DNA of 64,000 nucleotides from Haloechinothrix halophila YIM 93223. Lineage in GTDB: Bacteria > Actinomycetota > Actinomycetes > Mycobacteriales > Pseudonocardiaceae. Location: the NCBI RefSeq assembly GCF_000504245.1, contig NZ_KI632509.1:2895751-2959750 (forward strand), written 5' to 3'. Positions 1-64,000 of this stretch are shown piece after piece. The position numbers and the translations under genes were made by a program. Under the pieces are notes generated by a model. It did not search any database. It worked only from the letters and a program-made list of their open reading frames with translations, and was not told the DNA's origin. How positions within the stretch are numbered: the stretch's first letter is position 1; every line of letters starts with the position of its first letter.

Positions 1-723
1 GACCTCGTCGTCGACAGCGACGTGCCCCGCGGCGCTGGCCTATCGTCGTCGGCAGCGCTCGAGTGCGCCACGGCTGTCGCGCTGGACGAGTTGTTCGCGC
101 TCGACCTCGCCGCCGCCGGCCTGGCGTTGCTGGTGATCGACACCCGGGCGCCGCACCAACTCGTGGACGGTGAGTACGCCGCCCGGCGCCGCGCTTGCGA
201 GCAGGCCGCACACGCCGTGGGAGTCGGGGCCTTGCGTGACGCGTCACCCGACGAGATGCAGGAGCTGCACGACCCGACGATGCGTCGCCGCGCCCGGCAC
301 GTGGTCGCCGAGAACGCCCGGGTGATCGAGACCGTTTCGTTGCTCCGCGACCGCAGGATCCGCGAGATCGGGCCGCTGCTCACCGCCTCGCACGAGTCAC
401 TGTGCCACGACTTCGAGGTGACCGTCCCCGAGCTCGACATCGCGGTCGACACCGCGCTCGACTGCGGGGCCTACGGCGCGCGCATGACAGGCGCTGGGTT
501 CGGAGGCTGTGTCATCGCCCTCGTCGACGACAAGGCCGCCGAGCCTGTCGCGGCCTCGGTGCACGATGCGCTCACGCGTCGCGGCTTCCGAGAGCCGGCG
601 CACTTCCTCGCCGTGCCGTCCGCTGGCGCGCATCGCGTCGAAGCAGGAGGCAACTCGTCCTCCCGGCTGGCAACGCCACAACATCCCATTCCCAGCGGTC
701 GATCTCCCTTGCCTCGTTGTTGA
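1..723 (+). CDS. galK: Galactokinase, C-terminal part (5' end outside window)
   Basis: The frame is open from base 1 to the TGA at 721. It opens just before the GHMP-kinase ATP-binding motif P-R-G-A-G-L-S-S-S-A, the phosphate-binding loop of galactokinase (galactose + ATP to galactose-1-phosphate, Leloir pathway). Further on it has the GHMP C-terminal glycine-rich motif M-T-G-A-G-F-G-G-C and a run D-C-G-A-Y-G-A-R typical of GalK. About 240 residues are visible; the substrate-recognition N-terminus is missing. The last 30 or so residues after the P-S-A-G-A-H-R-V end motif look like an unrelated read-through tail, so the native stop may have been lost at the junction with the decayed DNA that follows. 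Confidence 0.88.
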   Translation, partial: DLVVDSDVPRGAGLSSSAALECATAVALDELFALDLAAAGLALLVIDTRAPHQLVDGEYAARRRACEQAAHAVGVGALRDASPDEMQELHDPTMRRRARHVVAENARVIETVSLLRDRRIREIGPLLTASHESLCHDFEVTVPELDIAVDTALDCGAYGARMTGAGFGGCVIALVDDKAAEPVAASVHDALTRRGFREPAHFLAVPSAGAHRVEAGGNSSSRLATPQHPIPSGRSPLPRC

Positions 724-740
724 ACGGCAAGCCTGCCCGC

Positions 741-1000
741 AGCGCGGATCCGGACCTCACCGTGACCGATCTCGCTGACCTTGCGGCGCTGAACCCGCTC
801 GGGTTCCCCTTCGAGTCGCTCGTCGTACGCGACTTGCGCGTGTACGCGCAAGCCCGCAAGCCACTGACGCCGAGGTGTTGCAGTACCGCGACAACACCGG
901 ACTCGAAGTGGATGCGGTCGTCGAGGCAGCGGATGGCCGGTGGGGCGCCTTCGACGTCACCGCCGCCACGACGGTGTCTCCGTCACCCCTATCGGCGCCC
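741..1000 (+). pseudogene. Remnant of a DUF4143-type AAA ATPase
   Basis: Two adjoining reading frames encode the C-terminal motifs of DUF4143/AAA-family ATPases. The first frame gives L-N-P-L-G-F-P-F-E-S-L-V-V-R-D-L-R-V-Y-A-Q up to about base 862. After a frame change, from base 863, the second gives Y-R-D-N-T-G-L-E-V-D-A-V-V-E followed by D-G-R-W-G-A-F-D-V. In intact members these blocks are contiguous. The N-terminal ATPase domain and any start codon are absent, so this is a decayed 3' fragment. It has no predicted function. Confidence 0.7.
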
Positions 1001-1264
1001 TGGGACCCTGACCACGTCGACCCTGACCACGTCGGATGACAGATATGGCCGCTTGCCACGCACGTGAAATGGCGATCTTGCCATTGATTGGCATCATCCC
1101 TGTCGCGAGGAAGCCGGCTCGTCCATCGTTGCGGCCACGCCCCGACGCTCACCGGACCGGCTCACCCGAAAGGCCGCGAGTATGACCCTCCTTCCGGCCT
1201 AGGTCTTGTGCGGGACGTATCCCTTCACCAGCAGGTACTAGCCAGTTTCCAACGGAGGTAATCC
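1001..1264. other. Non-coding stretch with a palindrome
   Basis: No gene is visible between the DUF4143 remnant and the SDR gene. It contains a short tandem repeat (CTGACCACGTCGA/C, twice, 1009-1036) and the inverted repeat AATGGC-N6-GCCATT at 1068-1085, listed separately. Confidence 0.5.
1068..1085. promoter_or_regulatory. Inverted repeat AATGGC-N6-GCCATT, possible operator
   Basis: Perfect 6-bp arms with a 6-bp spacer lie about 180 bp upstream of the SDR start. The size and spacing fit a dimeric HTH regulator site, but no cognate regulator is adjacent, so this is only a candidate. Confidence 0.35.
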
Positions 1265-2041
1265 ATGACGGATCAGGAGTCGACGGGTCGCAAGGTCGCG
1301 CTCGTGACCGGCGGGGGGCGCGGCATCGGCCGGGCCACCGTCCTGGAGTTCGCGCGCGCCGGTTTCGATGTGGTGATCAACTACAGCCGTAGCGAGACAC
1401 CCGCGCAGGAGGTCGCCGGCCTTGCCGAGGGGCTTGGCGCGAAGGCGATGCCGGTGCGGGCCGATGTCACCGACGACACCGCCGTACGCGAGATGGCGGC
1501 AGCCGTGGCCGAGCGGTTCGGGCGCCTCGACGCGTTGGTGAACAACGCGGGCATGACCACGGACACTCCGCCGTCCGATCTCGACGGCCTGTCTATGGCC
1601 GAATGGGACCGGATCTTCGCGGTGAACGTGCGCGGCACGTTTCAGGTGACCAGAGCTTGTGTGCCGCTGTTGCGTGACTCGGCCCCCGCCGCCGTTGTCA
1701 ACCTGTCCAGCGTCGTCGGGTTGCGTCCCGGCCCGCAGCCGTTTCCCTACGCGGCCAGCAAGGCCGCCGTAGCGAACCTGACCCGCACCTTCGCGGGCGC
1801 ACTCGGCCCGGAGATCCGGGTCAACGCCGTCGCGCCCGGCTGGATGGAAGGTGAGTGGATGGAACACGCTCTCGGCGACTCCTACGACGAGCTGATGGCT
1901 AGGAGGGCCAAGCGGACGCCGCTGCGCCGGTGCGTCACCTCCGATGAGGTCGGTACGACGATCGTCAACTTGGCGACCGCCAACCCGTTCGTCAACGGCG
2001 AGACCGTGGTCATCGACGGCGGTTACACGGCCACCACCTGA
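1265..2041 (+). CDS. SDR family NAD(P)-dependent oxidoreductase
   Basis: A 258-aa classical short-chain dehydrogenase/reductase. The Rossmann motif T-G-G-G-R-G-I-G is at residues 15-22, N-N-A-G near 93-96, catalytic Ser near 148, and Y-A-A-S-K with Tyr162 and Lys166. The length is normal for FabG-like enzymes. The ATG has a good ribosome-binding site (GGAGG, spacing about 7). It is followed 30 bp later by an aryl-acid AMP ligase gene on the same strand, so the pair probably acts on one carboxylic acid or alcohol intermediate. In enterobactin-type clusters such a pair makes and activates dihydroxybenzoate, but no siderophore synthetase is present here, so the substrate is open. Confidence 0.9.
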   Translation: MTDQESTGRKVALVTGGGRGIGRATVLEFARAGFDVVINYSRSETPAQEVAGLAEGLGAKAMPVRADVTDDTAVREMAAAVAERFGRLDALVNNAGMTTDTPPSDLDGLSMAEWDRIFAVNVRGTFQVTRACVPLLRDSAPAAVVNLSSVVGLRPGPQPFPYAASKAAVANLTRTFAGALGPEIRVNAVAPGWMEGEWMEHALGDSYDELMARRAKRTPLRRCVTSDEVGTTIVNLATANPFVNGETVVIDGGYTATT

Positions 2042-2071
2042 TCTGGATTGACCGAGGCAAGGAGATTCACA

Positions 2072-3712
2072 GTGATCGAAGGTGTGACACCGTTCCCGCC
2101 GGAGTTCGCGCGACACTACCGGCAGCGAGGCTACTGGGACGACCGCCCGCTTCGGGACGTCTTCCACGAGATGTTCACCCGTTACGCGGATCGACTGGCG
2201 ATCGTCGACGGTGATCAGCGGATCAGCTACGCACAGCTGGATGAGCGCAGCACGCGGCTGGCCTGCCATCTGCTCGACTTCGGGATACGCCCGCGTGACC
2301 GTATGGTCGTGCAGCTGCCGAACACAGCGATGTTCGCCTACCTGTACTTCGCGTTGCAGAAGATCGGTGCGATCCCGGTGCTGGCGCTGCCCTCGCACCG
2401 GTTCCGCGAGATACGGCAGTTCGTTTCCATCTCCGACGCTGTCGCTACGGCCACGCCCTTCGCGCACCGGGACTTCTCGTACGTGGACATGGTCCAACGC
2501 GTGGCTGAGGAATCCGACCAGCTGCGGGTCAAGCTGGTTCAGGGCGGCGACGGCGAACTGCCGGCAGGCTTCGTCACCATCGAGCAGCTGCTCGACCGCG
2601 CGCCGGTCACAACGCCCGATGCGCTGCACGAGATCGAGATCGATCCGGACGATCCCGCGCTATTCCTGCTCTCCGGTGGCACGACCGGGATCCCGAAGCT
2701 GATCCCGCGCTCGCACAACGACTATGCCTACAACTCCCGGCTGGCCGTCTCGGTCTGCGACGTGCGTCCAGACGACGTGTTGCTGCTGGTCCTTCCCATC
2801 GAGCACAACCTGCCGCTCGGCTGCCCAGGCATGCAGGGGTTCTTGCTGTCCGGTGCCACGGTGGTGTTGAGCACGTCGGTCGCGCCGCACGACGTGTTCG
2901 AGTCGGTGGCGCGGAACCGGGTCACGCACATCCATCTGGTGCCCTCGCTGCTGATCAGCTGGCTCAACGACCCGAGCATCGGCGAATATGACCTGTCCTC
3001 GCTGCGCGTGCTGCAAAGCGGCGGACAACGACTGCAGCCGGAGACCAGAGAACTCGCGGAGAAGCTGCTTCCCGCCGCGACCGTGCAGGAAAACTTCGGC
3101 ATGGCGGAGGGCTTGATCATGTTCGTCCGGTTGGACGACGACGACGCGGCGCGCAAGGAGACCTGCGGACGGCCGGTCTGCCCGGACGACGAGGTCCGGC
3201 TGGTCGACGACGACGGCAACGACGTCGCACCCGGCGAGGTCGGTGAGCTGTGCGTGCGTGGTCCATACACGTTGCGGGGCTACTTCCGGGCTCCCGAGCA
3301 CAACGCCCGCGCGTTCACCCCAGACGGCTTCTACCGCTCCGGCGACCTGCTGCGGCTGCATCCGTCCGGAAACTACGTCGTGGCTGGCCGCAAGAAAGAC
3401 CTCATCAACCGCGGTGGCGAGAAGATCAGCGCGGAGGAGGTGGAGAACCTCATCCTCGCGCACCCCAGCGTGATGAACGTCGGCTGCGTGCCGCTACCGG
3501 ATCCCGATCTCGGCGAACGGATGTGTGCGTGCGTGGTGCTGCGCGAGGACAGCACGCTGAGCCTGGGCGAACTGGTCGAGTTCCTGCTCGAATTCGAGAT
3601 CGCCAAGCACAAGCTGCCAGAGCGGCTCGAGGTGTTCACCGAGCTGCCGCTGTCGCCGATCGGAAAGGTATCCAAAAAGGACCTGATCGCCCAGCTGCGG
3701 GTGACCTCATGA
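2072..3712 (+). CDS. EntE/DhbE-like aryl-acid adenylating enzyme (AMP-binding)
   Basis: A 546-aa class I adenylate-forming enzyme. The opening F-P-P-E-F-A-R-H-Y-R-x-x-G-Y-W is characteristic of 2,3-dihydroxybenzoate- and salicylate-AMP ligases. The phosphate loop S-G-G-T-T-G-I-P-K lies near residue 200, and the hinge region R-K-K-D-L-I-N-R-G-G-E-K-I and terminal catalytic Lys in I-G-K-V-S-K-K are present. An in-frame TTG lies 24 bp upstream, but the GTG at 2072 is preceded by AAGGAG at 7 bp, so it was chosen. It activates an aryl acid with ATP, for transfer to CoA or a carrier protein. No carrier domain or NRPS is nearby, so a catabolic aryl-CoA ligase role is equally possible. Confidence 0.85.
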   Translation: MIEGVTPFPPEFARHYRQRGYWDDRPLRDVFHEMFTRYADRLAIVDGDQRISYAQLDERSTRLACHLLDFGIRPRDRMVVQLPNTAMFAYLYFALQKIGAIPVLALPSHRFREIRQFVSISDAVATATPFAHRDFSYVDMVQRVAEESDQLRVKLVQGGDGELPAGFVTIEQLLDRAPVTTPDALHEIEIDPDDPALFLLSGGTTGIPKLIPRSHNDYAYNSRLAVSVCDVRPDDVLLLVLPIEHNLPLGCPGMQGFLLSGATVVLSTSVAPHDVFESVARNRVTHIHLVPSLLISWLNDPSIGEYDLSSLRVLQSGGQRLQPETRELAEKLLPAATVQENFGMAEGLIMFVRLDDDDAARKETCGRPVCPDDEVRLVDDDGNDVAPGEVGELCVRGPYTLRGYFRAPEHNARAFTPDGFYRSGDLLRLHPSGNYVVAGRKKDLINRGGEKISAEEVENLILAHPSVMNVGCVPLPDPDLGERMCACVVLREDSTLSLGELVEFLLEFEIAKHKLPERLEVFTELPLSPIGKVSKKDLIAQLRVTS

Positions 3713-3804
3713 GCTTCGTCGCCGACCATCAATGATCACGCTCGTGGTACTGCGCGGGCGAAACCACCGCTCGACATCACCCATGACGGAAGCAGGAGCA
3801 CCCG

Positions 3805-4425
3805 ATGGCCCACGTAGACCCGATCAAGCCCGAGGAGAACCCGGAGCTCGCCCCGGCGTTCGCGGCAGCCGAGGCCGCGCTGGGGTTTGTGCCGAACAGC
3901 CTGCTCACCATGGCGCGCAAGCCCGACATCCTGCGCGGCGTCGCCGCGCTCACGGCCAGCACCCTTCGCGAAGGACTCGTGTCGCGAGAGCTCAAATCCA
4001 TGATCGCCGAGGTCACCAGCACCGCCGCGGAGAGCCGCTATTGCCAGGCCCACGGGGCGGTGGGCATGAGCCGCGCCGGGATCGATCCGGCCAAGGCCGC
4101 CGCGTTGTGGGAGTACGAGACGAGCCCGCACTTCGACGATGCGGAACGCGCCGTCCTCGATCTGGCACGCAACGCCGCCGTCCTGCCCAACGCCGTGACG
4201 GTCGAGCATTTCGCAGCCCTACGGTCCCATTTCAGCGACGAGGAGATCGTGGAGATTGTCGCCGTCGTGGCCACCTTCGGCTTCTTCAACCGGTGGAACG
4301 ACACCATGGCCAGCGACCTCGAGGAAATCCCGCTCACCACGGCGACTGAGTACTTGGCCGGCACCGATTGGGAGCCAGGCAAGCACGCCAGCGGCACGGG
4401 CGCCGCCGACCCGCCACCACCCTGA
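3805..4425 (+). CDS. Carboxymuconolactone decarboxylase/AhpD-like protein
   Basis: A 206-aa all-helical AhpD-like protein. The redox or active site reads R-Y-C-Q-A-H with Cys80 and His83, so the second Cys of the AhpD CxxC motif is His here, as in many peroxidase-related CMD proteins. The C-terminal F-S-D-E-E-I-V-E-I-V-A block is typical of the family. The ATG has an AGGAG-type RBS 7 bp upstream. It follows the AMP ligase by 92 bp and may share its transcript. A distant relative at 60965 has an in-frame TGA in the corresponding motif. Its substrate is unknown. Confidence 0.8.
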   Translation: MAHVDPIKPEENPELAPAFAAAEAALGFVPNSLLTMARKPDILRGVAALTASTLREGLVSRELKSMIAEVTSTAAESRYCQAHGAVGMSRAGIDPAKAAALWEYETSPHFDDAERAVLDLARNAAVLPNAVTVEHFAALRSHFSDEEIVEIVAVVATFGFFNRWNDTMASDLEEIPLTTATEYLAGTDWEPGKHASGTGAADPPPP

Positions 4426-4493
4426 CGAGTAAGGACCTCGTCACCCGGCTGCGCGTGACTTTTCGGTCCGTGCGCGCCTCCGAATTGCGCGAC

Positions 4494-4576
4494 TTGATCT
4501 TCCTTGCTCCCTGGGCGACAAGGTTATGCCCGGTTTGCCGGATATTTTTCGTCTTTCAGGGAGTAAGGAAGATCAA
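4494..4576. repeat. Long inverted repeat (20-bp arms), MITE-like or terminator
   Basis: Arms at 4494-4513 (TTGATCTTCCTTGCTCCCTG) and 4557-4576 (its reverse complement with one mismatch) enclose 43 bp. The enclosed sequence holds a small CCGG-TTTG-CCGG hairpin followed by a T-rich run. It lies between the convergent AhpD-like and GH3 genes and just before an amidohydrolase remnant. It could be a bidirectional terminator, or the collapsed ends of a small mobile element. Confidence 0.6.
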
Positions 4577-4639
4577 ATGCTCCTGAGGGCTGACGCGATG
4601 CACGCGGTGTGTCGACGGAACCAGCGAAACGGCAACAAG

Positions 4640-4712
4640 CACGTCCGCAGGCGGCTCCACCACGAGATCATGTTCGGGAGCGACCATCCCAGCCTGCCGT
4701 ATCAGCGAAACG
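4640..4712 (+). pseudogene. C-terminal remnant of an amidohydrolase
   Basis: The plus strand encodes R-R-L-H-H-E-I-M-F-G-S-D-H-P-S-L-P-Y, nearly the same peptide as the metal-site block of the amidohydrolase at 12791-13630 (R-S-K-I-M-F-G-S-D-H-P-S-L-P-Y). The codons differ, so it is an old paralog fragment, not a recent duplication. It breaks off at the junction with the 3' end of the GH3 gene, whose last 15 or so codons run antisense through it. Confidence 0.65.
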
Positions 4713-6440
4713 CAAGCCGTGGCCGTAGGGATACAACGGGTTGTCGCTTTCCTGCGGCACGTCAGGCCGTCCCGCTTCCACATCGGACATCGACCGCGGC
4801 AGCTGGAACGGTAACCTGCCTTGCGGCTCGGAACGGCCGAACAGGACGTCGAGCAACGCCCGGTCGCCGATGCCGTAGACCGCGACCAGCGCGGCACAGT
4901 GGTCGGCGATCTCCGGAATCACCGCGGGCCGCTCCACGTGAATGACCACGACCGTGGGAACCGCGTCGAGCACTGCCAGGATCTTCTTCAGGCGGACATC
5001 GTCGAAGTCAAGGCGCCCCGCATGGAAGAACGACTCGAACTGTCCCTGCCTTGGCTCGTACGGTGTGTTCAGACGCAGCACTGCCAGGTCGGCCTGGTCA
5101 GGGGTGTCCGCCGTGTCCGCGTAGTCCGCGACAACGGACGGGTCAAGGCCTTCGGCGTACAGCCGTGGCCGACCCCGCATGGGCAACAGATCGCGTCGGT
5201 TCTCCAGCAACGTCACCGAGCGGCGCTGGGCTGCTTCGCCCTCGGCGCGGAAGTCGGCGCGACCGACGATCTCCTCGGCAGCGTCGGGGTCGACATAGCG
5301 CCGGTCGTCGAACAACCCGAGCCGGAACTTCTCGGCGAGCAGGCGCGCGACGGAGACATCAAGCCTGGATTCCGCGAGCCGCCCGTCGCGCACCAGTGCG
5401 GTGATGAGTTCGGGGCAGGCTTCACCACCGAACTGGTCGGCGCCGGCGTGCAGTACCCGCAACGCGCGTTCGGCCGGGGTCAGATCTTCCACTCCCCACG
5501 CGCGAGCCTGGTGCGGCTCACCCATGATCCGCTGGTCGGTGAGCAGACCCCAGTCCGTGCACACGATCCCGTCGAAGCCGAGCTGTTCCCGGAGCAGGCC
5601 GGTGATGACGCAGCGGTTGAAGCCGAAGCCGACTTCCTCGTACTCGGTGCCGACCGGCATGCCGTAGTACGGCATCACCTGCGTGGCGCCCGCCGCGATG
5701 GCCGCCCGGAACGGTTCGAGGTGGTAATCGAAGAAGCCACCCGGGTAGATCTGTTCCTTGCCGTAGGGAAAGTGCGGGTCCTCGCCGTCAGCCTGCGGGC
5801 CACCACCGGGAAAGTGCTTGACCATCGCGGCCACGCTGTCCGGACCGAGCTCGTCGGCAGGCCCGCGCAGGCCGGCGAGGTATGCCGGGACAAGGCGGCA
5901 GGTGAGCTCGGCGTCCTCACCGAAGGTGGCGGATATCCGTGACCAGCGCGGTTCGGTGGTGAGATCGATCTGCGGGTGCAAGGCGACCCGCAGGCCAACC
6001 GCCAGGTACTCGCGGCGCACGGTGTCGGCGTAGCGGCGCACGAGCTCGGTGTCTCCCACGGCGGCGAGCCCGAGGGCCTCTGGCCATTGCGAGAACGGTC
6101 CGGCCATCATCGCGGTACCGGGGTTGTCGGTGAACGCGTGGCGCGGATCGGTGGACAACGTGACGGGAATGCCGAGCCGCGACTGCTCCGCCCGCTCCTG
6201 CAAGAGGTTGTGCCGCTCCGCCATCTCCCGCGGCGGACCCGCACCCATCACGTTGAAGTGCGTCATCCGGCACGCGTCGATCATGTGCTCCGCGGTCACA
6301 CCGGCAGGTGCCGGACGGTCCGCGGCCCCGATCGCGTGGTGGAACAGCAGCCCCGCCTTGTCGTCCAGCGTCATCCGGGACAGCAGATCCGTGACGCGCT
6401 CCGCGACACCGCGGCCGGCGTCCTGGTACAGGGGTTTCAC
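4668..6440 (-). CDS. GH3 family glycoside hydrolase (beta-glycosidase)
   Basis: A 590-aa protein with the GH3 N-terminal TIM barrel and C-terminal alpha/beta sandwich. The nucleophile motif G-I-V-C-T-D-W lies near residue 295, and the protein closes with the usual Y-P-Y-G-H-G-L. The last 15 or so residues after that motif come from antisense reading of an amidohydrolase remnant, so the native stop was probably lost. The GTG start overlaps the stop of the rhamnosidase gene (GTGA) and has a GAGGAGGAG RBS, so the two are translationally coupled. There is no signal peptide, so it is cytoplasmic. It is the last gene of a minus-strand glycosidase operon. Confidence 0.88.
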   Translation of the reverse strand: MKPLYQDAGRGVAERVTDLLSRMTLDDKAGLLFHHAIGAADRPAPAGVTAEHMIDACRMTHFNVMGAGPPREMAERHNLLQERAEQSRLGIPVTLSTDPRHAFTDNPGTAMMAGPFSQWPEALGLAAVGDTELVRRYADTVRREYLAVGLRVALHPQIDLTTEPRWSRISATFGEDAELTCRLVPAYLAGLRGPADELGPDSVAAMVKHFPGGGPQADGEDPHFPYGKEQIYPGGFFDYHLEPFRAAIAAGATQVMPYYGMPVGTEYEEVGFGFNRCVITGLLREQLGFDGIVCTDWGLLTDQRIMGEPHQARAWGVEDLTPAERALRVLHAGADQFGGEACPELITALVRDGRLAESRLDVSVARLLAEKFRLGLFDDRRYVDPDAAEEIVGRADFRAEGEAAQRRSVTLLENRRDLLPMRGRPRLYAEGLDPSVVADYADTADTPDQADLAVLRLNTPYEPRQGQFESFFHAGRLDFDDVRLKKILAVLDAVPTVVVIHVERPAVIPEIADHCAALVAVYGIGDRALLDVLFGRSEPQGRLPFQLPRSMSDVEAGRPDVPQESDNPLYPYGHGLRFADTAGWDGRSRT

Positions 6441-8746
6441 TGCTGCTCCTCCTCAGAGTAGGTGGTGCGGAATGTATGCCACCCGGATCCGACCTCGACC
6501 GGGTCCGCCCCCGGCAGCTCGACGATCGCTTCGGCCGATGGTGGGACGAGGATGTCGAGAACGAACTCCGTCCCTTCGATCCGCCAGGATGTCTCGGCGC
6601 GGCCGTATGGCGTCTCGTGTGCGGCCGTGACCCAGGTCAGGCCGCCGCCGGGACGCGGCCGGACGAGCAGCTTGCGGTAGCCGGGTTCAGCAGGAGCGAG
6701 CCCGGCGATGGTGCGGTGCATCCAGTCGGCGATGGCGCCGAACGCGTAGTGGTTGAACGAGGTCATCTCGCCCGGGTTGACGCTCCCGTCGGCAAGCATG
6801 CTGTCCCAGCGTTCCCAGATCGTGGTGGCACCCATGTCGACCTGGTACAGCCAGGATGGGCAGTCACGCTGGAACAGCAGGCGGTACGCGGTCGCCGCGT
6901 GGCCGGTGTCGGTGAGGGCATCGCAGACCAGCGGGGTGCCGAGAAAACCCGTGCCGATGCGGTGGTCGCCAGCGGCGACCAACCGCGCGAGCCGGTCACC
7001 GGCTTCGGCGCGTTCGGCCTCGTCGAACAACCCGAAGCACAGGGCGAGCGCGTACGCGGTCTGCGATTCTTCAGTCAGCCGCCCACCTTCGGCCCGGAAT
7101 CGCTCCCTGAAGGCAGCACGAACGGCAGCAGCGAGGGCACAGTAGTGCCGCACGTCGTCCTGCTCGCCGAGCACCGCGGCGGTCTCGGCCAGCAGCCGGG
7201 TCGTATGCGCGAAGTACGCGGTGGCGACCAGCTGTAGCGAGGTCGAGGCCTTGCCGGGTTCGTCAGTCGGAGCGGTCGGATCCAGCCAGTCACCGAACTG
7301 CGGCGGATCGCCCCACACGTGCCCCGGCCCCGCGATGGCATCGACGGCGTTCACCCAGGAACACATGGATGGGTACTGCCTGCGAAGCACTTCGGTGTCG
7401 CCGTAGCGCTGGTAGAGCACCCACGGAACGATGACGGCGGCATCGCACCAGCCAGCCATCGGCGGGTTGCCCGGCGGCATGGGGAACGGTATGTGCAGCG
7501 GGATGTCCGGACTGATCACCGGCGGGATGCCGCGCGCGTCGTCGCTCTGGTCGGCGGCCAGGTTCTGCAACCAGGAGCTGAGGAAGCCACCGACGTCGTA
7601 GAGAAAGGCCGCGGTGGGTGCGAAGATCTGGAGGTCACCGGTCCAGCCGAGCCGCTCGTCTCGCTGCGGGCAGTCCGTCGGCACGTCGACGACGTTGCCG
7701 CGCATGCTCCACACGGCGTTGTCGTGCAGCCGGTTCAGCCGCGGATCGGACGAGGCGAACCACCCGATCCGACGCAGGTCGCTATGGACCACGACGGCGG
7801 TCACGTCATCAGCGGAGAGTTCGCCGGGCCAGTTGTCCAGTTGGGCGTAGCGGAAGCCGTGGACGGTGAACCGGGGTTCCCACTCCTCGCCGCCGGTGGC
7901 ACCACGCAAGGTGTAGCGATCGGTTGCGGCGGCTCCCCGCAGCGGGCGAAGGCACAGCTCACCGTCCTCGAGGACTTCGGCGTGGCGGGCGGTGATGGTC
8001 CTGCCCGCTTCGCCGCACACCCGCAACCGCAGCCGTCCAACGATGTTCTGTCCGAAGTCGACGATCGTGTGCCCGGCGGGCGAGGTGAGCAGTGCCTTCG
8101 GTGCCACCTGCTCGACGCGCCGGACCGGCGGACTGTCCGAGGGAACCAGCACGCCGGTGTCGAACGGCAGGACGCGTACGGGTTCCCAGGACGAGTCATC
8201 GAACTCGGGTTCGCTCCATCCCGGCAGCTCCCGCCGCGCGTCGTACACCTCGCCCTCGTACAGGCCTGCGGCGACCACCGGCCCGGTTGTGGCGCGCCAG
8301 CCGGGGCCGGTGGAAAACGACTGCCTGCTCCCGTCGGCGTACTCGGCCAGGATCTCGGCCAGCAGGCCGGTCTCCGAACCGTAGATGTCGCGCATCCCGC
8401 CGTTGAACCCGAGCCGCCCTCGGTACCAGCCGTCCGCGAGGTGCGCACCCCACGCGTTGCGGCCGGGGCGTAGCAGCCCCGTCACGTCGAACTCCTGGTA
8501 CCGCAGCCGCTTGTGATAGCTCGTCCAGCCGGGGGCGAGCACGTGATCGCCCACCACCCGGCCGTTGATCTCCATGTCATACACACCGAGCGCGGTGACC
8601 CACAGCCGTGCGGCTCTGGGCAAGCGGGTCAGGGTGAACTCGCCACGCAGCACGGCGGCAGGGCCTGGCTCGCCCGGTGGCGGATTCGCCTGCTCGGCCG
8701 GAGCGACGACCTGTGCGGTCCACTGGTCCTGGTTCAATCGTTTCAT
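6437..8746 (-). CDS. GH78 family alpha-L-rhamnosidase
   Basis: A 769-aa protein with the GH78 layout: N-terminal beta-sandwich domains (motifs N-G-x-x-V-G-D and W-G-A-H-L-A-D-G-W-Y-R-G), then an (alpha/alpha)6 barrel with D-C-P-Q-R-D-E-R-L-G-W-T-G-D near residue 355, the hallmark of bacterial alpha-L-rhamnosidases. It should remove terminal L-rhamnose from plant glycosides. The ATG at 8746 lies 4 bp after the stop of the GH1 gene, inside one operon. It has no signal peptide, which implies the glycoside is imported whole. Confidence 0.9.
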   Translation of the reverse strand: MKRLNQDQWTAQVVAPAEQANPPPGEPGPAAVLRGEFTLTRLPRAARLWVTALGVYDMEINGRVVGDHVLAPGWTSYHKRLRYQEFDVTGLLRPGRNAWGAHLADGWYRGRLGFNGGMRDIYGSETGLLAEILAEYADGSRQSFSTGPGWRATTGPVVAAGLYEGEVYDARRELPGWSEPEFDDSSWEPVRVLPFDTGVLVPSDSPPVRRVEQVAPKALLTSPAGHTIVDFGQNIVGRLRLRVCGEAGRTITARHAEVLEDGELCLRPLRGAAATDRYTLRGATGGEEWEPRFTVHGFRYAQLDNWPGELSADDVTAVVVHSDLRRIGWFASSDPRLNRLHDNAVWSMRGNVVDVPTDCPQRDERLGWTGDLQIFAPTAAFLYDVGGFLSSWLQNLAADQSDDARGIPPVISPDIPLHIPFPMPPGNPPMAGWCDAAVIVPWVLYQRYGDTEVLRRQYPSMCSWVNAVDAIAGPGHVWGDPPQFGDWLDPTAPTDEPGKASTSLQLVATAYFAHTTRLLAETAAVLGEQDDVRHYCALAAAVRAAFRERFRAEGGRLTEESQTAYALALCFGLFDEAERAEAGDRLARLVAAGDHRIGTGFLGTPLVCDALTDTGHAATAYRLLFQRDCPSWLYQVDMGATTIWERWDSMLADGSVNPGEMTSFNHYAFGAIADWMHRTIAGLAPAEPGYRKLLVRPRPGGGLTWVTAAHETPYGRAETSWRIEGTEFVLDILVPPSAEAIVELPGADPVEVGSGWHTFRTTYSEEEQQ

Positions 8747-8750
8747 CCGT

Positions 8751-9920
8751 TCATCCGGACAGTTCGTTGGCACGGGCCACCGAACCCAGCCAGCGTGCAC
8801 TCGGCTTCACCACGCGGGTGAAGGTTTCCCGATCCACCGCGACCAAACCGAACGTGGGCCGGTAGCCTCCCACCCACTCGAAGTTGTCCAGCAACGACCA
8901 GTAGAAGTAGCCGCGCACATCGATGCCGTCCTCGATGGCGGCATGCACCGCACGCAGTGCACTGTCCACATAGGCCTCGCGGCGGGTGTCGTCCGCGGTG
9001 GCGATACCGTTCTCGGTGACGATCAGCGGCACGCCGGGGGCGAGTTCGGCGGCTGTCCGCAGGGCGAACCCCACCGCATCCGGGTAGTACTCCCAGCCGG
9101 TCAGCGTGGTTTCGACGCCCTCAGCGACCGGGATCGGCCCCGCAGCGCCGATCCGGGTACGGGTGTAGGCCTGCACACCGAGCCAGTCATCGTTCTTGGC
9201 CTCCTGAAGGAACCGGGTCTCCCGGTCGTAGGCGTACGCAGCGGCGACCTCCTCCGCCCCTGGCTCTGGCTCGAACACCTGGGTCGCCACCGTCCATCCG
9301 ACTTTCGGACCCGCCCACGAGCGCACGATCTCCACCGCCCGGTGATGAGCCATGGTCAGCGCATCCGCGATCTGCGGATCCGGCTCGGGCAGACCAGCGG
9401 TCAGCAACGTGTCGCCCTTGCCGATGTTGGCCATGCACGCGCTCATATTCGGCTCGTTGAGGGTGCTCACGTACTCGACGTCGCGCTCGACCACCGGGCG
9501 GATGAACTCGGTGAACCGGGCGAACCGGTCCACGGCCACCGGCGACCGCCACCCGCCCTGCACGTCCAGCCACCGCGGAATGCTGAAGTGGTTGATCGTC
9601 ACCACGGGGCTGATGCCAGCGGCCAGGCAGGCATCGACCATCCGGCGGTAATGGTCCCTGGCGGCACGGGAGAACTCGCCCTCTGCCGGTTCGATGCGGC
9701 TCCACTCCAGGCTGAAGCGGTAGGCGGACAGGCCAAGATCGGCGACGATGGCGATGTCATCGCCATATCTGTGGTAGCTATCGCACGCATCGCCACTGAC
9801 CTCGGCACAGATCGTGTCCGGCGCGTGCTCGCGTGCCCACCAGTCGTTATTGACGTTGTTGCCTTCGACCTGGTGGGACGCGGTCGCTGTCCCCCAGATG
9901 AAGTTCTCAGGAAAGCGCAT
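8751..9920 (-). CDS. GH1 family beta-glucosidase
   Basis: A 389-aa GH1 enzyme opening with F-P-x-x-F-I-W-G-T-A-T-A-S-H-Q-V-E-G. The acid/base Glu is in T-L-N-E-P-N near residue 156 and the nucleophile Glu in V-T-E-N-G near 302. It ends with W-S-L-L-D-N-F-E-W, the usual aglycone/-1 site block. It is rather short for GH1 (usually 440-480 aa), mostly through short loops. It is cytoplasmic. It sits with GH78 and GH3, so stepwise removal of rhamnose and glucose from a rhamnoglucoside is plausible. Confidence 0.92.
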   Translation of the reverse strand: MRFPENFIWGTATASHQVEGNNVNNDWWAREHAPDTICAEVSGDACDSYHRYGDDIAIVADLGLSAYRFSLEWSRIEPAEGEFSRAARDHYRRMVDACLAAGISPVVTINHFSIPRWLDVQGGWRSPVAVDRFARFTEFIRPVVERDVEYVSTLNEPNMSACMANIGKGDTLLTAGLPEPDPQIADALTMAHHRAVEIVRSWAGPKVGWTVATQVFEPEPGAEEVAAAYAYDRETRFLQEAKNDDWLGVQAYTRTRIGAAGPIPVAEGVETTLTGWEYYPDAVGFALRTAAELAPGVPLIVTENGIATADDTRREAYVDSALRAVHAAIEDGIDVRGYFYWSLLDNFEWVGGYRPTFGLVAVDRETFTRVVKPSARWLGSVARANELSG

Positions 9921-9978
9921 GCTGGATACCTTTCTCCGTCATCGGGCTCGACCGCCATGGGTCAGCTCGCGGTCCGAG

Positions 9979-10926
9979 TCACGCCGCGGCCGTCGCCGTC
10001 TGCTCGCGGCGGTCGCAGACCGGTTTCCGGCCGCCGTACCGTCCCGCTTCCGACCTCGCCACGTCCGCCGCGATGCGCTCGAAGGCGATGACCGCCTCCG
10101 GAGCCGGCGACTCACGGAGCAGATACACCGTCGCGTCGGTGATACCGCGGATCGGGACATAGGTGATGTCCGGCCGGGCATAGCTCACCGCAGCGGTCGA
10201 GCCAGCGATGTTCACACCCAGCCCCGCCGAACAGACGTCGAGCACCTCCTCGAAGTTGGTGACGAGCGATTCGACTCGCGGGGTGAACCCACCGGGGCGT
10301 GGCACCACGAACCACTCCGCGAGATCCGATGGCGCGCCGTCGCTGGCGATGAAGCGCTCGCCATTGGTTTCATCGAGATCGACCCACCCCCGGTCAGCCA
10401 GCGGGTGGGTCGAACTGACCACGAGCACCCTGCCCTCGGACCACAACGGCACGGCGCACAGGCCACCTGCTGACGGCGGCCGCACCGACGGTGTCAGCAC
10501 CACATCCGCCCGCCCCTCCTTGAGTGCCTGCACCGATTCGCCGAACCCGATGCGCCGTACCTCCCACCGGACGCCGGGGAGCTGCTTGGCCGCCGCGGAC
10601 AGGATGGCCGAAGAGATACGGTTTCCCACCACCAGCCCGAGCCGTACCTGCTGGTCCGCGCCGCGTCGCCGGTCGGCCCAGGTGAGAATCTCCTCGACCG
10701 AGGCGATCGCGCGCCGGGCCAGCGGGAGCAGTTCGGCACCGGAAGCGGTCAGCTCAACCCGCCGGGACGTCCGCCGGAACAGCGGGCTACCGACCCTGCG
10801 CTCGATCGCGGCGATCTGCTGGCTCAGCGATGGCGGCGCGATGTGCAACCGTTCGGCCGCGCGCGTGAAGTGCAGGTGCTCGGCTACCGCCACGAAGTAA
10901 CGGAGCTGCTGGATCGTGAGGTCCAC
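9979..10926 (-). CDS. LysR family transcriptional regulator
   Basis: A 315-aa LysR protein. The winged HTH spans residues 1-60 (L-R-Y-F-V-A-V-A-E-x-x-H-F-T-R-A-A, then P-S-L-S-Q-Q-I), followed by a periplasmic-binding-like effector domain. The GTG at 10926 was chosen for its GGGAGG RBS. Longer upstream readings would run into the symporter gene. It lies within the operon between the symporter and the GH1 gene on the same strand, not divergent as is usual for LysR. Confidence 0.9.
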   Translation of the reverse strand: MDLTIQQLRYFVAVAEHLHFTRAAERLHIAPPSLSQQIAAIERRVGSPLFRRTSRRVELTASGAELLPLARRAIASVEEILTWADRRRGADQQVRLGLVVGNRISSAILSAAAKQLPGVRWEVRRIGFGESVQALKEGRADVVLTPSVRPPSAGGLCAVPLWSEGRVLVVSSTHPLADRGWVDLDETNGERFIASDGAPSDLAEWFVVPRPGGFTPRVESLVTNFEEVLDVCSAGLGVNIAGSTAAVSYARPDITYVPIRGITDATVYLLRESPAPEAVIAFERIAADVARSEAGRYGGRKPVCDRREQTATAAA

Positions 10927-10970
10927 GTCGTCCTCCCGGCCAAGAGATGTAGGGGCAGGTGTGCCACGGC

Positions 10971-12497
10971 TTAGGAATGAACGTCGGCATGTCGCGCGCC
11001 GGCACCGCGAGGAGGTGACTTCCGCGCGGCCCGTGCTTCGTCCCACACGGCGTGGAAGCGCTCGGCGGCAACATCCTGGCCGGGTGTTGCCAGGCTGACC
11101 ACGACCAAGACGATGGCGCCGATGGTGACGCCCCAGAACACCGGTTGGAGGCCGCCGATGGTGGGATACCAGTTGAGGTAGCCGCCAATAGCGAGTCCTT
11201 GTCCGGTGACGAGGCTGGCCATCGCACCCCACTTGGTGGCTCTTCGCCAGAAGATGCCCGCGATGAGCAGTGGATAGAAGACGGCGAAGCCGGTCAGGGC
11301 GAACTGGCCGATGTCGAAAATGCCAGGCATGTCCAGCAGCGACACCCCGTACGTGATGGCGAGCAACACGAGGACGAACACCCGCGCGTAGTGCACCTGT
11401 GAGGCTGGCGTGCTGCCGCGGTGGTAGCGGGCGACGATGTCGCGGCTGAGCATGTTGCTCAGGGTGAGGATCTGGGCATCCATGGAGGACATGACGATCG
11501 CCAGCAGCGCAACGAGTCCGAACGCGGCGACCCAGTCCGGCAGTAGCTGCCCGGTGAGCATGAAGATGACCGCGTCGGCTTCGGCGCCGACGAGCCCGGG
11601 GATGAGCGATGCGCCCCACAGGCCAAGCAGGATCGCGGGTACCCAGGTCAGCACGAGTGCGATGGGGTAGGCGATCCCCGATGCCCGCAGGTCAACGCTG
11701 CGGCGGGCGGAGATCATCCGGATCCAGATGAACGGGAACGCGAAGATGATGAAGGAGAACAGGATCAGCTGGCTGATCGTGGCTCCGATGCTGAATGGCC
11801 CTTCCCAGCTGCGGGTGAGCAGGTGTGGTTGCTCGCGCTGAAGCGACTCGATGATCCTGCCGGTGCCGCCCGAAGCGGCGGGGACGAGGAACACGGCCAG
11901 CAGCAAGAACGCAATGAACAGCACCATCTGGACGGTGTTGGTCCACGCGGTGCCCTTCATGCCGCCCGCCCACGTGTAGTAGGCGACAACGACGGTGACG
12001 GCGAGGCCCCCGGCCCAGTAGGGCACCGTGCCGCCGGTGAAGTTCTCCAGCGCCCGGCCGCCACCGATAACGCCGGTCAGCACGAAGGGAACGGTCCAGC
12101 CGACGTAGCCGAGGAACATCAGCACCGCCACGCCGTCGCTGTCGAAGCGTTCCCGGTAGAACTCCACCGGGGTGAAGTAGCCGTACTTGCGGGCGACCAG
12201 CCAGCAGCGATAGCCGAAGTAGAACGACAGCGGCTTAATGAACAGCAGTGGTCCGGCCAGCATCAGCCAGATGCTGATCCCGCTGTGGTAAGCCACGCCG
12301 GGCAGGCCGAGCATGACGAAGGCGGTCATGTTGGTGCCGAAGATCGCCGCGAACAGTACGAACCGGCTCAGGCCCCGGTTGGCGAGGAAGTAACCTTCGG
12401 CTTCGCCGGTGGTTCTGGCCGCGGCGGCCCGTCCCAACGTCGCCATCAACAGCACGAACGCGGCTGCGCCGATGAAGACCAGTACCGTTTGCGACAT
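10971..12497 (-). CDS. Sodium:solute symporter (SSS family)
   Basis: A 508-aa membrane protein with 12-13 predicted hydrophobic segments and SSS signatures (G-G-M-K-G-T-A-W-T-N-T-V-Q in the middle, and the S-M-D-A-Q-I-L-T region). The ATG has a GAAGGGAAC RBS. It is preceded by a 76-aa two-helix membrane protein, the arrangement seen for SSS carriers with small partners. The family imports sugars, organic acids, proline or pantothenate with Na+. Context suggests a glycoside, aromatic or organic acid (inference). Confidence 0.88.
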   Translation of the reverse strand: MSQTVLVFIGAAAFVLLMATLGRAAAARTTGEAEGYFLANRGLSRFVLFAAIFGTNMTAFVMLGLPGVAYHSGISIWLMLAGPLLFIKPLSFYFGYRCWLVARKYGYFTPVEFYRERFDSDGVAVLMFLGYVGWTVPFVLTGVIGGGRALENFTGGTVPYWAGGLAVTVVVAYYTWAGGMKGTAWTNTVQMVLFIAFLLLAVFLVPAASGGTGRIIESLQREQPHLLTRSWEGPFSIGATISQLILFSFIIFAFPFIWIRMISARRSVDLRASGIAYPIALVLTWVPAILLGLWGASLIPGLVGAEADAVIFMLTGQLLPDWVAAFGLVALLAIVMSSMDAQILTLSNMLSRDIVARYHRGSTPASQVHYARVFVLVLLAITYGVSLLDMPGIFDIGQFALTGFAVFYPLLIAGIFWRRATKWGAMASLVTGQGLAIGGYLNWYPTIGGLQPVFWGVTIGAIVLVVVSLATPGQDVAAERFHAVWDEARAARKSPPRGAGARHADVHS

Positions 12498-12543
12498 GGG
12501 GTTCCCTTCGGATGTTCCGGTGTGGGTTGCCTTGCGTCTCGCC

Positions 12544-12774
12544 TCAGTCGCGCTGTGCGGGCCAGATCAGACGGAAGACACCCCAGATCGCGATGACGGA
12601 CAAGGCGGCATAACCGAGGAAGTACAGGAACTGGACCGGCATCCCCAGCACGACCGGCTCAACCGCCGAGCCCAGCCATCCCGTCCACTGCAGCGCCACC
12701 ATGACGAGCACGATCACGCCAACCGACAGCACGCGACCGCGGGACACCATGTGTCCTGACTTGCTCACAGGCAT
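12544..12774 (-). CDS. Small two-helix membrane protein, symporter partner
   Basis: A 76-aa protein with two hydrophobic segments and the motif V-L-G-M-P-V-Q-F-L-Y between them. This resembles the DUF3311/YhdT-like small proteins that precede SSS symporters. The ATG has an AAAAGGGGA RBS. It lies between the amidohydrolase (16 bp) and the symporter (46 bp) on the same strand. It probably assists assembly or function of the symporter (inference from neighbourhood). Confidence 0.7.
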   Translation of the reverse strand: MPVSKSGHMVSRGRVLSVGVIVLVMVALQWTGWLGSAVEPVVLGMPVQFLYFLGYAALSVIAIWGVFRLIWPAQRD

Positions 12775-12790
12775 TACCCGTCCCCTTTTC

Positions 12791-13630
12791 CTATAGGCCG
12801 AGAACCCGCTCGGCGTTGCGGTGAAAGACGTCCGCCAGAACCTCGTCGGCGTAGCCGAACTCGTCCCACTCCCGGAAGATCCGCTCGTAGGGCAAGCTCG
12901 GGTGATCGCTGCCAAACATGATCTTGCTGCGGAGGCGGCTGCGGATGTCCTTCTTGAGCTGTTCGGGGAAGTACTTCGGCGCCCAGCCCGACAGCTCCCA
13001 GAACACGTTGCCCTTGTGCAGCGCGACCGCGGTCATCTCATCCACCCACGGCCAGCCGGGGTGCGACGCGATGATCGTCATCGACGGGAAGTCGGCGGCC
13101 AGCCGGTCAACGGCCAGCGGATGCGCGTGCTCGATGAGCGATCCCATCCCGCCCGGCATGCCAGCGCCCATACCCGTGGTCCCCACATCAACCATCACGG
13201 GCACACCGAGTTCGGCGATGGTCTCGAACAGCGGGTAGAGCCTGCGATCGTCCACCCGATAGCGCCCCATGATGGGGTGGAAGTGGAACCCGAGCACCCC
13301 GAGATCCACCACCGCCCGCTTGGCCTCCGCGATGGCGTCGGGCTTGAACGGATCGACCGCGCCCCAGGCGTGAATGATCCGGTCCGGGTACTTGGCACGC
13401 AGGGCCGTGACGTAGTCGTTGGTGCATGGCGGTGCCTGCATGATGGTCTCGATGTCGAACGCGACCAGCACCACCTCGACACCGGCCTCGGTGAACTTGC
13501 CGACCACCTGCTCTTCGGACTCCGCGGTCCATTCCCGCCCCCAGTACTTGCCGAGCGCCTCGGCGAACGGGCCCTGAGAGTCGATCCATTCCTGCGTTCC
13601 CGGATAGGCATGCAGATCAATACGACGCAC
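12791..13630 (-). CDS. Amidohydrolase family 2 protein (ACMSD/decarboxylase-like)
   Basis: A 279-aa TIM-barrel protein of the COG2159 type, a family that includes ACMSD and dihydroxybenzoate decarboxylases. Seen: G-F-H-F-H-P in the middle, I-I-A-S-H-P-G-W-P-W, and I-M-F-G-S-D-H-P-S carrying the metal-site Asp. The N-terminal H-x-H is D-L-H-A-Y here, so the second His is replaced; metal binding or reaction may differ from the paralog at 20274. The GTG at 13630 has an AAGGAGA RBS, better than the upstream alternative. It heads the symporter-glycosidase operon. Confidence 0.83.
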   Translation of the reverse strand: MRRIDLHAYPGTQEWIDSQGPFAEALGKYWGREWTAESEEQVVGKFTEAGVEVVLVAFDIETIMQAPPCTNDYVTALRAKYPDRIIHAWGAVDPFKPDAIAEAKRAVVDLGVLGFHFHPIMGRYRVDDRRLYPLFETIAELGVPVMVDVGTTGMGAGMPGGMGSLIEHAHPLAVDRLAADFPSMTIIASHPGWPWVDEMTAVALHKGNVFWELSGWAPKYFPEQLKKDIRSRLRSKIMFGSDHPSLPYERIFREWDEFGYADEVLADVFHRNAERVLGL

Positions 13631-13682
13631 CGACGTTCTCCTTACTGATGGATGCGGATGATGAACAAACGGCTCATTATTC

Positions 13683-13700
13683 ACTACCCTAGTAGGTAGT
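13683..13700. promoter_or_regulatory. Palindrome ACTACC-N6-GGTAGT, likely operator
   Basis: Perfect 6-bp arms lie 53 bp upstream of the amidohydrolase start, in the divergent promoter region shared with the TrmB-type regulator. The core CCTAGTAGG resembles the core of the second palindrome at 13815, so both may bind the same protein. Confidence 0.55.
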
Positions 13701-13814
13701 ACTGTCGTAGAACAAGAGTTGACTTGTCAGGTCCCGTGCACCATTCGGTGCCAGGCAGAGCCATGAGTGCCTGGCGGGACAAGGCGCAGCGCACTCACGC
13801 CTGTACAGTTACTA

Positions 13815-13827
13815 TCACTAGTAGTGA
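13815..13827. promoter_or_regulatory. Palindrome TCACTA-G-TAGTGA, likely operator
   Basis: A perfect 13-bp palindrome lies 37 bp upstream of the TrmB-type gene. It shares ACTAGTAG with the site at 13683. Placement suggests autoregulation by the TrmB-type protein together with control of the divergent operon. Confidence 0.55.
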
Positions 13828-13863
13828 GCATCAGAACGAGCACCGACTCGAGGGAGGACCCGG

Positions 13864-14736
13864 ATGCGGGAGACGGAGGCAACCGCCGAGCGCCTGGTCG
13901 AGCTGGGTTTTTCCCAGTACGAGGCGCGCGCCTACCTCGGGCTACTCGGGGGCGATCCGATGACCGGCTACGCCCTGGCCAACAAGACCGGTATCCCCCA
14001 GCCGAAGGTGTACGAGACCCTGCGCAAGCTCGTCGCGCGAAGCGCCGTCGTGAAGACCGGCGAACGCCCCGCCCGGTTCGTCGCGCTCGCCCCCGAGCAG
14101 CTGCTCAGCCAGCTCGAGAGCGACTTCCGGCTCCGGGTCGCCGACGCCAAGCTGCAACTCGAGCGGTTCAACCCTTCGGCTCGTGAGAAGCAGGTGCGAC
14201 TGTTCCACTCGGCCAGTGACCGTGCCCTCATCGTGGCGCAGGCTCGTGAGTTGGTGTTGCGCGCGCGTGAACACGTCTACCTGTCCGGTAGCGTCGCCGA
14301 ACTGGCCGAGCTCGCCACTCCCGTGGATGAAGCGCAGCGGCACGGTGTCCGGTTCGACGTTCTGCATTTCGGCGACGCCCCGTTCCAGGTCACCTGCGGT
14401 CGTCTCGTCCGCCATGCGAGCACCGACGGCGTCCTGTACCGCCATCACCAAGCCCGTCACCTCGCGGTAGTGGCCGACGGGACCGGTGCGCTGTGGTCGG
14501 TCGCACCCGGCGGCGCGGACTGGCAGGGCCTGTGGGTCAGCGACCCGGTGTTCGCGGCCGTCGTCAAGGGATACATCCGGCACGACATCTACGTTCAGCA
14601 GATCTATGCCGATCTCCCCGAACAGCTCACCGAGCTGTATGGCCCGGGAATGGCCGCTCTGGTCACTACTCCCTCGGAGGCCGCCGCCTCCGAGGAGACC
14701 ACGCCGCGTCGCAAGACCACGCGCAAGCCGGCCTGA
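13864..14736 (+). CDS. TrmB family transcriptional regulator
   Basis: A 290-aa regulator. The N-terminal TrmB winged helix (L-V-E-L-G-F-S-Q-Y-E-A-R-A-Y-L-G-L-L, then P-Q-P-K-V-Y-E-T-L-R-K-L) is followed by a short coiled coil and a C-terminal ligand domain, ending in a basic Lys/Arg-rich tail. TrmB proteins commonly sense sugars and repress transport or glycoside genes. It is divergent from the amidohydrolase-symporter-glycosidase operon with two palindromes between, so it is the likely controller of that operon. Confidence 0.85.
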   Translation: MRETEATAERLVELGFSQYEARAYLGLLGGDPMTGYALANKTGIPQPKVYETLRKLVARSAVVKTGERPARFVALAPEQLLSQLESDFRLRVADAKLQLERFNPSAREKQVRLFHSASDRALIVAQARELVLRAREHVYLSGSVAELAELATPVDEAQRHGVRFDVLHFGDAPFQVTCGRLVRHASTDGVLYRHHQARHLAVVADGTGALWSVAPGGADWQGLWVSDPVFAAVVKGYIRHDIYVQQIYADLPEQLTELYGPGMAALVTTPSEAAASEETTPRRKTTRKPA

Positions 14737-14796
14737 CCGCGGTGCGCATCGGCGCGATGGCTGCCGTGGACTCCGTCGCAGCCTGCGATGACGTCA

Positions 14797-15873
14797 CTAT
14801 CGGCGGGCCCTGCTGAGGGCCACGTGCAAGAACTTTTCGATGTTCTGCAGGCTCGGCCGCTCTCCTTGTTGCCCTGCGAGGTGGCGCTCGCGGCATCGAT
14901 CGGTTCGTGACGTATCGGCTCCAGGCACGTCGGGTGCCACGATTCCGCTGTCGTGCCCGACCTCGGGGACGGAGTAGAACACCGCTTCGGCGCATGCCTC
15001 GCGCAGCGCGGCGTAGAGCAGCTTGCTCTGATGGTGTGGGACGAGCCGGTCGGCCTGGCCGTGGGCGATCAGTATAGGAGGTGCCCCGCTGTCGACGTAG
15101 CTGATCGGGTTCGCCGACCGCACAGCGTCGACGCAGCTTTGAATCGCGCAGCCGACCAGGCGCGATTCAGGCGAGGACGGGTCGTTATGGCAGTTGCCCA
15201 GACCGAACCGCTCATTGAAACCGGCGCAGTCAATCATGTGCTGATCCATCTGCAGAAAGTCCGTCGGCCCGTAGAGGTCCACGACCGCGTCCACGCGGCT
15301 GGATACACCCGTGACGCCGACGTCTCCTTCGAGTTCGGCCACATCGCGGGTGACGCCGGCCATGGTGGCGGCCCATCCGCCCGAGGAAGTGCCCATGATG
15401 CCAATCCGATCCGGGTCGATGCCGAAATCAGCGGCGTTCGTACGCAACCACCGGATGGCAGCCTTGATGTCGTGTACCTGGGCGGGGAACGTCGCATTCC
15501 AGCTCGCCCGGATGGACACTCCGGCCACGACGTATCCGGCAGCAGTGAAGAACGGAGCCAGCTCCGCCGCATAGTCCTTGCCGTTCTCGCCGAGCCACGC
15601 GCTGCCCCCTGTCACGATGAGCAATGGACGTAAGGCACTGCCGTTGGTCTCCGGGAGGTAGAGATCAAGCAAGTGCCCCCTGCTGCCGACGGGCTCGGGT
15701 TCCGCGTACGGGATGTTCTCAAGGACCTCACCCTCGGATTCGGCCGAAGCAGGAGCCGCTTGCGCCGGAACGAGGGCCGTCGATAGCACTAGCACGGTGA
15801 TCAACCCAACGATGCGCACGCGAGACCGACGACTTTCTCGGCGATCATTGATCGCGAGGAACGGAGCAACCAA
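14797..15873 (-). CDS. Secreted alpha/beta hydrolase (esterase-like)
   Basis: A 358-aa alpha/beta hydrolase. Nucleophile motif G-T-S-S-G-G lies near residue 163, then H-G-Q-A-D with the acid and E-V-G-H-D with the catalytic His. An N-terminal hydrophobic stretch ending A-Q-A-A-P-A-S-A is a signal peptide. Longer frames exist upstream, but the TTG at 15873 has a GGGAGG RBS at 6 bp and places the signal peptide close to the start, so it was chosen. It is likely an exported esterase. It converges on the TrmB-type gene. Confidence 0.82.
   Translation of the reverse strand: MVAPFLAINDRRESRRSRVRIVGLITVLVLSTALVPAQAAPASAESEGEVLENIPYAEPEPVGSRGHLLDLYLPETNGSALRPLLIVTGGSAWLGENGKDYAAELAPFFTAAGYVVAGVSIRASWNATFPAQVHDIKAAIRWLRTNAADFGIDPDRIGIMGTSSGGWAATMAGVTRDVAELEGDVGVTGVSSRVDAVVDLYGPTDFLQMDQHMIDCAGFNERFGLGNCHNDPSSPESRLVGCAIQSCVDAVRSANPISYVDSGAPPILIAHGQADRLVPHHQSKLLYAALREACAEAVFYSVPEVGHDSGIVAPDVPGADTSRTDRCRERHLAGQQGERPSLQNIEKFLHVALSRARR
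14806..14821. terminator. GC hairpin between convergent genes
   Basis: GGCCCT-GCTG-AGGGCC forms a 6-bp stem with a 4-nt loop at the 3' end of the hydrolase gene, between it and the convergent TrmB-type gene. It has no U-tract, so it is at best an actinobacterial-type terminator. Confidence 0.35.
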
Positions 15874-16068
15874 CGGACGCCTCCCGAGCGGTGAATCAGG
15901 ACAAGTGGCAGTCAACATTGCATGAATGACGGAACGATCCAATGATCGGCTTTCGCTGGACAGAACACCCACCGAGACCTGTCCTGTCGACGACGCTCGA
16001 CCGCTCGATCTTGTGACTCGACGGTCGCGGATCGCACGCGAATTGTGCTGGCCCGCGCGGTCGATACC

Positions 16069-17304
16069 TCAGCTCGCAGGACAGTTGCCGCGGGCTGGTT
16101 CGCCCGCGAACCGGTCCGCTGCCCATCGCGGGAAGCGTTCCGCGGCGACCGGGACGATGCTGCCGTGGTTCCTCCCGTCCATCTCGTGATACATCACCGC
16201 TGAGCCTGCCTCACAGAGAGCGTCCCGCTCTCGGCGAGTGAGCTCTGGTGGGGTCGTGGTGTCGTCGGCGCCCTGGTAGATCACGAACGGCATCGTGCCT
16301 GCGGGATCGAAGTCGTCCACTGCCGCCATGGCCTTCGACCAGGCACTGCCAGGGGTCATCGCCCGCGGCCGGTAGGGTCTGCGCAGCGAACTGCCCGCGT
16401 CCCACATGTCAAAGCATCCGTCAGCGAGCACCGGCAGCATCTCCATGGCCTCGTTCCTGAGGAAGTCCCGGTATCTGAGGTCCGGGTACGCTGCTTGGAT
16501 GCCACGCAGCGTCGCGATCACGTACCCGGCCAGCCCGTCGCTGCGCATCGAGTTGAGCGTCAGGTCCCGGATCCGGACGGCGGGAGCGATGAGCGCCGAG
16601 CCCAGTCCGGTCAGCTCAGGGGCGTAGGAAGCGGCGATCGCTTCCACATGCATTGACGTCTGACCACCCTGCGACCAGCCGTACTGAACGAACTGGTCGG
16701 AGACGTTGAGATCAGGAAGGGAACGCACCGCGCGGAGCATGTCCAGCGACGCCCTGGCGTTGACCTCACCCACCATGTAATAGGCAGCCCCGGGCAAGGC
16801 TTGTCCCGGGTAGTCGCTCATCGCGACAACGTAGCCCGCGTCGAGCAGGTCGTGGATGGCTGGCACTCGCGGCCGGTCGCCGTGTCCCAGCAGGCTTCGT
16901 CGAGACGGGGCGCAGTTGTCCGGCAGCCCCGTGGTCTCGTGGTTCCACAGGACCACGTCGCGCGGAGAGCCACTGGGCGCCGCCGGCGTGTAGACCTCAC
17001 CTGACACGTACCGATTGACCCCGGGCATGATTTCGGAGACATACACGACGTTCCAGGCCTTGGCTCCGGGTGGCGCGTCTTGCCGGGACTGGACCCAGCG
17101 AATGTCACCGGGCTCGGCATCGGCGGGCGGGTCCTCATAGACGTCCCAGAATGTCGTTCCCTCGGGACCTTCATTCCCGGCAAGGGAAATCTCGGGGGAC
17201 GTCTCGGTGTTCTCGCCATCCGCGGCGAGCGCCGCTGCGGGTACCATCAGCGCGAACGCGAGACCGGCCACGACCGCTCGCATACGTCCTCGTCGAGGCA
17301 ACAA
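16069..17304 (-). CDS. Secreted lipase-family hydrolase
   Basis: A 411-aa protein with an N-terminal signal peptide (Arg-rich start, hydrophobic core, A-A-A-L-A-A-D cleavage region). It resembles the secretory lipase family: V-V-Y-V-S-E-x-x-P-G, nucleophile G-W-S-Q-G-G, acid in Y-Q-G-A-D-D, and a C-terminal R-N-H-G. It starts at TTG 17304 one base after the stop of the binding-protein gene, with GGGAG as RBS inside that gene, so it is translationally coupled. It is probably an extracellular ester hydrolase supplying the substrate of the pathway. Confidence 0.83.
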   Translation of the reverse strand: MLPRRGRMRAVVAGLAFALMVPAAALAADGENTETSPEISLAGNEGPEGTTFWDVYEDPPADAEPGDIRWVQSRQDAPPGAKAWNVVYVSEIMPGVNRYVSGEVYTPAAPSGSPRDVVLWNHETTGLPDNCAPSRRSLLGHGDRPRVPAIHDLLDAGYVVAMSDYPGQALPGAAYYMVGEVNARASLDMLRAVRSLPDLNVSDQFVQYGWSQGGQTSMHVEAIAASYAPELTGLGSALIAPAVRIRDLTLNSMRSDGLAGYVIATLRGIQAAYPDLRYRDFLRNEAMEMLPVLADGCFDMWDAGSSLRRPYRPRAMTPGSAWSKAMAAVDDFDPAGTMPFVIYQGADDTTTPPELTRRERDALCEAGSAVMYHEMDGRNHGSIVPVAAERFPRWAADRFAGEPARGNCPAS

Positions 17305-17305
17305 C

Positions 17306-18259
17306 CTAGTCTCCCTTCAGGAGCAGGGAACCGAAGTCCGGTTCGGCCTTGAGCAGGCCATCGGTGAGCGCGAGGTCGCTCAGAGCGCGCAGGGCGTCGA
17401 CGTTGACGTCCGCGGTGAAGGTCTCGAGCGCGACCCGCTCGGCGAGATCAGCGTCCATATCGAGCATGTCGACAAGGGTCGACCGCACCTCATCGGGGTT
17501 CTCCTCGGCGTAGGTGAGCGACTCCCGCATCGCCGCCGCGAAGTCCGTCACGACCGCAGCGTCGTCCTCGACCACCGTTCCGCTCGCGAATGTGACCAGC
17601 GTGTCCAGGCCGGGTACGGCATCCTGGAAGTTGTACGTGACCAGCTGCGCCCCACTTTGTCGTATCGCCGTCAGGAACGGCTCGGGAACCCACACCGCGT
17701 CGACGTTGCCGTTCTCCAGCGCGGCGGGCATGTCCGGGAAGGGCAGTTCGACGAACCGCACCGAGCTCGCGTCACCGCCGTCGCGGCGCACGGCTTCCCG
17801 GATGGTGACGTCACCTGCCGCGTTCACGGTGTTGACGGCCACCTGCTTTCCCTCGAGATCGGCCGCCCGCTCGATGCCCGACCCTTCCACGCTGAACACA
17901 CCGTTGATGTCGTCACCGTCTGGTTTGGACGCGGCGTATCCGCTCACGATGCGCACGTCGAGTCCCTGCCCGTTGGCGATCAGCAGCGGGAGCGGCTGCC
18001 CGATGGCGAAGTCGAGCTCACCGGCGACGACCGCGGGAAGCATCGCAGCCCCGCCCTGAGACATCTCCAGCGTGAGATCGAGGCCGCGATCCCGGAAGAA
18101 TCCTTGGTCGATGCCCAGCTGGACAGCCGCCGTCGGCACGATCGGCAGCGCGCCGACCCGGACTGTCCGGTCGCCGCCCCCCTCGGTGCCACCCGAGTTT
18201 CCGCAGGCGGTCAGGACGACGCTGAGGGCCGCCAGAACCGCGACAATGCGAGTTCGCAT
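17306..18259 (-). CDS. ABC substrate-binding lipoprotein (NMT1/SsuA-like)
   Basis: A 317-aa protein. Lipobox L-T-A-C-G near residue 19 gives a lipid-anchored protein. The body is an NMT1/THI5-like solute-binding fold (V-G-A-L-P-I-V-P-T-A-A, E-L-D-F-A-I-G-Q, V-W-V-P-E-P-F). Such proteins bind sulfonates, nitrate, taurine or aromatic acids such as phthalate. No matching permease or ATPase gene is adjacent, so it either borrows a transporter or its partners lie elsewhere. Confidence 0.82.
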   Translation of the reverse strand: MRTRIVAVLAALSVVLTACGNSGGTEGGGDRTVRVGALPIVPTAAVQLGIDQGFFRDRGLDLTLEMSQGGAAMLPAVVAGELDFAIGQPLPLLIANGQGLDVRIVSGYAASKPDGDDINGVFSVEGSGIERAADLEGKQVAVNTVNAAGDVTIREAVRRDGGDASSVRFVELPFPDMPAALENGNVDAVWVPEPFLTAIRQSGAQLVTYNFQDAVPGLDTLVTFASGTVVEDDAAVVTDFAAAMRESLTYAEENPDEVRSTLVDMLDMDADLAERVALETFTADVNVDALRALSDLALTDGLLKAEPDFGSLLLKGD

Positions 18260-18277
18260 GATTCCTCCTTCGCGGGC

Positions 18278-18736
18278 TTAGGCGTAATGCCGGTAGATGG
18301 CTTGTGCGACGCAGGCCGGTTTCTCGCTGTCGTGGATCTCGACCGTGAAGTTCAGCGTCATTTCGACTCCGTTCCCCGCCAGTTCGGTGACGTCGGCGAC
18401 CGCGCCGCGCAACCGGATCTTGGCGCCAACTCTGACCGGAGCGGGGAAACGCACCTTGTTGAGTCCGTAGTTCACGCTCATTCCGATTCCGCTGATAGTG
18501 AGCAACTCGGTGAACAGCGGGATGATCAGCGCCAATGTCAGGTATCCGTGGGCGATGGTTCCCCCGAACGGGCTGTCGGCGGCCCGCTCGGTGTCCACGT
18601 GGATCCACTGGTGGTCGTCGGTGGCGTCGGCGAAGGTGTTGACCCGCTCCTGGGTGATCTCCATCCAGTCGGTATGGCCGAGGTCGGTTCCGGCGAGCGA
18701 GGCGATGTGGTCGACGCCGTGCACGGTGGTGGTCAC
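18278..18736 (-). CDS. MaoC family dehydratase
   Basis: A 152-aa hotdog-fold protein. The R-specific hydratase motif D-D-H-Q-W-I-H-V-D followed by F-G-G-T-I-A-H-G-Y-L-T-L carries the catalytic Asp/His pair of enoyl-CoA hydratase 2. The GTG at 18736 is preceded by GGAGAGAC. It lies 20 bp after the acyl-CoA ligase gene, so it likely hydrates an enoyl-CoA made from the ligase product. Confidence 0.87.
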   Translation of the reverse strand: MTTTVHGVDHIASLAGTDLGHTDWMEITQERVNTFADATDDHQWIHVDTERAADSPFGGTIAHGYLTLALIIPLFTELLTISGIGMSVNYGLNKVRFPAPVRVGAKIRLRGAVADVTELAGNGVEMTLNFTVEIHDSEKPACVAQAIYRHYA

Positions 18737-18756
18737 AGTGTGTCTCTCCGATGTGG

Positions 18757-20271
18757 TCAGGGCTGCCCATAGCGGGCGCGGACGGTTTTCCTGAGGACTT
18801 TTCCTGCGGCGTTGCGAGGGAGTTCGTCCACGATCGCCACGGACTTCGGAACCTTGTAGCGGGCGAGTGTGGTCGAGAGGAATTCGAGCAGGTCGGTCTC
18901 GCTCACCTCGGCGTCCGTCGTCACCGCGACGACGGCACGCCCCACCTCTCCCCATTTCTCGTCGGGTATGCCGACCACGGCGCATTCCGTGACCGCGGGG
19001 TGTTCGAGGAGAACCGATTCCACCTCGGCGGGATAGATGTTCTCGCCGCCCGAGATGATCACGTCCTTGACCCGGTCCACAATGGAGACGAACCCGTCCT
19101 CGTCGGTCACGCCGACATCGCCGGTGCGAAACCACTCGCCGTCGTGGTACGAGCGTGCGGTCTCATCGGGCAGGTTCCAGTACCCTGCCATCACGGTGGG
19201 GCCGCTGACCAGGATCTCGCCCTTCTCCCCCTGCCCCACGTCGATGCCGTCCGGATCGACCAGCCGGACGTCGGTGAAAAAGTGGGGAACGCCAGCACTG
19301 CCTGCCTTGGTTTCGCTCATGTCGCGAGTGAGGTAGAGCGCACCTGGTGACGTCTCGGTCATGCCGTAGCCCTGGCTGAAGGCCAGACCCCGCTCGAGAT
19401 AGGTCCGTATCGTGGCGGGTGGCACCGGCGCCCCGCCGCAAGTGAGCTGACGGAGGCTGGACAGGTCGGCTTCCGGCCAGCGCGGGCTGGCGGCTATCGC
19501 GTCGTACATGGCGGGAACGCCGAACAGGTACGTGACGCGTCGATGCTCGATCAGCTCCAGCACCCGGTCGGGGTCGAACGTGGGCTCGAGGATGACCGTC
19601 CCGCCCTTGAGCAACGTGGGCAGACACGTCATGTTCAGCCCCGCGGTATGAAACAGCGGTGCAACCACCAGCGTGACCTCGTCGCCAGCGAGGTCGACGT
19701 CGATCACGACGTTGAGGCTGTTCCAGGTGATGTTGCCGTGGGTGAGCACCGCGCCCTTGGGCTTCCCCGTCGTGCCCGACGTGTACATGATCATGCATGC
19801 GTCGTCGAGGCTGACCGGTTCATCGAGAGGCTCGCTGACCTGCGACGCGATCAGTTCCTCGATATCGAGTGCGTCGGCTCCGGCATTCGCCACAGCGACC
19901 CGGCGGCCCGAATACCCAGTTTCGGTGACCACCGCCGCGTACTCGGGCGCGTAGATCAGCACACCGCTACCCGAGTCGGTGAGGCAGTGCGCTAGTTCGG
20001 GGGCAGCGAGCCGCGTGTTGAGCGGCACGAAGACGGCCCCAAGCATCCCCGAGGCAAACAACGTCTCCAGGAAGACGGGGTGATTCGGCGCGAGCATCGC
20101 GACCCGGTCTCCCCGTCGTACCCCCAGTTGCCGCAACGCATGAGCCAGCCGGGTTGCGCGCTGGTACTGCTGCGCGTACGTCCAGCGGTCGTCGCCGGAG
20201 ATCACCGCGACGGTGTCCGGTGTCTTGCGGGCCCGCCGCGCGGGCCAGGAGCCGATTCCCTGGTTGCGCAT
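18757..20271 (-). CDS. Acyl-CoA synthetase (AMP-forming, FadD-like)
   Basis: A 504-aa class I adenylate-forming ligase. Y-T-S-G-T-T-G-K-P-K-G phosphate loop, Y-G-M-T-E-T, W-F-R-T-G-D-V-G, R-V-K-D-V-I-I-S-G-G-E-N-I-Y-P-A-E-V-E, and terminal Lys in N-A-A-G-K-V-L-R-K. These are typical of medium/long-chain or aryl fatty acyl-CoA ligases. It starts at ATG 20271, 2 bp after the stop of the amidohydrolase. It activates the acid substrate of this operon to its CoA thioester. Confidence 0.9.
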   Translation of the reverse strand: MRNQGIGSWPARRARKTPDTVAVISGDDRWTYAQQYQRATRLAHALRQLGVRRGDRVAMLAPNHPVFLETLFASGMLGAVFVPLNTRLAAPELAHCLTDSGSGVLIYAPEYAAVVTETGYSGRRVAVANAGADALDIEELIASQVSEPLDEPVSLDDACMIMYTSGTTGKPKGAVLTHGNITWNSLNVVIDVDLAGDEVTLVVAPLFHTAGLNMTCLPTLLKGGTVILEPTFDPDRVLELIEHRRVTYLFGVPAMYDAIAASPRWPEADLSSLRQLTCGGAPVPPATIRTYLERGLAFSQGYGMTETSPGALYLTRDMSETKAGSAGVPHFFTDVRLVDPDGIDVGQGEKGEILVSGPTVMAGYWNLPDETARSYHDGEWFRTGDVGVTDEDGFVSIVDRVKDVIISGGENIYPAEVESVLLEHPAVTECAVVGIPDEKWGEVGRAVVAVTTDAEVSETDLLEFLSTTLARYKVPKSVAIVDELPRNAAGKVLRKTVRARYGQP

Positions 20272-20273
20272 GG

Positions 20274-21146
20274 CTAATCCTTCGCCAACCCGAGCAGCCG
20301 CGCGGCGTTCTCTTTGAGAATGAGCGGGCGCACCTCGGGTTTCATGTCGAGGGCCTCGAAGTCGGCGAGCCAGCGGTCCGGGGTGATGACCGGGTAGTCC
20401 GAACCGAACAACACCTTCCGCTTGAGCAGCGAGTTGGCGTAGCGCACCAGCTGCGGCGGAAAGTACTTCGGCGACCAGCCGGACAGGTCGATGTAGACGT
20501 GGGGCTTGTGCGTCGCCACGGCGAGCGCCTCGTCCTGCCAGGGAAACGACGGGTGCGCCAGGATGATGCGTAGCTCAGGGAAGTCCACCGCGACGTCGTC
20601 CACCAGCATCGGATTGGAGTAACCGAGCCGGATACCGCCACCGCCGGGCACACCCGCCCCGATACCGGTCTGTCCGGTATGGAACAGCGCGGGCACCCCG
20701 AGTTCCTCGATCGCCTCGTACAGCGGATACGCCATCCGGTCGTTCGGCGAGAACCCCTGCAAACTGGGGTGGAATTTGAAACCCCGCACCCCGTGCTCGT
20801 TCACCAGCCTGCGCACGTGCCGCGCCGCCGCACGGCCGCGCCATGGGTCGAGGCTGGCGAACGGGATCAGCACATCGGCATGTTCCGCACACGCCGCTGC
20901 GACCTCGTCGTTGGCGATCGGTGGGTGCCCGGTCGCGTGTTCGGCGTCCACGGTGAACACCACCGCCGCCATGGCGCGTTCGCGGTAGTAGGCCGCCATC
21001 TCGGCGATCGTCGGCTGCCGGTGGTCGTGGGCCTTGAAGTAGCCCGCTGACGCTTCCAGTAACGCGGGCGGCAAGGACGGGTGGCCGTTCGACGAGATCT
21101 CCGCGTGCGTGTGCACATCGATCGCGACCAGTTCGTCGGGGTTCAC
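20274..21146 (-). CDS. Amidohydrolase family 2 protein
   Basis: A 290-aa COG2159-type amidohydrolase. The N-terminal metal motif I-D-V-H-T-H is intact, G-F-K-F-H-P is followed by I-I-L-A-H-P-S-F-P-W, and V-L-F-G-S-D-Y-P carries the metal Asp. It is a full-length paralog of the protein at 12791, which lacks the second His. It is likely a hydrolase or a non-oxidative (de)carboxylase acting on an aromatic acid or lactone. The GTG start lies 4 bp after the SDR stop, in the same operon. Confidence 0.85.
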   Translation of the reverse strand: MNPDELVAIDVHTHAEISSNGHPSLPPALLEASAGYFKAHDHRQPTIAEMAAYYRERAMAAVVFTVDAEHATGHPPIANDEVAAACAEHADVLIPFASLDPWRGRAAARHVRRLVNEHGVRGFKFHPSLQGFSPNDRMAYPLYEAIEELGVPALFHTGQTGIGAGVPGGGGIRLGYSNPMLVDDVAVDFPELRIILAHPSFPWQDEALAVATHKPHVYIDLSGWSPKYFPPQLVRYANSLLKRKVLFGSDYPVITPDRWLADFEALDMKPEVRPLILKENAARLLGLAKD

Positions 21147-21150
21147 GCCG

Positions 21151-22062
21151 TCACACCTCCGGGGTCACTGGTGCCGGGATTCCGTAGGTCTGCGGTTCAC
21201 GACCGACCGAGAACGGCCACGCCTGCGCGATGGCATCCGCACTCCAGCCGCCGTCGGTATAGGCGCTGGCGACCTCCCGCGGGTGAGACCACAGCGACAG
21301 CTTGTCCCCGCCGATACCGATGGCCTGGCCGGTGACCGCCGCCGAGGCGTCCGATGCCAGGTACACCAGCAGGCCGGTGACATCGTCCGGGGTGCCGAAG
21401 CCCTCCGCCGTGCGCAGCCACGTCGGCAGCGGGGTGCCCTGCTGCTCATGCGCGTCGATATGCGGCGCGAAGGCGGGAATCGTCTTCGTCATCGCGGTGG
21501 CGGCGACGGGAATCACGGCATTCACGGTGATGCCCGACTTGGCGCATTCCAACGCCCAGGTGCGGGCCATACCCACGATCGCCGCTTTGGCCGCCGAGTA
21601 GTTGGTCTGACCGAAGTTGCCCCGCTGGCCCGCGGGTGAGCCGACCACGATGATCCGGCCGCCGTCCCCCTGCTCTCGCATCCGCTGAACCGCCGCGCGC
21701 ACGCAGGTGAAGGTGCCACGCAGGTGCACGTCGATGACCGCGTCGAAGTCGTCGTCGGTCATCTTCCACAGCACTCGGTCGCGCAAGATGCCCGCGTTGG
21801 TGACGAGCGCGTCGAGTCGTCCGAACTCGGTGACCGCGGTCGTCACGAGGGATTCGGCGACCTCGCGGGAACCAACCGCGCCCGGCCGGGCTATCGCACG
21901 GCCTCCTGCCACCGTGATCGCGTTCGCCGCTTCCTTCGCCGCGGCTTCGTCGGCGTCGTTGACCACGACCGCCGCACCGCTGTCAGCGAGGGCTGACGCA
22001 TACGCCAGCCCGAGCCCCCGGCCCGCACCGGTCACGATCACGACTTTGCCCGAGAGATCCAT
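21151..22062 (-). CDS. SDR family oxidoreductase
   Basis: A 303-aa short-chain dehydrogenase. T-G-A-G-R-G-L-G-L at the N-terminus, T-N-A-G, and Y-S-A-A-K as active site. The C-terminal extension of about 40 residues resembles multifunctional hydroxyacyl-CoA dehydrogenase-type SDRs, which fits a beta-oxidation-like step after the MaoC hydratase. The ATG at 22062 has a GGAAGGA RBS. It is the first gene of the PaaX-flanked operon. Confidence 0.88.
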   Translation of the reverse strand: MDLSGKVVIVTGAGRGLGLAYASALADSGAAVVVNDADEAAAKEAANAITVAGGRAIARPGAVGSREVAESLVTTAVTEFGRLDALVTNAGILRDRVLWKMTDDDFDAVIDVHLRGTFTCVRAAVQRMREQGDGGRIIVVGSPAGQRGNFGQTNYSAAKAAIVGMARTWALECAKSGITVNAVIPVAATAMTKTIPAFAPHIDAHEQQGTPLPTWLRTAEGFGTPDDVTGLLVYLASDASAAVTGQAIGIGGDKLSLWSHPREVASAYTDGGWSADAIAQAWPFSVGREPQTYGIPAPVTPEV

Positions 22063-22118
22063 GCCCGTCCTTCCCGTATCGGGTATCACTGCGACCCAAC
22101 GCTAGGCATATTTGCAAC

Positions 22119-22150
22119 GGCCGTCAATATTCTGCCCAATATTGACGGCC
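22119..22150. promoter_or_regulatory. Perfect 13-bp inverted repeat, probable PaaX-type operator
   Basis: GGCCGTCAATATT, a 6-bp spacer, then its exact reverse complement, lies in the short divergent gap between the SDR operon and the PaaX-type gene. The right arm ends 41 bp before the regulator start. The AT-rich inner arms suggest overlap with promoter elements of both directions. Confidence 0.75.
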
Positions 22151-22191
22151 TGGTCACCACGAGAGCAGCGGGAAGCCGTTACCCTGCGGAC

Positions 22192-23064
22192 GTGGCAACC
22201 CCAGAGGTCGAAGGCAACGCCCAGTCGTTGCGTCCCCAGTCGCTCATGCTGAGCTTCCTCGGCATCCATGTGCTGCACCGTGACGTCGCGGTCTACTCCG
22301 GCAGCGTCATCGACGTGTTCGACCGCGTCGGGGTGTCCGAGGAAGCGGTTCGATCCACGCTGACCCGCATGGTCAAGCGGGGACTGCTCGCCAGGCACCG
22401 GAGAGGTCGCCGCATGTTCTTCGGCCTCACCGCTCGATCCAGCGCGGTACTCGAAGACGGCCACCGCAGGATCTGGCAGCGCGGTGTGATCAACCGGGAC
22501 TGGGACGGCACGTGGACCATGGTCGCGTTCTCGCTGCCGGAGTCGGGCCGCCGTCTGCGGCACGATCTCCGTTCCCAGCTGATCTGGGCCGGGTTCGGGC
22601 CGTTGCAGAACGGCCTGTGGATCGCCCCTGGCACCATCGACATCCCAGCGGTGATCGAGGGCCTCGGGCTCGACGAGTACGTCAAGGCGTTTACCGCGCA
22701 CGCCGCCAAGCCCACCGAGTCCAGGCTGCTGGCACATTCCGCGTTCGACATCGGCGACATCGCGGCGCGCTACGAGGAGTTCCTCCGGCGTTGGGACCGG
22801 CCAGGCGCTGGGTCAGACCTGCCCGATGACCTGGCGCGGCAGCTCGTCCTGCACACCGACTGGCTCCGGCTCGTCCGCGCCGACCCGCACCTGCCCGCGG
22901 AGCATCTGCCAGCGGACTGGCCCGCCATTCGCGCCGAGGAGGTGTTTCACACGCTCGCCAGCAGCTATGACCCACCAGCCCTCGCCATCGCCGATGACAT
23001 CATGCGGACAGTCCCTATCGAGGGCCAGCAGGACGGTGCCGAGTCAGCTCACGGCAGCACGTGA
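22192..23064 (+). CDS. PaaX family transcriptional regulator
   Basis: A 290-aa PaaX-like repressor. N-terminal winged HTH (S-L-M-L-S-F-L-G, G-V-S-E-E-A-V-R-S-T-L-T-R-M-V-K-R-G-L-L), central domain with W-D-G-T-W-T-M-V, and the PaaX C-terminal helical domain. PaaX proteins repress aromatic-CoA catabolic genes and respond to acyl-CoA effectors, matching the acyl-CoA ligase operon it faces. The GTG at 22192 is the start. Its 3' end overlaps the convergent CocE gene by 16 bp. Confidence 0.9.
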   Translation: MATPEVEGNAQSLRPQSLMLSFLGIHVLHRDVAVYSGSVIDVFDRVGVSEEAVRSTLTRMVKRGLLARHRRGRRMFFGLTARSSAVLEDGHRRIWQRGVINRDWDGTWTMVAFSLPESGRRLRHDLRSQLIWAGFGPLQNGLWIAPGTIDIPAVIEGLGLDEYVKAFTAHAAKPTESRLLAHSAFDIGDIAARYEEFLRRWDRPGAGSDLPDDLARQLVLHTDWLRLVRADPHLPAEHLPADWPAIRAEEVFHTLASSYDPPALAIADDIMRTVPIEGQQDGAESAHGST

Positions 23065-24680
23065 AAGGTCAGGACCGCACCGGAACGACCGCCGACCACG
23101 AGGCTGTTCCGGTTGGTCTCGACATCGACGGCGAGCCACGGATGCTGCCCGTTGCCTGGCTGGGGCACGAACTCGGGGAAGTCCGAGCTGGCAATGTGGA
23201 TGCGCAGGCCGTGACCGGCGCGGAGTCGGTATCCGACCTCGAACAGGTCGACGGTGACGTCGGTGGGCGTCGAGGCGTCGATCAGGTGGGTCTGCCCTCG
23301 TGCGATGAGCCGGGCGGTGCCGTCGGGCGCGACGTCCAGTAGTCGGACGAACAGGTCCATCCGTGGTCCGGTGCTGCTGATCGTTCCGGACAGGTTCACG
23401 GCGCCGACCAGATCGGTCTCGGTTTCCACCGGAACGGCGTTGAACTCAAGTACGTCGGGGCGCGCACCCCATTCGGACTCGTCGGGGTACTCCAGCAGGA
23501 ACGCGAACGGATTGCTCACCCTGGAAGGCACGAGGTCGTCGGGATCGTGCACCCAGGTCAGCGTGCGCTCCTCCGCCGCAGGCCCGGTCACCAGGTCGCC
23601 ATCGGCGCTGAGATAGAGCGAGCGCTGCTCAGCCCCCGGCGGCGGCCAGGACTCGGCCGTGCGGATCTCGTCGGTGTTGGCGAGGTTCCAGCGCACTCGC
23701 GGAATGTCCGACGCGCTTCCCCGGTCGCGAAGGAACACCTCGAAGAACTCGATCGTCGGGTCGAGGATGGTGGGAAGCTGCCGCATGATCTCCTCCCTCG
23801 ATCGTTCGGGGAGCTTCTCGCCGTGCAACAGCTCGTAGCACTCGTGGTCGACGGCGTCGATGTAGAGGTACTCGTTGGTGGCCCAGGCTGCTCTCGACCG
23901 CAACCGCCGGTGGTCGGCCCATTGCCACGGCGCACAGTTGTCCCACCAGCCGATTGTCATCAGCACCGGGATGGCTTTGGTCGTGAATGGATGGCCGCAC
24001 GGGAACCGCCGCGGGAAGACCGGTTCGGGAAACCACAGGTCGTATCCCGCCGAACGGTGGCCGACCTCGGCGAAGAACGCCTCGACGTTCTCGGCGTAGG
24101 GCCGGTGTTTCCAGTCGGGTTCCCAGAGGAATGTGTCATGGGAATGGAAAAACATGCACGGGTACAACCGATGGATCGCCATCTCGACGTCCCGTGTCGG
24201 CACTCCCGCCACATCAACCGGGAGCATGCCGAGATCGGTGCCGGTGAACCGGGGGCTGATCGCTCGCAGCGCGGGGTGTTGCGAGGCGACGGCGGCCCAC
24301 TGGGTGTAGCCGTAGTAGGACTCGCCCCACATGCCGACGATCCCGTCGGACCACTCCTGGTCGACGATCCACTGGATCGTGTCGTACCCGTCGGCCGTCT
24401 CGTTGACGAACATCAACGTCTCGCCTTCGGAACGGAACTTGCCGCGCACGTCTTGCGCGACGACGTGGTAGTCGTGATCGGCCAGGTAGTGCGCGATCTC
24501 AGGGATGTGAGTGTAGGCCCCGGACTTGTCGTACGGCAGCCGGATGAGCACGGTGGGGCCGGGTTTGCCGCTGGCAGCGGGATAGTGGTCGGTCGCGAGC
24601 CGGACGCCGTCGCGCATCCGCACGCTGTGCTGGGTCGCGCTCGGATCGAGCGGGGCGGCGGTGGTTCGGAGTACGTGCAT
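23049..24680 (-). CDS. CocE/NonD family hydrolase
   Basis: A 543-aa serine hydrolase of the X-Pro dipeptidyl-peptidase S15/CocE type. The nucleophile is in G-M-W-G-E-S-Y-Y-G near residue 120, and D-V-R-G-x-x-x-S-E-G is the family oxyanion-region motif. A C-terminal jelly-roll domain ends with I-H-I-A-S-S-D-F-P-x-F. CocE hydrolyses aromatic esters and relatives acylamides or glutaryl groups. It has no signal peptide. It lies 2 bp downstream of DUF3237 in the transporter operon. Confidence 0.88.
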   Translation of the reverse strand: MHVLRTTAAPLDPSATQHSVRMRDGVRLATDHYPAASGKPGPTVLIRLPYDKSGAYTHIPEIAHYLADHDYHVVAQDVRGKFRSEGETLMFVNETADGYDTIQWIVDQEWSDGIVGMWGESYYGYTQWAAVASQHPALRAISPRFTGTDLGMLPVDVAGVPTRDVEMAIHRLYPCMFFHSHDTFLWEPDWKHRPYAENVEAFFAEVGHRSAGYDLWFPEPVFPRRFPCGHPFTTKAIPVLMTIGWWDNCAPWQWADHRRLRSRAAWATNEYLYIDAVDHECYELLHGEKLPERSREEIMRQLPTILDPTIEFFEVFLRDRGSASDIPRVRWNLANTDEIRTAESWPPPGAEQRSLYLSADGDLVTGPAAEERTLTWVHDPDDLVPSRVSNPFAFLLEYPDESEWGARPDVLEFNAVPVETETDLVGAVNLSGTISSTGPRMDLFVRLLDVAPDGTARLIARGQTHLIDASTPTDVTVDLFEVGYRLRAGHGLRIHIASSDFPEFVPQPGNGQHPWLAVDVETNRNSLVVGGRSGAVLTFHVLP

Positions 24681-24682
24681 GG

Positions 24683-25162
24683 TCAGAGCACCTCATAGAA
24701 CTTGATCCGGATATGGCCTTCGTGCAGCTCGTCGTAGGCGACACCGAAGAACACGGTGCGGGTCAGCCACGCATGGACAGCAGCGTCGGTACGAAACACC
24801 GGCTGAGTGCGGAAGTAGTAGGCGTCAGGGGAAACGTCCTCACCGGCATCGAGGGCCGCAACGACCTCGGGGCTTCCTGCCCAGAAGCCCCGGTTGACGA
24901 TGTCGATCACCGCGCCGTCGTGTGCCCGGATCAGGTAGCGCGCGTCCAGTTCGAACACGTGGTCACGGCGCAACCGCGCCCAGTCTCCCCCGCCGGGAAG
25001 CACCGTGCCTTGCAGGCGCGGCCCATCGACGCTGCCGCCGACGATGGGGGTGAACGACAACTCGGTCGCTCCCGAATGTCCGATGTGGATCGGCTGCTCC
25101 ACCATGGCGGTCACCTGGAAGGCGAACGCGAATCTGGGTTCGATGTCGTCGTTACTTCTCAT
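24683..25162 (-). CDS. DUF3237 domain protein
   Basis: A 159-aa protein matching DUF3237: G-G-x-x-x-G-P-R-L-Q-G-T-V-L-P-G-G-G-D-W, D-A-R-Y-L-I-R-A-H-D-G-A, and Y-Y-F-R-T-Q-P-V-F. The ATG overlaps the stop of the ABC ATPase (TGATG) with a GAGGAG RBS, so it is translationally coupled. DUF3237 proteins recur in aromatic and terpenoid degradation clusters. No reaction can be assigned from sequence. Confidence 0.8.
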   Translation of the reverse strand: MRSNDDIEPRFAFAFQVTAMVEQPIHIGHSGATELSFTPIVGGSVDGPRLQGTVLPGGGDWARLRRDHVFELDARYLIRAHDGAVIDIVNRGFWAGSPEVVAALDAGEDVSPDAYYFRTQPVFRTDAAVHAWLTRTVFFGVAYDELHEGHIRIKFYEVL

Positions 25163-26871
25163 CAGCTGCTCCTCGTCAGGTCGGTTGCCGTGCTGAGTCC
25201 GTCTCGTCCTCGCCTGCGCGGCCGCCAGCCGTCGCGGGGTACCGAGTCGATGAGTCGTTGGGTGTAGGCGCACCGCGGTGCGGCGAGGACGTCGAGCACC
25301 AGGCCGCACTCGACAACCAGACCGCGATGCATCACCACGACGTCGTCACAGAGCCGCCGCACCACTGGCAGGTCGTGGGAGATGAACAGCAGTGCCACGC
25401 CGAGGTCGCGCCTGAGCCGTTCGAGCAGCGCCAGCACCTGCGCCTGGATCGACACGTCGAGCGCTGACACCGCCTCGTCAAGGACAAGGGCGCGGGGCTC
25501 TGCGGCGAGCGCTCGTGCGATGGCCACACGCTGACGTTCGCCGCCGGACAGCGACCTCGGGCGCGCTTCGGCGTGCCGGGAGGGCAGTCCCACCTGCTCG
25601 ACGAGCTCAGCTACCCTGCGGCGCCGCTGCTCGCTGGACAGCGACGTGTGCAGCCGCAGCACCTCGGAGAGGCAGCTACCGACCGTCTGACGGCGGTCGA
25701 GCGACGAGTAAGGGTCCTGGAAGACCATTTGCAGTGCGCGTCCTCGTTGGCGCCGCTGTCTCGTCGAAAGTCGCCCCATGGAAACCGGCCGCCCGTCGAG
25801 CCTGATCTCGCCGCTCGTCGGGCTGGTCAGGCCGACAAGCATGCGGGCAAGGGTGGTCTTGCCCGACCCGGACTCGCCGACGATGGCAAGCGATCCGCCC
25901 TCCGGGAGGGAGAAGGAGGCCGAGTCAACGGCGACGAGATCGTCGTGACCGCGGGCAGCGGCTTTGCGGACCCGGTAGACCTTGCGAAGGTCATGCACGT
26001 CGAGTAATGCCTCATCCGGTGGGCTCGATGGCGCGGCCGGAGAGTGCTGCCCGGCATCGGTGGCCGTAACCGTCGCCTCGGTGTGCCAGTGCGGACGTGC
26101 GTTCATGAGCGTCGTCGTGTAGGGCTCCCTCGCGCTGGTCCGCATCGCGCTCGCCGGGAGCCGCTCGACGATGACCCCGTCCTTCATCACGGCGATGTGA
26201 TCGCACACGGCACCAGCAAGGTCGAGGTCGTGACTGACGAACAGCATGGCAAGATCTCGTTTCCTGCGCTCCTCGTCGAGGATGGCCATGACCTCCTCCT
26301 GGATGGTGGTGTCCAGCGCGGTGGTCGGCTCGTCCGCGAGAACGACGTCCGGCTCGGCGAGCAGTACCGAAGCGATCATGACTCGTTGCAGCAACCCGCC
26401 GGACAGTTCGTACGGACGTTGCCGCAGCCGACGGCTCGCGTCGGAGATGCCGACGTCGAGCAACAACGCCTCGGCGCGGCGCATCGCGTCGCCCGGGTGC
26501 ACCCGCCGCACGGTGACCAACTGCTCGACCAGGAAGTCCCCCACCGTTCGCAGTGGGTTGATGTGGCTTCGCGGATCTTGGAACACGACCCCGATCCGGT
26601 CGCCGCGCACCCGTCGCATCGCGGCCTCGGTGAGCCCGGTGACGTCGAGATCGCCGAGGCGAACGACCCCGGTCATGGTCACGGCGGGCGGCAGCAGACC
26701 GATGATCGAACGGATGGTCATGGACTTGCCCGACCCGGACTCTCCTACCAGGCCCAACGCCTCTCCGGTCGCGATGTCGAACGAGACGCCACGCACGACG
26801 TCACGAGCACCCCGATCATGTCCGGCCGTCACGCGCAGGTCCTCGACGCGCAGTGCGGGTGCGGTAGTCAT
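25162..26871 (-). CDS. Dipeptide/oligopeptide-type ABC ATPase, fused DppD-DppF
   Basis: A 569-aa protein with two complete ABC domains. The first has G-E-S-G-S-G-K-S near residue 43, a signature region E-L-S-G-G-L-L-Q-R and L-A-D-E-P-T-T-A-L-D. The second has G-E-S-G-S-G-K-T near 335, L-S-G-G-E-R-Q-R and V-L-D-E-A-V-S-A-L-D. In the second Walker B region the usual P-T is A-V. It is a fusion of DppD- and DppF-type subunits, energising the permeases encoded just upstream. A GAGGGGG RBS precedes the ATG at 26871. Confidence 0.92.
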   Translation of the reverse strand: MTTAPALRVEDLRVTAGHDRGARDVVRGVSFDIATGEALGLVGESGSGKSMTIRSIIGLLPPAVTMTGVVRLGDLDVTGLTEAAMRRVRGDRIGVVFQDPRSHINPLRTVGDFLVEQLVTVRRVHPGDAMRRAEALLLDVGISDASRRLRQRPYELSGGLLQRVMIASVLLAEPDVVLADEPTTALDTTIQEEVMAILDEERRKRDLAMLFVSHDLDLAGAVCDHIAVMKDGVIVERLPASAMRTSAREPYTTTLMNARPHWHTEATVTATDAGQHSPAAPSSPPDEALLDVHDLRKVYRVRKAAARGHDDLVAVDSASFSLPEGGSLAIVGESGSGKTTLARMLVGLTSPTSGEIRLDGRPVSMGRLSTRQRRQRGRALQMVFQDPYSSLDRRQTVGSCLSEVLRLHTSLSSEQRRRRVAELVEQVGLPSRHAEARPRSLSGGERQRVAIARALAAEPRALVLDEAVSALDVSIQAQVLALLERLRRDLGVALLFISHDLPVVRRLCDDVVVMHRGLVVECGLVLDVLAAPRCAYTQRLIDSVPRDGWRPRRRGRDGLSTATDLTRSS

Positions 26872-27737
26872 CGCGCCCCCTCGATGTTGAAACGGTCGGC
26901 GAGCCGGCTGGTGACCAGGTTCAGGGCGAGAACGGTCACGAGGACGGTGCCCGCGGCGAGAATGGACTGCTGGGGGTAGCCCTCGACGATCGCGCCCTGA
27001 CCATTCGTGATCATGACTCCCCAGTCGGGCGCTGGCGGCTGGACACCGAGTCCCAGGAAGGAAATGGCCGCCAGGTCCAGCAGCGCGTACGCGTAGGCAA
27101 GGCCAGCTTGCACCAGGATGATCGGCAGCAGGTTGGGCAGCACGTGCAGAGCGCAGATCCGTAGCGGCGACTGGCCCTGTATCTGCAACGCGGCGACGTA
27201 AGGGAGGTTGCGCTCCCTGATCGCGACCGAACGGATCACCCGCGCGGAGAGCGGCGCGTACGCGATGGCCAGCGCGCACACGGGTGCCGTGAGTCCCGGC
27301 CCGAAGACAGCCGCGGCGATGACCGCGAGCAGCAGCCCAGGAAACGCGAAGACGATCTCAATGGCGCGCGAGACAATGCTGTCGACCCAGCCACCGCACC
27401 AGGCGGCCACCACGGCGAGCGCCGTGCCAAGTGACAGCGACAGCACCGCGACCAGCGCGGGTCCCGCCAAGCTCAGCCTGGCACCGTGCAGCAGACGTGA
27501 CAGGAGGTCCCTGCCGCTGTCGTCCGTCCCGAATGGATGTTCCGCCGATGGTGCGGCGTAAGGGTTCGCGAGGTCGATGGTGGTCGGATCATGCGGCGCG
27601 AGCCAGGGAGCGAACACGGCCGCCACCGCGACACACACCAAGAACCCGGCCGACACGGCGGCGAGCACCCCGCTTCCGCTTGGCGTCCGCGCGAGCCGGA
27701 GCGCATGTCGACCAAGGCCAAGGGACGGTGCGGTCAT
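26868..27737 (-). CDS. ABC transporter permease, DppC-like
   Basis: A 289-aa permease with an N-terminal OppC-type segment and binding-protein-dependent transport domain. H-P-F-G-T-D-D-S-G-R-D-L-L-S-R-L-L-H-G-A-R is the DppC/OppC hallmark, followed by 5-6 membrane spans and the EAA-like loop. It overlaps both neighbours by 4 bp (ATGA-type junctions). It forms the channel with the DppB-like subunit. Confidence 0.92.
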   Translation of the reverse strand: MTAPSLGLGRHALRLARTPSGSGVLAAVSAGFLVCVAVAAVFAPWLAPHDPTTIDLANPYAAPSAEHPFGTDDSGRDLLSRLLHGARLSLAGPALVAVLSLSLGTALAVVAAWCGGWVDSIVSRAIEIVFAFPGLLLAVIAAAVFGPGLTAPVCALAIAYAPLSARVIRSVAIRERNLPYVAALQIQGQSPLRICALHVLPNLLPIILVQAGLAYAYALLDLAAISFLGLGVQPPAPDWGVMITNGQGAIVEGYPQQSILAAGTVLVTVLALNLVTSRLADRFNIEGAR

Positions 27738-28699
27738 CTCGCGCTCCCCTCCGCAACCGCTCTGGGATCGATGGCAACGTTGACGAGATCGACGAGCGTG
27801 TTCACGAGCACGAACGCCGTCACCATCAGCAGCGAGGTCGCTTGGACCACGGCCATGTCCTGTTTCGCGGCCGCTTCGACCAGCAGCGAGCCGAGTCCGT
27901 TGACGCCGAAGGCCTGTTCGGCCACCGCGGTGCCGGCGAACAGGCCCGCGATACTCAGACCCGACACCGTGAGAATGGGTGCGCCCGCGTTGCGCAGGAT
28001 GTGGCGCCGGACGATCAACGGACCGGGGATGCCGCGGCTTCGTGCCGTATCGACATGCTCGGCGTCCCGCTCCGCCGCGACCGCGACGCGGGTCACGTGG
28101 GCCACGTAGGCCGTGAACGACAGGCTCAGCGCGATCGCCGGAAGCGTCAGATGCTCGAGCTTGCCGAACAGGCCCTCCCCCGATCCGTAAATCGGGAACC
28201 AATCCAGCTGCGTGGAAAACAACCAGATGAGTGCGATCGCGACGACGAAGGTGGGCGCCCCCATCGCCACCGTGGTGAGCACGGTGACGATCGTGCGTAC
28301 CCGGTGGCCGCGAAGCGCGGCGACCACGCCAAGCCCGACTCCGATGACGACGATCATCGAACCGGCATAGCCGATCAGCAGGGCGGTATTGCCCAGCCTG
28401 CTGGACAGTAGCGCGGAGACATCGGCACGAAAGACCATCGACTGGCCGAAGTCCCCGGTCATCGCACCCGCCAGCCAGCGCAGGTACTGCTGCGGCCATG
28501 GTTCGTCCAAATGGTACTGGGCACGAATCATGGCGAGCGCATCTGGACTCGGCAGCGTGCCGCCCGCGAGACTCGCCGCCGGGTCCCCTGGCGCCATGGC
28601 AAGGGCACCGAAGATCAGCACACTCGCGATCAGCAGCGTCACGGCCGCTTGCCCGAGGCGCCGCAGCAGCAGCCGCGTGATCGGCCACCCGGCGATCAT
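27734..28699 (-). CDS. ABC transporter permease, DppB-like
   Basis: A 321-aa permease. L-L-L-R-R-L-G-Q-A-A-V-T-L-L-I-A-S-V at the N-terminus and M-A-P-G-D-P-A are typical DppB features, with six membrane spans and the EAA loop around A-R-S-R-G-I-P. The ATG at 28699 overlaps the stop of the binding-protein gene. Confidence 0.92.
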   Translation of the reverse strand: MIAGWPITRLLLRRLGQAAVTLLIASVLIFGALAMAPGDPAASLAGGTLPSPDALAMIRAQYHLDEPWPQQYLRWLAGAMTGDFGQSMVFRADVSALLSSRLGNTALLIGYAGSMIVVIGVGLGVVAALRGHRVRTIVTVLTTVAMGAPTFVVAIALIWLFSTQLDWFPIYGSGEGLFGKLEHLTLPAIALSLSFTAYVAHVTRVAVAAERDAEHVDTARSRGIPGPLIVRRHILRNAGAPILTVSGLSIAGLFAGTAVAEQAFGVNGLGSLLVEAAAKQDMAVVQATSLLMVTAFVLVNTLVDLVNVAIDPRAVAEGSAR

Positions 28700-30327
28700 G
28701 ACGTGACACCACCCAGTTTCGCGGCCCATGGCGAGCTGAGGTATGCGCTGGACACCGGGATCCCGCTGAGCGAGTCACTGAGGTAGGCCGTGTTGTACAG
28801 GCTGGCGAGCGTCACCTGGAGGCGGTCAGGCGCGAACACCTCCTGAGCCGCCACGAACCGTCGCGCGGTCGCCGCGGCGTCCGTGGTGCTCGCGGCCTTC
28901 TCGAGCAGCGCGACCGCCTCGGGATTGTCATAGCCCGACCAGTTGAACAGGCCGTCAGGACGCACGAACTCGGGTGCGTAGTAGAGCGCTCCCGGAACCT
29001 CGATGTAGCCGGTCGTGAGGACGAAGTCGAACCGCGTGCGCCGTGGCTCGTCATAGAAGAGCTCGGAAAACTCCGTGGCTTGCAACTGCTCCAGCTCGAT
29101 GGTGACACCGATGTCCTTGGCCGCGTCCTGCACCACCGTCGCGGCCTGCGTCGTCATCGTGCTGCCAGCGGCGATCGCCATCGTCAGCGGTACCGAGCCC
29201 GCCCCCGCCTCGTCGACCAGTTCCCTGGCCCGCGCCATGTCCTGCTCGTGTGACGGCAGTGCCTCGTAACCGGCGCGGTAGATGTCGGCGTGGGGCAACC
29301 CGCTCCAGGCCAGCGGCGGAGTGAACGTCTTCAGACGTTCGCCGTAGCCGCGTAGCACACCGTCGATGAGCGCGTCCTTGTTGATGGCCAGGTCAAGGGC
29401 CGTTCGCAGCCGGGGATCGGCCGCCGGGCCTTCGTCGGTGGTCGGGCCGAAGCTCAGCGAAGCGGTGCTCGGGCCGAACAGCATCCTGCCGCCATCGGAG
29501 CCCCGCAGGGAAGCCGCTGAGGTGACCGGCACATTGTAGGCGCCGTCGATCTCGCCGGCGCGCAACGCCGATGTCAGCGTGGTGTGGTCCGCGACGAACC
29601 GATACACCAGGCGCTTCACCTTCGGGGAGCCGTCCCAGTAGCCGGGGTAGGCGGTGGCGGTGATGCTTTCTCCCGGCCGCCACTTCTCGAACTGGAACGG
29701 CCCCGTACACATCACTCCGGTGGCGGGGTTGCCGAAGTCGCGACCGGCGTCCTCGGCGAAGTCTCGCTGCACGATCACGCCGGCTGGCCCCGCCAGCGCC
29801 GCCCTGAACTGCGCGTCGGTCTCGGTGAACGTCAGGGTGACCTGCGAGGGGCCCGTCACCGCCATCGACGTGACCTTCCGGAACGCCGAGGCGTAGACAC
29901 CACCAGCCTCGGGGTCCGCGGTGTGCCGATAGCTCCACAACGCGTCCTTGGCGGTCAACGGCGAACCATCCCAGAACGTCACGTCGTCGCGGAGGGTGAT
30001 GACGAACGTCGTGTCGTCAACGAACTCAGCGGACGTCGCGAGACCAGGACCGATCGAGAAGTCCGGGTTGACCCGCAGCGTGCTCTCACAGAAGTTGGCG
30101 GCAACGGTGCTCTCCGACTCGACCCCTGCCCGGAAGGGGTCGACGGTGCGTGGCTCGCCCGTTGGCAGCCCCCACACGACTTCCTCGACCGGTTCCGCGC
30201 CAGGTTCGGTGGTCGTGACCAGCTCGACTCCGGCGTCCTGGTCCGTGCCCGGAGCCGCGGAGCACGCAGCCACGAGGCTGACCGCAAGGACCATCAGGGA
30301 CGTTTTCGACAACAGCGTGGGCTTCAT
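28696..30327 (-). CDS. ABC substrate-binding lipoprotein, family 5 (Dpp/Opp type)
   Basis: A 543-aa extracytoplasmic solute-binding protein family 5 member. The lipobox L-V-A-A-C-S lies near residue 22. D-V-T-F-W-D-G-S-P-L-T-A-K-D marks the family. The ligand is a peptide, glycoside, nickel chelate or other medium-sized compound. It is the first gene of the importer set and lies 72 bp downstream of the YtcJ-like amidohydrolase. Confidence 0.9.
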   Translation of the reverse strand: MKPTLLSKTSLMVLAVSLVAACSAAPGTDQDAGVELVTTTEPGAEPVEEVVWGLPTGEPRTVDPFRAGVESESTVAANFCESTLRVNPDFSIGPGLATSAEFVDDTTFVITLRDDVTFWDGSPLTAKDALWSYRHTADPEAGGVYASAFRKVTSMAVTGPSQVTLTFTETDAQFRAALAGPAGVIVQRDFAEDAGRDFGNPATGVMCTGPFQFEKWRPGESITATAYPGYWDGSPKVKRLVYRFVADHTTLTSALRAGEIDGAYNVPVTSAASLRGSDGGRMLFGPSTASLSFGPTTDEGPAADPRLRTALDLAINKDALIDGVLRGYGERLKTFTPPLAWSGLPHADIYRAGYEALPSHEQDMARARELVDEAGAGSVPLTMAIAAGSTMTTQAATVVQDAAKDIGVTIELEQLQATEFSELFYDEPRRTRFDFVLTTGYIEVPGALYYAPEFVRPDGLFNWSGYDNPEAVALLEKAASTTDAAATARRFVAAQEVFAPDRLQVTLASLYNTAYLSDSLSGIPVSSAYLSSPWAAKLGGVTS

Positions 30328-30399
30328 GGAGCCCTCCTCACTAGACTTCCGAGGTGAGTGAGAGAGCGCGGCACGCGCTTTCTCGTATCGGTGCGGGCA

Positions 30400-32052
30400 T
30401 CACGCGCGATAGACCAGGTGCCCGTCGACATAGGTGCGTTCGACGGCCGTCGAGCCGATCTGGTCAGGAGACACATCGAACGGGTCGCGGTCGAGCACGA
30501 CGAGATCCGCCGGTCGGCCCACCGCGATAGTTCCGGTCCACTGGTTCAGCTGGCTCACCCAGGCCGAGCCAGCGGTGTAGGTGGACAGCGCGACCTGCAA
30601 TGGCAGCGCCTGCGGCTGTCCAAGCGGCGAAGCGCCGGGAGCGGCACCGTAGTGGACCCGGTTCACGGCCACATGGATGGCCGCGAGTGGATCGGGAGTG
30701 CTCACGGGCCAGTCGCTGCCCATAGCCAGCGTTGCCCCGGCACGGAACAGGTCACCGAATGGGTACTGCCGTCGGGCCCGCTGCGTGCCAAGGAACGGAA
30801 TCGTGAGTTCGTCCATCTGGGGTTCGTGCGTAGCCCAGAGGGCTTGGATGTTGGCCGTCGCCGCCAAGGGCCGGAACCTCGGCACGTCATCGGGGTGGAC
30901 GAGCTGCACGTGCGCCAGGTGATGGCGGCGATCCGCGGTCCCGTTGACCGCCCGGGCTAGGGACAACGCGTCGAGCGCGTCCCGTACCGCGCGGTCGCCG
31001 AGGGCGTGGAAGTGGACCTGGAAGCCAGCGGCGTCAAGCGCGGTCGTGACCTCTGCGGCGAGTGTGGCATCCAGGAAGCTCATCCCGGTGTTACCGGTGG
31101 GATGGCCACAGCGGTCGAGATAGGGTTCCAGCATCGCCGCGGTATGGGTTTCCGCGACACCGTCGAGCATCACCTTGACCGTGGGGGCGCGGTACCGGTT
31201 GCCGAGGCACGCGACCTCGTCGCGCAGTTTCGCCAGAGCCGCTACCTGATCCGCGATGCCGTCTCGCGGGCATGTTCTGTCCCACCACAAGGCGGCGGAC
31301 ACTCGCGCTGTCAGCCACCCCTCCTCCTGCGCGCGCAGATACGCCTCGTGGGGTGAAGCGCCGGAGCCACCCACATCGACCATGGCGTCCTGCCAGCCGA
31401 CAACCCCGAGGGAATGCAGGTAACGCTGCGCCTCCCGCAATCCGTCATCCATATCCCGCTGGGTGTCAGGCGGAACCAGGCGCGCGACCAGGTTCGCCGC
31501 TCCTTCATGCAGGGTTCCCGTTGGACAACCATGGGCGTCCCGCTCGATGCGGCCATCGACGGGATCCGTTGTCGTCTCATCGATGCCCGCGAGCTCAAGC
31601 GCCAGGGTGTTGACCCACGCCGAGTGGTGGTCGCGATTGGGCAGATACACCGGGCGATCCGGCACGACGTCGTCCAGCACCTCCTTGGAGGGGCATCCGC
31701 CAGGGAAAGCGCTCATCGACCAGCCGCCGCCCAGCACCCACGGCTGGCTGGAGCGGGCCGCATACTCGTGGATGGTGGCGACGTAGTCGTCGATCGTCTC
31801 GCCAGCGGTGAGATCGCACCGCAGTCGCTCCACGCCACCCATGACGGGGTGCACGTGCGCATCGACGAAACCCGGAACGAGCAGCTGCCCCGACAGATCG
31901 ACGACGTCATCAGCGGACGCGACGTATGTAGCCACCTCGGCGTCGCCGCCCACCGCGACGACCACGCCGTCACGTACCGCCACGGCGCTCGCCGTCGTAC
32001 GAGCCGCGTCCGCGCAGAACACCGCCCCGTTCCGGAACACCGTGGTTCCCAT
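30400..32052 (-). CDS. Amidohydrolase (YtcJ-like, family 3)
   Basis: A 550-aa metal-dependent hydrolase. The metal motif is D-A-H-V-H-P. Further conserved blocks are H-F-H-A-L-G-D-R-A-V and M-G-S-D-W-P-V-S. The closing G-x-I-A-V-G-R-P-A-D-L-V-V-L-D-R-D-P block is typical of YtcJ/LAF3-type amidohydrolases. It starts at ATG 32052 with an AAGGAG RBS. It is divergent from a TetR regulator across a 9-bp inverted repeat. It probably hydrolyses the imported compound. Confidence 0.88.
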   Translation of the reverse strand: MGTTVFRNGAVFCADAARTTASAVAVRDGVVVAVGGDAEVATYVASADDVVDLSGQLLVPGFVDAHVHPVMGGVERLRCDLTAGETIDDYVATIHEYAARSSQPWVLGGGWSMSAFPGGCPSKEVLDDVVPDRPVYLPNRDHHSAWVNTLALELAGIDETTTDPVDGRIERDAHGCPTGTLHEGAANLVARLVPPDTQRDMDDGLREAQRYLHSLGVVGWQDAMVDVGGSGASPHEAYLRAQEEGWLTARVSAALWWDRTCPRDGIADQVAALAKLRDEVACLGNRYRAPTVKVMLDGVAETHTAAMLEPYLDRCGHPTGNTGMSFLDATLAAEVTTALDAAGFQVHFHALGDRAVRDALDALSLARAVNGTADRRHHLAHVQLVHPDDVPRFRPLAATANIQALWATHEPQMDELTIPFLGTQRARRQYPFGDLFRAGATLAMGSDWPVSTPDPLAAIHVAVNRVHYGAAPGASPLGQPQALPLQVALSTYTAGSAWVSQLNQWTGTIAVGRPADLVVLDRDPFDVSPDQIGSTAVERTYVDGHLVYRA

Positions 32053-32113
32053 CGGGCACTCCTTCCCTATCGCGAGTCGTGATGCGAGACACAGTGAACG
32101 CCGTGTCGCTGTC

Positions 32114-32134
32114 GTTGTCAACAGCGTTGACAAC
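32114..32134. promoter_or_regulatory. Palindrome GTTGTCAAC-N3-GTTGACAAC, probable TetR operator
   Basis: Perfect 9-bp arms with a 3-bp spacer lie between the divergent amidohydrolase and TetR genes. The dimension (21 bp) is typical of TetR-family sites. Confidence 0.72.
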
Positions 32135-32185
32135 GTTGATTCCTACAGAGTTGTTCGCACAGTGATCGCCTGTTACATTGGGCTC

Positions 32186-32935
32186 GTGCCTGATACCCCT
32201 GGGAACGCCGTACCGGCCGTCGTCGATAACCGAGCCGACACCGCACCGACACTTCGGCCACACCGCGAATCGAAAAAGCACCTCCAGCGCGAGGCCGCGA
32301 TCTCGACGGCACTCGAACTCGCCCGCAGGGAAGGCACAGCGGGTCTGACGATGCGGCGGCTTGGCGACGAGCTCGATCTCGACCCGACGACGCTCTACCG
32401 GTTGTTCCGGGACAAGGACGACCTGCTCTTGGCCGTGTGTGATCGCGAAATCGCGATCACCGTCGATGAGCTCGGCACAGTAAGCAGCGACGAGCCGTGG
32501 CAGGACGTGCTCCGCCGCATCGCTGAGCGAGCATGGGAGGGCGTTAGCCGCAATCCCACCGTCATCGCACTCACCTTCGCTCGCACCACCGGTGGTCCGG
32601 GCGAACGCCGGATGGTCGAGCTCATCCTGTCGACGTTCGCGCGCGCAGGGCTCTCGCGGGCACAGACCGTGGTGTACTACCGCGCCTTCGCCGATGCGGT
32701 GCTCGCCTTGCGCGGCCAGAACGCCGTGCTCGCTACGCTCGACCCAGAGGTGCAGGAAAAGGACGCGACCGCGTGGTCGCGGATCTACGCTCAGTTGGGG
32801 GCAGACGAGTATCCCGCCGCCCGAGCCCACATCGCGGAGCTCGTCGACGTCAAGGACCAGACCATCTACTTCGCGATTGTGGAAGCCATCATCTCCGCGG
32901 CCGAGCGCGCGGGCGCCACAGCGGATCAGGGTTAG
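32186..32935 (+). CDS. TetR family transcriptional regulator
   Basis: A 249-aa TetR protein. HTH around residues 40-85 (A-A-I-S-T-A-L-E-L-A-R-R-E-G, L-T-M-R-R-L-G-D-E-L-D-L-D-P-T-T-L-Y-R-L-F-R-D-K-D-D-L), with a TetR_C-like ligand domain. No RBS is clear; the GTG at 32186 was taken, with another in-frame GTG at 32162. It probably controls the divergent amidohydrolase-Dpp operon via the palindrome at 32114. Confidence 0.87.
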   Translation: MPDTPGNAVPAVVDNRADTAPTLRPHRESKKHLQREAAISTALELARREGTAGLTMRRLGDELDLDPTTLYRLFRDKDDLLLAVCDREIAITVDELGTVSSDEPWQDVLRRIAERAWEGVSRNPTVIALTFARTTGGPGERRMVELILSTFARAGLSRAQTVVYYRAFADAVLALRGQNAVLATLDPEVQEKDATAWSRIYAQLGADEYPAARAHIAELVDVKDQTIYFAIVEAIISAAERAGATADQG

Positions 32936-33257
32936 GCGTCCGCTGCGCTGGGCCGCGCTCGACAGCGGTCAGGCGGCGCTCCCCCGATGAGCAGGCAGGC
33001 CCACCGCGAGCAGGCACCACGCCGGGGTCTGTCCGATGGAGTATGTGCCAGAGCACGATCAGCATCCTGCGCACCAGCACGCGGGCCTCCTGCGCCGTAA
33101 CCAGTTGGAGTGATCGTGGCGCTGATCCCCGTGTCGCTCGGTCCGCGCTGGCTAGCCTGTGCAGGACCATCGGCCCTGTCGGCGCCGGTGGAGCCAGCTG
33201 GCGTGGATCCGCCCGTTCGGCCCTTACCACAGTCGCACTCACCGAAGGCCTGGCCCG
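32936..33257. other. Intergenic stretch without a convincing gene
   Basis: The 322 bases between the TetR and SRPBCC genes show no ORF with family features or RBS. Nothing regulatory stands out. Confidence 0.4.
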
Positions 33258-33716
33258 ATGACTGAGTACACCCGATCCTCCATCACGATCGACGCCACGC
33301 CAGGCGAGATCATGGACACCATCGCCGACTTCGCCTCCTATCCGGAGTGGGCCGGTGAAGTCACCGCCACCGAGATCATGGAACCCGGACACGGTGGGCG
33401 CCCGGCACGCGTCCGGCTGATCATCGACGGAGGTGCCATCCGCGACGACCAGACGCACATTTACCGTTGGGACGGCGACCATGCGGTGTACTGGTCGCTG
33501 GCTTCTTCTCGTCTGTTGCGCAGCCTCGAAGGCTCCTACTTGCTCGAACCGCGGCACACCGGCGGCACGGCGGTCACCTATCAGCTCCGCCTTGACGCCA
33601 AGGTTCCCATGCTTGGCGTATTCAAACGCGAGGTCGAAAAGGTTGTCATCGACCGTGCCCTGTTCAGTCTCAAGCGCCACATCGAAACCCACCGCAGCGG
33701 CCACTACCCACGCTGA
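33258..33716 (+). CDS. SRPBCC family protein (polyketide cyclase/aromatase-like)
   Basis: A 152-aa START-like domain: S-I-T-I-D-A-T-P-G-E-I-M-D-T-I-A-D-F-A-S-Y-P-E-W at the N-terminus, a typical ligand-binding helix-grip fold, and a long C-terminal helix (K-R-E-V-E-K-V-V-I-D). Mycobacteria and relatives carry many such stand-alone proteins of unknown ligand. It starts at ATG 33258. Confidence 0.82.
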   Translation: MTEYTRSSITIDATPGEIMDTIADFASYPEWAGEVTATEIMEPGHGGRPARVRLIIDGGAIRDDQTHIYRWDGDHAVYWSLASSRLLRSLEGSYLLEPRHTGGTAVTYQLRLDAKVPMLGVFKREVEKVVIDRALFSLKRHIETHRSGHYPR

Positions 33717-33843
33717 TACTGAAGCAACTCTCGGTGCTATGGCCATCGGAGGTGCCCATACGATGGCGCGAGCGTGTGCCCGCTGACCTCGTGGAGGACG
33801 ATGGTCCTGTGGGATGCACACCAGGTCATGCTTGGGCTGTCGG

Positions 33844-34860
33844 ATGAGCACGGCGACGGATCGTCTCCGAATCATCTTTTCGCCCAGGAGCCGCAAGGGT
33901 GGGTTCGCCGTGCTCACGCGGACCCTGCGCAGGGCATGGGACGGCGGCATCTTCTCGGAAGCGGCCGCCGCCGCGTTCTGGCAGACGTTGTCGCTAGCTC
34001 CGCTACTGCTCGCCTTGCTGGGTTCTCTCGGCTATATCGGCGACTGGCTCGGCCACGAGGTCGTGGGCAGGGTCGAGGCTCAGATCATTGACGTCAGCGG
34101 CACGATCTTCAGCACCGACGTCGTTACCTCCCTCATCGCGCCGACGGTACGGGACATGCTCACCGTCGGGCAGGGCAAGATCGCCTCGATCGGCTTTCTC
34201 ATCGCGCTGTGGGCCGGATCGTCGGCGATGGCCTCATTCATCGACGCGATCACCGCCGCCCACGGCCAGCATCGCGTGCGCAATGAGGTGTGGCAGCGAA
34301 TCCTTGCGCTGCTGGTCTACATCGCGAGCCTGGTCGGACTGCTCATCGTGCTGCCGTTGATCGCCATCGGACCCACGTTGCTCATCCAGTCGTTCCCGGC
34401 CGACTGGGAACCGATCATCACCACCTGGGTGACAGCGCTGTACTACCCCACCCTGGGCGTGCTGTTGCTGCTCGCGCTGGCCACCCTGTACAAGCTGGCA
34501 CTGCCTCGCAAGCTGCCCTGGCACCGCGGGCTGCCCGGCGCGGCACTGGCCATGCTGATCTTTCTACTGTCCAGCACCGGCCTGCGGTTCTATCTGGCCA
34601 GCGTCATCAAGACCGGCTTCACCTACGGTGCCTTGGCGACACCGATCGCGTTCCTGCTCTTCGCCTTCTTCATCGGCCTGGCCGTCATCGGCGGCGCCTA
34701 CTTCAACGGCGCGATCGAGGAAGTGTGGCCGGCTCCCACGAAAACCCCGGCGCCGGGAGCGGTCAGCGAGGAGCCCGCCATGGGCACGGAGAACGACGGC
34801 GACGGCGAAGCCACCGCGGTTCGGGCTGCTGGATCCCGCCCACGGCACGAAGACTGGTGA
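33844..34860 (+). CDS. YihY/virulence factor BrkB family membrane protein
   Basis: A 338-aa protein with about six hydrophobic spans and the YihY signatures A-A-A-A-A-F-W-Q-T-L-S-L-A-P-L at the N-terminus and G-S-S-A-M-A-S-F-I-D-A in the middle. The C-terminal tail is acidic and hydrophilic. The ATG at 33844 was preferred over an in-frame ATG 30 bp upstream, though the choice is uncertain. Function of the family is not settled (membrane integrity or transport). Confidence 0.82.
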   Translation: MSTATDRLRIIFSPRSRKGGFAVLTRTLRRAWDGGIFSEAAAAAFWQTLSLAPLLLALLGSLGYIGDWLGHEVVGRVEAQIIDVSGTIFSTDVVTSLIAPTVRDMLTVGQGKIASIGFLIALWAGSSAMASFIDAITAAHGQHRVRNEVWQRILALLVYIASLVGLLIVLPLIAIGPTLLIQSFPADWEPIITTWVTALYYPTLGVLLLLALATLYKLALPRKLPWHRGLPGAALAMLIFLLSSTGLRFYLASVIKTGFTYGALATPIAFLLFAFFIGLAVIGGAYFNGAIEEVWPAPTKTPAPGAVSEEPAMGTENDGDGEATAVRAAGSRPRHEDW

Positions 34861-35237
34861 CGTCGTTGTCCTAGGTGCTCGCGTTCGGACTCGTCGACCA
34901 GGAGTCTGTCCGCAATGCCCTGGGCATCCGGGATCGAGATCACGGTCTAGAGGGGACAGAGCGTCTACCTGCGCAGCCAGCCAGACCTATCAGTCTGGTT
35001 TTGGACGTTGCCGAACGGGGAACCTGACAGTTCGAGAACGCTCAGAGTCGAGTTGTGGAGCTGAGAAGGGTGCACATCGACGAAGAAGGACGGCGACTGG
35101 TTTTGGCCGACCACGGGCCTGGTGTCGTCGCGCTTGCTGCGTGGGATGCTTGCAGTAGGCCGTCTGTCACGTCTCGTGCGGTACGGACGGACTAGCCACA
35201 CCTCGCCATGGCTTGAGAAGAAGTGAGGTGAAGGGTC
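34861..35237. other. Intergenic stretch, nothing recognised
   Basis: The 377 bases hold no ORF with a plausible start and family features. The last 20 bases provide the RBS of the next gene. Confidence 0.4.
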
Positions 35238-35867
35238 ATGGTGCGAGCCAACAATGCCGCGAACCGGAAGGCCGCGGCCACTCACGAACGGTTGAACGCG
35301 CTGAGAAAGAGAGTCGTCACCGTCGGTCACGAAGTCGAGCAGCTGCTCAATGAGCAGGGAGTATCTCCTGAGCAGTTGCCCACGACACTCACCGTGAACG
35401 CGGGGGCGGCAGCTCAGGAGGTCGCCAAGCATTCCAGGCGGGCCAGGAGGAGGCTGGTCAAGAACGCCAAGCGCACCCGTAAGGAGCTCTTGCGCGAGGC
35501 GACGCTGGCCACCCGAGAGGCGCGGCAGGTTGCCCGGGAGCTCCGGCACATCGGTAAGGCGGCGGCAAGCAACGTCGGTGCCGAGTTCCAGACACGGGCA
35601 GCAGAGGCTCAGCGGGAAGTAAGCAAAGCGGCCAAGCGGACGCGGCGCAAGACCCGGCGAGTCAATCACACGTACTGGCCCTGGCTTCTGGGCGCCGGGA
35701 TCGCCATCGCCGCGGGAGTCGCCTACCTGGTGCGCCGTCGGCCGACATCTGCGGCAACCCTTCACGACGAATCAGACACCGGCTCAGCGACGACCGGTGG
35801 CGACGAGGCGGACAGTGCCGCGCCAGTCACCACTGGCGATACGGCGAAGACCGACGGGCAGATCTGA
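35238..35867 (+). CDS. Basic helical protein with one membrane segment
   Basis: A 209-aa protein of unknown family. Residues 1-140 are strongly basic and helical (many Arg/Lys/Ala with heptad-like spacing), then a single hydrophobic span near 152-172 (W-P-W-L-L-G-A-G-I-A-I-A-A-G-V) followed by R-R-R and an acidic Gly/Thr/Asp tail. The layout resembles histone-like or cell-envelope anchored proteins. A GTGAGGTGAAGGG RBS supports the ATG. The basic part could bind nucleic acid or anionic lipids (inference). Confidence 0.65.
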   Translation: MVRANNAANRKAAATHERLNALRKRVVTVGHEVEQLLNEQGVSPEQLPTTLTVNAGAAAQEVAKHSRRARRRLVKNAKRTRKELLREATLATREARQVARELRHIGKAAASNVGAEFQTRAAEAQREVSKAAKRTRRKTRRVNHTYWPWLLGAGIAIAAGVAYLVRRRPTSAATLHDESDTGSATTGGDEADSAAPVTTGDTAKTDGQI

Positions 35868-36046
35868 GAACACCCGGTGCCCACCGATCTACAGGTGGAG
35901 GTGAGATCTGGACTCCCCTACCCGCCCTTGTTGATGTCGCCTACCAGCCGCCGCTCCCAACAGGCGAGAATACTCCACCAGAATCGTGCCCCGCGGTTGC
36001 TGTTCCTCGGGAGTTCGCCCAGCAGCGGCGGCGACAAAGAGCTGCC

Positions 36047-36379
36047 TCAGGCCTGGACGTGCGGTTCGACCGACACCGCGAAACCGTCGCCAACCTCGAC
36101 CCACAGCCCGCGCCCACCTCTGCGCAGGGCATGGCATGCGGCCGCAAGTGCGGCACGCAGCGTTCGCAACGCCCACACGCCAGAACGCTCATCAGAGTTC
36201 ATCGCGATGCGCCACTGCACTTCCAGCCACCCGTCCTCGGCCAACTGCACACCATCGACCGATACGGTTGGGGTCGCTTCGGCGGCCAGCAACCATCGCA
36301 CTTCCGTTCGCAACGTCTTAAGCGCGCCATGATCGTCACTCTGCACAGGAATCGCCGTCAATACGCGATACCATGCCAT
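36047..36379 (-). CDS. Hypothetical protein (110 aa)
   Basis: It starts at ATG 36379 with a GAGGAGG RBS. It opens M-A-W-Y-R-V-L-T-A-I-P-V. No signal peptide or membrane segment. The composition and RBS suggest a real gene, but no family was recognised. Confidence 0.55.
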   Translation of the reverse strand: MAWYRVLTAIPVQSDDHGALKTLRTEVRWLLAAEATPTVSVDGVQLAEDGWLEVQWRIAMNSDERSGVWALRTLRAALAAACHALRRGGRGLWVEVGDGFAVSVEPHVQA

Positions 36380-36933
36380 CGCACGCCACCTCCTCGGCCG
36401 CCGTAGAGTCAAGCAAGATCGTCGACCACGACGGCACAGGTGGGTTCCTGCCAGCGAGGCTACCCGCACCGCGACGACAGATTTCCGCGAAATCGAGCAT
36501 TTACCACACGGGAACAAAACCGATACAGATTCAACATCTGCTATTTCGGGGCCTCAGAATCTTTCGGCAGTCACAGCCATACGTGTCAGTGACCCCGCCA
36601 GGGCGAGTCGCGCGCTGCGGGCACAGTCGGTTCGCCCGGCCGGCACCGTCACAGCTCGGGTGCGCGCAGTGGCACCGACGAACCACTACGCATCGTGCAC
36701 TGCCACATTCCCACCGGCGGCGAGGAGCGTCCGATCCGATGGCAACCAGCTCCACATCGGTCAACCGGGGACGGCGGCCCGGCCACGGCGGGTCAGCACC
36801 ACATGGTCGTGGCAGAACACATACAGTTCGGTCAGGAGGCCCTCGAGATTGTTCGTCACACAACGATCTTCGAGGACCTCCGCCTACTTCCTGAGCACGA
36901 CGCGCCTCACGCCATTCTCACGGAAGCGTTCAT
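36380..36933. other. Gene-poor stretch
   Basis: 554 bases without a convincing gene. Part is relatively AT-rich (36480-36560). A plus-strand ORF ending at 36937 lacks an RBS and any family match. It adjoins an HD-domain remnant and looks like a decayed segment. Confidence 0.4.
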
Positions 36934-37254
36934 CTAGATGTGACGGTATCCTCGGGTCACCGTGAACTCCGCAATCGAGCCCGGCGGAGGTGGAGTTTCC
37001 GGCTTCCAAACCCGACGGTGCATCTGGCCCGTCACCCGGAGTCCAAGCCGATGCCCATCGACGGCCACGTGCACCTCGGTCGTGCAGCCCGCGTGGGAGA
37101 ACAGCGAGGCGTAGTACACCTCGGCGGCCGTGGATCGGTCAACGCCGAGGCGTTCGGAGAGGCGCATCGCGACGAGTGTCGTCTGCAGGCCGTGTTCGAA
37201 GGGGAAGCCCATTCCGAGATCGGTTGCCAGGCCGAGCAGTACGAGGTCGATGCT
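36934..37254 (-). pseudogene. N-terminal remnant of an HD-domain/LuxR-type regulator
   Basis: The minus strand reads L-L-G-L-A-T-D-L-G-M-G-F-P-F-E-H-G then A-M-R-L-S-E-R-L-G-V-D-R-S-T-A-A-E-V-Y-Y-A-S-L-F-S-H-A-G-C. This is the start of the HD-domain regulators whose helix ends V-Y-Y-x-A-L-L-x-x-x-G-C. A TGA precedes the frame with no start codon between, and after G-C the sequence leaves the family and stops. It is a fragment of about 60 family residues. Confidence 0.6.
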
Positions 37255-37315
37255 TCACTGCTGACGTCGCCGGACGGGAAGCGGTAGCGTCGCGAACAGG
37301 AAGGAGGGTGGCGGC

Positions 37316-37984
37316 ATGGCTACTCGTGTGACCGACCGTGAGCGGGTCCAGCGCCTGGTCGACGACGGGGCACAGCTGGTGGAGGTGTTACCACGTGCGG
37401 AGTACGAGCACGAGCACATCGCGGGCGCGCGCCACATCTGGCTGCGCAAACTGGACACCGAAGCACCTCGACGGCTCGACCGGAACACACCGGTCATCGT
37501 GTACTGCCACGACACCCTTTGAGACATGAGTCCACGGGCCGCGTGCCGGCTCGAACAACTCGGCTTCACCGACGTCTACGACTACGTGCCGGGCAAATCC
37601 GACTGGATGGCCGCGGGGCTGCCCCGAGGCGGGGAGTCTGCTCAGACTCCCTACGCAGGCGACCTCGCCAGCCATGATGTGCCCACGTGCCCGATCGGAG
37701 ATCCACTGGCCACAGCGGAGAAAGCACTCCGCGAGCACCGGGTATGCGTTGTCGTTTCCGCCGACAGCACGGTCGTCGGCGCGCTCTACCCCGACGACCT
37801 GCGCAACAGCGGCCCCGACGCGACGATCGACGAGACGATGCACCCGGGCCCCACTACCGTGCGCGCCAACGAACCCGTCGACCCGCTGCTGGAACGCATG
37901 CGGCACGCGGACATCGACGGCATTCTCGTCACCGATCCCGAAGGACGGCTACTCGGCCTGTTCCACCGGCACCACGCCGCCTGA
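37316..37984 (+). CDS. Rhodanese-CBS protein with in-frame TGA (candidate selenoprotein)
   Basis: One frame of 223 codons is interrupted only by TGA at 37520-37522 (codon 69). Before it lie a rhodanese domain (V-I-V-Y-C-H-D-T-L, Cys64) with a strong AAGGAGGG RBS. After it the same frame continues D-M-S-P-R-A-A-C-R-L-E-Q-L-G-F-T-D-V-Y-D-Y, the second half of the rhodanese domain, then a CBS pair to 37984. In relatives, as I recall them, the TGA position is Cys. A stem-loop starts 5 nt after the TGA. selB and tRNA-Sec lie 21-23 kb away in this window. Reading TGA as Sec gives a 222-aa sulfurtransferase-like protein. The alternative is a recent nonsense mutation. The CBS domains suggest nucleotide-dependent control. 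Confidence 0.65.
37528..37552 (+). promoter_or_regulatory. Stem-loop after in-frame TGA, candidate bacterial SECIS
   Basis: GAGTC pairs with GGCTC (one wobble) and CACG with CGTG, around the 5-nt loop GGCCG at 37537-37541, with a 2-nt bulge on the 3' side. The loop begins 15 nt after the TGA, slightly closer than the usual 16-37 nt. The loop lacks the GU seen in the E. coli element. Confidence 0.45.
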
Positions 37985-38060
37985 TTTATATCGTAGACTC
38001 ATCCGGATAGACGGATATACGCGACGCGGAAGCTACATCACCGACACGGAGTCGTTCGCC

Positions 38061-38699
38061 ATGATGCCCGAGCCCTCGGATCTTGAACTCAACAAAGCGG
38101 CCGCGACCGCCGCGCTCACCCCAGCTGCACGCCACCTTCATCGGGCGGTCCTGACCGCGTTCGTGGAAACCGGTCGTGCGCCGACGAGGGCCGACCTCGC
38201 CCGCATCGCCGACCGCAGCGGCATCGTGGCCGCCGATGCATTGACGGAGCTGGCCGAGCGCGATGTGATCGCCTTCGACGCCGACGGCGAGATCCGCGCC
38301 GCCTACCCCTTCTCCCCTACTCCCACCGCGATCCGGGTGAGCTGGGACAGCGACCGTGCCGTGCACGCCATGTGCGCTGTCGACGCACTCGGCATCTCGG
38401 CGATGCTCGACCGGCCGGTCACCATCGTCGCCGCGGAACCCGGCACCAACGCCACAGTCACCGTCCACGTCAACCGTGACGAGGCCCGCTGGATACCGGA
38501 ATCGGCGGTGGTGTTCGCGGGCACGGTCAACGATCGGTGCTGCCCGTCGGTCGACAGCACCTGTGGTCACATCAACTTCTTCACCAGCACGGAAGCCGCG
38601 ACCGTATGGGCGGCTGAGCACCCCGAGATATCCGGGGTTGTCCTCAACCAGACGGATGCGCTTGCGTGCGGCGTCGCCGAATTCGGATCGCTCATGTGA
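38061..38699 (+). CDS. merB: Organomercurial (alkylmercury) lyase
   Basis: A 212-aa MerB-type protein: an N-terminal winged-helix segment, then the MerB core. The catalytic residues of E. coli MerB (Cys96, Asp99, Cys159) correspond with constant offset to Cys105 and Asp108 in A-M-C-A-V-D-A-L-G and Cys168 in S-T-C-G-H-I-N-F-F-T-S. It cleaves C-Hg bonds of organomercurials by protonolysis, releasing Hg(II). No merA or merR is nearby, which is unusual for a mer locus. The ATG at 38061 was chosen; the RBS is weak. It lies 76 bp after the TGA-containing rhodanese gene and may be co-transcribed. Confidence 0.85.
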   Translation: MMPEPSDLELNKAAATAALTPAARHLHRAVLTAFVETGRAPTRADLARIADRSGIVAADALTELAERDVIAFDADGEIRAAYPFSPTPTAIRVSWDSDRAVHAMCAVDALGISAMLDRPVTIVAAEPGTNATVTVHVNRDEARWIPESAVVFAGTVNDRCCPSVDSTCGHINFFTSTEAATVWAAEHPEISGVVLNQTDALACGVAEFGSLM

Positions 38700-38781
38700 T
38701 ACAGCGACACGTGATGCAGTGGCTGGCCCCGCCCCGCTTGGAGTCCACCGCAACCCCTCGGCACCTGCCTCCGGAGCGAAC

Positions 38782-39426
38782 TCAGCTGTCGATGCCACGC
38801 AGCATAAGGTCGAGGCCCAGCTCAAACTGCGCGTCCGGGTCTGCCTGACCGCAGAAGATCTCGGCGACGGCGACTAGTTCAGGCGGGACGTCGGGTCGCA
38901 CTAGCTCGGCGACGGTGTTCGGCTGACATTCTTGCTGGCTGGAGCTCCAGGCAACGTCATTGAAAGCGGTGCCAAGCGCGAATGAGGTGATGGTGCGCAG
39001 CCAGGCGTAGGCACGTTCTTCCGACACGCCACTGTCCGTCGCCGCTGTGATATGGGCCTGGATACACCGCAGCGATGACGCGGGCATGATCCCGTGGCTG
39101 GTGATCAAGAATGCCGCCCCGGGATGACGATGGACCATCTCGCGCAACGAGTACGCGAACGACTCATAGCCCTTCCGCCAGTCGCCATCGACCAGAGCAG
39201 CGTCCTCGACCTCACTCCAGAGCTGCTCAACCACCCCGTCGAGAAGGTCGTCCTTGTTGACGACGTGCTTGTACAGCGACATCGCCTTGACGCCGAGCTC
39301 AGCCCCGAGTTTGTGCATGCTCAGCTCGCCGAGCCCATGGCTGTCGATGTAGCGCAGCGCCGCGTCAATGATCCGCTCCCTTGTGAGCGGTGCACGCTGG
39401 CCGACCCTGTGTTCTGTCGTCGTCAT
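38782..39426 (-). CDS. TetR family regulator (tetracycline-repressor C-terminal type)
   Basis: A 214-aa TetR. HTH at residues 14-60 (L-T-R-E-R-I-I-D-A-A-L-R-Y-I-D-S-H-G-L-G-E-L-S-M-H-K-L-G-A-E-L-G-V-K-A-M-S-L-Y-K-H-V, cut here by hyphens), with a TetR_C-type domain. It is divergent from a three-gene ABC exporter across two matching palindromes, so it is the likely repressor of that exporter. Confidence 0.9.
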   Translation of the reverse strand: MTTTEHRVGQRAPLTRERIIDAALRYIDSHGLGELSMHKLGAELGVKAMSLYKHVVNKDDLLDGVVEQLWSEVEDAALVDGDWRKGYESFAYSLREMVHRHPGAAFLITSHGIMPASSLRCIQAHITAATDSGVSEERAYAWLRTITSFALGTAFNDVAWSSSQQECQPNTVAELVRPDVPPELVAVAEIFCGQADPDAQFELGLDLMLRGIDS

Positions 39427-39434
39427 CCTTGACA

Positions 39435-39480
39435 GCTTACACCATAAGCCATACGGTCAATGGCAGCTTACGGCATAAGC
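39435..39480. promoter_or_regulatory. Two GCTTA-N5-TAAGC operators, 31 bp apart
   Basis: GCTTACACCATAAGC at 39435-39449 and GCTTACGGCATAAGC at 39466-39480 share arms and nearly the same flanks (CCAT follows each). The centre-to-centre spacing of 31 bp is three helical turns. They occupy the divergent promoter of the TetR and ABC genes. It is a strong candidate for cooperative TetR binding. Confidence 0.75.
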
Positions 39481-39539
39481 CATTGTGGCGATGGTAATGC
39501 GCTGACACACGGAGCGCACCATCGAGCAGGGAGATCGAC

Positions 39540-40568
39540 ATGACCACACCAGCACCGCCAAGGGCCGACGCCGGTTCGGGAACCGCGATCGAGCTGTCCG
39601 GCTTGGGCAAGGTCTACGGGCGCGGCAAGAACACAGTCACCGCGGTGCGACCGACCACGATGGCGGTACCGCGAGGCCAGGTGATCGGGCTGCTTGGCCC
39701 GAACGGGGCGGGCAAGACCACCATCATCAAGATGATCGGCGGCTTGATCACGCCGACGTGGGGAACCATCACACTCGGCGGTTACGACGTGGCGCGGCAC
39801 CGCAGCCAGGCCGTCCGCCAGATCGGCGCGGTCCTTGAAGGCTCGCGCAACGTGTACTGGCCGATGTCGGCCTGGGAGAACCTGATGTATTTCGGCCAGC
39901 TCAAGGGGCTGCGCGGTGCCGCGATCAAACCCAGGGCGCAGCGATTGCTCACCGAGCTGGGTCTGTGGGAGCGGCGGCGCCAGCCGGTGGGGTCGTTCTC
40001 CCGGGGCATGCAGCAGAAGGTCGCGGTCGCGGCCGCGCTGATCACCGACCCGCCGATCATCCTGCTCGATGAACCCACACTGGGTCTGGACGTCGAGGCC
40101 GCCCGCACCGTCAAGGACTGGATCACGCGCCTAGCGCGCCACGAGGGCAAGACGGTCGTGCTGACCACGCACCAACTGGAGACCGCTCAGGAACTGTCCG
40201 ACCGAATCGCGGTGGTCAAGGAAGGTGAGATCATCGCCGACCTGACCACTGGCGAACTGCTCACGAGGCACGCCGAGAACCGCTACACCGTCACGGTGGC
40301 GGGATCGCTCGGCGACCTGGACGGCACCCTCCCCGAAGGCTCGCATGTGGACGCCCGAGCCGACAGCACCCGCGTCACCTTGCCCGACGACAATCCGGAT
40401 GATCTGTACAAGCTTCTCGCGCACGTGCAGTGGCACGAAGCGCGCCTGCTCTCCGTCGACCAGTCGCGGCCCAGCCTCGAAGAAGTCTTCATCCGCCTGA
40501 TCAACGACACGACCCCGACCGCCGAAACCGGTCACGGCGCACAGGACGGGACGGAGCCAGCGGCATGA
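39540..40568 (+). CDS. ABC transporter ATP-binding protein
   Basis: A 342-aa ABC ATPase of the ABC-2/daunorubicin-resistance type. Walker A G-P-N-G-A-G-K-T near residue 55, signature F-S-R-G-M-Q-Q-K-V near 150, Walker B I-I-L-L-D-E-P-T-L-G-L-D and the switch His in T-T-H-Q-L. A C-terminal regulatory extension (DUF4162-like) follows. Stop and next start overlap (ATGA). It should export a drug or lipid with the two permeases. Confidence 0.9.
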   Translation: MTTPAPPRADAGSGTAIELSGLGKVYGRGKNTVTAVRPTTMAVPRGQVIGLLGPNGAGKTTIIKMIGGLITPTWGTITLGGYDVARHRSQAVRQIGAVLEGSRNVYWPMSAWENLMYFGQLKGLRGAAIKPRAQRLLTELGLWERRRQPVGSFSRGMQQKVAVAAALITDPPIILLDEPTLGLDVEAARTVKDWITRLARHEGKTVVLTTHQLETAQELSDRIAVVKEGEIIADLTTGELLTRHAENRYTVTVAGSLGDLDGTLPEGSHVDARADSTRVTLPDDNPDDLYKLLAHVQWHEARLLSVDQSRPSLEEVFIRLINDTTPTAETGHGAQDGTEPAA

Positions 40569-41395
40569 CAACAGCGTCGCTCATCCCGGTCGGCGCGCCA
40601 AGCCGCGGGCTGGCGTTCCAGACCCGGCTGGTCAGAAACGAGACCGCCAAGGGCCTGCGGCTGATGTGGCATCGGCGAGGCATGGTGGGTGTCGGAGTGC
40701 TCATGAACGGCCTCACCTACCTGGGCATCAGTTTCTTCATCGGTGGTGGCCACATCGTCGAACCCTTGATGCTGCTGACCCTTCCGGCACTGCTGGCCAT
40801 GACCATCGCCGGAACCGCGGCGCTGCAGGGCAGCGGCGGCGTCGCTGAGGAGATCTACGGCGGCACGCTGGAGCAGACGCAGCTCAGCCCCGCATCACCG
40901 CAGGTGCAGGTGCTCGGCCGCATCGCGGCACTGGCGATTGAAGGGTTAGCCGGTGCGGTCGTGCTCGGGGCCGTGTTCGCGCTCGGGTTCCGCCTCGACT
41001 ACGACGCGCACCTTGCCGCTGCCCTGCCCGCGCTGCTTACCGTCGCCGATGCGCTCGGTTACGGGCTGCTGATCGCCGCGCTGACGGTGCGCGTCGCCAG
41101 CATCGGCGCGATCACGCACGTGTTCAATATGGTGATCATGGTGTTCGGGGGCATGGTCGTGCCGATCACGGTCTTCCCGGGTTCCCTGGAGACTGTCGCG
41201 CAGTTCGTCCCCACCGCGCTCGGGGTTCAGGCGTTCAACACCACGCTGGCTGGTGAGCCGCTCGCGACCATCTGGTCGGACGGCACCCTGCCATGGCTGA
41301 TCGTCCACTCCGGACTCCTAGTCACGCTCGGCCTTGCTACATACGTCGCCAACATCCGCCGCGCACGCCGCGAGGGAGGACTGAGCCCACGATGA
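40565..41395 (+). CDS. ABC-2 type permease
   Basis: A 276-aa protein with six hydrophobic spans. G-G-T-L-E-Q-T-Q-L-S-P is the ABC-2 coupling motif seen in lantibiotic/multidrug exporters. It overlaps its upstream gene by 4 bp and the next by 4 bp. It pairs with the homologous permease that follows. Confidence 0.87.
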   Translation: MTTASLIPVGAPSRGLAFQTRLVRNETAKGLRLMWHRRGMVGVGVLMNGLTYLGISFFIGGGHIVEPLMLLTLPALLAMTIAGTAALQGSGGVAEEIYGGTLEQTQLSPASPQVQVLGRIAALAIEGLAGAVVLGAVFALGFRLDYDAHLAAALPALLTVADALGYGLLIAALTVRVASIGAITHVFNMVIMVFGGMVVPITVFPGSLETVAQFVPTALGVQAFNTTLAGEPLATIWSDGTLPWLIVHSGLLVTLGLATYVANIRRARREGGLSPR

Positions 41396-42216
41396 ATACT
41401 CGTTTCGTCACCGCCCTGGCGAACGAGGTCCGCAAGGGCTTGCGGTTCGCGTGGTCCGAGCGACTGCAGATTTTCATCGAACTGCCGATGTTCGCCGCGT
41501 TCATCCTGCTACTCGGCCCGCTGCTTGGCCAAGGCACACGCGTCGTCACCGGCACTGTGGACTGGTCGCTGGACAGCGAGTTGACCTCCGTCATGGTCGT
41601 CTGGTTCGTGCCGTTCATCTTCTTCTACATGCAGGTCGTGAAGATGTTCTGGCGGCTGCTCGGCGAGATCCAGGCAGGCACCATCGAGCAGGTCTACCTC
41701 TCCCCGCTGCCGTCCTGGCTAGTCGCCGCCGCAGGGCGGGTAGTCGCCGCGTTCCTGGAGACATTGGTGGTGGCCGCGGGCACCTACGGCATCGTGGCCG
41801 TGTTCGTCCCGATCCGCATCGACTGGGACGCCGCCGCCCTGCTCCCGGCGGTCATGCTCATGCTCGCCGCCGTCGGCGTCTCGCTGATCATCGCGGGAGC
41901 GACTCTGGTGTGGAAACGGATCCAGCTGGTCAACGACACCGTGCTGCTCATGGTGATGCTGTTTAGCGCCAGCGCCGTTCCGCTCATCGATGTGCCCGCC
42001 TGGTGGGCCGCCATGAGCCACGTCTTCCCGCTGACCGACGGTGTCGGCAGCCTCTACAAAGCCTTACTCACCGACCAAGAGATCACCGCGCCCTGGGGTA
42101 TCGGCGGCCTGGTGCCGATGCTCATCACCACTGCCGCCTACCTGGCCGCGGGCGTCCTCGCGTTCATGTGGGGCGAGCGCACCGCCAAACGCCGAGGCGC
42201 TCTCGGGCATTACTGA
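41392..42216 (+). CDS. ABC-2 type permease
   Basis: A 274-aa, six-span permease with the equivalent motif A-G-T-I-E-Q-V-Y-L-S-P. It is homologous to the preceding permease, so the transporter is probably a heterodimeric channel with one ATPase type. It ends the TetR-controlled operon. Confidence 0.87.
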   Translation: MNTRFVTALANEVRKGLRFAWSERLQIFIELPMFAAFILLLGPLLGQGTRVVTGTVDWSLDSELTSVMVVWFVPFIFFYMQVVKMFWRLLGEIQAGTIEQVYLSPLPSWLVAAAGRVVAAFLETLVVAAGTYGIVAVFVPIRIDWDAAALLPAVMLMLAAVGVSLIIAGATLVWKRIQLVNDTVLLMVMLFSASAVPLIDVPAWWAAMSHVFPLTDGVGSLYKALLTDQEITAPWGIGGLVPMLITTAAYLAAGVLAFMWGERTAKRRGALGHY

Positions 42217-42252
42217 TCGCCAGCGTCACTCACACGAACTCGGTTACACACC

Positions 42253-42611
42253 TCACAACGTGGTCCGCGTGACACGGTGACTGCCTTCGGCGTACCGGCG
42301 TAACGCGGTGAAGTCACGAATGGTGATTTTGCCGCGGCGAACCGCGACGAGATCGTGGCGTACGAGCTGTCCGAGCGCGGTGGTGGTGCGTTCGCGGCTG
42401 GCGCCGACCAGAGACGCTAGCTGCTGGTGCGTGAGCTTGACGGGTTCGTCGGGCTGCCTGCGCGCGAGTGAGCACAGCGTTCCGCACAGCCGTGCCTCGA
42501 TGGTTTTGCAGCCATCTCCCGCCGGGACAAGTCGCGAAACAGGTCCACCTCGGCGATGCAATACTGCTCGTCCGCTGGGGTGCTGGCTGCGGGCATCAGA
42601 CTATTCATCAT
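42253..42611 (-). pseudogene. Crp/Fnr regulator with deleted sensor domain
   Basis: The 5' part encodes E-Q-Y-C-I-A-E-V-D-L-F-R-D-L-S-R-R-E-M, a normal Crp/Fnr N-terminus. It then jumps, with a frame change, to K-T-I-E-A-R-L-C-G-T-L-C-S-L and the Crp HTH (V-K-L-T-H-Q-Q-L-A-S-L-V-G-A-S-R-E-R-T-T-T-A-L). About 100 residues of cyclic-nucleotide-binding domain are missing. The gene cannot make a normal regulator. The HTH part alone might be made from an internal start but has no clear RBS. Confidence 0.72.
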
Positions 42612-42888
42612 CGACCGAGTTCAACGCTGTGTCCAATTGATCGAGGAGTTCGGCGAGGTCGGGATTTCCCATCGAGACAACCCGCTTCCCCAGCAGGTAG
42701 GTCGGGGTACCCACCACCCCAGGTGGGAGTGGCTGGTTCGAGTCCTCGGCCACATCGATCACTTCGACAGGCTGAGCCGGTCGGTGCTGCCGCACCGCGT
42801 CGACGACGCGCAGCGCGGTGCGGCAACTCAAGCACCCCGGAGCGACATACACCCGGAGGATGGGCCGGTCTGGAGTGCAGGTGGTCAT
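42601..42888 (-). CDS. Thioredoxin/glutaredoxin-like protein (CxxC)
   Basis: A 95-aa thioredoxin-fold protein: L-R-V-Y-V-A-P-G-C-L-S-C with a CxxC active site, then G-V-V-G-T-P-T-Y-L-L with the cis-Pro and V-S-M-G-N-P. The ATG overlaps the stop of the membrane protein gene (ATGA). A paralog at 57765 has CxxW instead. It overlaps the 5' end of the Crp pseudogene by 11 bp. Confidence 0.8.
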   Translation of the reverse strand: MTTCTPDRPILRVYVAPGCLSCRTALRVVDAVRQHRPAQPVEVIDVAEDSNQPLPPGVVGTPTYLLGKRVVSMGNPDLAELLDQLDTALNSVDDE

Positions 42889-43355
42889 GAGCGGATGCGG
42901 CGACGCAGACCGTAGAGCACCGCGGCGGCGACCACGCCGAAGATGACGTGCCCCATGAGGCTCAGCCACTGGTCGCTACCGACCTTGAACACCATGTCGG
43001 ACATCTTCGGATCAGCCGTGACCGACAGCCACAACGGCATGACGATCAACGCCCCGAGTACCCACCAGGCGACGCCGTACATCATGCCGGCACCGAGTGT
43101 CGCGGCGATGTTGCTGGCGAATCCCCACGCGATCAAGCCGAAGATCGCGCCGATGACCGCCGAGTTGACCAGATGGACCAGAAAACCGACGAAGGCGTTC
43201 TCCACACCGATGAGCATGCCGATCATCGGCAGCATGTCCGCCATCATCATGGCCATGAGCATCCCGAACACGACTCCACCGACAACACCGGCAATGACAC
43301 CGTTCGTGATACGAGCGCCGAGACCGGCGTGGGCGGTGTGAGCTGCTGTAGACAC
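42885..43355 (-). CDS. Four-to-five-span membrane protein
   Basis: A 156-aa hydrophobic protein rich in Met (M-L-M-A-M-M-M-A-D-M-L-P-M-I-G-M), Gly and Ala. It starts at GTG 43355 with AAGGAG at 8 bp; the TTG two codons earlier is too close to the RBS. It is coupled to the thioredoxin-like gene. A similar Met-rich protein lies at 54495-55031. Met-rich membrane segments sometimes bind Cu(I), but no function is assigned. Confidence 0.7.
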   Translation of the reverse strand: MSTAAHTAHAGLGARITNGVIAGVVGGVVFGMLMAMMMADMLPMIGMLIGVENAFVGFLVHLVNSAVIGAIFGLIAWGFASNIAATLGAGMMYGVAWWVLGALIVMPLWLSVTADPKMSDMVFKVGSDQWLSLMGHVIFGVVAAAVLYGLRRRIRS

Positions 43356-43430
43356 GATCAAGCTCCTTTCCAGGCAGCACCGACCCTCGGTGCCGCTGGC
43401 CTACCGTGGTCCACCGGCGGCGGGAGTTCG

Positions 43431-43444
43431 GTTACGCCCGTAAC
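43431..43444. promoter_or_regulatory. Palindrome GTTACG-CC-CGTAAC
   Basis: A perfect 14-bp palindrome lies 76 bp upstream of the membrane protein/thioredoxin-like operon and downstream of the Crp/Fnr gene. It is a possible operator; the binding protein is unknown. Confidence 0.45.
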
Positions 43445-43487
43445 ACAACGGAGACGACGTAATCCGATCGTGACCTACGACGTCAAT

Positions 43488-44225
43488 TCACTCGGCAAGG
43501 ATGGCCAGCTGTTCGGGATCCCGCAGCCCGATGGCGCCGTAGTGAACCGCGATGAGTTCCTTGCGCTCAAAGTCCTTCAGGACCTTGTTCAGCGACGGTC
43601 GCTGCACCCCAAGCATGGCGGCCAGGGTGCGTCGCGGCAGCGGCACCGCGCCATCCACGGCCTCATCCGCGATCAGCCGGGCCACCTGCTGGGTCAAGGT
43701 GCGACCGAGAATGCCGATGATGCGCTCCTGACTGGCTGCCAGCCGCATCGCCACGCTCGACAACCACCGACGGGCGATCGCGTGCCTACTTGCCAGCAGG
43801 CGCTCGAACGACTCGCCATCGAGGAACAGCACGGTTGATTCCTCAAGCGCATGCCCGGTGTAGGGCAGCGGCATCGCCAGCAGGTGCTGAATGTCGCCAT
43901 CGACGTCGCCTGGTCCGATGAGGTGCACCACCGCACGTTTACGGCCGGACCCGACCGAGAGCTCGATCCGACCCCGCTGCACGATCCACACACCGGACGG
44001 CACGGCCCCGCCACGGAAGACGACTGCTCCCCGTTCCACGGTCACGGTGCGCAAACCGGCAGCGAGCGCGGTCAGATCCGTCGCCGAGAACGGGGCGGCC
44101 TCGCCACGGCCAACGCAGCGGGCCACCCACGCGGCCTGCCGGATGGCCAGTTCATCGGGGCTGCCGCCACCCAGCAATCTGAGGGAACGATGCAGCGTGT
44201 GCGCCGGGGTTTTCGAGGGTTCCAT
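43488..44225 (-). CDS. Crp/Fnr family transcriptional regulator
   Basis: A 245-aa regulator. A cyclic-nucleotide-binding-type beta barrel (residues 60-165; G-V-W-I-V-Q-R-G-R-I-E-L), dimer helix, and HTH (L-P-R-R-T-L-A-A-M-L-G-V-Q-R-P-S-L-N-K-V-L). It has a single Cys (C37), so it does not bind an FNR-type Fe-S cluster. The PGDV region lacks a canonical cAMP Arg-Ser pair. It is divergent from a TlpA-like lipoprotein gene with CTGTCA-N6-TGACAG between. Confidence 0.88.
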   Translation of the reverse strand: MEPSKTPAHTLHRSLRLLGGGSPDELAIRQAAWVARCVGRGEAAPFSATDLTALAAGLRTVTVERGAVVFRGGAVPSGVWIVQRGRIELSVGSGRKRAVVHLIGPGDVDGDIQHLLAMPLPYTGHALEESTVLFLDGESFERLLASRHAIARRWLSSVAMRLAASQERIIGILGRTLTQQVARLIADEAVDGAVPLPRRTLAAMLGVQRPSLNKVLKDFERKELIAVHYGAIGLRDPEQLAILAE

Positions 44226-44300
44226 GTGTCGTCCTGTGTCGTCAGAGGGATCCGGGTGGCCCATACTTGAGACGTCGCTGTACTTCCATCGCGCGCCGGT

Positions 44301-44318
44301 CTGTCAGCGTGCTGACAG
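44301..44318. promoter_or_regulatory. Palindrome CTGTCA-N6-TGACAG, candidate Crp/Fnr site
   Basis: It lies between the divergent Crp/Fnr gene (75 bp) and the TlpA-like gene (79 bp). The same TGTCA-N6-TGACA motif recurs at 49149 and 53139, and with one mismatch at 45027. The 5-6-5 layout fits a Crp/Fnr dimer. Confidence 0.6.
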
Positions 44319-44397
44319 TTTCCTTCCGATCTGGCATACCGACGGGTGGGATAACGGCACATTTCTCGTCGAAATCAGACACATCCTTGGAGCTTTG

Positions 44398-44910
44398 GTG
44401 CCTGTGCTGCGGATGATCGCGGTTGCCTTGTCTGGTCTGCTCGTGCTCGCCGCGTGCGGCACAGCGACCGAAACGAACGCGGGAAACGGCAGCGGCGGTG
44501 TGCCGCCTCAGCTCAACTTCACCGCCACAACCTTGGATGGCGACGAGTTCTCCGGGGAGACGCTCGCCGGCGAGCCCGCGGTGTTGTGGTTCTGGACGCC
44601 GTGGTGCGCTGTCTGCCAGCACGAGGCGGGGTTCATCGCCGACATGGCTGACAAGCACGGCGACACGGTGACGTTCGTCGGTGTCGCGGCCCAGGACAAC
44701 GTCGAGGCGATGCGGGCGTTCGCCAACAGGTTCGGCATCGACTCGTTCACCAATCTCAACGACAAGGACGGCTCGGTCTGGGCGGCGTTCGAGGTGCCCG
44801 CCCAGCCAGCGTTCGCCTTCATCAGCGCCAGCGGCGACGTCGAGCGGGTCAATGGCACCGTGACCGAACAGGAGATGGAACGCTGGATCACGACTCGCGC
44901 CCAGGCGTGA
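44398..44910 (+). CDS. TlpA/ResA-like thioredoxin-fold lipoprotein
   Basis: A 170-aa protein. Signal sequence with lipobox L-A-A-C-G near residue 20, then a TlpA/AhpC-TSA-like domain with W-C-A-V-C active site (W-F-W-T-P-W-C-A-V-C) and a late cis-Pro (V-P-A-Q-P-A-F). The GTG at 44398 has a GGAG at 5 bp. It is an extracytoplasmic thiol-disulfide oxidoreductase, perhaps serving metallo- or cytochrome protein maturation. Confidence 0.87.
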   Translation: MPVLRMIAVALSGLLVLAACGTATETNAGNGSGGVPPQLNFTATTLDGDEFSGETLAGEPAVLWFWTPWCAVCQHEAGFIADMADKHGDTVTFVGVAAQDNVEAMRAFANRFGIDSFTNLNDKDGSVWAAFEVPAQPAFAFISASGDVERVNGTVTEQEMERWITTRAQA

Positions 44911-45026
44911 GCACGGATGATCGACGCCGAAATCCTGGGATTCGCGCTGGCGGCCGGGCTGGTCGCCGACCAGCACACCCGTGACCATCTCAGCGAACTC
45001 GGAACCAGCCAGTGACGCGGCGAAAC

Positions 45027-45042
45027 TGTCTTCTCGCTGACA
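45027..45042. promoter_or_regulatory. TGTCT-N6-TGACA, degenerate copy of the TGTCA palindrome
   Basis: It lies 73 bp upstream of the hypothetical gene at 45115 and differs from TGTCA-N6-TGACA by one base in the left arm. Confidence 0.4.
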
Positions 45043-45114
45043 CTACCGAGCGATGTCGCGCTCCCGGCGGGTTGCCCACGGCAGCAGAGGATTCGGCGAA
45101 CGAAAGGCGAAACG

Positions 45115-45666
45115 ATGCCACTAGTGACCGAGCTACACGCCCAGGCCGGGCTCTGGACCCAACACGCCTGGCGTATTCCCGCGCTGTACCTGGAGGGCGA
45201 GGCACCCGACCGGTCGCACGACACGATGGTCAGCGATGCACTGCTGGCGGTCGTTCGCGCGCGAGGACTGCCGCTGACAACGGACCCCGACTATCTCCCG
45301 TTGCGCCCCGTCACGGGCTGGCGGATGCACGTGGACGACATGGGCGCGATCACACTGGACTGGCCACACTTCACTCCCCTGCTCGAGTCGGCACCAGTCG
45401 AATCGCCGGACGGCTGGCAGGAGGCGGCCGCCGCTACCGGCATTGTCGTGGTGTTCGCTGGGCATGGTCTTGGCTTGCACGAACCACACACTGACGGCAA
45501 CGGGCATGCCTTCACGCAACTGTGGGACGCCGCCGCGGCGGGCGCACTCGCTGGTGGCGCGGTCGTGGTGGCCGGTCACGAGACTCGGGCGGCCGAACTC
45601 GACAGAACCCTCGCCCGCCCCCAGCGCCGCGTCAACCATCATGACCACCCGTCGGGTCACCGCTAG
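45115..45666 (+). CDS. Hypothetical protein (183 aa)
   Basis: No family recognised. It has no signal peptide. The middle has T-G-W-R-M-H-V-D-D-M-G-A and a hydrophobic Gly-rich run near 120-155 containing several His (G-H-G-L-G-L-H-E-P-H-T-D-G-N-G-H), which might bind metal. The RBS is GAAAGGCG. A TGTCT-N6-TGACA site upstream may place it in the Crp/Fnr regulon. Confidence 0.6.
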   Translation: MPLVTELHAQAGLWTQHAWRIPALYLEGEAPDRSHDTMVSDALLAVVRARGLPLTTDPDYLPLRPVTGWRMHVDDMGAITLDWPHFTPLLESAPVESPDGWQEAAAATGIVVVFAGHGLGLHEPHTDGNGHAFTQLWDAAAAGALAGGAVVVAGHETRAAELDRTLARPQRRVNHHDHPSGHR

Positions 45667-45703
45667 TGGCACCCGCGCCAGTCCCACCCCGGATTCGCCG
45701 ACG

Positions 45704-45982
45704 TCAGGCACCAGGATCCTGGTTCGGCCGTAGCAGGTCTTTCCAGAAGTTTCGGATCTGCCGCACGACCTCATGGGGCGGACGCTCGTGACGGGCCACC
45801 GACTCCTTGATGGCGGCGTAGGTCTCGTATTCCAGACCGCACCGCCGGCAGTCCTCAAGATGGTCCGCCACCTCCTCGGCGATGCGACTGTCCGTCTCAT
45901 CATCGAGATAGGCCTGGATGACCCGCATTACCTGCCAGCACTGGAAGACGTCCGCTGGGCTCCGATGCTCCGCGCCACTCAT
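45704..45982 (-). CDS. Anti-sigma factor with zinc-binding HxxxC-xx-C motif
   Basis: A 92-aa protein of the ZAS/RsrA-like type: Y-L-D-D-E-T-D then H-L-E-D-C-R-R-C, the zinc-binding motif of redox-sensing anti-sigma factors. The ATG overlaps the stop of the ECF sigma gene. It should hold that sigma factor inactive and release it on thiol oxidation or similar stress. Confidence 0.85.
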   Translation of the reverse strand: MSGAEHRSPADVFQCWQVMRVIQAYLDDETDSRIAEEVADHLEDCRRCGLEYETYAAIKESVARHERPPHEVVRQIRNFWKDLLRPNQDPGA

Positions 45983-46581
45983 GCCTCATCCGATCTCACG
46001 TCGACGCCAACGTCGCGGAGGTGTTTACGGATCCGCTTGCGCGCCCGATGCAATCTGCTCATCACTGTCCCTACCGGAACTCCCAGAGCCTCCGACGCCT
46101 CGCCATAACTGAACCCTTCGATGTCAACCAAGGCCATCACCTCGCGAAAACGATTCGGGAGCTGGTGAAACGCGGTTTCGACCTCACTATCGAGCCGCCG
46201 GTCGACGACTTCATGCTCCGGACCTTCTCTAGCGTGCCGCCCGTCATCGAGCTGTTCAATGTCGTGGTCACGGCTGCCGATCAGCTCCGGGTGCCGTTTC
46301 CGGTGCCGGTTGCGCTCTACGTTGCGCAGGATCGTCAACAGCCAGGCACGCGGATACCGCCCATCGAACTGCTCGATGGACCGGAACGCACGGACCAAGG
46401 TGTCCTGCACCAGGTCCTCGGCATCCGCGGCTTGGCCTGTCAGTGAGCGCGCGACCCGATAAAGGACCTCGATCTCAGGGAGCACGTGCTCGGCGAAAGC
46501 CGCGTGCTGCTCGCGCGTCTTCGCCACCGGAACGTCCACGACACTGGCAACCCCATGGGACGTGGGAGCATTCCCGAACAT
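45979..46581 (-). CDS. ECF-type RNA polymerase sigma factor
   Basis: A 200-aa sigma-70 family member with regions 2 (D-A-E-D-L-V-Q-D-T-L-V-R-A-F-R) and 4 (L-V-D-I-E-G-F-S-Y-G-E-A-S-E-A-L-G-V-P-V-G-T-V-M-S-R-L-H-R-A-R), as in SigE/SigR/SigH-like factors. The ATG at 46581 was taken as start; the true one may be a few codons further in. It is co-transcribed with the zinc anti-sigma gene, a SigR-RsrA-like module. Confidence 0.9.
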   Translation of the reverse strand: MFGNAPTSHGVASVVDVPVAKTREQHAAFAEHVLPEIEVLYRVARSLTGQAADAEDLVQDTLVRAFRSIEQFDGRYPRAWLLTILRNVERNRHRKRHPELIGSRDHDIEQLDDGRHAREGPEHEVVDRRLDSEVETAFHQLPNRFREVMALVDIEGFSYGEASEALGVPVGTVMSRLHRARKRIRKHLRDVGVDVRSDEA

Positions 46582-46631
46582 GTACCACGAAAGCGTGGAA
46601 TGACAGACGCACCACAGCGGGTTACCTAGCC

Positions 46632-46805
46632 ATGATCGGGCAGCACGCGAGTAACCATCGGATCGTCGAAGCGTACGTCGACGGCCAGCTGCCACGCCCA
46701 GCACGGTGGGTGATCGCGACCCACCTGTTGTTTTGCGCTGGCTGCAAGCACCACGCCGCGGTGATCCGCGCGATCAAGCGGTCGTTGCGCTCACGAGTCT
46801 CCTGA
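46632..46805 (+). CDS. Small zinc-finger protein (zf-HC2-like)
   Basis: A 57-aa protein: V-E-A-Y-V-D-G-Q-L then H-L-L-F-C-A-G-C, the same H-xxx-C-xx-C pattern as anti-sigma factors. It is divergent from the ECF sigma gene. It is too short for a membrane segment. It is possibly a second anti-sigma-like partner, or a truncated relative. Confidence 0.55.
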   Translation: MIGQHASNHRIVEAYVDGQLPRPARWVIATHLLFCAGCKHHAAVIRAIKRSLRSRVS

Positions 46806-46860
46806 GTGTGTTCCGCATACGATCTCGTTCCGCCGAGCGAGGCGGGACCAACCGCCGTGG

Positions 46861-47382
46861 CTACGGGAGACTGATTTGCGGCACGCCCACCACTAGGGTG
46901 AGAACGTAGTCAGCGGGTGTGTGACTACCGGGTTCACCGCCGGTCTCGGCGCGCAGGCAGACCGCCGCTATGCCGACACCGTCCACGCGGTAGTCGAACA
47001 CCGCGATCCGCGAGCTTTCCGGCATCCTGCCCTCGTTCGGCAGGCTGGTTCGCCCGGTCAGTTCGACGTCGGCACGCAACGGCACCAGCCAGGTCGGCAC
47101 CAGGTCGGCGACCGGGCTCGGCTGGCAGTGGCCGCCACGCTCGGGAACCCAGCGCACCGGGTCACTGGGTAGCTGCACCTGCAGATGCGCGCCGGATGGC
47201 ACCGTCTGCGGTGTCCACGTGTCGTTCCACCAGTACAGGTTGTCGCGATGCTGCTGGGTGAAGATGTAGGCGTGACCCGCATCGAGGGGCTGGCCAGGCA
47301 GCTGGTCAGACGCGGTCGCCGAGGTCGTGGTGAACAGTGCCGCGATCATGACACCAGCGGCGAGGCTTCGGGCGGCGCGCAT
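46861..47382 (-). CDS. Secreted hypothetical protein downstream of a multicopper oxidase
   Basis: A 173-aa protein with a signal peptide (M-R-A-A-R-S-L-A-A-G-V-M-I-A-A-L, cleavage near A-T-A-S). Mature part carries H-A-Y-I-F-T-Q-Q-H-R-D-N-L-Y-W-W, and two Cys. It starts 1 bp after the multicopper oxidase stop, so it is translationally coupled. It may be a partner or chaperone of the oxidase (inference). Confidence 0.7.
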   Translation of the reverse strand: MRAARSLAAGVMIAALFTTTSATASDQLPGQPLDAGHAYIFTQQHRDNLYWWNDTWTPQTVPSGAHLQVQLPSDPVRWVPERGGHCQPSPVADLVPTWLVPLRADVELTGRTSLPNEGRMPESSRIAVFDYRVDGVGIAAVCLRAETGGEPGSHTPADYVLTLVVGVPQISLP

Positions 47383-47383
47383 C

Positions 47384-49024
47384 TCAGCTCACCTCCCCAG
47401 GTGGCGAGATGAGCACATTGCCCATCATCCCGTTGTCCTCGTGCGGCAGGATGTGGCAGTGATACACGGTCTTGCCGGTGATGTCGGGCCGGAAATAGGT
47501 CCGGATGGTGACCTCCCCCTTCGGCGGCAACCGGAAGACGTCCCACCAGATCGACGGATCAGTATCCCACGAGGTGTCGCCCGGTGGGATTCCCTTGACG
47601 TCGGTCACTTGGAACGGATTGACGTGGATGTGGAACGGGTGCTGGAAGACGTCGTCATTGACAAGCCGCCACTCCTCCACCGTTCCGGCCTCGACCGTCT
47701 GGTCGATCCGGTGATGGTCGTAGAGCTTGCCGTCGATGAAGAACCGCACCCCGATGCCGTCGCTTCCGGTGATGTCACCACTGAAGACGAGGGTGCGACG
47801 GCGAGCCACCGGTCGATCGGGCATGCGAGGCGGGGTGACCAAGGTCGTCGGTATCTGGCCGGGTGCCGGTGGCCCGGTGACGACCAGCGTGCCCAGCTGC
47901 ACCGTCGGCCGCGCGCCTCCCGGATGGCCTTGGTCGTACTCGCGCGCGAAGATCGGGTAGCGCCCCGGCCGTTGCCCCGCTCGCACCACGAACTCCACGC
48001 GGTTGCCCGCGCTGAGCATCGTGGCCGGGACACGCCTGGTGCGCGCCAGCGGAACGCCGTCCACACCGACCTGATGCAGCGGGTGGCCGTCAACGTGCAG
48101 CCAGATCGCCCGGTGCGGGGACGCGTTGAGCATCCGCCAGCGCTGGGTCTCACCGGGTCGCATGCGCACCTCAGGCAGTAGCTGCCCGTTCAGCGTGAAC
48201 GTCGTCGTTGTCGGCACCGCTGGAATGGAGGAGAACGGCACTGGGCCTCCCGTCGGCACCACGAGTGCCGTGGGAACCTCGCCGTTCTCGTCGAGCCACA
48301 GTTCGTTGATCACGATGGTCCGCTCGCGCATCTCGGCCAGCTCGGGAACCTCGTCGATGTCGCCTTCGACGATCAACGGCCCCGACAGACCCGCCCAGCC
48401 CTGATGTGAGGTCGAACCGTGAAAGTGCGGGTGGTACCAGTGCAGCCCCGCAGGCTGGTCATCCGGAATGTCGTAGACATACTGATGCTGCCCGAGCGGA
48501 TCGATCCGCACGAACACGTTGTCCGCGTTGCCCTCTGGCGACACCTGGAGGCCGTGGGTATGGATGTTGGTGGCCAGCATCGTCTGCGGCAACGTCTCCC
48601 CCGCCGCCGCGACCTGCCCCGCGACATGCGGAGCGCATTCGACCGGGCCATGCGGCGGCCCGGTCGAACCGTCCTCACCCGGGTGCGACGCGCACATCGG
48701 CGGCAGCTTGTTCGCCGGGATACCCATCGGCCGCATCCGATTGCGCAACAGCAGCCGCACCTGATCACCAGGCCGGAACCGGAAGATCGGCCCCGGAAAC
48801 TCGCCGCTGTAGGTGTCGAGGGTGACCGGCCGATCCCCGACACGCATCGACCGCGCCACCATGTCCAGTTGCTCGTCGAGCACGCCGCCGCTGCTACGCA
48901 CCTCGGGCAGATCACGCAGCGGCTCCCCCGTCGCCGCGTCCGCGCGTACGTTCGCTGACTTCGGCAGCAGGAAGCCACCAGCCACGGCCAACCCCGTGCC
49001 TTTGAGCATGGTTCGTCGATCCAC
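47384..49024 (-). CDS. Multicopper oxidase (laccase-like, Tat-exported)
   Basis: About 546 aa with four copper motifs: N-I-H-T-H-G-L-Q, H-W-Y-H-P-H-F-H-G, H-P-F-H-I-H-V-N, and H-C-H-I-L-P-H-E-D-N-G-M-M-G (type 1 axial Met). The N-terminus has D-R-R-T-M-L-K-G followed by a hydrophobic run, a Tat signal. The GTG at 49024 was preferred; an in-frame ATG lies 57 bp upstream. It oxidises phenols or metals with O2 outside the membrane. The promoter carries the TGTCA-N6-TGACA palindrome. Confidence 0.9.
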   Translation of the reverse strand: MDRRTMLKGTGLAVAGGFLLPKSANVRADAATGEPLRDLPEVRSSGGVLDEQLDMVARSMRVGDRPVTLDTYSGEFPGPIFRFRPGDQVRLLLRNRMRPMGIPANKLPPMCASHPGEDGSTGPPHGPVECAPHVAGQVAAAGETLPQTMLATNIHTHGLQVSPEGNADNVFVRIDPLGQHQYVYDIPDDQPAGLHWYHPHFHGSTSHQGWAGLSGPLIVEGDIDEVPELAEMRERTIVINELWLDENGEVPTALVVPTGGPVPFSSIPAVPTTTTFTLNGQLLPEVRMRPGETQRWRMLNASPHRAIWLHVDGHPLHQVGVDGVPLARTRRVPATMLSAGNRVEFVVRAGQRPGRYPIFAREYDQGHPGGARPTVQLGTLVVTGPPAPGQIPTTLVTPPRMPDRPVARRRTLVFSGDITGSDGIGVRFFIDGKLYDHHRIDQTVEAGTVEEWRLVNDDVFQHPFHIHVNPFQVTDVKGIPPGDTSWDTDPSIWWDVFRLPPKGEVTIRTYFRPDITGKTVYHCHILPHEDNGMMGNVLISPPGEVS

Positions 49025-49148
49025 GATGTCGACTCCACTCCCCTGTTGAACCACCTGTCGAACTTGCCGACGTCTGCCCATGACAACCCGGTAGCGACCT
49101 ACCCGCAGTCATGACCGCGACAGCTTCACCGAAGCGAGTGAGCTGTGG

Positions 49149-49164
49149 TGTCATCCAGCTGACA
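49149..49164. promoter_or_regulatory. Palindrome TGTCA-N6-TGACA
   Basis: It lies between the divergent multicopper oxidase gene (125 bp) and the glutaredoxin-like remnant (71 bp). It has the same arms and spacing as the sites at 44302 and 53139. Confidence 0.6.
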
Positions 49165-49234
49165 GTCATGAGGGCGCAGGCCAGTCAGCGGTGTTGAGAT
49201 CGGAGTAAGTGTTCACGAGGAAAGGCTGATTGCG

Positions 49235-49366
49235 GTGGGGGCGACAGACGACCAGCCGGGGGCGAAGCCGACAGCCGTCGAGATCTACTGGCGGCCCGAG
49301 TGCCCCACATTACCAGAGTTACAACCAGCCGCATTTATGCAAGTGCGTGACTCAACCTTGCCTTGA
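49235..49366 (+). pseudogene. Glutaredoxin-like gene cut at its active site
   Basis: From GTG 49235, with GAGGAAAGG upstream, it reads V-E-I-Y-W-R-P-E-C-P, the start of a mycoredoxin/glutaredoxin up to its first active-site Cys. It then changes to unrelated AT-richer sequence and stops at 49366. The 3' half is not seen on the far side of the island. It marks the left junction of the foreign DNA near 49298. Confidence 0.62.
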
Positions 49367-49424
49367 CCAGTGCGAACGCCATAGCGTGAGTAGCGCTGTG
49401 CTCAGGGCAAGGGAGGAAGTCCGT

Positions 49425-49616
49425 ATGAAGGTTCGCAAGGTTGCGGGTACGTGCCACGACGGAACGTGTCCTACGGTCTACGTCACCGACACGGGAAGCG
49501 TCGTGGTCCAGGGCTACGCGGTGAGCCAGGCTGACGGACTGACGTTGGCGGACGGGGAGCAAGCTGTAGAAATCCCTGCTGATTTGCTCAGTAACGCACT
49601 GGAAGACATCCGCTAG
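49425..49616 (+). CDS. Small conserved protein of the DUF6879/XRE module
   Basis: A 63-aa protein: G-T-C-H-D-G-T-C-P-T-V-Y-V-T-D-T-G-S-V-V-V-Q-G near the N-terminus and D-G-E-Q-A-V-E-I-P near the C-terminus. Such short proteins commonly sit next to DUF6879 and XRE genes in actinomycetes. The GGGAGG RBS is good. Its TAG overlaps the GTG of the next gene. Function unknown. Confidence 0.75.
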   Translation: MKVRKVAGTCHDGTCPTVYVTDTGSVVVQGYAVSQADGLTLADGEQAVEIPADLLSNALEDIR

Positions 49617-50134
49617 TGCTGCTCGACCCCGAGACCTTCCGCATGCGTCTACGCGGCTTTGAGCGCTACGCCTGGCGTTGGGAATGCCAACCTGTCTACA
49701 ACTTCCCTGCGGAACTTGAACAGGTAGAACGATTCGTAGCGGGGGAGGAAAAGCCGGAAGGCTATAACTCCGCGTGGCTCGATAACGTGCGTAGCATTTC
49801 CGAATCGGGTCGGACGATTGGCCGCGTGCGGGCAGTACACCAACCCCTGACCGACTATGAGCACTGTCAACTCTCGTGGGTGGTTCCCGATAGCGTGCAA
49901 GCCGGGGAAGACATTAGAATACTAGACGTCAAAGGTCTAGGGCTTCCTGAGCAAGATTTTTGGCTGTTCGATGATTCGATCGTGGTACGGCTGAACTTCT
50001 CCGAAGACGGTTCGCTCATTAATATTGAGCAGTTAGAAGACGCAGAGCTATCTACCTACCTCGAATGGAAAGACACGGCCCTAAGAAACGCTGTGCCGTA
50101 CGCGGACTATGTTGCAAGAGCCCAACGGCCATAG
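49616..50134 (+). CDS. DUF6879 family protein
   Basis: A 172-aa protein with F-E-R-Y-A-W-R-W-E-C-Q-P-V-Y near the start and G-R-T-I-G-R-V-R-A-V-H-Q-P-L-T-D-Y in the middle, as in DUF6879. It overlaps its upstream gene (TAGTG) and the next XRE gene by 26 bp. Families of this kind pair with XRE-DUF5753 regulators. The role is unknown, though toxin-antitoxin-like or signalling roles have been considered. Confidence 0.8.
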   Translation: MLLDPETFRMRLRGFERYAWRWECQPVYNFPAELEQVERFVAGEEKPEGYNSAWLDNVRSISESGRTIGRVRAVHQPLTDYEHCQLSWVVPDSVQAGEDIRILDVKGLGLPEQDFWLFDDSIVVRLNFSEDGSLINIEQLEDAELSTYLEWKDTALRNAVPYADYVARAQRP

Positions 50135-50939
50135 AAGGCGAAACCTCGCGGTAGCTCTGAGAGACCTTCGTAACGCCTCTGGTCTCTCGAGGGAACGGTT
50201 AGCCGCCAAGGCTCAACTCAGCCAGTCGAAAATATCGAGAGTCGAGACCGGACGGACCATTCCGACCGTTGCCGACACTGAACGAATTCTTAGGGCTCTT
50301 GAAGTGCCGAAGAGTGTAGCAACCGAGTTGCTGAGTCTCGCCCGTGCGGCGAACGTTGACTATGCGTCATGGCGTTCAGTAGCGAGACTCGGAATTTGGC
50401 ACAAACAGAATGAGCTAAAGTCGCTCGCCAACGATTCCGCATACGTTCGGCAATTTCTGCCTGCTATCCCGTCAGGGCTGTTGCAGACTCCAGAATACGC
50501 CCGCGAGACCTTCACACCTGCGGTGGACGGGCGACCGGCGAGAGACGTAGACAGAGCCGTACAGGCCCGTATGGATTCGCAAGAATGCCTAGACGACGAA
50601 TCTCGCCGCTTTTCGTTTATCCTGACTGAGCAAGCCTTGGACTGGCGACAAGCGCCACAAGAGGTCATGGCCAGTCAGCGTGAACGCCTCGTAGAAGTGT
50701 CGAGCCGATCGAATGTAGACCTAGCCGTATTGCCGATTGATGCGGTTGTTAAGGTGCCCGCCCTTAACGTGTTCGTCGTCTATGATGACAGGCTAGTGAT
50801 CGTGGAGACGTTCTCCGGTGAAATGGCCTTGAGAGACCCTAGGGACGTTTCCTATCACCTGAACCTATTCGACTACTTCTACGACCTTTCTCTGCACGGC
50901 GACGATGCACGGACGCGAATAATGCAAGTTCGCGACTAA
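50109..50939 (+). CDS. XRE family regulator with DUF5753
   Basis: A 276-aa protein: HTH_31/XRE domain at residues 14-68 (L-R-D-L-R-N-A-S-G-L-S-R-E-R-L-A, Q-S-K-I-S-R-V-E-T-G), then DUF5753 with Y-A-R-E-T-F and F-I-L-T-E-Q-A-L. This actinobacterial class often acts with small DUF397-type partners. AT-rich codon use marks it as part of the island. Confidence 0.88.
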   Translation: MLQEPNGHRRRNLAVALRDLRNASGLSRERLAAKAQLSQSKISRVETGRTIPTVADTERILRALEVPKSVATELLSLARAANVDYASWRSVARLGIWHKQNELKSLANDSAYVRQFLPAIPSGLLQTPEYARETFTPAVDGRPARDVDRAVQARMDSQECLDDESRRFSFILTEQALDWRQAPQEVMASQRERLVEVSSRSNVDLAVLPIDAVVKVPALNVFVVYDDRLVIVETFSGEMALRDPRDVSYHLNLFDYFYDLSLHGDDARTRIMQVRD

Positions 50940-50979
50940 AACTAGCTAGCCTAATCGGATACGCCGTAACGTAGTGCGT

Positions 50980-51312
50980 ATGGCGTTCTTGAACCTACCG
51001 CCTGACGTACGTGAGGAAGTGTTCACGTATCGGAACGGAAAGAAGCAGGTCATTTACAAGGTTCCCTACCGGAGCGACGGACCTGTTGTGAGAGTAGAAG
51101 GTGGTAGACGCGTTCTCTACTACGAATACGCTTCGTACGTGTTCCGTTGGCCAGAGGGGGCGGGGCAGTTCGATATAAGCCACGGCTCTATCAAAGGGGC
51201 TCGAATGCCGCTCTGGGGCAACATCACCATTACGAAAGTGTGGGGTCCAGAGTCCTTAAGGGCGTTCGGTCAGGAATGGGCGCACCAAGAGTTTAAGAAG
51301 CACGGGGGATAA
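50980..51312 (+). CDS. Hypothetical island protein (110 aa)
   Basis: A soluble protein, basic and aromatic-rich (Y-R-N-G-K-K-Q-V-I-Y-K-V-P-Y). No family recognised. An in-frame GTG two codons upstream is an alternative start. It is followed by the 81-aa gene after 4 bp. Confidence 0.55.
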   Translation: MAFLNLPPDVREEVFTYRNGKKQVIYKVPYRSDGPVVRVEGGRRVLYYEYASYVFRWPEGAGQFDISHGSIKGARMPLWGNITITKVWGPESLRAFGQEWAHQEFKKHGG

Positions 51313-51316
51313 CGAG

Positions 51317-51562
51317 ATGGAAAATTTATCCACGGCCCTTGAGAAGGACCGTGACCTGTTGGCGAACGTAGCTCAACACTCACCGCATGTAGCGGGAAGC
51401 GTGCTCAGTTTGTGTAATGCGTTAGAAGACGCTGACGAACTTCCCCCGCCTGAATTGCTAGAAGAGTTTGGGCGATATGTTGAGGGGCTGGGTCGTCTTA
51501 TTTCCTGCCTGGCGAACAAAGCTGAACCGGCCGGAACACCCTGTCAGAGTCCCGCCGAATGA
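51317..51562 (+). CDS. Hypothetical island protein (81 aa)
   Basis: A small acidic helical protein (E-D-A-D-E-L-P-P-P-E-L-L-E-E-F-G). No family recognised. It is the last gene of the island and probably co-transcribed with the 110-aa gene. Confidence 0.5.
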   Translation: MENLSTALEKDRDLLANVAQHSPHVAGSVLSLCNALEDADELPPPELLEEFGRYVEGLGRLISCLANKAEPAGTPCQSPAE

Positions 51563-51594
51563 CACTGTCAGCATCTTGACATGATCAACCGACG

Positions 51595-52506
51595 TCAGCC
51601 CGTCCTAGCCACCCGTGTGTGGGCGTGCACGGTGTGCCGCATCAGCTCCGGTACGGCTTTGACCTCGCCCCGGCTACGGTGATCGAGAAACGATCGGCTC
51701 TGTTCCCTGCTTCGTTCGATCATCTCGCCGGCATGCGAGAAGTCAACAGGTGAGGTCCGCAGCGGACAGAGTGGCGGCAACACGACGAGTTCGACGCCGT
51801 CCGGCACGAGCCGGATGTCGTGCACCAGCCGCTGCTGGATCAACACCGTCAACGCCTGGGTGATCAGGCCGACGGCGCTGCGAGGCACGCTATCGAGCGC
51901 GCAGGGATGGCCCGTCGGCAGGACATAGATACGCGACGCACCGAGCTCGACCGCGTGCGACAGCGGGGTGTTGTTGGTGACGCCGCCATCGACAAGCTCC
52001 CGGTCGCCCCAGTGCACCGGCGGCAACACCCCAGGCAACGCGGCGCTCGCCAGGATCGCGTCCGCTGCGGGTCCTTCCGACAACCGCGCCTCGGCACCGC
52101 TCAACACGTCAGTCGCGATGACGTGCAGTGGAATCGGCGAGCGTTCGAGCAGGTCGAACTGCAGCCATCGGTCGAGCAGGCCGCGCACACCATGCGGACT
52201 GGCCACATGGTTGCGCTTGCCTAGCACGGTGAGCAGCGAACCCCACGAACCTGTCACCGGGAGCACCGTCTTCGTCCGCAAGCCTCGCCAGACCTCGGCC
52301 AACTCGTGCGCCGTCTCGGCGGTCGCCGGACGGGAGGCGATGAACCCGCCGTTGAACGCCCCGACGGACGCCGCGACGATCAGGTCCGGTGCGATGCCCC
52401 GTTCGAACAGGGCATGGATCATGCCGACCTGCACCGCACCGATGCTGCCGCCACCGGAGAGCACGAACGCGACACGCCCGTCCGGCCGTTGTGCCGACTC
52501 AACCAT
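51595..52506 (-). CDS. Patatin-like phospholipase
   Basis: A 303-aa patatin domain: oxyanion motif S-G-G-G-S-I-G-A, nucleophile elbow A-A-S-V-G-A-F (first Gly of GxSxG is Ala), and catalytic Asp in V-D-G-G-V-T-N-N. It is a cytoplasmic lipid acyl hydrolase. It overlaps the upstream membrane protein gene by 8 bp. It belongs to an operon whose promoter holds TGTCA-N6-TGACA. Confidence 0.87.
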   Translation of the reverse strand: MVESAQRPDGRVAFVLSGGGSIGAVQVGMIHALFERGIAPDLIVAASVGAFNGGFIASRPATAETAHELAEVWRGLRTKTVLPVTGSWGSLLTVLGKRNHVASPHGVRGLLDRWLQFDLLERSPIPLHVIATDVLSGAEARLSEGPAADAILASAALPGVLPPVHWGDRELVDGGVTNNTPLSHAVELGASRIYVLPTGHPCALDSVPRSAVGLITQALTVLIQQRLVHDIRLVPDGVELVVLPPLCPLRTSPVDFSHAGEMIERSREQSRSFLDHRSRGEVKAVPELMRHTVHAHTRVARTG

Positions 52507-52951
52507 CTGTGCTCCTTCTCGGGTGTTCGATCTCGGCCGGGTCTTCGCCGTTGTTGGCCTCAGCGGTGCCGTTGGCGCGGTTGCCGCGAGCAGGCTTCCT
52601 GCCGTAGGCCACGGCGACTACCGCGCCGACTGCCGCCATCACGACCGTCTCGGTCCCTGCCGCCGGTGTGCCGACGAAGGTGGGACCGGCCAACGCGCCG
52701 AGCCAGGCCAGCACCGCCGTCACGGACAGCGCTAACCCGAGACCGGCGCTGGTGGCGACGATCAGCGATCGCGGAGACAACCGGTCCTCCGTCCGCATCC
52801 GCCTGCTCACCGGCAGCGCGGCGGCGAGAACAGTGGGTGCGAAGTGGTACGTGGTCGTGGGGTTGGCGACCGCGAGCGCGATCCAGCCCGCCCCTACGGC
52901 CACGGTGACCGGGACACCGGTCCACCACGGCGTAGGCGACCGTGCCGTCAC
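52499..52951 (-). CDS. Small membrane protein (150 aa)
   Basis: It has about four hydrophobic spans (G-W-I-A-L-A-V-A-N-P, A-G-L-G-L-A-L-S-V-T-A-V-L-A-W) and a hydrophilic C-terminal tail. It starts at GTG 52951, overlapping the stop of the preceding short gene by 4 bp. No family recognised. Confidence 0.65.
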   Translation of the reverse strand: MTARSPTPWWTGVPVTVAVGAGWIALAVANPTTTYHFAPTVLAAALPVSRRMRTEDRLSPRSLIVATSAGLGLALSVTAVLAWLGALAGPTFVGTPAAGTETVVMAAVGAVVAVAYGRKPARGNRANGTAEANNGEDPAEIEHPRRSTDG

Positions 52952-53070
52952 GCCCCAGGTCCTCGCGGTCGCGAGGGAACACCACGCGGCGGCCCTTCCG
53001 GCTCACCCTCGAGCCGGACCGTGCGCGGAGTCTCCGCGAGCACGACACCGTCGCATACCGCGCGCAGCAT
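52948..53070 (-). pseudogene. Truncated DUF427-like protein
   Basis: From ATG 53070, with AAGGTGGG upstream, it reads R-A-V-C-D-G-V-V-L-A-E-T-P-R-T-V-R-L-E-G, the opening of DUF427 proteins (about 95 aa). It then leaves the family and stops at residue 40; the conserved C-P-W-K-G part is missing. It may be translated, since downstream genes overlap it. Confidence 0.5.
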
Positions 53071-53138
53071 GGCGCCCACCTTCCTCGTTGGTGCTGACAT
53101 CAGTGAAACCACGAACGGGGCGTCGGCGGCGGTGCGAG

Positions 53139-53154
53139 TGTCATCGCGCTGACA
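53139..53154. promoter_or_regulatory. Palindrome TGTCA-N6-TGACA
   Basis: It lies in the divergent promoter between the patatin operon (start 53070) and the NnrE-like gene (start 53211, 56 bp). Arms and spacing equal those at 44302 and 49149. Confidence 0.6.
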
Positions 53155-53210
53155 CGATAGGTAGCAGGGAGCACCTGGTTCCGTTAGACAGCGGTAGCAG
53201 GAGGCTGCAC

Positions 53211-53948
53211 ATGACATTCACGAGCGCATCGTCGTCCCGCCCGGAGGCTGTGGCGATACCAGCGCTAACCGCGCGGCAGATGCGCGAGGTCGACCGCCTG
53301 ATGACCGAGGAGTTCGGTATCGACCTGCCGCGGATGATGGAGAACGCGGGCCGTGCGCTCGCCGAACTCGCTATCGACGCATTCGAGCCAAGCAGCGTCG
53401 TCGTACTAGCTGGCCCTGGCGGCAACGGTGGTGGCGGTCTGGTGGCGGCACGCCACCTGCTCAACCGCGACCGAGGAGTGCGTGTGGTGCTCGCCGCACC
53501 CGCTGAGCGACTCGCGCCGGTGCCAGCACACCAGCTCGACATCCTCACCCGGATGGGTGCCGACGTGACCGATGCCGAGCCCCGCTCCCCCAATGTCTCG
53601 GCCGATCTCGTGATCGACGCAGTGCTCGGCTACAGCCTGACCGGCGACCCAAGAACCCCCGCGGCGGGCTTGATCGACTGGACCAATGACCAGCCCAGCC
53701 CTGTGCTGAGCTTGGACACACCGAGCGGGCTCGACGTCACCACCGGTATTCCCGCCGACCCGTGCGTGACAGCCACGGCGACCATGACACTCGCGCTACC
53801 GAAGACCGGTCTGCTCACCGCACCGGGAGCGCGGCAAGCGGGCATGCTCTATCTCGCCGACATCTCGGTTCCCCATGCGGTGTACGAGCGCATGGACATC
53901 GAAGTAGGCCCGGTCTTCTCGACCCGCACCATCGTGCCGATCAGCTGA
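53211..53948 (+). CDS. nnrE: NAD(P)H-hydrate epimerase-like protein (YjeF N-domain)
   Basis: A 245-aa YjeF N-terminal domain: M-M-E-N-A-G-R-A-L-A-E, nucleotide/ion loop G-P-G-G-N-G-G-G-G-L-V-A-A-R (usual form has N-N-G-G-D-G), and catalytic Asp region D-L-V-I-D-A-V-L-G-Y. The changed N and D in the loop suggest altered activity. The RBS is AGGAGG. No dehydratase (YjeF C-domain) is attached. The usual role is repair of hydrated NAD(P)H. Confidence 0.75.
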   Translation: MTFTSASSSRPEAVAIPALTARQMREVDRLMTEEFGIDLPRMMENAGRALAELAIDAFEPSSVVVLAGPGGNGGGGLVAARHLLNRDRGVRVVLAAPAERLAPVPAHQLDILTRMGADVTDAEPRSPNVSADLVIDAVLGYSLTGDPRTPAAGLIDWTNDQPSPVLSLDTPSGLDVTTGIPADPCVTATATMTLALPKTGLLTAPGARQAGMLYLADISVPHAVYERMDIEVGPVFSTRTIVPIS

Positions 53949-54056
53949 CGGGTGCGTTCACCCGTGGACGGCCATCTACTCCCACCGGCCCACTGCGGCC
54001 ACACCGGAAACCAGCAGTGCACCCGGTGCTCGTGGGCACGGCCATCGGACGCGGTC

Positions 54057-54260
54057 ATGCTCGTCGCGCTGGGCCGGACCGCACGCAAAGCCACCCCGGT
54101 CGCGGTGATCGTCGGAACCATTCTCTCGGCTGTCAACCTCGGCCCTACCATCGCCGCTGGTGAGTCCACCTACGGCACCTCGATCACAACCGTCATCAAC
54201 TACCTCGTGCCCTACATCGTCGCCAGCATCGGCTACCTGTCCGGACGACGCCGGGGGTAA
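54057..54260 (+). CDS. NrtS-like small membrane protein
   Basis: About 67 aa (or 102 aa from an in-frame GTG at 53952). Two hydrophobic spans: V-A-V-I-V-G-T-I-L-S-A-V-N-L-G and I-N-Y-L-V-P-Y-I-V-A-S-I-G. This is the pattern of NrtS, a nitrate/nitrite transport protein. It follows the NnrE-like gene on the same strand. Confidence 0.62.
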   Translation: MLVALGRTARKATPVAVIVGTILSAVNLGPTIAAGESTYGTSITTVINYLVPYIVASIGYLSGRRRG

Positions 54261-54494
54261 CTCGATGCGGCTGAGCGCGCGAATCGACCTCGAGACCGAA
54301 GGCCTATTCGCGTTCGCTGACAACTGGCACCACGTCCAGCCCACGGTCGCATCGCGGTTCGGAAACTGGCTGGCTACGGTCCGGTCACGGTCGGAATGTA
54401 CGTCTCGACAGAACGGGTTTCGTTCACATCTTGCGTCGCGGAAACGTCAGCCGACGTGCCCGCAGGGATGGCGAGGACCGCGAGGAGGTGCGCC

Positions 54495-55031
54495 ATGACG
54501 ACAGGACACGCGCGGGCGACGGAGCATCGTCGCTCGCCGGTGCAGGTTATCGTGATTGGGGCGATTGGCGGTGCGATCGCCGGGATGATGCTGGCGGCCG
54601 TCGAGATGATCTACGGCTGGCTGTCGGATACGAACACGTTCTGGGACGCCCCGATGGCCATCTGGGCTTGGGTCGCGGGGATCGACAACTTCGGACCACC
54701 TGGTGAGCATGTCGCCTCGATCATTCTCGGCATCGTGGGGCACATGATGATGTCGATGATGATCGGCGTGGTGTTCGCCGCGTTGATGACCTACCTCATC
54801 CGCACCAAGGACGTGATCTCGCCGGTGCTGATCGGCGTCCTCTACGGACTGCTGGTCTGGGTGGTCATGCGCTACCTGATCCTGCCCATCAACTCGGGCG
54901 AAGCCGAGTTGTTCACCACCGACCGTGTGTCGCCGCAGTGGGTCTGGTGGCTTTCGCACGCGGTGCTCGGGATGACCGCCGGTATCTACCTCGTTGTGGT
55001 CCGCCGGGCGTTCGGCAGGCATCCGGAGTAG
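54495..55031 (+). CDS. Membrane protein (178 aa), paralog of 42885-43355
   Basis: It has four to five spans with Met- and Gly-rich stretches (G-H-M-M-M-S-M-M-I-G-V-V-F-A) similar to the protein at 42885. The RBS is GAGGAGG and the start ATG 54495. It precedes the TauE-like exporter by 36 bp, so it may be a subunit or partner. No defined function. Confidence 0.7.
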   Translation: MTTGHARATEHRRSPVQVIVIGAIGGAIAGMMLAAVEMIYGWLSDTNTFWDAPMAIWAWVAGIDNFGPPGEHVASIILGIVGHMMMSMMIGVVFAALMTYLIRTKDVISPVLIGVLYGLLVWVVMRYLILPINSGEAELFTTDRVSPQWVWWLSHAVLGMTAGIYLVVVRRAFGRHPE

Positions 55032-55067
55032 CCGTGATGCACACCTAGGCAGAAGGTGGTGGCCAGC

Positions 55068-56042
55068 ATGGACTGGACGGTGTACTGGTTCATGCTTCCG
55101 GTATGCATCGCCGTGGCCAGCATCGCGATGTTCTCCGGCATCAGCGGCGCGGCGATGCTCGTACCGGTGTTCCTCATCGGTTTCCCGTTGCTCGACGTGC
55201 CCACTCTGACGCCCGTCGCCGCGATCGGTACCGCGCTGTTCTTAGAGACATCCGGCTTCGGCACCGGACTGTACCGCTATCTACGGCTACGCCTGGTGGA
55301 TACGATCACCGCCCGGATGTTGATCTGGGTCGCGTTGCCGCTCGGCGCGATCGGAGCGATCGCGTCGGCGCACGCACCGGCCGACGCGCTGCGGCTCGGC
55401 TACGGCGTGGCCATGCTCGCGCTCGCAGCGCTGCTTAGCCAGGAGGCACGCGTGCGCGAGACAGCGCCGGCGACGGCCCCGTCCAGCGGATCCGGTGACA
55501 CAGCCGCCGTGGTATCCGGCGGTAGCGGCGGCCCCGGCGCGGTGCTGGTTCCCGGTGACGACACGGCACACGAACGCTGTCCCGGGGGTGTGCCGCGCCG
55601 CATTACCTCTACCGCGGGGCGTGTCTTCGACTTCTGTGCCCACGGGTTGCGCGGCCAGCAGCTGATGTCGGGTGTCGGTGCCTTCTTCGCCGGGCTCATC
55701 TCCACCGGAGTAGGTGAGGCCACCATGCCCGGGCTGGTCCGGCGCTCGCGGTACCCGGTCGCGATCGCCGCTGCCACATCGACCGTGGTCGTGGCCGGAA
55801 CCGTCGTCGGAGCCGCCCTCACGCACATGGTCCAGCTCGCGGTCGAAGATGGTTTCGCCGCGATCCCGTGGAATCTGATCGCATGGGCCGTTCCCGGTGC
55901 GATCATCGGTGCGGTCATCGGGACCGGACTGCAGGGCCGGATCAACGCTACCGCGACCCGGTGGTTCTTCAGCGGACTGTTCTTCGTCATCGGGGTGACA
56001 TTCCTGCTGGCGTTCACGGTCTTCGTCGACCGATTCGGCTAG
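55068..56042 (+). CDS. TauE/SafE family membrane exporter
   Basis: A 324-aa protein with two TauE/SafE halves (G-I-S-G-A-A-M-L-V-P-V-F and G-A-F-F-A-G-L-I-S-T-G-V-G-E-A) separated by a hydrophilic loop of about 60 residues (T-A-P-S-S-G-S-G-D to C-P-G-G-V). The family exports sulfite, sulfonates or similar anions. Possible GTG starts lie 9-12 bp upstream. The IS256-family insertion sits 18 bp after its stop. Confidence 0.82.
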   Translation: MDWTVYWFMLPVCIAVASIAMFSGISGAAMLVPVFLIGFPLLDVPTLTPVAAIGTALFLETSGFGTGLYRYLRLRLVDTITARMLIWVALPLGAIGAIASAHAPADALRLGYGVAMLALAALLSQEARVRETAPATAPSSGSGDTAAVVSGGSGGPGAVLVPGDDTAHERCPGGVPRRITSTAGRVFDFCAHGLRGQQLMSGVGAFFAGLISTGVGEATMPGLVRRSRYPVAIAAATSTVVVAGTVVGAALTHMVQLAVEDGFAAIPWNLIAWAVPGAIIGAVIGTGLQGRINATATRWFFSGLFFVIGVTFLLAFTVFVDRFG

Positions 56043-56052
56043 GCGGTGATCA

Positions 56053-56060
56053 TCATGTCC
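56053..56060. repeat. Target-site duplication, left copy (TCATGTCC)
   Basis: The 8 bp directly left of the IS recur exactly at 57568-57575 on its right. Eight to nine bp is the usual IS256-family duplication. Confidence 0.8.
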
Positions 56061-57567
56061 CAGCGTGTCAAGATTTTTGTGGATGTTTGGGCCTGTTTAT
56101 CCTTTTCGTTGCTTTTGATGAGTGGTCGAATCCGTCACTGTGTGTGACGGCGCGTTAGAGGACGAGCCGGTCGCCGAAGAGGACGGCGAAGTGGTTGAGC
56201 GCGGCTTTCCACCCGTAAGTGCCGGTGCCGCGTTCGCCCTTGGCGCGAACATGACCGTCACCGTCGATGTAGCGTCCGGTGACGTGTCGGATGCCGAGAT
56301 AAAGCAGCTTCATCGCGGCGTCCTCGGTGGTGAAATGTCCTCTGTTTTTCATGATTTTCCGCAGTTGAAAATTCAATGATTCGATCGCGTTAGTGGTATA
56401 CACCACTTTTCGTATTTCTTTCGGGTATTTGAGGAACGGAGTGAAGTCTTCCCAGGCGCGATCCCACGCGGCGAGCATGCCTGGGTATTTCGTGCCCCAC
56501 TCTTTACGGAGATGCTCCAGCGCTATCTCGGCGGCTTCGGCGTTGACGGCCGTGTAGATCGGTTTCAACGCGGCGGCAACCTTCTTGCGGTCGGAATAGG
56601 ACACGTATTTCATCGAATTCCGGATCAAATGAATCACGCAGGTTTGCACCTCGGCTTTCGGCCACACAGTGCGGATCGCGTCCGGCAGTCCGGTCAGCCC
56701 GTCGCAGCACACGATCAGTACGTCTTCCACGCCGCGGTTCTTCACCTCGGTCAGTACCGCTAGCCAGTGGGCCTTGCTCTCCCCCTCGGTGGGGCCGATC
56801 CACACACCCAGCACGTGCTTGAACCCGTCGACGTCGACACCGGTGACGATGTAGGCCGGCCGGTTGATCACCACCCCGTTGGTGCGGATCTTGACCACCA
56901 GCGCGTCGATGTAGGCGATCACATACACCTGGTCCAGCGGACGGTTCTGCCACGTCTTGATCTCGTCATGCACCACATCGGTCACATTCGAAATCAGCTC
57001 GTGGCTCGCCTCGGCGCCATACACCTCGAGCAAATGATCCTTGATATCGCGGGTGGTCATCCCTTTCGCATACAGCGACAAGATCATGTCATCGATCTGG
57101 CCGAGCCGACGCTGATGCTTCTTCACGATCCGCGGTTCAAACCCGCCCGTGCGGTCCCGCGGAACCTCGATCTGGACCTTACCGGTGTTGGTGGTGACCG
57201 TCTTCGCCGAATACCCGTTGCGGGAATTGCCCGTTCCGCGTCCCGCAGCGTCGTGTTTCGCGTACCCGAGATGCTCATGCATCTCCGCGCCCAACGCCCG
57301 CTCGATCACCGCCTTACTCATCTGATTCAGAATGCCGTCCGGGCCATCCAACGGCGTCCCCGACGCTTTCGCGTCAGCCAGAATCCGATCAATACCCTCC
57401 GGCGAGACCAGCTCCGCCAACCGCCGCGAAGCCTCCTCCGCCGCCGAGCCCTCGACCGCATCCTGCGCCTTGTCCGTCGTCACGTAGCGTTCCCTTCCAC
57501 CGGCCCGGACCCTCCGGCCCACCGATGATCATGGCCCGCCCACTTCCACAAAAGATCTTGCACCCCC
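56061..57567. mobile_element. IS256-family insertion sequence, intact
   Basis: 1507 bp bounded by TCATGTCC direct repeats. Imperfect terminal inverted repeats: the left end has GTGTCAAGATTTTTGTGGA and the right end GTGCAAGATCTTTTGTGGA (read inwards). One transposase gene fills it on the minus strand. The intact gene, TIRs and exact TSD indicate recent, possibly active, insertion. Confidence 0.85.
56155..57483 (-). CDS. IS256 (mutator) family transposase
   Basis: A 442-aa DDE transposase: R-N-G-Y-S-A-K-T-V-T-T, D-A-L-V-V-K-I-R (first Asp), C-C-D-G-L-T-G-L-P-D-A-I (second Asp) and T-T-N-A-I-E-S-L-N (Glu). It starts at GTG 57483 with GGAAGGGAA. Full length with no frameshift. Confidence 0.93.
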   Translation of the reverse strand: MTTDKAQDAVEGSAAEEASRRLAELVSPEGIDRILADAKASGTPLDGPDGILNQMSKAVIERALGAEMHEHLGYAKHDAAGRGTGNSRNGYSAKTVTTNTGKVQIEVPRDRTGGFEPRIVKKHQRRLGQIDDMILSLYAKGMTTRDIKDHLLEVYGAEASHELISNVTDVVHDEIKTWQNRPLDQVYVIAYIDALVVKIRTNGVVINRPAYIVTGVDVDGFKHVLGVWIGPTEGESKAHWLAVLTEVKNRGVEDVLIVCCDGLTGLPDAIRTVWPKAEVQTCVIHLIRNSMKYVSYSDRKKVAAALKPIYTAVNAEAAEIALEHLRKEWGTKYPGMLAAWDRAWEDFTPFLKYPKEIRKVVYTTNAIESLNFQLRKIMKNRGHFTTEDAAMKLLYLGIRHVTGRYIDGDGHVRAKGERGTGTYGWKAALNHFAVLFGDRLVL

Positions 57568-57575
57568 TCATGTCC
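57568..57575. repeat. Target-site duplication, right copy (TCATGTCC)
   Basis: Exact copy of 56053-56060; it carries the ATG of the small membrane protein gene that the element hit. Confidence 0.8.
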
Positions 57576-57707
57576 GCCGTATTCGCCGAGTGGACGTTCA
57601 CCCTCGTCGCGCTCGCCGTAGCGTTCGCGTGGGGATGGCTGTGGGCGCGCCACGACGCTCGAATCGATCGCGCTAGGCACACCCGACGCCGCCGAACGCC
57701 GCCGTAG
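57570..57707 (+). CDS. Small membrane protein whose leader was displaced by the IS
   Basis: M-S-A-V-F-A-E-W-T-F-T-L-V-A-L-A-V-A-F-A then W-G-W-L-W-A-R-H-D, 45 aa with one membrane span and a basic tail. Removing the IS and one TSD joins the ATG to sequence just after the TauE gene, so the gene was the next member of that operon. The IS now separates it from its promoter and RBS while leaving the ATG via the TSD. It is likely silent unless transcribed from the IS. Confidence 0.6.
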   Translation: MSAVFAEWTFTLVALAVAFAWGWLWARHDARIDRARHTRRRRTPP

Positions 57708-57764
57708 CGATCCGGTGAACGTACGGGATCAGCTACCCAATCCCCCGGCACAAGGAGGAGTCCA

Positions 57765-58070
57765 ATGTCTTCGATCGATCGCGTCTCGGCCATCTCGCCG
57801 CTGCTGCGGGTCTACGTGTCACCGGACTGCCCGACGTGGCACATCTCGATGGCGATCATCGATGCCGTTCGCAGGGCGCGCCCCGCACAGCGGGTGCGGG
57901 TCATCGATCTCGCGAAGGATCCAGACACACCGCTTCCGAACGGCGTTGTCGGCACTCCGACATACATGCTCGACGCCCACGTCATTTCGATGGGCAACCC
58001 GGAACTCGCCGAACTATTGGCCTGGTTGGACGACGCGTCTCACCGCGCGTCTCACCGCGCACACCACTGA
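57765..58070 (+). CDS. Thioredoxin/glutaredoxin-like protein with CxxW
   Basis: A 101-aa paralog of 42601-42888: L-R-V-Y-V-S-P-D-C-P-T-W-H, with the second Cys of CxxC replaced by Trp (TGG). The cis-Pro block G-V-V-G-T-P-T-Y-M-L and S-M-G-N-P are kept. The C-terminus has a short repeat (A-S-H-R-A-S-H-R) from a 12-bp tandem repeat. The RBS is AAGGAGGAG. It can act only as a monothiol protein, if redox-active. Confidence 0.75.
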   Translation: MSSIDRVSAISPLLRVYVSPDCPTWHISMAIIDAVRRARPAQRVRVIDLAKDPDTPLPNGVVGTPTYMLDAHVISMGNPELAELLAWLDDASHRASHRAHH

Positions 58071-58154
58071 CCGCGGATCGCCACGTTCCTGGCGCGCTGC
58101 TCGCCGAAGCGTGGTGTGTCCGCTAGTCAGCGGTTCCTCGACAACTGCCGAGCA

Positions 58155-59921
58155 TTAGCGCACCCGTCGGGTGTCGTCCGGGAACCGCTGTGTGACGCCT
58201 GCGCGGTCGAGCAACTCCAGCAGTGGGACCGCCACCCGCCGGGTGGTGCCCAGCGCTTGGCGCGCTTGGCTCAGCGTGAACGGGTCGGGCAGCTCACGCA
58301 GTATCTCTGCCGCGCGACGGTCGGCACCGGGAAGCAGCACGATTCCGTCGGACACCTTGAGTAGTTTGCCCGCCCGGACGGCGGCACCCAGTTCTTTCGG
58401 ACCGAGGCCGAGTTCCTTCAGCCGGTGGGCGTCCGGGGCGACGAACGGTTCCCGCCGCAGCTCGTTGGCGAGCTGGTCCACGGCGCGGCTGGTCGGAGCG
58501 GGCAGCGACGTGGCGGCGTCGGCACGGCGCACCACGCCCTTGTCGAGCACCAGGCCGGCCGCCCGAGCCAGCGGCTCGACGAGTTCAGCGGACGGCAGAC
58601 CGAGGCGCCCGGCAACAGCCTTCGCCGGTGGCCCCGACTCCAGCGGATGCGCCACACACCACTGCTCGACTTCCGTCCGGATGTCGATGACCCATTTCTT
58701 CCAGCGGTCCGGGTCGACGCGCCAGGCGCCGACGCTCGTGCCGACCGGCTCCATCCCCATGGCTCGCAGTTCGGCCTCGGTGACGGCGACGCGATGAGCC
58801 AGGTGCGCCTGTGCCGCCGCATGCGAGCTCCGTGCCGCATCGGCCAGCACGAGGCCGCGCGAACGTGCGGCACCCCGGTGGGCCAGCGGCGGTGGCCGGA
58901 CGTCGAGCACGGTGGCGCCAGCGAGGATCTGGTGCCGTCCCGGGTCGCGCAACAGCGCCCGGTCACCGGCCCGCAGTGGTAGCGGTCGTCGCAGTGACAG
59001 CCGCGCAGCGTGCGGCCCGAGTGGTCGAATGCGTACCGCCAGCGCGGTGGAGCCGATGTGCAGAATCGGCTGGCGCGGCAGCTCGTCCGCCGGCAGTTCG
59101 GCTGGGTCGAGTGCGACGTCGATCTCGTCGGTCATCAGCCACGCATCCGGGGTGAGCAGCGCGTCACCCTGTCCCACGGCGTCGCGGTCGATGCCACGGA
59201 GGTTCACGGCCACGCGAGCGACAGCGCCGACTTCGGTGCTGGTCTCGCCGAGCGTCTGGAGCCCGCGGACGCGCATCCGCTGGCCGGTGGTGGCGAGCAC
59301 CAGCTCGTCTCCGGTTCGCAGGGTGCCTGCCCGCAATGTCCCGGTGACCACCGTGCCTGCCCCGCCGATGGTGAAGGCGCGATCGATCCACAGCCGGACG
59401 TCCCCGGCGAGGTCGGCCGTGGGCAGCCCGGCGACCAGTCGACTAAGCTCCGTCCGTAACTCGGACAGTCCGTGGCCGGTGACGCCGCTGACGGCAACGG
59501 CTGGCGGCGTGCCGAGCGAGGTCCGCGCGATGCGCTCGTGAGCTTGCCGCGTGGCGGGGGCCGGGTCGGCGATGTCCGCCCGAGTCACCGCGAGCACACC
59601 GTGGCGCACGTCCAGCGCGTGCAGGGCCGCCAGGTGCTCCTCGGACTGCGGCATCCAGCCCTCGTCGGCGGCGACGACGAACAGCACGGCCGGAGCGGGA
59701 CCAACACCGGCGAGCATGTTCGGCACGAATCGCTCATGACCGGGCACGTCGACGAACGCGACCCGACTACCGTCATCCAATGTGGTCCAGCCAAACCCGA
59801 GGTTGATCGTCAGGCCGCGCTCGCGCTCTTCGGCCCAGCGGTCCGGTTCCATGCCGGTCAGACTCCGGACCAGTGTGGACTTGCCGTGATCCACGTGGCC
59901 CGCGGTGGCGATCACGTACAT
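58155..59921 (-). CDS. selB: Selenocysteine-specific elongation factor SelB
   Basis: A 588-aa translation GTPase. G1 G-H-V-D-H-G-K-S-T, G2/G3 region with R-G-L-T-I-N-L-G-F and D-V-P-G-H-E-R-F-V-P-N-M-L, then EF-Tu-like domains 2-3, and a C-terminal set of winged helices (SelB type) that bind the SECIS hairpin. The opening M-Y-V-I-A-T-A-G-H is characteristic of SelB. It delivers Sec-tRNA to UGA codons. It lies 84 bp downstream of tRNA-Sec on the same strand. Confidence 0.95.
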   Translation of the reverse strand: MYVIATAGHVDHGKSTLVRSLTGMEPDRWAEERERGLTINLGFGWTTLDDGSRVAFVDVPGHERFVPNMLAGVGPAPAVLFVVAADEGWMPQSEEHLAALHALDVRHGVLAVTRADIADPAPATRQAHERIARTSLGTPPAVAVSGVTGHGLSELRTELSRLVAGLPTADLAGDVRLWIDRAFTIGGAGTVVTGTLRAGTLRTGDELVLATTGQRMRVRGLQTLGETSTEVGAVARVAVNLRGIDRDAVGQGDALLTPDAWLMTDEIDVALDPAELPADELPRQPILHIGSTALAVRIRPLGPHAARLSLRRPLPLRAGDRALLRDPGRHQILAGATVLDVRPPPLAHRGAARSRGLVLADAARSSHAAAQAHLAHRVAVTEAELRAMGMEPVGTSVGAWRVDPDRWKKWVIDIRTEVEQWCVAHPLESGPPAKAVAGRLGLPSAELVEPLARAAGLVLDKGVVRRADAATSLPAPTSRAVDQLANELRREPFVAPDAHRLKELGLGPKELGAAVRAGKLLKVSDGIVLLPGADRRAAEILRELPDPFTLSQARQALGTTRRVAVPLLELLDRAGVTQRFPDDTRRVR

Positions 59922-60005
59922 CAGGCTCCTCCCCGCGCCGCCAACACGGCGTCTGTGCGCGGAATCCGCCGTCGAACATCCTCCATGGGTCGCTCCCCCG
60001 AAAAA

Positions 60006-60100
60006 TGGCGGAGGCGGACGGGAATCGAACCCGCCAACGACAGGAACTGCCGTTCACCGGTTTTGAAGACCGGGCCGATCACCAGACCGGACACGCCTCC
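60006..60100 (-). tRNA. selC: tRNA-Sec (anticodon UCA)
   Basis: 95 nt with encoded CCA (60006-60008). Anticodon loop CTTCAAA with anticodon TCA at 60064-60066, complementary to UGA. The acceptor strands GGAGGCG and CGCCTCC pair. The long variable arm pairs AACGGCAG with CTGTCGTT (8 bp, one wobble). The T-arm has GTTCGATTC. The length and extra arm are those of selenocysteine tRNA, not Leu or Ser tRNA. Confidence 0.95.
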
Positions 60101-60126
60101 ACGTCTTGAGACCTTCAGTTATGTGT

Positions 60127-60768
60127 TCAGCCCGTCGACTCAACCGGCACGAGGTCACCGTCCGGCACGGTCACCTCCCCGCGACGCCATGAGCGCACCT
60201 CTGCCGCGATCGACTCGCACATCACGGCTGCCATCGAGGGGTCGGTTCGTGCGGTCAGGAACGCACCAATCGTGGCCGAGATGAGCATCCGAGCCCGCGC
60301 CGGAACAACGTCCGCATCGGTCTCGCCCCGATCCACCGCCGTCCCAAGCGCCGTCGCGAACGCCTCGTACAGCCGCTCACGGTGAGCCGACGCTTCCCGC
60401 ACCACGAGATCATCACTGGCATCCGAGGTTGCCATCATGTTGATCAACAGACACCCTCGCAGCGCCCGCTCGGGGTCGTTCCGGAACGCCGCCGCGCGAG
60501 CGCCGAAGAACGCGGCCACCGCGTCCAGCCCCGCATCCGGTTCCCGCATCCCCCTGAGCATCGGCGTGGTCACCGTGTCGACGTAGCTGCGCACCGCGTG
60601 GTCGAACAGCTGCCGTTTGCTGCCGAACGTGTGGTAAAGACTTGAGCGGCTAGCCCCGGTCCGCTCCTCAAGCTCCCCAATCGAGGTGAGCTCATATCCC
60701 CGCTCCCAGAACACATCGCGCGCGGCGACCAGCACCGCGGCCGGTTCCTGGATTCGTGGTCGCGCCAT
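60127..60768 (-). CDS. TetR family transcriptional regulator
   Basis: A 213-aa TetR: HTH with L-V-A-A-R-D-V-F-W-E-R-G-Y-E-L-T-S-I-G-E-L-E-E-R-T-G-A-S-R-S-S-L-Y-H-T-F-G-S-K (hyphenated motif), and a TetR_C with G-C-L-L-I-N. The ATG at 60768 begins M-A-R-P-R-I. It is divergent from the AhpD-like selenoprotein gene, whose operon it may repress. The gap also contains CCGT-N8-ACGG. Confidence 0.88.
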   Translation of the reverse strand: MARPRIQEPAAVLVAARDVFWERGYELTSIGELEERTGASRSSLYHTFGSKRQLFDHAVRSYVDTVTTPMLRGMREPDAGLDAVAAFFGARAAAFRNDPERALRGCLLINMMATSDASDDLVVREASAHRERLYEAFATALGTAVDRGETDADVVPARARMLISATIGAFLTARTDPSMAAVMCESIAAEVRSWRRGEVTVPDGDLVPVESTG

Positions 60769-60964
60769 CCGTGTGGGTCCTATCCGTTGACGAGCTGTGA
60801 CAGGCAGCATACCGTAGCTTGTAACGGCCGGTCCAAAACTCCGTCGGGCGAGCCACTGGACCGGACAACTGGCGCCTTGGCGGTGACCTACCGGTCGACC
60901 AGCGTCGCCCGCGCGCCGACGCACGCGGCGGCGTGCCAACCGCAACGGGCGAACGGAGGGCGAC

Positions 60965-61546
60965 ATGCCAACTCGAGTGAATCCCTTACGGCCGGGAGAG
61001 AGTCCCGATCCCGAGGTCAACGAGCTACTCGAAGGCGCTCGGAACGACTGGTGGGGCGACTCGGCGATGTTCGGGGTGATCGGGCGCAACCCACAGCTAC
61101 TCAAGCGCATCGTGCCGGTGTTCCAGGCATTCTTTCAAGAAGGCCAGGTCGAGCCGCATATCCACGAAATGATGCGGATCAAAACCGGGCAGATGAACGA
61201 CTGCACCTATTGAATGGCTGTTCGCACCACCGCCGTGCGCGGTGCAATAACCCCCAAGGAAGACGCGATCAGCGGACGCCAGCCCCAACCAGGCGACATC
61301 CTCAACGCCAGGGAAGCCCTGGCAGTCCAACTCGCCGAGCGTATGGCGCTCGACCCGCACACAGTGGACGACGACTTCTTCGCGCGCCTGAAGGAGCACT
61401 TCTCCGAAGACGAAATCGTGGAACTTGTGTTCGCCACGTCCATCTTCAACTGGGGTAACAAGTTCAACATCACGATGCACATGAACGCGGACGAGGCCAG
61501 CGAGTACGACAAGCACATGCACTACCACCAGGAGGCTTTGACCTGA
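60965..61546 (+). CDS. AhpD-like selenoprotein (CxxU; in-frame TGA)
   Basis: One 194-codon frame broken only by TGA at 61211-61213 (codon 83). Around it the protein reads M-N-D-C-T-Y-U-M-A-V-R-T-T-A-V-R. AhpD/CMD proteins have C-T-Y-C-M-A-V-R-T there, so the TGA stands exactly at the second redox Cys (C80-x-x-U83). Both halves together give a full AhpD-like protein of 193 aa (E-P-H-I-H-E-M-M-R-I-K-T before, F-S-E-D-E-I-V-E-L-V-F after). RBS GGAGGG. A hairpin follows at 61228. selB and tRNA-Sec are adjacent. It probably reduces peroxides or disulfides with the downstream thioredoxin. AhpD-like selenoproteins are known. Confidence 0.9.
61228..61244 (+). promoter_or_regulatory. Bacterial SECIS hairpin (probable)
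   Basis: CACCGC-CGTGC-GCGGTG: a perfect 6-bp stem with a 5-nt loop containing GU. The loop starts 21 nt after the TGA, within the usual 16-37 nt window for SelB recognition. Confidence 0.65.
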
Positions 61547-61875
61547 TGCGGATCGAGGAACTCGACACCGCTGGGCTGCGTCGCGTCCTGCGTGACGAGT
61601 CGCGCGCGGTGCTCGTCGATTACTGGTCTCCGTGGTGCGCACCGTGCCGAACCTTACGGCCGCATCTCGAGCAGTTGGCCGACGAGCACCGCGACAACGC
61701 GCGTATCGTCGCGGTCAACGTCGAAGCCGAAACCGAAGCCGCCGAGCAATTCGAGGTGGCGTCGCTGCCGACCTTGATCCTGTTCGCTGACGGTGAGATG
61801 CGACGCCGGTTCACCGGACCCACACTCCCGTCCGAGCTGAACCAGGCGCTCACCGCTCTCCCGGCACGAGGCTGA
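61546..61875 (+). CDS. Thioredoxin
   Basis: A 109-aa thioredoxin: V-D-Y-W-S-P-W-C-A-P-C-R active site and S-L-P-T-L-I-L cis-Pro block. The ATG overlaps the stop of the selenoprotein gene (TGATG), so production is coupled. It is the likely electron donor for the CxxU protein. Confidence 0.92.
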   Translation: MRIEELDTAGLRRVLRDESRAVLVDYWSPWCAPCRTLRPHLEQLADEHRDNARIVAVNVEAETEAAEQFEVASLPTLILFADGEMRRRFTGPTLPSELNQALTALPARG

Positions 61876-61910
61876 CACCCCCGGGGTGACCGGTGCGCAC
61901 CCGCGGGTGC
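61876..61910. terminator. Two GC palindromes between convergent genes
   Basis: CACCCCCGGGGTG at 61876-61888 and GCACCCGCGGGTGC at 61897-61910 lie between the thioredoxin and helicase genes. They may form a bidirectional terminator, though without a U-tract. Confidence 0.4.
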
Positions 61911-61940
61911 TGCCCGTTTCGGTGCTGCTCCGTTGCTCCG

Positions 61941-64000
61941 CTACGCGACCGCGATCTCCGCCGTCTCAACGTCATCGACGCCGACGTGGTTCGTGGACTC
62001 CTTCGCGAACGTCAAGAAGCGTGAGAGTGCTCCGTCGTGGGTCAGGTGGAGTTCGTGCATGGCCCTGGTGCAGGCGATGTAGAGCATGCATTTGTCCATG
62101 TCGTTGGCGTAGTTCGTGTCATCGACGTCCGGGACGATCACGGTGTCGAACTCCAGGCCCTTGGCGATATGCGCCGAGGTGATGATGATGCCCGCGGCGA
62201 ACGCGGTGCTGTCGTAGTCGAGGAAGGTCAGCTCGACACCGGCCTCGGACAGGGCGTGATAGAGCGCTTTCGCCTGCGCGACGGTCTTGCAGACGATGCC
62301 GAGGGACCGGAGGTCGCTGTTCCGGTGCCGCTCGATGAGCGTCAGGATCCGTGACTCCTGCTCCCGCTGATCGGCGCAGGCGATGACCTGCGGCGGCAAG
62401 CCATGGCGCTCGATCGGGACCAGCTTGTCGTTCCGGGAAATGCTCTGGGCGAAATCCGTGATCTCGGTCGTGGACCGATAGCTCTTGCACAACTCAAGGC
62501 AGTCGGCGTCCGGGAAAATGCTGTGAATCGTCGCCAGCGACGACGAGCTGAACGGATTCACCGACTGGTTCGAGTCGCCCAGGATCGTCATCGTGCAGGA
62601 GAACAGCTCGCGCAGCACGGCGTACTGGATCGGCGTGTAATCCTGCATCTCGTCCACCAACAGGTGACGGATGTGGTGGTAGTTCTCCTGTCGCGACGTC
62701 CTGACCATGGTGTAAATCAACGGGAACACGTCGGAGTGCTCGATCTTTTTCCGGCCAAGCGGCTTGAACATCGCACGCCGGTCAGGGTCCTGCTGGTAGA
62801 ACGCCTTGTAGATCGCGAACGCGTCCTTATACGGAAACATCGCGCGGACCTGCTTGCGGATGCTGGTGGTGTCGCCTGCCGACCATTTACCGCCCTTGTC
62901 CCGCACTTCGTTCTTGAGTAAATGGGCCGCGGTGTTGGCCACGTGGTCAAGTCGCGTGAACACCGGAAGATCCCGCGAGTCGTTGAACATGTCCACGACC
63001 CAGTCGATGGAGAGTCGCTTGTTCTTCTGCTCGATCTCTCCCGGGCTGAACTCCTCGTCCGCGCGCGAGGTGATCCACTGCTCGAGCTCGGTGACGAACT
63101 CGGTCGTCGCCTTGTAGCGCATGCGATCGGCCATCGCCTCGTCGACCTGGTCGAGCAGCGTGACCACCTGTTCGCTGAACGTCTCGTAGTCGGTGACCTT
63201 CGCGAGGTACTTGCTGGCGATCTTGTCGAAGTCGATCTCCGCGACCTTCTCCTCACCCAGTTCGGGAAGCACGTCGGCGATGTAGTCGCCGAAGACCTTG
63301 TTTGGCGAGAGGATCATGACGTTGTCGGACGAGAGCGTGTCCTTGAACCGGTACAGCAGGAACGCGACCCGGTGCAGGGCGATCGATGTCTTCCCGGAGC
63401 CCGCCACACCTTGCAGGATCAGCACCTCGGCTGTCTCGTTGCGAATCACCGCGTTCTGTTCGCGCTGGATGGTCGCGACGATGTTCTTCATCTTGTCATC
63501 GGCGGACTGGCTCAGCTCCCGCTGCAACACCTCGTCACCGATGTTGAGCGTGGTATCGAACATGTACTGCAGGCGCCCGCCCTCGATCTTGTACTGGCGT
63601 TTGCCCGTGATGTCGCCATGGGTGGTGCCTCGAGGCGTCTCAAACGACGCAGCCCCCGACTCGAAGTCGTAGAACAGACTGGACACCGGGGCGCGCCAGT
63701 CGTGGATCACGATCTCCTGGGTCTCGGGGTCCGAGAAGTTGTGAATGCCGATGTAATACGGCGTGGCGTCCGCGGCACCATTCGTGTGGAAGTCCACACG
63801 TCCGAAGTAGGGCGACTCCAACAGCCGCTCAATCCGCTTCTGGAGCATCACCGCGTGCTCAGCCAATCGGACGGACATATCCACCTCGCCGCGGAAGTTC
63901 GCCTTCTCGGCGAAGTCCATGTCACGGAGGTTGTCCCACAGATGCTTCTTCCGCTCATCAATGGTCCGGGCGGACTTATCGATGTCGCCGGTGAGACGCT
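61941..64000 (-). CDS. HelD-type RNA polymerase recycling ATPase/UvrD-like helicase (5' end outside window)
   Basis: 686 codons visible; the frame stays open to base 64000, so the N-terminal arm is cut. Motifs: I-V-I-H-D-W-R-A-P-V-S-S-L-F-Y-D-F-E (HelD-typical), Walker A G-V-A-G-S-G-K-T-S, V-D-E-M-Q-D-Y-T-P motif II, G-D-S-N-Q-S-V-N motif III, K-S-Y-R-S-T-T-E motif IV and a final V-x-x-T-R-A-M-H-like block. HelD proteins release stalled RNA polymerase from DNA. Rifampicin-related HelR types are relatives. Confidence 0.88.
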   Translation of the reverse strand, partial: RLTGDIDKSARTIDERKKHLWDNLRDMDFAEKANFRGEVDMSVRLAEHAVMLQKRIERLLESPYFGRVDFHTNGAADATPYYIGIHNFSDPETQEIVIHDWRAPVSSLFYDFESGAASFETPRGTTHGDITGKRQYKIEGGRLQYMFDTTLNIGDEVLQRELSQSADDKMKNIVATIQREQNAVIRNETAEVLILQGVAGSGKTSIALHRVAFLLYRFKDTLSSDNVMILSPNKVFGDYIADVLPELGEEKVAEIDFDKIASKYLAKVTDYETFSEQVVTLLDQVDEAMADRMRYKATTEFVTELEQWITSRADEEFSPGEIEQKNKRLSIDWVVDMFNDSRDLPVFTRLDHVANTAAHLLKNEVRDKGGKWSAGDTTSIRKQVRAMFPYKDAFAIYKAFYQQDPDRRAMFKPLGRKKIEHSDVFPLIYTMVRTSRQENYHHIRHLLVDEMQDYTPIQYAVLRELFSCTMTILGDSNQSVNPFSSSSLATIHSIFPDADCLELCKSYRSTTEITDFAQSISRNDKLVPIERHGLPPQVIACADQREQESRILTLIERHRNSDLRSLGIVCKTVAQAKALYHALSEAGVELTFLDYDSTAFAAGIIITSAHIAKGLEFDTVIVPDVDDTNYANDMDKCMLYIACTRAMHELHLTHDGALSRFLTFAKESTNHVGVDDVETAEIAVA

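Follow-up and report, generated by a model that had tools for sequence, protein, structure and literature searches.

An in-frame UGA in an AhpD-like gene near selB and tRNA-Sec of Haloechinothrix halophila: sequence evidence for selenocysteine

The reading frame and its UGA codon

The window analysed here, a stretch of 64,000 nucleotides from Haloechinothrix halophila YIM 93223, contains two adjoining half-ORFs that raise the question of whether the TGA codon between them terminates translation or encodes selenocysteine (Sec) within a single gene. The surrounding genome is a single contig of 5.55 Mb, 98.9% complete. Mechanical ORF calling divides the region into ORFs at 60965-61213 (82 aa) and 61214-61546 (110 aa), exactly the pair that an earlier, sequence-only reading of this DNA had expected from standard gene callers. 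Both lie in one frame, in which the sole TGA is at 61211-61213; readthrough of this codon gives a protein of 193 aa and 22.0 kDa (60965..61546, + strand), with Sec83 in the motif N-D-C80-T-Y-U83. The proposal of that reading that the halves meet at C-T-Y-TGA is therefore borne out. A ribosome-binding-site-like GGAGG lies immediately 5' of this ahpD-like gene.

When Pfam was searched with the joined protein, the CMD family (PF02627) was matched at an E value of 7.1e-4 and 20.0 bits, under the gathering score of 23, while neither half alone gave any match at E values up to 1. For NCBIfam TIGR01926, the E value was 7.3e-17 with the joined protein, 4.6e-9 with the downstream half and 0.12 with the upstream half. 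As far as sequence can show, 60965-61546 is one selenoprotein gene.

Two AhpD-like paralogues were detected in the genome at E values up to 0.001, and an in-frame stop is absent from both. One, L002, is a distant paralogue at 3811-4326 (+) of the window (26% identical, E 3.7e-13), in which a regular expression for the CxxC region gave nothing useful; the paralogue L003 has a CSWC stretch.

Relatives of the protein and the hairpin after the UGA

A scan of a named genome collection yielded 30 loci, from which one partial sequence (L042) and one distant sequence with Ser at the site (L044, 21% identical) were set aside before counting. The 28 near full-length relatives that remain are 53-70% identical to the window protein over nearly their full length, and span four bacterial phyla and one haloarchaeal bin. 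Codon 83 is TGA in 21 of them and Cys in 7, making 22 and 7 of the 29 aligned sequences once the window gene is included. The Sec forms are labelled Acidimicrobiia, Acidimicrobiales/Ilumatobacteraceae, Acidobacteria, Chloroflexi and Alphaproteobacteria/Hyphomicrobiales, with two described just as "bacterium"; the Cys forms come from Pseudonocardia sulfidoxydans, a Rhodococcus bin, a Haloarculaceae bin, Duganella, Methylibium, Shinella and Pseudomonas. These labels carry some uncertainty, because most of the relatives are metagenome bins. The sequence-only reading had allowed that homologs might end at the same TGA, and had proposed an alignment with Cys homologs: all 28 relatives either continue through the codon or replace it with Cys, and the seven Cys forms align at precisely this position. 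On the two sides of the UGA, the relatives are identical to the window protein to about the same degree (77% before and 68% after in L015, 68% and 70% in L016).

The distribution of Sec and Cys on a maximum-likelihood tree requires two changes between the forms, compared to a mean of 6.4 after shuffling, with none of 500 shuffles giving so low a number. The well-supported branches force just one change, and the long branches meet at L033.

Wider searches were conducted in several sets of sequences. In a scan of viral contigs, 20 stretches fitted a pattern, of which none was confirmed by tblastn. A draw of 390 genomes from the family, searched at E values up to 1e-20, gave matches in the organism's own genome and in P. 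sulfidoxydans (L025), hence no new member, and draws from the phylum (396 genomes, E up to 1e-25) and the order (397 genomes, E up to 1e-35) matched the organism's own genome alone. Homologs were also seen on plasmids in eight records, all haloarchaea by name. The one record opened, a Halorientalis marina plasmid (L098), carries a homolog annotated as a CMD family protein with Cys at the Sec site and Arg at residue 87; both annotation and sequence place trxA 1 bp after it.

Downstream of the UGA, a bacterial SECIS-type hairpin is predicted at 61228..61244 (+), in which the stem CACCGC (61228-61233) pairs with GCGGTG (61239-61244) around the loop CGTGC (61234-61238). The stem begins 14 nt past the UGA and the loop GU (61235-61236) lies 21 nt past it, in agreement with the 6 bp GU-loop hairpin described by the sequence-only reading. 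Structure prediction after the TGA, also suggested there, gave a single structure with a 6 bp stem and 5 nt loop when RNAalifold was applied to the 22 Sec sequences. In these, 97.7% of cells are paired, against a shuffled mean of 84.7, and 16 cells are changed on both sides, against a shuffled mean of 3.4; the covariation score is 0.421, compared to 0.179 for shuffled alignments. None of 500 shuffles reached any of these three values. Two further measures are not striking, these being the number of pairs with a double change (4/6; shuffled mean 2.2, 39/500 as high) and the number of further pair types (6; shuffled mean 6.2, 386/500 as high). Sliding the partners by one to three columns lowers pairing to 15-64%, and the same columns in the 7 Cys sequences are 28.6% paired, no better than shuffled. 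The loop opens with (C/G)GU in 22/22 Sec sequences, and one pair is broken in three of them (L038-L040).

Synonymous recoding was used as a control for constraint from the protein. The Sec genes form a mean of 5.86 of the 6 pairs versus 3.82 in their recodings, while the corresponding values for the Cys genes are 1.71 and 1.40. All six pairs of the window gene are made by 2% of its synonymous recodings, and the pair number observed in single Sec relatives is reached by 0.6-21% of theirs; this signal in single genes is modest, as the stem is already favoured by the sequence of the protein. The argument for the hairpin is based on the 22 Sec sequences jointly, which are related and not independent of one another. 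A search of Rfam with the 57-64 kb region of the window, at E values up to 1, returned the tRNA-Sec and a below-threshold miRNA match only, with no SECIS-type family.

Selenocysteine genes in two loci

The window contains a tRNA-Sec with anticodon TCA (60006..60100, - strand; identified by ARAGORN, and scoring 80.9 bits with Rfam RF01852) and the Sec-specific elongation factor gene selB (58155..59921, - strand; TIGR00475 288.4 bits, cut-off 242.25), the sole selB above the cut-off in a search of the whole genome. The sequence-only reading placed both within 1 kb of ahpD, which is true of tRNA-Sec, at a distance of 864 bp, whereas the selB start codon (59921) is just over this limit at 1,043 bp. 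It also regarded absence of selA or selD as evidence against a selenoprotein: both are present in the genome outside the window, above their NCBIfam cut-offs (selA 429.6 bits, cut-off 267.9; selD 366.5 bits, cut-off 125). The whole-genome search found two tRNA-Sec genes above the Rfam threshold, at 80.9 and 79.7 bits.

The Sec genes are divided between two places in the genome. At about 1.03 Mb (G000:C1:1030681-1035041), selA and a tRNA-Sec are accompanied by a formate dehydrogenase gene containing a UGA, without selB; the window has selB and the second tRNA-Sec, without an intact selA. The formate dehydrogenase gene adjoins selA and has one in-frame TGA (...ENQARI-U-HSATV...), which brings the likely selenoprotein genes of the organism to at least two. 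In the hairpin behind its UGA, the loop reads GGUCU and the GU occupies positions 23-24, counting from the U of the UGA, compared to 25-26 in ahpD.

Between tRNA-Sec and selB, a 21-codon frame (59921..59986, - strand) has the appearance of a selA remnant, its first 16 codons matching the SelA N-terminus and its stop overlapping the selB start. The remnant MEDVRRRIPRTDAVLA, compared with MDDVRRRIPRTDAVLA, is identical at 15/16 positions to the SelA start of L089, a locus from the same genus in which tRNA-Sec, selA and selB are intact. A deletion of selA at the window locus is the likely cause of the remnant, judging by this match. Formate dehydrogenase was not found in the 12 kb covered at L089, while in one further locus from the genus (L090) and one from the family (L092), tRNA-Sec, selA, selB and formate dehydrogenase form a single cluster. 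A second selB in the genome of L090 (L091) lies with a more distant formate-dehydrogenase-like gene, and with no selA or tRNA-Sec in the 9 kb covered. The window selB shares 80% identity with the selB of L089 and 60% with that of L090; by contrast, selA and formate dehydrogenase at 1.03 Mb share 87% identity with their L090 counterparts. These contrasting identities suggest two loci of different origin, each of which may have lost what the other kept. The two tRNA-Sec genes (60006-60100 in the window, 8944-9038 of L014) agree at 83/95 positions and are predicted to fold alike. Pairs of tRNA-Sec genes with compensatory changes are known in eight bacterial genomes, according to PMC5330540.

Two further ORFs were observed around selB. 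A short one at 57765-58070 (+), which stops around 85 bases short of the selB end, contains CPTW and matches Thioredoxin_3 weakly (E 0.0031), and is possibly another redox protein; a 455 aa ORF at 56155-57522 (-) resembles, by eye, a mutator-type transposase.

Host genomes were searched for SelB in the case of 16 of the 28 relatives (11 Sec-form, 5 Cys-form). It was found above the cut-off in 11/11 Sec-form versus 2/5 Cys-form genomes; these two are P. sulfidoxydans (L025) and Duganella (L034), and the Cys-form genomes without SelB above the cut-off are L036 Methylibium, L041 Shinella and L043 Pseudomonas sp. JUb42.

The ATG directly after the TGA, and the two ORFs given by standard calling, are what would be expected if the UGA were a normal stop, with the downstream half either a separate gene starting at that ATG or the product of decay. 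This is very improbable: residue 84 is Met in only 4/28 relatives (L015, L016, L019 and L026), hence the ATG is no conserved start, TGA recurs at the same codon in 21 relatives, seven Cys forms have no stop at the site, the window frame continues to its end without a further stop, and the hairpin covaries. Slighter still is the chance that the UGA is decoded as one of the standard amino acids, such as Trp, for which nothing speaks beyond the in-frame TGA itself, and against which stand the Cys carried by all seven relatives lacking the TGA, the complete set of Sec machinery genes in the genome and the SelB of every Sec-form genome searched. The earlier identification of an ahpD-like selenoprotein with an in-frame TGA is accordingly upheld by the relatives with TGA or Cys at this codon, the covarying hairpin and the Sec machinery genes, and the assignment of Sec to codon 83 comes close to being shown from these sequence comparisons.

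Fold, neighbourhood and predicted role

An AlphaFold model was built from the 29-row alignment with Cys in place of Sec, and has the all-helical AhpD fold at a mean pLDDT of 92.5. At E values up to 0.001, it matched 36 PDB chains, titled as AhpD, CMD, peroxidase-related, antioxidant-type, PA0269 or Bmp8. The top Foldseek matches were the debrominase Bmp8, in first place, D. radiodurans AhpD and several peroxidase-related proteins (E 4e-6 to 3e-5), and a profile search recovered the same structural group, with 13 sequences at E values up to 0.001, Bmp8 included. The fold is shared with the AhpD and peroxidase-related structures 6k40 (Deinococcus), 2pfx, 2oyo, 2prr and PA0269 (2ijc), with Foldseek E values of 5e-6 to 3.3e-5 for the best chains and TM scores by query of approximately 0.57-0.73, although these proteins are only 16-24% identical to the window protein and have Cys rather than Sec.

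The catalytic set of AhpD consists of Glu, CxxC and His. E68, C80 and U/C83 are invariant in 29/29 members of the window family, but residue 87 is Arg in 29/29, so that the canonical set is incomplete. Alignments were compared for two distinct structures, PA0269 and 2oyo. Both likewise have CxxC and a Glu 12 residues ahead of the first Cys; however, they have His four residues past the second Cys, at the position matching Arg87. The spacing Glu-x11-Cys-xx-Cys-xxx-His of Mycobacterium tuberculosis AhpD is matched by E68, C80, U83 and R87, with Arg in place of His. This replacement counts against the proposed catalysis, and the active site is a predicted one.

Comparison with defined families gives a similar picture. 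TIGR01926 is matched by 29/29 members, yet the window protein scores 61.7 bits against a cut-off of 81.8, and the best E value of the 29, 7.2e-19, would correspond to about 68 bits, also below the cut-off. The AhpD-like identity given by the sequence-only reading consequently stands for the type of fold, and falls short of canonical AhpD in both score and Arg87. NF053654 (GroundWater_YciW), a YciW-related family also described as "(seleno)protein", is matched by 29/29 members at E values up to 1e-5; the window protein, at 54.6 bits, stays below the cut-off of 310 and is therefore no member.

Downstream, and overlapping the ahpD stop in the TGATG at 61546 as previously described, lies a thioredoxin gene with a WCAPC motif (61546..61875, + strand; Pfam Thioredoxin 2.7e-23). 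The divergent TetR is also present: a TetR-family regulator gene (TetR_N and TetR_C_13 in Pfam; start codon chosen by the analyst) at 60127..60768 (-), between tRNA-Sec and ahpD, is the likely regulator of ahpD and trx. Thioredoxin genes are found downstream in 19/28 related loci, 18 by tblastn with the window thioredoxin and L040 by Pfam; divided by form, these are 12/21 Sec loci and 7/7 Cys loci. No thioredoxin gene was found alongside five loci labelled Acidobacteria (L027, L030, L031, L035 and L037), three labelled Chloroflexi, and L023, some of these contigs stopping shortly afterwards; this neighbour is therefore not obligatory. Thioredoxin reductase occurs in the flanks of 6/28 loci, all of them Cys forms (L025, L026, L034, L036, L041 and L043), and in 0/21 Sec-form loci. 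The reductase brought by the Cys-form loci fits a thioredoxin-fed enzyme without proving one; its lack in the flanks of the 21 Sec loci counts against such an enzyme. A TetR similar to that of the window is found in the flanks of 11/28 loci.

Of the compact Sec-redox operon suggested earlier, the ahpD-trx pair recurs, but linkage to selB or tRNA-Sec was seen in 0/28 related loci, with flanks of up to 5 kb that are shorter in several cases. The notion of a selB-tRNA-Sec-ahpD island was dropped because of this lack of linkage and because SelB-like matches occur widely across the family (263/390 genomes at E up to 1e-40, a threshold looser than the SelB cut-off). A dihydrolipoamide dehydrogenase partner was sought upstream of the Acidobacteria and Chloroflexi loci, by considering one upstream gene at each of eight loci, and was not found; these genes encode a glycosyltransferase, MmgE/PrpD (two), an AMP-binding enzyme, PilZ, a kinase, a thioesterase and one protein without a match.

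The frame, the position-specific exchange of Sec and Cys, the Sec genes and the covarying hairpin, along with the fold predicted for the protein and a thioredoxin neighbour that recurs, lead us to infer, with good confidence, an AhpD-fold selenoprotein that acts with the adjoining thioredoxin as a peroxidase dependent on it, with the divergent TetR as regulator. UGA codon 83 would be decoded in the cell as Sec by the SelB and tRNA-Sec of the window, together with SelA and SelD encoded elsewhere in the genome, with the hairpin 14 nt past the UGA directing insertion. Sec83 would be the attacking residue of the C80-x-x-U83 pair, reducing a hydroperoxide, perhaps organic, and passing through a selenenic acid to a selenenylsulfide with C80. 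Thioredoxin, presumably co-translated from its overlapping gene, would then reopen the selenenylsulfide, and expression of the pair would be controlled by TetR.

The main rival accepts the insertion of Sec, but holds that the main activity of the enzyme is disulfide reduction fed by thioredoxin, or reductive dehalogenation of the kind carried out by Bmp8. The position of Bmp8 as top PDB fold match, its recovery by sequence as well, and the Arg87 found where PA0269 and 2oyo have His all accord with this; on the other hand, identity to Bmp8 is just 18-19%, the other close structures are mostly titled AhpD or peroxidase-related, and no dehalogenation gene was identified by Pfam among 30 neighbour proteins. 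We consider this rival unlikely, though of some weight, and prefer the thioredoxin-dependent peroxidase.

AhpD interacts with AhpC and lipoyl partners. The partner of the window protein is probably thioredoxin, a difference from the M. tuberculosis enzyme. The general type of selenoprotein is itself already known. A 2005 study of the Sargasso Sea metagenome predicted AhpD-like CxxU selenoproteins (PMC1088965); they were found in many marine samples (PMC2398784), number two in sequenced genomes in one account (PMC1794560), and are filed under TIGR01926 or COG2128 in reviews (PMC13188914, PMC9312934). The CxxU motif is given in PMC1088965, PMC2398784 and PMC13188914. As far as these descriptions extend, the window protein shares with them the AhpD superfamily, Sec as the second residue of CxxC (here C-T-Y-U), a downstream SECIS and Cys homologs; it differs in falling under the TIGR01926 cut-off and in the Arg87 of 29/29 members, a comparison made by description rather than by sequence. 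A literature search, outside which most subscription papers lay, found the AhpD-like CxxU family and no description of a thioredoxin-linked form. The Arg-type site and the thioredoxin linkage may mark a separate subfamily, whose Sec form is easily missed, since standard annotation turns it into two meaningless fragments.

A broader interpretation, which we put forward as tentative and somewhat more likely to be wrong than right, is that this Arg-type AhpD subfamily is an undescribed one, forming a self-contained module of peroxidase, thioredoxin, in some cases thioredoxin reductase, and TetR. Such a module would have spread between phyla and onto haloarchaeal plasmids, with Sec kept only in hosts with SelB and the Cys forms mostly having their own reductase. 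In H. halophila, it would lie at a selB/tRNA-Sec locus from which selA was lost, with selA and tRNA-Sec, but no selB, at the formate dehydrogenase locus, so that Sec insertion would depend on two complementing half-loci of different origin with two different tRNA-Sec genes. The two half-loci, which carry selA and selB respectively and a tRNA-Sec each, represent a testable case of mosaic Sec machinery. As the Sec and Cys forms often share the thioredoxin neighbour, the family also offers a natural comparison of the benefit of selenium in a thioredoxin-linked AhpD.
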